This document shows, piece after piece, positions 1 to 23,531 of a stretch of 23,531 nt of DNA. A program made the position numbers and the translations under genes. The notes below the pieces were generated by a model. That model saw only the letters and a list, made by a program, of their open reading frames with translations. It did no database searches and had not been told where the DNA came from. The stretch's first letter is position 1. Each line of letters begins with the position of its first letter. This DNA comes from a virus. The stretch spans positions 1 through 23,531 of IMG/VR virus record IMGVR_UViG_3300025086_000249; one strand, written 5' to 3'.

Positions 1-846
1 GATATTGAATCAAGTAAAACAATTACATTTCCTAAAGGACACAGCAAGGAAGGTCAGCCTCTATTCAAGCGTAGGTTTATTCCTGCATCTCTCTTCGATA
101 ACCCATACCTTGCCGAAGAGGGTGACTATGAGGCCATGCTCCTATCACTACCAGAGCATCAGAGGAAGCAACTCCTCGAAGGAAACTGGGATATCAACGA
201 GGGAGCAGCATTTCCTGAGTTCGACAGAGCTACCCACGTTATCGAACACTTTGAGATTCCTAACTCGTGGGTACGTTTTCGTGCGTGTGATTACGGTTAT
301 GGCAGTTACACTGGGGTTCTTTGGTTTACTGTGGCTCCTGATGAGCAGCTTATAGTATACAGAGAAATGTATGTATCTAAAGTTACAGCTTCTGATTTAG
401 CAGATATGATACTAGAGGCAGAGGCAAAAGATGGTGGAATGAGATATGGTGTGCTTGATAGTTCTTTGTGGCACAACCGTGGCGATACTGGGCCATCACT
501 AGCTGAACAAATGAACATGAAGGGTTGCCGTTGGCGTCCTTCTGATCGTTCACGAGGCTCACGTATCGCTGGAAAAAACGAAATACATAGGCGTTTGAAG
601 GTAGATGAGTTTACTGAAAAACCTATGTTAGCATTTATGGATAACTGTACTAATACAATAGCACAGTTGCCGGGTATACCACTGGACAAAAAGAATCCAG
701 AGGATGTAGACACAAAAGCAGAAGATCACTTGTATGATGCGTTAAGATATGGTATAATGACAAGACCACGCAGCAACATATGGGATTATAACCCTGCTAA
801 ACAAAGATCAGGATTTCAAGCCAGTGATTCCACATTCGGATACTAA
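1..846 (+). CDS. terL: Terminase large subunit, C-terminal part (5' truncated by window edge)
   Basis: The frame is open from base 1 (first residues DIESSKT), so the internal ATG at 136 is not the start. The ATPase Walker motifs lie outside the window. What remains is the headful/packaging nuclease, an RNase H-like fold that cuts concatemeric DNA at the portal. Its three metal-binding acidic residues are visible: Asp in FRACDYGYG (bases 289-291), Asp in VLDSSLW (457-459) and Asp in HLYDALRYG (736-738). The preceding LLEGNWDINEGAAFPEFD segment is the usual linker between ATPase and nuclease domains of phage TerL proteins. The protein ends in a short polar tail (stop 844-846) that overlaps the next gene by 23 bases. 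Family assignment is from motif recognition; the subfamily is not resolved. Confidence 0.93.
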   Translation, partial: DIESSKTITFPKGHSKEGQPLFKRRFIPASLFDNPYLAEEGDYEAMLLSLPEHQRKQLLEGNWDINEGAAFPEFDRATHVIEHFEIPNSWVRFRACDYGYGSYTGVLWFTVAPDEQLIVYREMYVSKVTASDLADMILEAEAKDGGMRYGVLDSSLWHNRGDTGPSLAEQMNMKGCRWRPSDRSRGSRIAGKNEIHRRLKVDEFTEKPMLAFMDNCTNTIAQLPGIPLDKKNPEDVDTKAEDHLYDALRYGIMTRPRSNIWDYNPAKQRSGFQASDSTFGY

Positions 847-967
847 CTTAGTAGAAACTTGCCCTAAGTGTGAGATAACCTACAATACAAATATGTGGAA
901 CGACAAATGTCCTAACTGCGAAGAGCAAGCTGCTTTTAACAATGGACCTTGGAGAAAAGATAAATGA
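824..967 (+). CDS. Zinc-ribbon microprotein (47 aa)
   Basis: This small gene starts with GTG at 824, inside the 3' end of the terminase gene in another frame. An AGGA at 810-813, ten bases upstream, serves as a Shine-Dalgarno sequence. It encodes 47 residues with CPKC at 13-16 and CPNC at 29-32, a CX2C-X12-CX2C pattern typical of a single zinc ribbon, followed by a polar tail ending WRKDK. Its stop (TGA 965-967) overlaps the ATG of the next gene as ATGA, a classic translational-coupling junction, which supports real translation. The 118-base space between terminase and the next gene would otherwise be empty. Its role is unknown. Position suggests a packaging-associated or DNA/RNA-binding accessory, but this is inference. 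An in-frame ATG at residue 24 would lose the first Cys pair and is less likely. Confidence 0.65.
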   Translation: MIPHSDTNLVETCPKCEITYNTNMWNDKCPNCEEQAAFNNGPWRKDK

Positions 968-1170
968 AAGCTTTTGTCTTAGTAATAAGTATATGGGGAA
1001 ACAACGGAACCGATTGGGTATATACAGGTAATCAGTATGTATCACAGGAAATGTATACACAGGAAGAGTGTTTAAATATGGCTGACACTTCTAGTTGGAA
1101 CAAGTTTCGAAACAATCCATACTACGACATACAACTAGATTGTTTTAACAAGGAAGAATATAATGGCTGA
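964..1170 (+). CDS. Small conserved phage protein (68 aa) with two Cys
   Basis: It encodes MKAFVLVISIWGNNGTDWVYTGNQ and on to 68 residues. The hydrophobic first 12 residues, the GTDWVYTGNQ segment and two cysteines (in EEC and LDCF) resemble small proteins of unknown function found beside terminase and portal genes in marine podoviruses. The cysteines could form a disulfide, and the N-terminus is too short to be sure of export. Its ATG overlaps the stop of the zinc-ribbon gene by four bases and its own stop overlaps the portal start by eight, so it is translated as part of a tightly coupled cassette. No function is assigned. Confidence 0.75.
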   Translation: MKAFVLVISIWGNNGTDWVYTGNQYVSQEMYTQEECLNMADTSSWNKFRNNPYYDIQLDCFNKEEYNG

Positions 1171-3268
1171 ACAGGAAGAAATGTTTGAGACAGATGATAT
1201 TGTAGCTGCAGAAGACAGCCTAGACAGTATTTTTGAAGAAAAATCTAGTGTAGTTTCATTTATAAAAGATAGATACAAAAGAGCAGAAGACGCTAGATAT
1301 GCTGATGAAAATAGATGGTTAAGAGCTTACCGTAACTATCGTGGTTTGTATGGGTCTGATGTAAAGTTCACAGACTCAGAAAAGTCTCGTGTGTTTGTCA
1401 AAGTTACAAAAACTAAAACACTAGCTGCCTACGGACAAATAGTAGATGTATTGTTTGGTAATAACAACTTTCCACTAACAGTAAATCCTTCTGTACTACC
1501 TGATGGTGTAGCTGAATCTGTACACATAAATGTAGATCCAAATGCAGAGCAAGCAGGAGAATCACTATCAGGCATAACAAGAGATGAAGCTGCTTCTCCG
1601 TATTTGCTTGATGGAGTTACAGAACTAAGACCGGGAGAAACGTTAAAAGATTTACAAGCACGATTAGGGCCACTAGAAGATAAACTATCATCTGTATCTG
1701 AAAAGATAGTAGAAGGTGATGGTACTACAGGAACTACAGTTACTTTTCATCCTGCTATGGTTGCAGCCAAAAAGATGGAAAAGAAAATACACGATCAGCT
1801 ACAAGAAAGCGGAGCATCTACACACCTAAGAAGTATGGCATTTGAGATGGCACTTCTAGGTACAGGTGTTATGAAAGGTCCATTTGCTGTAGATAAAGAA
1901 TACCCTAACTGGGGTGATGGTGGTGAATATGATCCTCTTGTTAAGACTGTACCAGAATGTAGTCATGTAAGTATTTGGGATTTCTATCCTGACCCAGAAG
2001 CACACTCTATGCAGGATGCAGAATACGTTGTTGAAAGACACAAGATGTCAAGAACACAACTAAGAGCATTAAAAAACCGCCCATACTTTATGGAAGATTC
2101 CGTACAGAAAGCTATAGACGCAGGACCAGACTACAACCAGAAGTACTGGGAAATGACTATGGAAGATGATGACACTCAGCCAAACTCTGAGCGTTGGGAA
2201 GTACTAGAGTTTTGGGGTTATGTAGATATAGAAATACTAAAAGAACACGGTGTAAATATTCCCAGTGAACTAAAAGACTTAGACGAAGTTAACTGTAATA
2301 TATGGGTGTCTAATGGTGAGATACTACGCTTTGTACTAAACCCATTCAAGCCTACACGTATACCTTACTACGCTGTACCATACGAGCATAACCCATACTC
2401 TTTCTTTGGCGTTGGTATTGCTGAGAACATGGATGACACACAGACATTGATGAATGGCTTTATGCGTATGGCTATTGATAATGCTGCACTATCAGGTAAT
2501 CTTATTATAGAGGTAGATGAAACTAACCTAGTTCCAGGACAAGACATGTCTGTTTATCCGGGAAAGATTTTCAGGAGACAGGGTGGCGCTCCGGGACAAG
2601 GTATCTTTGGTACTAAGTTTCCAAACGTAGCACAAGAAAATATGCAACTATTTGATAAAGCGAGGGTACTAGCTGATGAGTCTACTGGGTTCCCATCTTT
2701 TGCACATGGTCAAACAGGAGTTCAAGGAGTGGGGCGTACTGCTTCTGGAATCTCTATGCTTATGTCTGCTGCTAACGGCAGTATTCGTACTGTTGTTAAA
2801 AATGTGGATGATTATCTTATACGTCCTTTAGGTAAAGCATTCTTTGCATTCAACATGCAGTTTGACTTTGATGAAGATATTCGTGGAGACTTGGAAGTAC
2901 AGGCATCAGGTACAGAGAGCTTGATGGCTAACGAAGTACGTAGCCAACGCTTGATGCAGTTTTTACAAGTTGCACAAAATCCAGTACTTGCACCTTTTGC
3001 TAAGATGGACTATATTATACGAGAGATTGCTAAGAGCATGGATCTTGATCCAGATAAAGTTACTAACTCTATGCAAGACGCAGCTATACAAGCAGAAATA
3101 TTAAAAGCATTTCAAGCACCAGCACCAACACCAGCAGGGCCAGAGGGTCAGGGTGTACAAGGTGTAGCTGATACTTCAGGAGGTGGAGGATCACAGGTAG
3201 GAGTAGGTACAGCACCACTACCAGAAGAGCAAGGATTTACAGGTAATGCACCTCAAGCAGTTGGTTAA
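1163..3268 (+). CDS. Portal protein (head-tail connector)
   Basis: The 701-aa product has the size, position (directly after terminase) and segments of podovirus portal proteins. The N-terminal region is acidic and helical (residues 1-60). A RAYRNYRGLYG segment follows at about 50-60, then WDFYPDP near 270-276 and a long C-terminal half with the helical barrel part (MNGFMRMAIDNAALSG near 430; GRTASGISMLMSAANGSI near 527-544). Portal dodecamers form the vertex through which DNA is packaged and ejected. They bind terminase, scaffold and the tail adaptor. The last about 60 residues are Pro/Gly-rich and probably disordered. The start is ATG 1163 with AGGAAG at 1151-1156. The call rests on pattern recognition, not on a database hit. 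Confidence 0.88.
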   Translation: MAEQEEMFETDDIVAAEDSLDSIFEEKSSVVSFIKDRYKRAEDARYADENRWLRAYRNYRGLYGSDVKFTDSEKSRVFVKVTKTKTLAAYGQIVDVLFGNNNFPLTVNPSVLPDGVAESVHINVDPNAEQAGESLSGITRDEAASPYLLDGVTELRPGETLKDLQARLGPLEDKLSSVSEKIVEGDGTTGTTVTFHPAMVAAKKMEKKIHDQLQESGASTHLRSMAFEMALLGTGVMKGPFAVDKEYPNWGDGGEYDPLVKTVPECSHVSIWDFYPDPEAHSMQDAEYVVERHKMSRTQLRALKNRPYFMEDSVQKAIDAGPDYNQKYWEMTMEDDDTQPNSERWEVLEFWGYVDIEILKEHGVNIPSELKDLDEVNCNIWVSNGEILRFVLNPFKPTRIPYYAVPYEHNPYSFFGVGIAENMDDTQTLMNGFMRMAIDNAALSGNLIIEVDETNLVPGQDMSVYPGKIFRRQGGAPGQGIFGTKFPNVAQENMQLFDKARVLADESTGFPSFAHGQTGVQGVGRTASGISMLMSAANGSIRTVVKNVDDYLIRPLGKAFFAFNMQFDFDEDIRGDLEVQASGTESLMANEVRSQRLMQFLQVAQNPVLAPFAKMDYIIREIAKSMDLDPDKVTNSMQDAAIQAEILKAFQAPAPTPAGPEGQGVQGVADTSGGGGSQVGVGTAPLPEEQGFTGNAPQAVG

Positions 3269-3437
3269 CGACAAAGAGTGTTACGATCAGTTTCAACAAC
3301 ACATAGATGATCTAATAAATCTAAGACAACGTGCATTGGAAACAGCTAGTGAACCTCACGTCATACACAGACAGCAGGGTGCAATAGATGTACTTAGAAA
3401 ACTAAAGTTACTGAGGGAGACAGTAAACAGTGTCTGA
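3246..3437 (+). CDS. Small helical protein (63 aa), unknown function
   Basis: A 63-residue protein that starts inside the portal's last codons (23-base overlap) and ends eight bases into the next gene. AAGGA at 3231-3235 precedes ATG 3246 by ten bases. An in-frame TTG at 3261 is an alternative start. The sequence is rich in Glu, Gln, Arg and Leu with a probable two-helix layout (CYDQFQQHIDDLINLRQRAL, then HRQQGAIDVLRKLKLLRETV). It has no membrane segment. Similar short helical proteins are frequent next to portal genes of marine phages; a chaperone or connector accessory is conceivable but not shown. The two-sided overlaps and clean RBS make it a credible gene. Confidence 0.75.
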   Translation: MHLKQLVNDKECYDQFQQHIDDLINLRQRALETASEPHVIHRQQGAIDVLRKLKLLRETVNSV

Positions 3438-6400
3438 TAAAGTTGGCAAAAAGACAGGAAAGAAAACCCAAGCAGGTAAAGATGTTTACGTAACACCAGA
3501 GGGTAAAAACGTTTCTGAGATTTCTAGAACTTTTAAGTATAAAGGTAAATGGATAAATGTGCCTAGTATACATAAAGGACGTGAGTATGATCAAAAAACT
3601 TTAAAGCTAATGCTAGAAGCCGAAGTAATTAAACCAACAAGTACACATGACAGTAGAACAGAAGCAGAAGCTGCAGCAAGAGATCGTAGCGATAGATTAA
3701 AGTTTGATGAAGGTGGTATGGCAACTGAGGAAGAACGTCTTGGGTTTGTAGAATCCTATGGTGTAGAACCTGTAACAGACATAAACACTGACCTTACATT
3801 TAAAGATGCTGCTACTAGTGTAGCTGAGATGACTCCTATAATAGGAGATGCTATGGCAGCAAAAGAAGTCTATGATGAGTTGATGAAAGATGAGCCTAAC
3901 TATGGACTCATTGCTGCGCTGGGTGGTGCTGCTTTAGTTGGCGCAGTTCCGGGAATAGGTGATGCTGCTGCTGCAGGTATACGTAAAGCATCAGATATGA
4001 TAAAACGTATTGAGGTTGACCCTGATGCTGTAGGTATGATGGGTGGTAACATTAGGATAAAGCCTAAAGCAGAAGAGGGTACACCAACTGTAGAGGCTGC
4101 AGGTCTTACAGATGAAGCTATTGAAGAATGGCGTGAAAAAAATGCTACATCGGAAGAGTTTCGTAAAAAGTTAAAAGGCCGTAATGAAGAACTACAAGAG
4201 TTAGCTTCAGGAGTAGAAGAAGGTAGAGTATTTACTAGTACCTACAGAAAACGTGCTGATGAACTTAGACCGATACGTGTAGTAGAAGAAGTACCAAAAC
4301 CAGCTACATTTGTAGAAGCAGTAAGTGCATTAAATGCAGGTAAACGTAAAAAACCTATGATTGGTTTGAATGCTTCTATACCAGACGGCGATCAAGTAAC
4401 TGCAAGATTAGATATAGATGCATATACAGATTATGATGTATGGGTTCCTACTCTAACGCACCCTGAACTAAAAACAGTTTATAAACCTTCTGTTGTATTA
4501 AAAGATGTAAAGTTTATACAACCCGAAGGACGAGAGCCTAAAAAAGCTTTAGGCGTAGCTAAAGGTGGAGGTAAAGCACCTTTTGCTGTTATGTCAGGTA
4601 AGTATGTAGGTATTAAAGATGATGATGCTTTTGATCTGGCAAAAGAAGTGTTCGACTACCCTGAGTTTACACAAGTAGGTTATGATCCTACACGTAGAGG
4701 CTTTTTCTATGACAGGGAAACAGGAGAAGCAATAGTAGCGGCTGATATGGTAGTTCAGGTAGGACACCTAGTATTAGCACGTAATGCAAAAAAGATGGAT
4801 GCGGAAGCATTCCCATTTAATGAGGGCGGCATGGCACTAGAAGAACAAATGATGATGAACTTTGGAGATGTACCTGACAATACTGTGGGTATAGATCCTG
4901 TATCAGGTAATGAGATACCTTTGGGTTCTACAGCAGAAAATGTAAGGGATGATATACCAGCGCAACTAAGCGAAGGTGAAATGGTTATACCTGCTGATGT
5001 AGTTAGGTTTTTTGGTGTAAAGTTTTTTGAAGATATACGTCAGGCAGCTAAGATAGGCTACGCTAAGATGGCAGAAGATGGACGCATAGGTGGAGAACCT
5101 ATGGATATAGAAGATGAGTCTGGTCTAGGCTTAGAAATGGCTGACTTAGAAGTTATGGATGATGGCGCTCCTGTTGAAATGTACAGAGGCGGTACATCTA
5201 TGAAAGACTACAAAGATGTAGGAAAAAATAGAGCTATAAAAGCTCCTAAACGTACTGCACCACGTAAGACACACGCAGAAATAATGGCTTCAGTTTTTAG
5301 GGATGATGATAATAACTCAAGCTCATCTAGTTCTAATTCTACTTCATCTAGTTCTAAGTCTACTTCATCTGGTTCTAAGTCTACTTCATCTGGTTCTAAG
5401 TCTTCTGATTTTTATTCTCCTGAAAATATTTCTAAAAGAGTTCAGGAGAGAAAAAACAAACCCAAAACAAAGGGAGAGGCATTTTACAGGGCGCTTACAG
5501 GTTACTTATTTGACAACGAGGATGATACACCTGACAATCGTAGAGTAAAACTATATGAAAAACCCCCAATGTCTGACGATGAAAGAAGATTTGGAACTAT
5601 AGATGAACAAATAAACTTTGGAAATAACTTTGCAGACGATGAAAAAACTAAAAAAGAACCCCCTAAAGTAGAGCGTCCTAAAGTAGATAAGCGTACATCC
5701 ACAGTTCAAGATTTACGAGCAGGTGAAGATCCTTTCTTTACTAAACTATATAAAAACTCAGGATTAGAAAAGCTATATGATAAACTAACTTTTGATGAAG
5801 GTGGTGACGTAGTACAAGAAGGTACAACTGGAGGTTTTGGTGAAGAGATACCATTGGCTGACACAGGTGTTATGGAAGCTCGTGAATATCAAAACAATGC
5901 AGGTCATGTAATAATTATTATGTTCTTAGACGGTGTACCTCTTCAAGAAATACCTGAAGGTTATTACCCTGTAGGTAGTGAGCCTATTGCTGTAGATCCC
6001 GGTGAAGAGACAGGTACTAGCAGTCAAGGCGGTGGACGTAGTGATGATGATGACGATGATGACGATGATAAAGCATCAGAACCTTTTAACTATAAAACAC
6101 TTACTATAGACGAACTTACCACAGAAGTTAAAAACTTAAAAGCACCACCTCCTTTTGGCTTTGGCATACTTGGCTCTGTACTTTCTATGGCACAAAAAAG
6201 ACACAATAAGAAAACAATAGAAGAAATAGATAGAAGACTGAAAGCAACAGATCTGCCAATATATGAAAGAGAGTACTTACAAAACCTAAAAGAAGTAGCT
6301 GAAGGACCAAAAGACAAAGGAATAGTTGGTAAGATTATTGATGACCTAACAGGAGAAGAAACAGAAAAGCCTGACTTACCTACGTTAGATGGTCCTAAGT

Positions 6401-6948
6401 ATGACATGTTACCTGATAAATATGGTGTAATAGAAGGTTACACACCTGATATAGCAACACCAGATGCATCCACCTCATATCCATCATCATTAGGTCCTGA
6501 GATATTGAAGGAGATAGAGGAAGCATCTGCAGAAGCTGCTGCTAACGCCTTTAGTGGATACAAAGCTCCAGGAACAGAAGACGATGATGACGATGACGGT
6601 CCAACAATAAAGCCTACTAAACCTGCTTCTACACAAGTTGCACTTGACAATCAAAGTGCAGCAGATGCTGCTATGGGTAGACCAACAGATAGTAGTGATG
6701 ACGATGATGATGACTCGCCTACTTTTAGACCACCTGCACCTGCCCCTAAACCATCGCCAATATATGACAATGAGGCAGCAGGTGATTATGATGATGACTC
6801 AACAGGTGTCCACAAAGGTGCATTAATGGACAAACCAAAAGTTAAAAAAGTAGTCAAGGGTTTGAAGAAAGCCTCTAAGACACACGCTAAACAAGCAGAC
6901 CAATTAGAAGGAATGATGAAGAAGAAACCTAAGAAAAAATCCAAATAA
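3430..6948 (+). CDS. Large mosaic virion-region protein (1172 aa), unknown function
   Basis: Starts at GTG 3430, eight bases inside the upstream gene, with GAGG at 3413-3416. Recognisable modules, in order: a VSEIS...VNVPSIHKG-like N-terminal domain (about 19-90); FDEGGM at 92; TPIIGDAMAAK then a Gly/Ala-rich hydrophobic stretch ending PGIGDAA (about 135-183); a domain of about 160 residues ending YDPTRRGFFYDRETG and VQVGHLVLARN (about 297-456), resembling a domain of large polyvalent proteins of mobile elements; FNEGGMA at 463; VRDDIPAQLSEGEMVIPADV near 505-524; a Ser-rich repeat (about 628-660); FDEGGDV at 788; a REYQN...PEGYYPV segment (about 815-850); Asp runs of nine, six and six; and a Lys-rich C-terminus. 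These modules recur singly in structural genes of marine phages. No catalytic site is recognised. Its place between portal and scaffold suggests a virion protein, which is inference. Confidence 0.8.
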   Translation: MSDKVGKKTGKKTQAGKDVYVTPEGKNVSEISRTFKYKGKWINVPSIHKGREYDQKTLKLMLEAEVIKPTSTHDSRTEAEAAARDRSDRLKFDEGGMATEEERLGFVESYGVEPVTDINTDLTFKDAATSVAEMTPIIGDAMAAKEVYDELMKDEPNYGLIAALGGAALVGAVPGIGDAAAAGIRKASDMIKRIEVDPDAVGMMGGNIRIKPKAEEGTPTVEAAGLTDEAIEEWREKNATSEEFRKKLKGRNEELQELASGVEEGRVFTSTYRKRADELRPIRVVEEVPKPATFVEAVSALNAGKRKKPMIGLNASIPDGDQVTARLDIDAYTDYDVWVPTLTHPELKTVYKPSVVLKDVKFIQPEGREPKKALGVAKGGGKAPFAVMSGKYVGIKDDDAFDLAKEVFDYPEFTQVGYDPTRRGFFYDRETGEAIVAADMVVQVGHLVLARNAKKMDAEAFPFNEGGMALEEQMMMNFGDVPDNTVGIDPVSGNEIPLGSTAENVRDDIPAQLSEGEMVIPADVVRFFGVKFFEDIRQAAKIGYAKMAEDGRIGGEPMDIEDESGLGLEMADLEVMDDGAPVEMYRGGTSMKDYKDVGKNRAIKAPKRTAPRKTHAEIMASVFRDDDNNSSSSSSNSTSSSSKSTSSGSKSTSSGSKSSDFYSPENISKRVQERKNKPKTKGEAFYRALTGYLFDNEDDTPDNRRVKLYEKPPMSDDERRFGTIDEQINFGNNFADDEKTKKEPPKVERPKVDKRTSTVQDLRAGEDPFFTKLYKNSGLEKLYDKLTFDEGGDVVQEGTTGGFGEEIPLADTGVMEAREYQNNAGHVIIIMFLDGVPLQEIPEGYYPVGSEPIAVDPGEETGTSSQGGGRSDDDDDDDDDKASEPFNYKTLTIDELTTEVKNLKAPPPFGFGILGSVLSMAQKRHNKKTIEEIDRRLKATDLPIYEREYLQNLKEVAEGPKDKGIVGKIIDDLTGEETEKPDLPTLDGPKYDMLPDKYGVIEGYTPDIATPDASTSYPSSLGPEILKEIEEASAEAAANAFSGYKAPGTEDDDDDDGPTIKPTKPASTQVALDNQSAADAAMGRPTDSSDDDDDDSPTFRPPAPAPKPSPIYDNEAAGDYDDDSTGVHKGALMDKPKVKKVVKGLKKASKTHAKQADQLEGMMKKKPKKKSK
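5338..5400 (+). repeat. 21-bp tandem repeat, three units, coding for Ser-rich linker
   Basis: Three adjacent 21-base units (5338-5358, 5359-5379, 5380-5400) encode STSSSSK, STSSGSK and STSSGSK. Units two and three are identical and unit one differs by one base (AGT for GGT). A degenerate partial unit lies just upstream (about 5314-5337). The length is a multiple of three, so gain or loss of units keeps the reading frame. The repeat sits in a disordered Ser/Asn linker of the 1172-aa protein. Confidence 0.9.
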
Positions 6949-6960
6949 CTATAAGGCCAC

Positions 6961-6974
6961 TCAGCTTCGGCTGA
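6961..6974 (+). promoter_or_regulatory. Short UUCG-capped hairpin before the scaffold gene
   Basis: TCAGC (6961-6965), loop TTCG (6966-6969) and GCTGA (6970-6974) form a perfect 5-bp stem closed by C(UUCG)G, the extra-stable tetraloop. It lies in the 48-base gap after the 1172-aa gene and ten bases before the scaffold Shine-Dalgarno sequence. No T-run follows, so it is not a typical intrinsic terminator. An mRNA-stabilising or processing hairpin is more likely. Confidence 0.5.
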
Positions 6975-6996
6975 CCCCAACATAAGGAGAAAACAA

Positions 6997-7965
6997 ATGG
7001 CTGAAACATCAACTAGAACTTTGGCAGTTAAACCTGAAATACCAAAAGTTGTAATAGGTAGAAGTGGATACCTTTCTAATGAAGAACGAATTCAGAAAGA
7101 AGAAGCAGAACTACTAGCTCTGAAGAAAGAAGCACTGGGTATAACAGATGAAGAAAATACTGAAGATAAACCCAGTGGCGAAAAGCCTGAAGCTGAAACA
7201 GTACAGGCAGAGGGTGATACCAAACAAAAAGAAAAACCCAAAGCAGAAGCACAAAAAGATGACACTGAGCTAGGCGCTGAAGAGAAAAACTTTAAGAAGC
7301 GTTATGGTGATTTACGTAGACACTCACAGAAAAAAGAAGAAGAGTTCAATGCAAAACTAGAAGCATTACAAGCACAACTGGATAAAGCGGCAAAGCAAGA
7401 ACTTGTATTACCAAAAAGTGATGAGGAGCTTGATGCTTGGTCTAAAAAGTATCCTGATGTAGCAGGTATTGTTGAGGCTATCGCTGACAAGAAGTCTAAG
7501 GCTACAGCTAAAGATCTTGAAGCACGTATGGCTGAGTTTGAAGAGTTACGTATTACTGCTAAACGAGAAAAAGCAGAAGCTGAGTTGTCTACTATACATC
7601 CTGACTTTGAGCAAATACGTTCAGATAATGATTTTCATAAATGGGCAGAAGAACAGCCTAAATGGGTACAGGATGCTTTGTATGAAAACATAGATGATGC
7701 AAAGTCTGTAGCACGTGTAATTGATCTTTATAAGACAGACAAAGGCATTAGTACTAAATCTAAAAGAGGTAACTCTTCAGATAGAGCAGCAGCAGCTTCT
7801 GTAAAAACAAAAGGTAGTAGTATACCTGACACAGATGATACTTCTAAGTATATACGTGAATCAGAGGTAGATGCTATGAGCATAAAAGAGTATGAAAAAA
7901 GACAAGAAGAAATACTAGACGCACAGCGTAACGGAAGATTTATTTACGATATGTCAAGAAAATAG
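6997..7965 (+). CDS. Scaffolding-type protein (putative)
   Basis: A 322-aa, strongly charged Glu/Lys/Ala-rich protein directly upstream of the major capsid gene, the usual place of phage scaffolds. Residues about 20-90 are disordered and acidic. A long coiled-coil-like stretch follows (KNFKKRYGDLRRHSQKKEEE, near 98-130), and a second helical region spans about 155-200. The C-terminus is basic and polar (ending FIYDMSRK), as expected for the part that touches coat protein. FKKRYGDLRRH-like segments are common in marine-phage scaffolds. AAGGAG at 6984-6989 precedes ATG 6997 by seven bases. It should drive procapsid assembly and leave the mature head; this role is inferred from composition and position. 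Confidence 0.72.
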   Translation: MAETSTRTLAVKPEIPKVVIGRSGYLSNEERIQKEEAELLALKKEALGITDEENTEDKPSGEKPEAETVQAEGDTKQKEKPKAEAQKDDTELGAEEKNFKKRYGDLRRHSQKKEEEFNAKLEALQAQLDKAAKQELVLPKSDEELDAWSKKYPDVAGIVEAIADKKSKATAKDLEARMAEFEELRITAKREKAEAELSTIHPDFEQIRSDNDFHKWAEEQPKWVQDALYENIDDAKSVARVIDLYKTDKGISTKSKRGNSSDRAAAASVKTKGSSIPDTDDTSKYIRESEVDAMSIKEYEKRQEEILDAQRNGRFIYDMSRK

Positions 7966-7996
7966 TTGACAATCAAACTATTGTAGATAAAACTAT

Positions 7997-8026
7997 AGCA
8001 TATACACAACAATAAGTGTGTATGCT
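7997..8026 (+). terminator. Bulged hairpin, weak terminator candidate
   Basis: AGCATATACACA (7997-8008) pairs with TGTGTATGCT (8017-8026) through ten base pairs with a TA bulge on the 5' arm and loop ACAATAAG. TTTAAT follows from 8027. The stem is AT-rich and the T-run short, so termination would be partial at best. It could also act as a 3' end protector for scaffold mRNA. It lies just downstream of the scaffold stop. Confidence 0.4.
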
Positions 8027-8109
8027 TTAATCAAGCACTAGCCACACAAAAGACTTACCCAAAATAATCGGCCCCTTATGGACTACCCGAAGACGTTGGC
8101 CTCTTCATG

Positions 8110-8144
8110 GTGGATATGTAGTGTTAATTCAACGCCATATCTAT
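8110..8144 (+). promoter_or_regulatory. Long hairpin abutting the capsid ribosome binding site
   Basis: GTGGATATG (8110-8118) pairs with CATATCTAT (8136-8144), and after a two-base TA bulge GTGTT (8121-8125) pairs with AACGC (8131-8135), leaving loop AATTC. That makes 14 base pairs (three G-U) ending one base before AAGGAG (8145-8150). A stable stem immediately 5' of the Shine-Dalgarno sequence leaves the site free but shields the mRNA end, as in leaders of strongly expressed genes. Confidence 0.55.
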
Positions 8145-8159
8145 AAGGAGATTTTAACT

Positions 8160-9227
8160 ATGGCTATTTCATCAGCAAGTGGGGGCTTTTCCAATAACTT
8201 TAGCCCCATTATGTACTCCAAACAGGCGCAGATCGCATTGCGAAAATCGTCTGTTGTAAGCGCAGTTACCAACAACACATACTTTGGTGACATCGCAAAT
8301 CAAGGGGATGTTGTACGCATCCAAAAAGAACCAGACGTAACTGTTAATGCCCTACAGCGTCACACAAATCTAACTGTACAGAAGTTAGCAGACACTGACT
8401 TTTCATTAACCATTGACAAAGCTAACTACTTTGCTTTCAAAATGGATGACATTGAAGAGCAGTTCTCTCACGTTGATTTCGTAAGCCTAGCTGCAGACAA
8501 AGCAGCATACGAAATGGCTGACGCTATTGATGCTGACGTTCTATCTTACATGTCAGGTTACTCAGCAGCAGGTGCGTTAATTGTTTCAACTTCAGGTGAC
8601 GCACAGCACCCAACAGCAGGTAACATTAACGGTGAGTTTTTGAAAGCTAACCAATTAGATGCTACTGACATGGGCGCACTAGGTTCAGCAGACGCTGCAT
8701 CAACAGCATATGCTACTGGTGACTCAATTCCACTAGCAACACGTTTGCCCGGTGCAACTGCGTTATCATCAGCTACTATATCTCCATTGACAGTCATCGC
8801 ACGTATGGCACGTACAATGGATACAGCTAATGTTGATTCACGTGGACGTTACATTATTGTTGATCCAGTATTCATGGAACTGCTAAAAGATGAAGATTCA
8901 CGTCTTCTCAATGCAGACTTCGGTGGATCAGGTCTACAAAATGGATTGGTTGCAGGAAACATACATGGTTTCAAAATGTACGTTTCAAACAACTTACCTT
9001 CAAAAGGTAACGGTCCAACACATGCTGGCGCACTAGCGCAAGACGCACACTACGGTGTGATTTTAGCTGGTCAGGAAGAAGCTGTGGCCTCTGCAGAACA
9101 AATCAACAAAGTTGAAAACTACAGAGATCCAGACTCATTTGCAGACATTGTACGTGGTATGCACCTTTACGGACGTAAGATTCTACGCCCAGAAGCATTG
9201 GTGTCAGCTATCTACAACGTTGCTTAA
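8160..9227 (+). CDS. Major capsid protein (HK97-fold type)
   Basis: The start is ATG 8160, nine bases after AAGGAG (8145-8150). An in-frame GTG at 8121 would add 13 residues encoded by the hairpin and has no RBS. The 355-aa product begins MAISSASGGFSNNFSP and has the layout of marine podovirus coat proteins: an N-arm, the GDVVRIQKEPDV and DFSLTIDKANYFAFKMDDIE strands and E-loop-like region (near 52-105), a helical ADKAAYEMADAIDADVL spine (about 112-128), a Ser/Thr/Ala-rich inserted region (about 130-200), RGRYIIVDPVFMELL (about 225-240) and a C-terminal LYGRKILRPEALV. Codon choice is distinct from its neighbours (CGT/CGC for Arg, ATT/ATC for Ile), as expected for the most abundant virion protein. 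The fold assignment is by resemblance. Confidence 0.88.
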   Translation: MAISSASGGFSNNFSPIMYSKQAQIALRKSSVVSAVTNNTYFGDIANQGDVVRIQKEPDVTVNALQRHTNLTVQKLADTDFSLTIDKANYFAFKMDDIEEQFSHVDFVSLAADKAAYEMADAIDADVLSYMSGYSAAGALIVSTSGDAQHPTAGNINGEFLKANQLDATDMGALGSADAASTAYATGDSIPLATRLPGATALSSATISPLTVIARMARTMDTANVDSRGRYIIVDPVFMELLKDEDSRLLNADFGGSGLQNGLVAGNIHGFKMYVSNNLPSKGNGPTHAGALAQDAHYGVILAGQEEAVASAEQINKVENYRDPDSFADIVRGMHLYGRKILRPEALVSAIYNVA

Positions 9228-9240
9228 TCAAGTTAAACTT

Positions 9241-9265
9241 AGGGGCTGGCTTAATGCTGGCCTCT
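9241..9265 (+). terminator. Hairpin after the capsid gene
   Basis: AGGGGCTGGC (9241-9250) pairs with GCTGGCCTCT (9256-9265) as a ten-base-pair RNA stem with three G-U pairs and loop TTAAT. It lies 14 bases after the capsid stop codon (TAA 9225-9227). It is followed by TCGTACATTTAAA, not a clean T-run, so it is either a leaky terminator or a 3' protector that raises capsid mRNA relative to downstream tail genes. Confidence 0.45.
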
Positions 9266-9295
9266 TCGTACATTTAAATCTTTGAGGATATTTAC

Positions 9296-9733
9296 ATGGC
9301 TATAACAACAGCAATGTGTACAAGTTTTAAGTCTGAGCTTCTTGGTGGTACTCACGATCTGGACACGCATACGATAAAACTTGCATTAATTAAAGCATCT
9401 ATGTCTGGTACATATGGTGCAGCAACAACAAACTATTCAGATGTCACAGGTAACTCTGACGAAGCAAGTGGTACAAACTATACTGCAGGTGGGCAAAACT
9501 TAGATAGTGCTGCTATTACAGTAGACGGCACAACCGCAATAGTAGACTTTGCAGATGAAGTATTTGCTAACGTAACAACTTCAGCAGCAGGTTGTATTCT
9601 ATATAACTCTTCAGCCTCTAACAAAGCTATTTGTGTTATTGACTTTGGTGGTACAGTTAGTGCTACAGCAGGTGATTTAACTATTGAGTTTCCAGCAGCA
9701 GCAGCGAGTACAGCCGTAATACGTATCGCCTAA
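9296..9733 (+). CDS. Conserved small virion protein (HDLDT-type), possible decoration protein
   Basis: A 145-aa, Ala/Thr/Ser-rich, probably all-beta protein. Its start LLGGTHDLDTHTIKLALIKA, the central YTAGGQNLDSAAITVDGTTA and IVDFADEVFANVT, and the closing EFPAAAASTAVIRI match a small protein seen after the capsid gene in many tailed phages. Its biochemical role is not established to my knowledge. A capsid decoration or head-vertex protein fits the position, but a tail role is possible. GAGG at 9284-9287 precedes ATG 9296 by eight bases. The gene sits behind the capsid hairpin and ten bases before the next gene. Confidence 0.75.
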   Translation: MAITTAMCTSFKSELLGGTHDLDTHTIKLALIKASMSGTYGAATTNYSDVTGNSDEASGTNYTAGGQNLDSAAITVDGTTAIVDFADEVFANVTTSAAGCILYNSSASNKAICVIDFGGTVSATAGDLTIEFPAAAASTAVIRIA

Positions 9734-9743
9734 GAGGTAACCT

Positions 9744-10475
9744 ATGGCTATTGTAGCAGGTTCAGCACTATATGGAACAGGTGTATATGGAGGTTCTTCA
9801 TTTGGACTTCAAGATGTTTCATTTACTCTAACAGGAGTAGCTGGAACAAGTGCATTAGGAACAGTAGAACCTAAGACAAGTGAAGCTCTATTAAGTGTTT
9901 CTGCAAGTGGCGCTGTTGCCTCGGTACAAGTTAATATAGCACCAAACATTACTGGCGTTGTAGGTACATTTACACTAAATGGATCAGGACTTTCAGTAAG
10001 AAGTGTAAATCGTGTTCCTGTAACAGGGATCGCACTAACAGGTTCTATAGAAGCAGTATCTGCTGGTGGCTTTGAGATTGATATATCTGAAAGCCTAGGT
10101 AGTGTATCTGCTACTGGTGCAATAGGAACAGTAGAAGCTAAAACAAGTGAAGCTTTAGTAAGTGTTTCAGCCACAGGCGCAATAGGTACTATTGTACCAC
10201 ACGCAGATTCATCTTTAACACTAACAGGTGTATCTGCTACTGGCGAAGTAAATGAATTAGTAGAGAATCCTACAGAAGCACTTAGTAGCGTTTTTGCTAC
10301 ATGTACTATAAATCCTGCAGGAGTATCTCTTAGCACAAGTGCAGGTTTGACTTCAGTTGCCATGACAGGTATAACAGCCGAACCAAACATAACAGCAGTA
10401 CAGTTCGACTACAAAGCAGTTGCACATCTTTACAGTCGCAGAAGAGCAGCAATCATACCACCTAGAGCAGCATAA
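9744..10475 (+). CDS. Beta-repeat tail/virion protein (243 aa)
   Basis: After a short YGTGVYGGSSFG-type start the protein is a series of about seven degenerate units of 25-45 residues. The best are VSATGAIGTVEAKTSEAL and VSATGAIGTIVPHADSSL, each a short hydrophobic strand followed by a Gly turn. It ends in FDYKAVAHLYSRRRAAIIPP, a basic, aromatic tail distinct from the repeats. The pattern suggests a beta-rich, elongated virion component near the head-tail junction or fibre base, but no family function is known to me. GAGG (9734-9737) precedes ATG 9744 by six bases. Its stop overlaps the next start by one base (TAATG). Confidence 0.7.
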   Translation: MAIVAGSALYGTGVYGGSSFGLQDVSFTLTGVAGTSALGTVEPKTSEALLSVSASGAVASVQVNIAPNITGVVGTFTLNGSGLSVRSVNRVPVTGIALTGSIEAVSAGGFEIDISESLGSVSATGAIGTVEAKTSEALVSVSATGAIGTIVPHADSSLTLTGVSATGEVNELVENPTEALSSVFATCTINPAGVSLSTSAGLTSVAMTGITAEPNITAVQFDYKAVAHLYSRRRAAIIPPRAA

Positions 10476-10717
10476 TGCCTACTAAAGTAATAACTGGTGT
10501 AACATCCACAGGTTCTATTGGTACACTATCTGCCAATGCAGATGAAAGTTTATTAAGTGTTTTTGCTACAACTGGTTTAACTGCAGTAGCAGTAAGTATA
10601 GTAAACGGTCCTGTATCTGGTGCAAGAAAAGCATTAGTACCAGCAGAACTTAGAATAGTGTATATGAACCGTAAACCTACATCAAGAGATCGTGTTGTTT
10701 ACGCAAATGAGGATTAA
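10475..10717 (+). CDS. Short beta-repeat paralogue of the preceding gene (80 aa)
   Basis: It starts in a TAATG overlap with the upstream gene and has no strong Shine-Dalgarno sequence, so it is probably translated by re-initiation. Residues 1-45 (VTSTGSIGTLSANADESLLS and SVFATTGLTAVAVSI) copy one or two repeat units of the upstream protein. Residues 50-80 form a basic tail with YMNRKPTSRDRVVYANED. The two proteins look like products of one repeat family, each with its own C-terminal tail. Function unknown; likely virion-associated together with its neighbour. Confidence 0.65.
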   Translation: MPTKVITGVTSTGSIGTLSANADESLLSVFATTGLTAVAVSIVNGPVSGARKALVPAELRIVYMNRKPTSRDRVVYANED

Positions 10718-10720
10718 TAA

Positions 10721-11068
10721 ATGAGTTTTCGTTGGCCTAGTAAAGACCCAGATGAAACATTAGATTATAGTGTAGATTGGTCAAGGTTTCTTGATACTGC
10801 AACAATAAACAGTGTTAAGTGGTTTGTTAAATCTACTTTATTTAATACAAAAACAGAAATAGCAGCAGGTCAAACTTTAACAGCAGCTTCCAGTAATGCT
10901 ACTACTGATAACCTACAAAATGTTGCACAGACAAATACTACTACTGTTGCAACTATAAATATAGGTGGCGGTCAAAATAATGTAGAGTATACTTTCTTTT
11001 GTCAGATGACAGACACTACAGGTAGCACTGCTGAAAGAAGTATTAGATTACGATTGAAGGAACGTTAA
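10721..11068 (+). CDS. Fibre-tail adaptor-like protein (115 aa)
   Basis: The start MSFRWPSKDPDETLDYSVDW is a recognisable opening of small phage proteins annotated as fibre-tail adaptors. The rest is a Thr/Asn-rich, Ig-like beta sandwich candidate with strands such as INSVKWFVKS and NVEYTFFCQMTDTTG and the closing SIRLRLKER. It would sit between the tail tube and fibres or at the head-tail joint; the precise place is inferred. GAGGA at 10709-10713, inside the upstream gene's last codons, precedes ATG 10721 by seven bases. It ends one base before the next ATG. Confidence 0.65.
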   Translation: MSFRWPSKDPDETLDYSVDWSRFLDTATINSVKWFVKSTLFNTKTEIAAGQTLTAASSNATTDNLQNVAQTNTTTVATINIGGGQNNVEYTFFCQMTDTTGSTAERSIRLRLKER

Positions 11069-11069
11069 T

Positions 11070-11798
11070 ATGTCTTATGATTTTATTGGTCTGGTAAATG
11101 ACGTAAATCGTAGACTTAATGAAGTAGAGCTTACAGGCGGTACAGGAACTAATGCAAACTTTCTTACTGCAAAAGGTGAGTATTCCATGATTAAAGATGC
11201 TGTAAACGCATCTGTACGATACATAAATCAGCATGAGTTTGAGTGGCCTTTCAACCATATTGAAGAGACAGAAACATTAACAGCAGGTATCATTAGATAT
11301 GCTTATCCTGCAGATGCAAAGACTATAAACTTTAACACATTTAGAATAAAACAAAACGACACACTTGGTAATTCAACAGTAAAACTAAAAGAACTTGATT
11401 ATAACGAATACCTAGACAAGTATGTTGACTTAGAGTATGCTACATCAACAAATGTAAGAGGTTTGCCTAGTCGAGTATTCAGAGCGCCAAGTCAAGAGTT
11501 TGGTTTAATTAATCCACCAGATCAAAACTATGAAGTAGTTTATGAGTATTATAGATTACCTGTTGACCTAATAAATGATACGGATGTACCTAGTGTGCCA
11601 GAACAGTTTAGATATGTAATTGTGAATGGCGCTATGTATTTTGCTTATATGTTTAGAGGTGAGTCTCAAGAGTCTAATATGATGCAGAATAGATTTGAGC
11701 AAGAGATAAAACAAATGAGAAGTTTGTACATAAATCGTTATGATTATGTAAGATCCACTGTTAGGAATATTCAAACAACTTCTGTGAGAGCGCTTTAA
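11070..11798 (+). CDS. Tail adaptor protein, T7 gp11-like (tail tubular protein A)
   Basis: A 242-aa protein whose order (just before the nozzle gene) and segments fit the podovirus adaptor that binds the portal and carries the nozzle. FIGLVNDVNRRLNEVEL opens the first helix, IKDAVNASVRYINQHEFEWPF the second. A beta region follows with GLPSRVFRAPSQEFGLINPP and YEVVYEYYRLPVDL. The last third is helical (FRYVIVNGAMYFAYMFRGES, then FEQEIKQMRSLYINRYDY). Such proteins form a 12-fold ring under the portal. AAGGA (11058-11062) precedes ATG 11070 by seven bases. It is separated from the nozzle gene by three bases. Confidence 0.75.
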   Translation: MSYDFIGLVNDVNRRLNEVELTGGTGTNANFLTAKGEYSMIKDAVNASVRYINQHEFEWPFNHIEETETLTAGIIRYAYPADAKTINFNTFRIKQNDTLGNSTVKLKELDYNEYLDKYVDLEYATSTNVRGLPSRVFRAPSQEFGLINPPDQNYEVVYEYYRLPVDLINDTDVPSVPEQFRYVIVNGAMYFAYMFRGESQESNMMQNRFEQEIKQMRSLYINRYDYVRSTVRNIQTTSVRAL

Positions 11799-11801
11799 TA
11801 T

Positions 11802-14195
11802 ATGCCAACAACTCGTGAAACATACCCTATAGAGTTTCGTGGTGGTCTTCTTAGTAATATGAGTCCTTTGCAACAAGGTATTAACATGCCTGGTTCTGCA
11901 AGAGTTCTAAAAAACTTTGAACCATCAATAGAAGGTGGTTATCGTAGAATAGAGGGATACTCTAAATACGATAGCAATATCATACCTCCATATGGCGCTC
12001 CTGTTGTTACAGGCGCAGGTCAAAGTGGTACAACTTTAAATATAGCTAATATACGTAAAGCTCCAGCAGCAGGAGATACATTAAAAATAATACATGCTAC
12101 AGCCGCTGTGAATGGTGCTATTAGTAATACTACTGCACTTGTACTAGACACAAACGTTGGAACTCTTGCTGTAGGTATGGAAGTTACAGGTAGTGGTATT
12201 TCTGGAACAGTAACCATAGCCTCAGTTATAGATCAGAATAACATTGTACTGTCTTCTGCACAAACACTAACAGATGATGTTGACTTAACATTCTTTAAAG
12301 TTTATACTATTGCAACTGGTGGTGTTAGTTTTAATAGTACAAACAAAGCTGCTACTCTAACTTTAACTTCTAGTCTTCTTACCTCTCCTTTAAATGGAGA
12401 TGCAGTAGACTTTGTAAGTAGCACAAACAAACATCTAACATTAGGTGTAGGTGTATTTGTAGACCAAGTAATAGTTGCAAAAAATCAAAGTCTTTTTAAA
12501 ACATCAGGAAATGGTTATACATTAATAAACGTACCTTCTTACGGAACAAATGTACTGGTAAATGGTGCATCACAAACAGGTACAAGCCTTGCAATAGATG
12601 GTCTTACAAGTACTCCTCAACTAGGTGATGTTTTTAAGATAGCTGCTGCAGGTCCAACAGCAGTAGTAAATGGAGCCACATCTAGTACAACTGCACTTGT
12701 TGTAAATGGTAACGTTGGAACTATCGTGGCTGGTATGACTGTATCTGGTGATGGTATAGCAGATGGAGTTACTGTAGCTAGTCTATCGGACCAAAATAAT
12801 CTAGTACTATCATCAGCACAATCGGTAGCAAACGCTGTAGACTTAACATTTAGTATTACTACAGATAAAATATACACTATAACTTCTGCTCCTTCAGTTT
12901 CTTCAGGTGGCTCAACCCTTACAATAGCACCTGCATTAGCTAGTTCTCCTGCAGATAATGCTGCAATAACTTTTTTAAGTACGTCAAGAGAAAGTGCTAG
13001 TAAAACTAGGTTTTCTAGATATAACTATAGTGGTACTGAAAAAATAGCTATAGTAGATGGAGTTAATACTCCTGCTTTATATGATAGAACAACTTTTACA
13101 GATCTTAATGATGCTCCGAATGATGTAGTAGGAGCAAAGTTTGTTGTTAGTTTTAAGAACCAGTTACTATTTGCTAAAGGTTCTAACATAGCTTTTACTG
13201 CACCTTACACAGACAATGACTTTACAGTAGCAAACGGTGCAGGTACAATAAATGTAGGCAATGAAGTTACAGGTCTTATTGTATTTAGAGAACAGCTTAT
13301 AATATTTACTGAATCTAGTATCCAAAGATTAGTAGGTAACACTGTATCTGACTTTCAGTTACAACCAATTACAACTGACATAGGTTGTATAGATGAAGAT
13401 ACTATGCAGGAGATTGGTGGAGATGTAATGTTTCTTGCTCCTGATGGTTTGAGGCTTTTAAGTGCCACAGAAAGATTAGGTGATTTTGGTTTATCTGTTG
13501 TCTCTAAACCTATACAACAAGAGGCTACATCCTTTATTGCAGCACACACTTCTTTTACAAGTGTAGTTATTCGTAAAAAATCACAATATAGAATATTAGG
13601 ATATAAAAACAACTTAACGAATCGAAGCTCAAAAGGTATACTGGGTACGCAGTTCTCAGGACAGGGTGGAGAAGGTATGTCTTGGGCAGAGGTCCAAGGA
13701 ATAAACGCACACGTAGCAGACAGTAGGTTTTATTTAGGAAAAGAAACTATCGTTTTTTCTAATGATGATGGATACTTATACTCTATGGAAAACGGAAGTA
13801 GCTTTGATGGTGGTAATGTAGAGACTTCTTTTGCTACACCTTATTTGCCAATAAGTGATCCTAGAGTACGTAAGACATTTTACAAGATGCTCTTATACAC
13901 AGATCCACGAGGTAGTGTGTCTTTTGACATATCTTTAAAGCTTGACTTTGACCAAAAGAATAGTGTACAACCTACTAAGATAGATTTTAGTAACCAAACA
14001 GGTCAAGTAGCATTTTTTGGATCATCTACTTTTGGATCGTCAGCAGTATATAGTAGTAAGCTACTAACATTATTTGAATCACAAATGATAGGAACAGGGT
14101 ATGTTGTATCTTTACAATTCACTTCTGATAGTACAGACCCACCATTTTCACTAGATGCTATAACATTAGAATACGGAACAAACACAAGAAGGTAA
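11802..14195 (+). CDS. Tail nozzle protein, T7 gp12-like (tail tubular protein B), with duplicated insertion
   Basis: A 797-aa protein opening with FRGGLLSNMSPLQQGINMPG and LKNFEPSIEGGYRRIEGYSK, the standard start of podovirus nozzle or tail-stabilisation proteins. Residues about 68-205 and 252-395 are two copies of a beta module (V-T/N-GA-x-Q-x-GT). Each is interrupted by a related 63-residue insert (102-164 and 288-350). The remainder (about 400-797) has the propeller-like segments RFSRYNYSGTEKIAIVDGVN, FVVSFKNQLLFAKGSN, TGLIVFREQLIIFTESSIQR and GGDVMFLAPDGLRLLSATER. Six copies normally form the tail nozzle that closes the DNA channel and holds fibres. The start is ATG 11802 with only a weak RBS (GAGAG about 11786-11790). 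The stop lies six bases before the fibre gene. Confidence 0.78.
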   Translation: MPTTRETYPIEFRGGLLSNMSPLQQGINMPGSARVLKNFEPSIEGGYRRIEGYSKYDSNIIPPYGAPVVTGAGQSGTTLNIANIRKAPAAGDTLKIIHATAAVNGAISNTTALVLDTNVGTLAVGMEVTGSGISGTVTIASVIDQNNIVLSSAQTLTDDVDLTFFKVYTIATGGVSFNSTNKAATLTLTSSLLTSPLNGDAVDFVSSTNKHLTLGVGVFVDQVIVAKNQSLFKTSGNGYTLINVPSYGTNVLVNGASQTGTSLAIDGLTSTPQLGDVFKIAAAGPTAVVNGATSSTTALVVNGNVGTIVAGMTVSGDGIADGVTVASLSDQNNLVLSSAQSVANAVDLTFSITTDKIYTITSAPSVSSGGSTLTIAPALASSPADNAAITFLSTSRESASKTRFSRYNYSGTEKIAIVDGVNTPALYDRTTFTDLNDAPNDVVGAKFVVSFKNQLLFAKGSNIAFTAPYTDNDFTVANGAGTINVGNEVTGLIVFREQLIIFTESSIQRLVGNTVSDFQLQPITTDIGCIDEDTMQEIGGDVMFLAPDGLRLLSATERLGDFGLSVVSKPIQQEATSFIAAHTSFTSVVIRKKSQYRILGYKNNLTNRSSKGILGTQFSGQGGEGMSWAEVQGINAHVADSRFYLGKETIVFSNDDGYLYSMENGSSFDGGNVETSFATPYLPISDPRVRKTFYKMLLYTDPRGSVSFDISLKLDFDQKNSVQPTKIDFSNQTGQVAFFGSSTFGSSAVYSSKLLTLFESQMIGTGYVVSLQFTSDSTDPPFSLDAITLEYGTNTRR
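12105..12851 (+). repeat. Duplicated 63-codon insert inside the nozzle gene
   Basis: Codons 102-164 (bases 12105-12293) and 288-350 (12663-12851) align without gaps. By hand count 39 of 63 residues are identical, including the shared VNGA start, NVGT, DQNN and the end VDLTF. The copies are 558 bases apart and each sits at the same point of a larger duplicated beta module. Confidence 0.8.
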
Positions 14196-14201
14196 ACGGA
14201 C

Positions 14202-17200
14202 ATGGGAACAGGTTACACCAGAAACGATACAGGTAATAACATTGCTGACGGTAACGTTATCAATGCAGCAGACTTAGACGGTGAGTTTGACGCAGTAGTT
14301 GCAGCGTTTAACAACTCTTCAGGACACACACACGATGGTACGTCTGCAGAGGGTGCGCCCATTGAGGTGCTTGGTCCATCACAGGATGTAGTTATTACTG
14401 CTTCTGTTTTACGTCCAAAGACAACCAATACTGTGGACTTGGGTACTAGCTCTTTAAAGTTTAAAGATATACATTTATCAGGTGATCTTAACTTAACTGC
14501 GTTAAATGTTACTGATGCTAGTGCTAGTGATGCTACAATTAAACTAAATGGTAATTATCCTGATGGTTCTAGAAACGTTGCATTTGGCTTAACAGCTTTA
14601 GACAGTTTAGATGGTTCAAGTCCAGGCGGTGACAACGTAGCTATAGGTAATGCTGTACTTACTGCACTTACAACAGGTGATCATAACATAGCTATAGGCT
14701 CTTCTGCAGGTACTGCTCTTGTAGCTGGTGGTAAGAACATAGCCATTGGACACGAAGCTCTTTCAACAGAGGACGGTAATGGTGAAACTGTTGCTATTGG
14801 CTACCAAGCATTAAAAGTACAAAATGCTGGGGCTTCTGGTTTAAACGTGGCTGTAGGTTATCAATCTGGTTTGGCTGTTACTACTGGTGTTAAAAATACT
14901 TTATTAGGTGCTTCATCAGGTGTTGCACTTACAGCAGGAGCTAATAATACTGCTATAGGCTATGAAGCTTTGTCTACAGAAGATGCTAACGGTAACAATA
15001 CTGCTGTTGGGTATCGTTCACTAAAAACATTAAATGCAGGTGCTGCAGGGTACAATACTGGGGTAGGCGTAGATTCAGGCTTATCTCTTACAACAGGTGT
15101 TAGAAACACTGCAATAGGTAGCTTTGCATTAGATGCTGCTACTACTTCAGATGATAACACTGCTGTTGGTTATAATGCAGGTACTGAAATAACTACAGGT
15201 ACAGACAATGTTGTCTTAGGTTCCTCTGCTGGTGCTGCGCTTGATGCAGGTAGTAGTAACGTAGCCGTAGGAGTTGAAGCACTATCTACAGAAGATGGTA
15301 ATGGTGAAACTGTCGCTATCGGATACCAAGCACTCAAGACACAGAACGCAGGTGCATCTGGCCTAAACGTTGCTGTAGGTTATCAAACTGGTACAGCAGT
15401 AACAACAGGGGTTCAGAATACACTCATTGGTGCGTCTGCAGGTGTAGCTCTTACAGCAGGTGCAGGTAATGTTGCTGTAGGGTATGAAGCTTTAAAAACT
15501 GAAGACGGTCACGGTACTGCCACAGCTATCGGTTTTCAATCTCTTAAAACACTTAACGCAGGTGCTGACTCATATAACGTAGCTGTGGGCTATCAAGCAG
15601 CCGAAGCAATGACCACAGGTAAAAGAAACATTGCCATAGGTGCTAATGCTTTAGATACAGCTACTGATGGAGATGACAACGTAGCCATTGGTTACGATGC
15701 AGGTACTGCAGTTACAACAGCATCAGATAACACTTTAGTAGGTGCTTACGCAGGTACAGCTTTAACTACAGGAACAGCAAACGTAGCGGTTGGTAACGGT
15801 GCATTAGCAACATCAACTACTGCAACAGACAATACTGCGATTGGATATCAAGCTCTTAATGCAAATACTTCTGGTGCTGATAACGTGGCTTTGGGTGATG
15901 AAGCTGGACACGATATTACAACAGGTAGCAGGAACACAATATTAGGCTCTAAAGCTGGAGATGCTGCAACAACTACTGATGACTCAACTCTTATTGGTTA
16001 CGGTGCTGGTGGCGGTGCTATTATGACTGGTCATGATAACGTGGCTGTTGGTGCAAATGCTTTAGCTGCTGCAACGTCAGGAAATAGTAATGTAGCAATA
16101 GGTAAAGATGCTGGGCTTGCAATAGACACTGGTAGCAATAACGTAGCTATTGGGCATGAAGCATTAGAAACTGAAGATGGTAATGGTAATAATACTGCTG
16201 TTGGTTTCCAAGCATTGAGAACTTTAAATGCTGGAGCAGATGGTTTAAATACTGCTGTGGGTTATTTAGCTGCAACAGCACTAACAACAGGTTTACGAAA
16301 TACTATTATTGGTGCTTTAGCAGGTGATGCTGCAACAACTACTGATGATACAACGTTAGTTGGTCATGGTGCTGGTGGTGGTGCTATAATGACAGGCCAC
16401 GATAATGTAGCTGTTGGTTCTGGATCTTTAAGTGTTACAACTTCTGGTGCAAGTAACACAGCCATTGGTACGTCTGCTTTAGCTGCCAATACAACTGGTG
16501 CTAATAATGTGGGCCTTGGAGTTAATTCTTTAGACGCTAATACGACAGGTGATAATAATGTAGGTCTTGGAACTAATGCTTTAAGTGCTAATACGACTGC
16601 TGAAGCAAGTGTAGCAGTTGGAACTAACGCCTTAATAGCTAATACGACAGGTGCTTATAATGTTGCCATTGGTATGAAATCACTTAACTCAAATACTACT
16701 GCTCCTGATAATACAGCGGTTGGGTATGAGGCGGCTAAAAGTAATACTACTGGAACTGATGTAGTCGCTGTAGGTAGATCAGCTTTAGAGGATAATACAA
16801 CTGGTGTTGGTAATGTAGCAATAGGTAGATTTGCTTTAGCCGACAATACTACCGCAAAGGGTAATGTCGCAGTGGGTGGCTTTGATGGTTCCGCACAACC
16901 TCCTCTTAGAGTTAATACAACTGGAGACAATAATGTAGCTATAGGTTCTGGGGCATTAGCTGCAAACACCACCGCAGACTACAATCTTGGTGTCGGGTAT
17001 AACGCCCTTAACGATAACACTACTGGTTCTTCTAATACAGCCGTTGGTAAAGATGCTTTAGCCGCTAATACAACATCAGATAATAGTACAGCTTTTGGTT
17101 TTGAAGCAGGATTAAATAGCACTGGAGCGCAGAATACTTTTCTAGGACGTAAAGCAGGAAGAGGTGTTACATCAGGTACAGAAAATACTTTTGTTGGAAA

Positions 17201-18662
17201 CAGTGGTGGTCGTGATAGTACTATAACAGGAGATTACAATATTGGTATTGGTAGTGTACCTTTAAATGCTCTTACTTCAGGTAGTAATAACATTGCTATT
17301 GGTCGTGATACTTTACTTGCAAACACCACCGCCAGTAACAATACAGCAGTTGGTCATCAAGCATTAGCAGCAAACACCACAGCAACTACTAACGTAGCCG
17401 TTGGAGCTAACACATTACAAGCTAATACAACTGGTGGCCCAAATACTGCTGTAGGTAAAGGTGCTATGGCAAGTAATACTACTGGTAGTGAAAGTTCTGC
17501 TTTTGGTTTTGAGGCATTGGTTACTAATACTACTGGTAATCAAAGTACTGCAGTTGGGTATCAGTCGCTTTACACTAACAATGCACATGAATCTGTAGCG
17601 CTTGGTTATAAAGCAGCATATAGCAATACGTCAGGTGTAAACCTTACAGCCTTGGGTTGGAAATCTGCTTTTGCGAATACTACTGGTAATTCTAATACTG
17701 CTGTGGGTATTGTTTCTCTCACTAGTAATACTACTGGTAGTTCAAATACGGCAGTGGGTGTTGCTGCACTTTCTGCAAATACTACAGCTTCAGGCAACAC
17801 AGCCGTTGGTCAAAGTGCTTTAAACTCCAACACTACTGGTACTGAAAATACTGCTGTTGGTTATAATGCAGCAAACGATAATACTACAGGCAACGTTACT
17901 GCTGTTGGTTATAATGCATTAGGAGATAACACTACTGGTACTTCATGCGTAGCTATTGGTCTTAATGCTTTACAAAGACACACTACTGGTAGTGGAAACG
18001 TAGCTGTTGGTAATTCTTGTGGACCTCAAATGACTACTAACTTTGGCTTCACTGGTCTAGGCCACTTAGCAGGTTTTAACACAACAGCAGGTAATACTTG
18101 TATTGGCTACGTATCTGGATATTCTGGTAACGGTCCTACTTCTCTTACTTCAGGTGGAGGCAACACTTTGGTTGGTGCGTACACTGGTGTGGCAGCAGCA
18201 ACAAACGCAAGTAGTGTAGTTATAGGTCACTCTGCTGTAGGAAAAGGCACTAATACTGGATTTATTAATCCTATAAGTGGTGTCTATCAAGGTAATAACT
18301 CTTCCTCTTGGTCTACAACATCAGACCGTAGACTTAAGAAAAACATTACAGATAGCCCTATCGGTCTTGCTGAGATTAACCAGATAAAAGTTAGAAACTA
18401 TGAGTACAAAACTAAAGATGATTTATCTGAGATAGAAGCTGATGGATTAGTAGAAGCTGATATTATTGACAAGTCTGGTGTACAAGTAAGTGCTATAGCT
18501 CAAGAGTTACAAGCTGTTCTTCCTAAGTGTGTTACAGAACAAACTACAGGCGTACTTTCAGTAAACACTGACAACCTTACTTGGCACTTAGTCAAAGCAG
18601 TACAAGAGCTATCAGCAAAGAATGATGCTTTAGAAGCTAGAATAGCTACATTAGAATCCTAG
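14202..18662 (+). CDS. Giant tail fibre with YadA-head-like repeats and S74 self-cleaving chaperone
   Basis: A 1486-aa receptor-binding fibre. Residues 1-70 (YTRNDTGNNIADGNVINAAD, then GHTHDGT with His42 and His44) are the tail-attachment start of marine podovirus fibres. DLGTSSLKFKDIHLSG (near 80-95) is the usual lead-in to the shaft. From about 125 to 1338 the protein consists of N-x-A-[VI]-G repeats (NVAIGxxAL...TTGxxNTAVG), like the left-handed beta-roll heads of YadA/BadA-type trimeric adhesins. Residues about 1370-1486 are a peptidase S74 (endosialidase-type) intramolecular chaperone: SDRRLKKN at 1374-1381 supplies Ser1374 and Lys1379, the spacing of the known autocleavage dyad. A final coiled coil ends LEARIATLES. 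Cleavage before Ser1374 would release about 113 residues after trimer folding. AAGG at 14189-14192 precedes ATG 14202. Confidence 0.88.
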   Translation: MGTGYTRNDTGNNIADGNVINAADLDGEFDAVVAAFNNSSGHTHDGTSAEGAPIEVLGPSQDVVITASVLRPKTTNTVDLGTSSLKFKDIHLSGDLNLTALNVTDASASDATIKLNGNYPDGSRNVAFGLTALDSLDGSSPGGDNVAIGNAVLTALTTGDHNIAIGSSAGTALVAGGKNIAIGHEALSTEDGNGETVAIGYQALKVQNAGASGLNVAVGYQSGLAVTTGVKNTLLGASSGVALTAGANNTAIGYEALSTEDANGNNTAVGYRSLKTLNAGAAGYNTGVGVDSGLSLTTGVRNTAIGSFALDAATTSDDNTAVGYNAGTEITTGTDNVVLGSSAGAALDAGSSNVAVGVEALSTEDGNGETVAIGYQALKTQNAGASGLNVAVGYQTGTAVTTGVQNTLIGASAGVALTAGAGNVAVGYEALKTEDGHGTATAIGFQSLKTLNAGADSYNVAVGYQAAEAMTTGKRNIAIGANALDTATDGDDNVAIGYDAGTAVTTASDNTLVGAYAGTALTTGTANVAVGNGALATSTTATDNTAIGYQALNANTSGADNVALGDEAGHDITTGSRNTILGSKAGDAATTTDDSTLIGYGAGGGAIMTGHDNVAVGANALAAATSGNSNVAIGKDAGLAIDTGSNNVAIGHEALETEDGNGNNTAVGFQALRTLNAGADGLNTAVGYLAATALTTGLRNTIIGALAGDAATTTDDTTLVGHGAGGGAIMTGHDNVAVGSGSLSVTTSGASNTAIGTSALAANTTGANNVGLGVNSLDANTTGDNNVGLGTNALSANTTAEASVAVGTNALIANTTGAYNVAIGMKSLNSNTTAPDNTAVGYEAAKSNTTGTDVVAVGRSALEDNTTGVGNVAIGRFALADNTTAKGNVAVGGFDGSAQPPLRVNTTGDNNVAIGSGALAANTTADYNLGVGYNALNDNTTGSSNTAVGKDALAANTTSDNSTAFGFEAGLNSTGAQNTFLGRKAGRGVTSGTENTFVGNSGGRDSTITGDYNIGIGSVPLNALTSGSNNIAIGRDTLLANTTASNNTAVGHQALAANTTATTNVAVGANTLQANTTGGPNTAVGKGAMASNTTGSESSAFGFEALVTNTTGNQSTAVGYQSLYTNNAHESVALGYKAAYSNTSGVNLTALGWKSAFANTTGNSNTAVGIVSLTSNTTGSSNTAVGVAALSANTTASGNTAVGQSALNSNTTGTENTAVGYNAANDNTTGNVTAVGYNALGDNTTGTSCVAIGLNALQRHTTGSGNVAVGNSCGPQMTTNFGFTGLGHLAGFNTTAGNTCIGYVSGYSGNGPTSLTSGGGNTLVGAYTGVAAATNASSVVIGHSAVGKGTNTGFINPISGVYQGNNSSSWSTTSDRRLKKNITDSPIGLAEINQIKVRNYEYKTKDDLSEIEADGLVEADIIDKSGVQVSAIAQELQAVLPKCVTEQTTGVLSVNTDNLTWHLVKAVQELSAKNDALEARIATLES
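14754..15392 (+). repeat. Near-identical 39-codon fibre segments 522 bases apart
   Basis: Codons 185-223 (14754-14870) and 359-397 (15276-15392) encode the same 39 residues except two (Val/Thr and Ser/Thr). Yet 18 further codons differ only synonymously. They are landmarks of a larger 174-residue super-repeat; related units recur near 14961, 15486 and 16158. Confidence 0.85.
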
Positions 18663-18687
18663 TAATTAGACAGAAAAGGAGAAAGAA

Positions 18688-18909
18688 ATGTCTGATGAAC
18701 CAACCAAAGAAGAAATAGCAAAACACTACACAGCAATGGGTCACAGTGTTGATCTGCTAAATGCAGGGAAACCAAGTGATATGGAAGCAGACGAATGGAC
18801 TGCAACCAAAGCTCGTAATGTTGAGCATTTAGAACTGATGAAAGCCAAGACTTACTGGACTTCAGAAGATATGACTGCTGTAGATAAAGCTATTGCAGAC
18901 AACAAGTAA
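18688..18909 (+). CDS. Small acidic phage protein (73 aa), unknown function
   Basis: It encodes MSDEPTKEEIAKHYTAMGHS and on to 73 residues. The protein is helical, acidic and soluble-looking with no membrane segment. It contains a WTATKARNVEHLELMKAKTYW stretch that could form one long helix. Similar small proteins stand after fibre genes in marine podoviruses, without known function. AAGGAG (18676-18681) precedes ATG 18688 by six bases. Its last codons overlap the -35 region of the promoter candidate that follows. A tail or fibre accessory is possible but unproven. Confidence 0.7.
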   Translation: MSDEPTKEEIAKHYTAMGHSVDLLNAGKPSDMEADEWTATKARNVEHLELMKAKTYWTSEDMTAVDKAIADNK

Positions 18910-18921
18910 GTCTGTTATAAT
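18893..18921 (+). promoter_or_regulatory. Extended -10 sigma70-type promoter candidate
   Basis: A perfect TATAAT (18916-18921) is preceded by TG at 18913-18914, the extended -10 signature. At 17 bases upstream stands TTGCAG (18893-18898), which keeps only TTG of the -35 consensus. Transcription would start near 18928, at a small GCAC-ACTAA-GTGC hairpin (18928-18940), and yield a leader of about 45 bases before the gene at 18973. It is one of very few good matches in non-coding sequence here. Confidence 0.5.
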
Positions 18922-18972
18922 AACCAAGCACACTAAGTGCATAACTTAAAACTCTAACAAAGGAGATACGTA

Positions 18973-19203
18973 ATGGGTAAAAACGAAAAAACCCCCATCA
19001 CTATCAACGATAAAGAATACTTCGTTGAAGACTTAACAGATGAACAAAAGAAAATGTTCAACCATATCACAGATCTAAATCGTAAACTAGCAAGTTCTAC
19101 ATTTAACATGGATCAGCTAAGAGTAGGACGTGATACATTTATTAATATGCTTGCAGAGTCTGTACAAGACGAAGTAGAAGAAGCTGAAATCGTAGAAGAA
19201 TAA
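18973..19203 (+). CDS. Small coiled-coil phage protein (76 aa), DUF6447-like
   Basis: The layout TPITINDKEYFVEDLTDEQKKM, then IDLNRKLASSTFNMDQL-like helix and VGRDTFINMLAES, matches a widespread small phage protein family that I recall as DUF6447 (recall, not searched). An N-terminal beta pair is followed by a long helix and an acidic tail (EVEEAEIVEE). Function unknown. AAGGAG (about 18960-18965) precedes ATG 18973. The gene lies between the promoter candidate and the intrinsic terminator, so it may form a one-gene transcript. Confidence 0.75.
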   Translation: MGKNEKTPITINDKEYFVEDLTDEQKKMFNHITDLNRKLASSTFNMDQLRVGRDTFINMLAESVQDEVEEAEIVEE

Positions 19204-19211
19204 TTATACCC

Positions 19212-19245
19212 AAGAGTTGCTGCTTACACCAAGTGGCAACTTTTT
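19212..19245 (+). terminator. Strong intrinsic terminator
   Basis: AAGAGTTGCTGCTT (19212-19225) pairs with AAGTGGCAACTTTT (19231-19244) as a 14-bp stem (11 Watson-Crick, three G-U) with loop ACACC. The 3' arm runs into the T-tract TTTTT (19241-19245). This is the clearest Rho-independent terminator of the window. It separates the 76-aa gene from the holin candidate, whose ATG is only 21 bases past the T-tract. Confidence 0.8.
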
Positions 19246-19266
19246 ACAAAACACCCAGTAAAAAAT

Positions 19267-19515
19267 ATGTCTAATATTACTCCAGAAGAACTAGAAGCTA
19301 TGCTAGATCGTGCGGCAAAGCGTGGTGCTAAGATGGCATTACGTGAAGTAGGCTTGCACGATGACGATGCTCGTAAAGACATTACAGAAATGCGTAATCT
19401 TCTGGAGGCTTGGCGTGACACACGTAAAGGTGTGTGGTCAACAATAGTTAAGCTATCTACTGTAGCTATAATAACATTTATTGCAGCATCAGTATGGATG
19501 CAAATAGGGAAATAA
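19267..19515 (+). CDS. Holin candidate (82 aa, one C-terminal TM segment)
   Basis: Residues 1-55 are charged and helical (ITPEELEAMLDRAAKRGAKM, GLHDDDARKDITEMRNLLEA, WRDTRKG). A single hydrophobic segment (about 60-80, TIVKLSTVAIITFIAASVWM) ends the protein with a short tail. This arrangement resembles small phage membrane proteins that I recall as DUF6127 and that are often taken as holins. Position shortly before a wall hydrolase fits. A holin would form the inner-membrane lesion that times lysis. No Shine-Dalgarno sequence is visible before ATG 19267, and a terminator lies just upstream. Alternatives are an ejection-related membrane protein or a regulator of lysis. Confidence 0.6.
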   Translation: MSNITPEELEAMLDRAAKRGAKMALREVGLHDDDARKDITEMRNLLEAWRDTRKGVWSTIVKLSTVAIITFIAASVWMQIGK

Positions 19516-19518
19516 AAA

Positions 19519-21504
19519 ATGGCTAAAAGATTTGCAGGATTTAAGCCTGAAACATTTGAAAAGAAGATTCTCCCAGCGCTGGGTTATGATGGTCCAACAG
19601 ATATGAAATCCATCAACTTGTTCCTAGCAGCTAGTCCTGCAGCAGCAGCTAAGATGGGTAGATACACAATGGCTGCTAGACGAATGGTTGAGGGAAAACC
19701 TGTTAAAGCATCTGGTGGTAAAGATATTTTTGGAAGAGACATTGGTGGACAAGAAAAAGTAAGGGAGTTTTCTAGGTCTATAGGAACAGAGGACCCTAAA
19801 CCATCTACGTTCACAGGAACCCCAAGACCCTCCCCTATAACATCCATGCCCTTACCAACTAACGGTGCAACTAACGGTACACTAGTAGACACTACTAAGA
19901 AAGATTCTTCTGCTAGTAAGATGACGGGTAAAATAACACAAGACCCTACTAGCGTAGCAACCAAAGCTGGTGTTGTAGCCAGTACAGGTACAGGCACAAA
20001 TATAGCAACTAACACAGGTCAGGCAGGTGCAATAAATCAAGCAGGTACTACGGCTGCTGGTCCTGCTGGTGCAGTAGCACAACCTGCTACATTAACAGCA
20101 CAACAGATGCAAGCTGCAGGTGCTGCTCCGGGTATAACACAAGCTTTGTCAGGATTACAGGGCGCACAAGGACAGGTTAGCCAACAAGCACAAGTACAAG
20201 CTGCACAAGGAGATCCTAATCAATTAGCAGCATTACAACTACAGCAAGCACAGGCTCAAGCAGCACAGGTACAAGCACCTTCTGCACTACAGGCTACTCC
20301 TGATCAGTTAGTTTCTGGATCTTCTGTAGACATGGATAAAGCAGAAAGTGTACTACAAAAATCAGAAGCTGCTACAGTAAGAGATGAATTATCTGGCTTG
20401 ATGAAAGACTTTGAGGGTGGTAATACACCTTCTTGGGCTGCAGGAGCTATGAGAACAGCTACAGCAAATATGGCTGCACGTGGATTAGGGGCATCATCTA
20501 TAGCAGGTATGGCTACAGTACAGGCGGCTATGGAAGCAGCATTACCTATAGCTCAGATGGATGCAGCTAATAAGCAACAGATGGCTATGGCTAAAGCAGA
20601 GCAACGAGCTAAGTTTTTGGGCATGGAGTTTGATCAAAACTTCCAAACTAAAGTAAGAAATGCAGCTAGGATTTCTGAAGTAGCAAACTTAAACTTTACT
20701 GCTGAACAGCAAGTTGCCCTAGAAAATGCTCGTATGGCTAACACCGTTAACATATCTAACTTAGATGCTAGGAGCGCTAAAGTATTATCAGATGCTGCAG
20801 CAATGTCGCAGATGGACATGGCTAATCTAAATAGCAGACAACAGGCTCAAGTTGTTAATGCTCAAGCTTTCTTAGACATGGATATGGCTAACTTAGACAA
20901 CGATCAGCAGACATCCTTGTTCAAAGCACAACAAAGAGTTTCGGCTCTACTAAGTGATACTGCTGCAGAGAATGCATCTAGACAGTTTAATGCTACTTCT
21001 CAAATGCAAACAGATCAGTTTATGGCTAATCTTAGCACAGATGTTTCTCGCTTTAATGTAGAACAAAAGAGTGCTATGGATCGTTTCAATGCAGGTGAGG
21101 CTAATGCACAGTCTAGATTTAACGCTCAACAGGGTAATGCACGTGATGAGTTTAATGCTAAGAACCATTTAGTTGTTGCACAGGCAAACGCTCAGTGGGC
21201 GCAGTCTGTAACTACAGCAAGTAACGCTGCTATAAATCAATCTAATCGTGATGCTGCACTTGCCGCTAATAACTTGACTATGGCTGCATACAATTCAGTA
21301 GTACAGCGTGAACGTGACATGTTAGCGTGGGCTTGGAAGTCAGCAGATAATGCAGCGGAAAGAGATGCAAACGTTATGATAGCTAATATTTCTGCTAATA
21401 AAGCTGCTGAAGGTGGTAGCTTCTTATCCAAAGCTGGCTCTAAGTTCTTAGCTACTATAGGCGCATCAGCAGTCGATAAAGTATTTTTGAAGTATTTCGA
21501 TTAA
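19519..21504 (+). CDS. Internal/ejection-type virion protein with 11-residue repeats (661 aa)
   Basis: Residues 1-60 form a compact domain (FAGFKPETFEKKILPALGYD). About 75-190 is Ser/Thr/Pro/Gly-rich and disordered. About 190-260 is Gln/Ala-rich (QVQAAQGDPNQLAALQLQQA). From about 285 on it is almost entirely helical. Residues 414-556 are 13 consecutive 11-residue units, many ending in F and starting N-A (NVEQKSAMDRF, NAGEANAQSRF, NAQQGNARDEF), i.e. a hendecad helix. The C-terminus (KAGSKFLATIGASAVDKVFL) is amphipathic. Similar proteins occur in marine podoviruses as internal or structural proteins. By analogy with T7 and P22 ejection proteins it may leave the head and line a DNA conduit. That role is inferred. 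AGGGA (19506-19510) precedes ATG 19519. Confidence 0.65.
   Translation: MAKRFAGFKPETFEKKILPALGYDGPTDMKSINLFLAASPAAAAKMGRYTMAARRMVEGKPVKASGGKDIFGRDIGGQEKVREFSRSIGTEDPKPSTFTGTPRPSPITSMPLPTNGATNGTLVDTTKKDSSASKMTGKITQDPTSVATKAGVVASTGTGTNIATNTGQAGAINQAGTTAAGPAGAVAQPATLTAQQMQAAGAAPGITQALSGLQGAQGQVSQQAQVQAAQGDPNQLAALQLQQAQAQAAQVQAPSALQATPDQLVSGSSVDMDKAESVLQKSEAATVRDELSGLMKDFEGGNTPSWAAGAMRTATANMAARGLGASSIAGMATVQAAMEAALPIAQMDAANKQQMAMAKAEQRAKFLGMEFDQNFQTKVRNAARISEVANLNFTAEQQVALENARMANTVNISNLDARSAKVLSDAAAMSQMDMANLNSRQQAQVVNAQAFLDMDMANLDNDQQTSLFKAQQRVSALLSDTAAENASRQFNATSQMQTDQFMANLSTDVSRFNVEQKSAMDRFNAGEANAQSRFNAQQGNARDEFNAKNHLVVAQANAQWAQSVTTASNAAINQSNRDAALAANNLTMAAYNSVVQRERDMLAWAWKSADNAAERDANVMIANISANKAAEGGSFLSKAGSKFLATIGASAVDKVFLKYFD
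20758..21186 (+). repeat. Thirteen in-register 33-base (11-codon) repeats
   Basis: Starting at codon 414 the units NLDARSAKVLS, DAAAMSQMDMA, NLNSRQQAQVV, NAQAFLDMDMA, NLDNDQQTSLF and so on to NAKNHLVVAQA are each exactly 11 residues with no gap. Position 1 is mostly Asn and position 11 is Phe in six successive units. DNA similarity is low except for TTTAATGC/TTCAATGC at unit joints, so conservation is at protein level. Confidence 0.85.
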
Positions 21505-21520
21505 TGAGGATATAAATAGA

Positions 21521-23428
21521 ATGACATACAATCCTAGACGAACATTTGAAGCTGGTCGTGGTAGTATATATAGTAGTTACAAACCGCCATCAAGTTCTAA
21601 CGCTAATAAGCAAGCCTATCAATCAATGGCTTCTGTAGGTATAGGTGGCATGTCAGGTAAGCCTACTACGTCTTCTGCAAAAAAGATTCAGGATAGGTTT
21701 AGAAGAGAAACACAGAAAAGAAACACTGGAGGCTATGACCCAGTAGGCGGTGGTTCTGTAGATGATCCGGGATACAAAGGTCCAGGTTTAGGTTCTCCTC
21801 CAGATACTGGTGGCAGTAACAATAAAGATGACTCATCACAGGAATCTTTTATGGAAAAACTGATGAATAAAGTAAAGTCATCGTTTAACTTTGCTGGTGG
21901 TGCAACTCAAAATGAAGAACCAACAGATCCAGACCCAGTTTCTGTATATATTTCTGATGTATTTGAAATACCTACTATACAAGTAGGCTTTCCAAACCCT
22001 AACCCTATGAGGTCTGGCGAAGAAATAGCAGCAGATATTGCTAAGATGTTTGATACGAGTAAAGACAAAGGTTACTACCAATACTCAACAGAGGAAGGTA
22101 GTCGTTACGATGAGGTTCCAGCAGCTAGTGCTAACAAGAACTTAGAGGTAAACAAAACTAGAAGTGCTGTTGAAAGACTTCTAAAAGATGTTTTAGGTAC
22201 AAAGGCTAAAGAGTATAAAATAAAAAAAGGTGATACGCTATCCGAGATTGCTCTACGAGAGGGCGTTACTGTAGATGATCTTGTAAAGGTTAATGGTATA
22301 GAAAATAAGGATAGAATATACGCAGATGAAACTCTTATCATACCTAATTCTCAAGATATGGAAAAAGCAAAAGACATTGCATTAAGAGTGACAACTAGTG
22401 GTGATGAAATGGAACGCTTCGAAGGTGAAGTTGACCTAACTGATCCACAGAGCGAGTTTAATCAGTCTACTATACCAGAAGAAGATAGAGAGTTTGAACC
22501 AGAGTTAGGCGCAGAGGCACAATCTGTAACAGGATATGATGATGTACCACAAATGGTCAGAGGACTTATGTCAAAAACAAATATTGTTAAGGAAGACTTT
22601 GATACATCAGATGTTGAATCATCTCGTGTAGCTTATGAATCGGTAAAAAAGGTTCAGAAAAGATTAAATGACTTAGGATACACAACACTTGTAGGTGATT
22701 TAAAAGTAGATGGTAAGTTAGGTGGAGGAACAGCTAGACAACTAAGAAAGTTTCAAGCAACAGCAGGTCTACCTGTAACTGCTGCATCAGGACAGCCAGT
22801 TGATGAAGCTACTATGAAAGCACTAAAGAATAATAAGTTTAATAACAAAGAAGGTAAAGACTCTAAAGCTACAGTAACACCTTTGCAAGATGGACTGTTT
22901 GAAATAATAAAAGCACCTATAGCAAAGATAGAAAGCGGTGGTGAGGCTCAACCTTACGCCACAGTAGGTGGTGATGGAATGCAATACGATGGTAAATACC
23001 AGTTTGGTTGGAGGGCAAAAACGGATTTAAGAAACAATCCTGATATTACTCCTGAAGAAGCAGCTAAACTACAACAAATGCAACTCAAAGAGTTTAACAA
23101 ACTAAGTGATGAAGACAAGGCTAGAGTGGGACCACAAATACAAGCTTCACGTGCAGCTTTTAGAGATGATCCCGATCTACAAGAAAAAGTTTTTAGATTA
23201 TATGTAGATCAAAACCATGCAACATTAACTAAAAACTCTGCAAAATACAGAGCAATGGACCAAGCAAATCAACTTGCTGTTCTAGGTTATGCACACAACC
23301 AAGGTGCGGAAAACGCACTAGAGTGGTTAACTACATCCGTATCAGGAACAGATGCATTTGGTACTAAGGGAGACAAGTATTCAGAAGCAATAACAGAAAT
23401 ATTTACGAAAGATGATATGCTAGGATAG
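21521..23428 (+). CDS. Peptidoglycan hydrolase: LysM + PG-binding + lysozyme-like domain (635 aa)
   Basis: Residues 1-110 are Gly/Ser/Pro-rich and disordered. A LysM domain (YKIKKGDTLSEIALREGVTV... to LIIPN, about 232-276) binds the glycan. A PG_binding_1-type domain follows (VKKVQKRLNDLGY, LKVDGKLGGGTARQLRKFQ, about 370-445). The C-terminal lysozyme/transglycosylase-like domain (about 455-635) has a candidate catalytic Glu471 in IAKIESGG, GKYQFGW at 491-497 and QLAVLGYAHNQGAENALEWL near the end. No signal peptide is visible. It could be the endolysin released through the adjacent holin, or a virion-borne hydrolase that opens the wall at infection; the long N-terminus and the internal-protein neighbour favour the latter. 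GAGGA (21506-21510) precedes ATG 21521 by ten bases. Confidence 0.78.
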   Translation: MTYNPRRTFEAGRGSIYSSYKPPSSSNANKQAYQSMASVGIGGMSGKPTTSSAKKIQDRFRRETQKRNTGGYDPVGGGSVDDPGYKGPGLGSPPDTGGSNNKDDSSQESFMEKLMNKVKSSFNFAGGATQNEEPTDPDPVSVYISDVFEIPTIQVGFPNPNPMRSGEEIAADIAKMFDTSKDKGYYQYSTEEGSRYDEVPAASANKNLEVNKTRSAVERLLKDVLGTKAKEYKIKKGDTLSEIALREGVTVDDLVKVNGIENKDRIYADETLIIPNSQDMEKAKDIALRVTTSGDEMERFEGEVDLTDPQSEFNQSTIPEEDREFEPELGAEAQSVTGYDDVPQMVRGLMSKTNIVKEDFDTSDVESSRVAYESVKKVQKRLNDLGYTTLVGDLKVDGKLGGGTARQLRKFQATAGLPVTAASGQPVDEATMKALKNNKFNNKEGKDSKATVTPLQDGLFEIIKAPIAKIESGGEAQPYATVGGDGMQYDGKYQFGWRAKTDLRNNPDITPEEAAKLQQMQLKEFNKLSDEDKARVGPQIQASRAAFRDDPDLQEKVFRLYVDQNHATLTKNSAKYRAMDQANQLAVLGYAHNQGAENALEWLTTSVSGTDAFGTKGDKYSEAITEIFTKDDMLG

Positions 23429-23431
23429 ATA

Positions 23432-23531
23432 ATGTTTGGACTCCCACTAGAACTAATAACAATGCTTGGCTCTACCGTACTAGGTGGAGTGATGTCCATC
23501 TGGGGACAGAGCATGAAGATGAAACAAGAGC
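23432..23531 (+). CDS. Start of a small membrane protein (3' truncated by window edge)
   Basis: ATG 23432 follows AGGA (23422-23425) by six bases and opens MFGLPLELITMLGSTVLGGV then MSIWGQSMKMKQE up to the edge (33 residues seen). A hydrophobic N-terminal helix (about 3-25) followed by a charged Gln/Lys-rich stretch resembles small membrane proteins that follow lysis genes in marine podoviruses. It may belong to the lysis or ejection set; the visible part does not decide. Confidence 0.65.
   Translation, partial: MFGLPLELITMLGSTVLGGVMSIWGQSMKMKQE

Follow-up and report, generated by a model that had tools for sequence, protein, structure and literature searches.

An exact hendecad rod of quantised length in a large podovirus protein family, most likely of DNA-ejection proteins

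Phages of the HMO-2011 type rank with the most abundant viruses of the sea. A 661-residue protein with an exact 11-residue repeat, encoded at positions 19519–21504 (+ strand) of a virus record, raises the question of whether such a repeat might help the DNA of these phages to cross the cell envelope. The record (IMGVR_UViG_3300025086_000249; 23,531 nucleotides, here termed the window) carries a podovirus virion module, and its source is an HMO-2011/SU10-like podovirus, i.e. a marine short-tailed phage. Pfam and PHROG comparisons identified the end of a terminase, an SU10-type portal, a major head protein, an SU10-type adaptor, tail proteins and a 1486-residue fibre. The repeat-bearing gene, termed the rod gene in the following, comes after the fibre genes and is the probable first ejection-protein gene of a cassette. 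It is followed by a likely wall hydrolase of the same cassette with LysM, peptidoglycan-binding and lysozyme-like matches in Pfam/PHROG (21521–23428, + strand), and by the start of a small membrane protein (MFGLPLELITMLGSTVLGG...; 23432–23531, + strand), cut by the window end, which has its counterpart in CRP-207 gp42. A conserved gene of ~180 codons was found downstream of the rod gene in 83 of the 83 loci with room for it, whereas conservation of a ~500-residue downstream product was not demonstrated, with a profile match in only one of these 83 loci. Immediately upstream of the rod gene lies an 82-residue DUF6127 protein (19267–19515), and a 1172-residue protein encoded at 3430–6948, flanked by the portal gene and the gene in scaffold position, yielded weak family matches only (tape measure, 0.0007).

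The rod protein, encoded throughout on the + strand, is composed of six consecutive parts. An amino-terminal helical module (residues 1–57; 19519–19689), conserved in close relatives and predicted by AlphaFold with a pLDDT of ~65, is followed by a low-complexity linker rich in Thr, Gln, Ala and Pro (residues 58–284; 19690–20370; pLDDT mostly <50), the length of which varies among relatives, with amino-terminal lengths random modulo 11. The head module (residues 285–341; 20371–20541) is marked by the invariant columns P.WA.GA.R..A.MA.RGL.ASS, and the distance from its P.W to the Pro at the rod start is 38–39 in 150 members. The rod itself (residues 342–572; 20542–21234), delineated by a phase-profile scan and by the Pro343–Trp560 spacing, comprises 21 gapless 11-residue units. 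It leads into a post-rod helix with a WAW motif and a conserved Arg-Asp pair (residues 573–630; 21235–21408), helical in the AlphaFold2 model; the distance from the Trp to the Arg-Asp, located in 112 members, is 39 in every one of them. A short hydrophobic helix predicted by AlphaFold closes the protein (residues 633–661; 21415–21501), at the point where a Peptidase_S74 chaperone domain follows in 4 of 141 relatives.

The earlier note had placed thirteen gapless units at 20758–21186, and this register proved exact to the base (residues 414–556). Likewise, Phe occupies unit position 11 in six consecutive units (starting at residues 480, 491, 502, 513, 524 and 535), and the described Asn-Ala at the joints opens the units at 447, 491, 524, 535, 546 and 557. 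Self-identity was 0.174 at lag 11 and 0.264 at lag 22, values that none of 2000 shuffles reached, and 0.173 at lag 33 (p 0.0035), while lag 7 was not raised. Since lag 22 gave a higher value than lag 11, two types of hendecad alternate and together make up a 22-residue super-repeat. The extent of the repeat had, however, been drawn too narrowly. A phase profile trained on relatives less than 45% identical and applied in 33-residue windows placed this register at the top in each window between residues ~342 and ~572, but outside this stretch in no consistent manner; the register thus ends at ~572 and does not continue to about residue 620 as had been contemplated. With ~230 residues the rod would measure about 34 nm as an α-helix (34.5 nm at 0.15 nm per residue) instead of the proposed ~20 nm. 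The underlying DNA units have drifted apart (identity of 0.35 at 33 nt vs 0.28 for the in-frame baseline), which makes selection acting on the protein the most likely force that maintains the register.

Direct homologues of the rod protein are HMO-2011 gp25, Roseobacter phage CRP-207 gp44, Vibrio phage CHOED_013 and Sinorhizobium phage phiM6_25, and further ones occur in Aeromonas phage (MQM1_018) and in Pelagibacter phages, including HTVC115P gp47. Identities of the HMO-2011 gp25-type relatives to the window protein were 30–59% over the matched part, with CRP-207 gp44 at 59%, and tblastn gave E-values of 8e-110 against CRP-207 and 4e-81 against HMO-2011. Every named relative is annotated as hypothetical. 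This gp25 family shares with the window protein homology across head module and rod as well as the gene order, whereas its members differ in rod length, by whole hendecads; some carry S74 and some have very long amino termini. In four relatives (L031, L034, L036 and L046) the protein reaches or exceeds ~1000 residues owing to its extended amino terminus, and the ones scanned contain no known domain. We found no structure of any rod-family member, and querying the PDB sequences with a single sequence and with two profiles returned no significant match, the nearest being kinetoplastid KMP-11 at a non-significant E of 0.6. A Foldseek search with the first AlphaFold model gave a best E of 2.2, meaningless at the confidence of that model.

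Rod length could be measured across the family as the number of residues separating the conserved Pro that directly precedes the rod (LPIAQ) from the conserved Trp near its end. This spacing equals 8 modulo 11 in 157 of 157 distinct sequences, with thirteen values: 118, 140, 151, 162, 173, 184, 217, 228, 239, 283, 316, 426 and 536. A first set of 110 distinct sequences provided ten of them, all 8 modulo 11, and an out-of-sample set analyzed with frozen anchors contributed 47 more distinct sequences and the three lengths 283, 426 and 536 without exception; sequences without a findable anchor (10 in the out-of-sample scan) were excluded from the count. The rods accordingly comprise between 10 and 48 units, corresponding to lengths of about 18 to 80 nm. 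In a tree built from 79 members, at least 12 length changes are required to account for the ten lengths of the first set, and the chance that 12 successive changes all yield 8 modulo 11 is an estimated ~1 in 10^12 if all residues modulo 11 are equally likely. As controls, the distances from the Pro to the amino terminus and from the Trp to the carboxy terminus spread over all residues modulo 11. Gapless hendecads are directly visible in the viral contigs with the longest rods, 49 in L240 and 26 in L229; the 80-nm rod of L240 is longer than the usual span of a periplasm. L229 contains recent tandem duplications of 33 residues (DMTALN... in every third unit), and such unit duplication shows a route by which rod length grows. 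Besides selection, duplication of units could be a partial source of the quantised lengths.

Together with the invariant spacing, the composition of the rods, in which neither a Pro nor a Cys occurs among 34,065 residues, indicates that changes in rod length are tolerated only as whole hendecads. The large, unnamed podovirus protein family has an exact and unusually strict hendecad rod, and a rod length that proceeds in steps of three helix turns over 157 sequences and 13 length classes without exception represents a very clean natural case of a helical phase constraint. Low-complexity or disordered sequence rich in Gln, Asn and Ala, or a repeat maintained by DNA duplication alone, might be considered in view of the low AlphaFold confidence and the recent 33-residue tandem copies in some relatives such as L229; yet the register holds in every one of the 157 sequences although the DNA units of the window have diverged, and the absence of Pro from the rods speaks against disorder as well, rendering this explanation extremely improbable.

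There is a strong case that the rod is α-helical, as the earlier note had predicted. We infer the helix mainly from composition, register and the absence of Pro. AlphaFold monomer models from runs with 21 and 62 sequences likewise contained long helices at low-to-moderate confidence, with best pLDDT values up to ~75 and mean values of 47 and 59. The distribution of side chains around this helix was obtained from the family profile, with the per-phase composition computed on 41 representatives; in the window protein alone hydrophobic periodicity was not significant (p 0.15–0.2). The anticipated single hydrophobic stripe applies to the carboxy-terminal FN block, where Phe (61%), Ile/Val/Met and Leu/Trp share one side, Ala lies opposite and Asn (82%) occupies one phase. 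In the amino-terminal block, in contrast, hydrophobic residues line two opposite sides, a Leu/Met/Ile plus Ala/Leu seam facing a Met/Ala/Val plus Ala/Phe seam, while Gln (63%) occupies a phase that lies between these seams, giving a Gln-rich face. Accordingly, the expected 11/3 harmonic is present in the family but weak (z about 5), and the higher harmonics at 163.6 and 130.9 degrees per residue dominate (z 43–46). A pair of opposing seams separated by polar faces would be expected of a helix within a barrel or a sheet of helices. These profiles do not favour the lipid-binding amphipathic helix that the earlier note had considered, for which apolipoproteins, synuclein and perilipins with their 11-mer helices would be the examples. 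The 11-residue units and KMP-11 as nearest PDB match would fit such a helix, but the single-face 11/3 harmonic is weak overall and present only in the carboxy-terminal block, the window rod is near neutral (20 basic and 23 acidic of 230 residues) and Gln/Asn-rich, and lipid binding would need no common register across spacings of 118 to 536 residues. We regard this function as very unlikely.

The main rival to an ejection protein is a right-handed, hendecad trimeric coiled-coil fibre or tail needle outside the virion, comparable to the undecad trimeric adhesins. The Peptidase_S74 chaperone assembles trimers in fibres, and the domain at the carboxy terminus of the four relatives (two recognized by Pfam and the other two from their SD.RLK motif) could be read in this way, as could the stripe of Phe, Ile/Val and Leu/Trp in the carboxy-terminal block, which corresponds to the usual hendecad core. 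The rod gene moreover lies behind the genes for fibres, and in SU10 the same stretch encodes the needle gp18, so that a fibre or needle would be a possible product at this position. Trimeric coiled coils made of undecads, NadA among them, are likewise built from 11-residue units (PMC6191539), although NadA-type proteins are outer-membrane adhesins. The S74 domain, however, also occurs on proteins at the P22 gene 7 ejection position, namely PAE2_13 (PHROG 'DNA ejection') as well as RHph_Y1_10_081 and a protein of Mae-JY35 (both PHROG 'DNA ejection protein'). Since it is found both in fibres and in P22-gp7-type ejection proteins, S74 does not decide between fibre and ejection and is no proof of a fibre. 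The window protein itself has neither S74 nor a match to a receptor-binding domain in Pfam/PHROG, and the two opposite seams of its amino-terminal block are unlike a simple trimer core. Overall, a trimeric fibre appears doubtful, albeit a serious contender. The S74 proteins of Mae-JY35, RHph_Y1_10 and PAE2 are named structural or chaperone because of this domain, and a link of the relatives to phrog_6121 ('virion structural protein') was due to S74 only and vanished once the domain was removed.

Our best reading, which we hold tentatively at slightly below an even chance, is that the rod protein is the first-of-cassette ejection protein of an HMO-2011-type podovirus, with a rod that assembles into a helical tube or bundle delivering DNA. 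We have moderate confidence that the protein is in the virion and ejected, and weak confidence that an oligomer of the rod might be a tube. The label 'probable ejection protein' in the earlier note is supported by gene position and cassette synteny, while its virion proteomics check found no counterpart in the literature on HMO-2011-type phages, MQM1, CHOED and phiM6. In SU10 (Kuravirus), gp20–24 are virion proteins that are lost when the genome is released, and one of them, gp20, acts as a transglycosylase (PMC9509320). These proteins take the equivalent place in a related virion module beside a peptidoglycan hydrolase, and the matching gene position supports ejection of the rod protein. SU10 gp21 and gp22 are rich in Gln, Asn and Ala like the rod protein, but are devoid of the 11-residue periodicity and of detectable homology to it; a profile search for homology to SU10 gp12–24 was likewise negative. 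P22 gp7-type ejection proteins (phrog_598, phrog_4287) also stand first in their cassette, sometimes with a carboxy-terminal S74, and contain a loosely similar ARGLG.S motif, yet lack a hendecad rod. Homology to this type was considered and rejected, the best local match lying on the expected ARGLG.S motif with a non-significant hhalign score; hhalign probabilities against SU10 gp21/22 and P22-gp7-type proteins were below 3% in every comparison.

A model for the mechanism, rather than for family membership, could be provided by the H protein of phiX174. The tube formed by H, a decameric assembly of helices that start with three hendecads, measures 17 nm in length and is lined by amide and guanidinium groups (PMC7354561). 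Like the rod, H (PDB 4JPP) is Gln/Asn-rich, and its hendecads may be comparable to those of the amino-terminal block of the rod in having Gln at positions 1 and 8 and hydrophobic residues at 4 and 7: the rod pattern Q..[LMI]..[AL]Q matches H-tube hendecads such as QKELTKMQLDN in the same phase, with Gln1, Leu4, Met7 and Gln8 of H aligning with Gln, Leu/Met/Ile, Ala/Leu and Gln of the rod in the best phase. This match was found post hoc, with p about 0.01 for that phase and about 0.1 across all phases. No homology to H was detected (hhalign probability 0.2%), and H differs in having only three hendecads, followed by heptads, and in belonging to a single-stranded DNA phage.

Under the ejection reading, the carboxy-terminal half of the protein would form one long 11/3 α-helical rod, bounded on either side by a conserved end module. 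Gain or loss of whole units would alter the length of the rod while end modules and seams would keep their mutual rotation, because 11 residues amount to exactly three helix turns; any other insertion would be purged. Several copies, released with the DNA, may pack side by side through the seams of their rods into a helical tube or bundle, whose Gln-lined face would help to carry DNA across the cell envelope, similar to phiX174 H. The broader proposal, that the family represents a DNA-delivery family of tailed phages with an α-helical tube that evolves in length by whole hendecads, from 10 to 48 units and thereby from about 18 to 80 nm, as a counterpart of the H tube in tailed double-stranded DNA phages with a length independent of end-module orientation, strikes us as rather unlikely. 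Rods of 426–536 residues (64–80 nm) exceed the periplasm, and therefore not every rod can simply span it, as had been suggested for the window protein. This poor fit to a simple span, together with Pelagibacter phages having rods of both 162 and 316 residues within one host genus, could point to an internal ejection protein acting without a DNA tube, i.e. as a packing spacer, a ruler, a DNA-coating bundle in the head or a chain unfolded in passage. The strict register, on the other hand, suggests a folded and packed working structure rather than disordered filler, and we deem such a role unlikely.

As judged from sequence and gene order, the rod protein is thus most likely an ejection protein and possibly, by analogy, forms a helical tube. 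The family points to a cassette protein that is likely structural in delivery, and its natural series of lengths in whole units offers a way to test whether the rod acts as an adjustable rod or tube in DNA delivery. In two Pelagibacter phages, annotated enzymes lie beside the rod gene, a lysine-acyltransferase adjoining it in HTVC115P, and 2OG-Fe(II) oxygenases and a ferrochelatase as its neighbours in HTVC033P, an unusual location of cargo at the ejection cassette.
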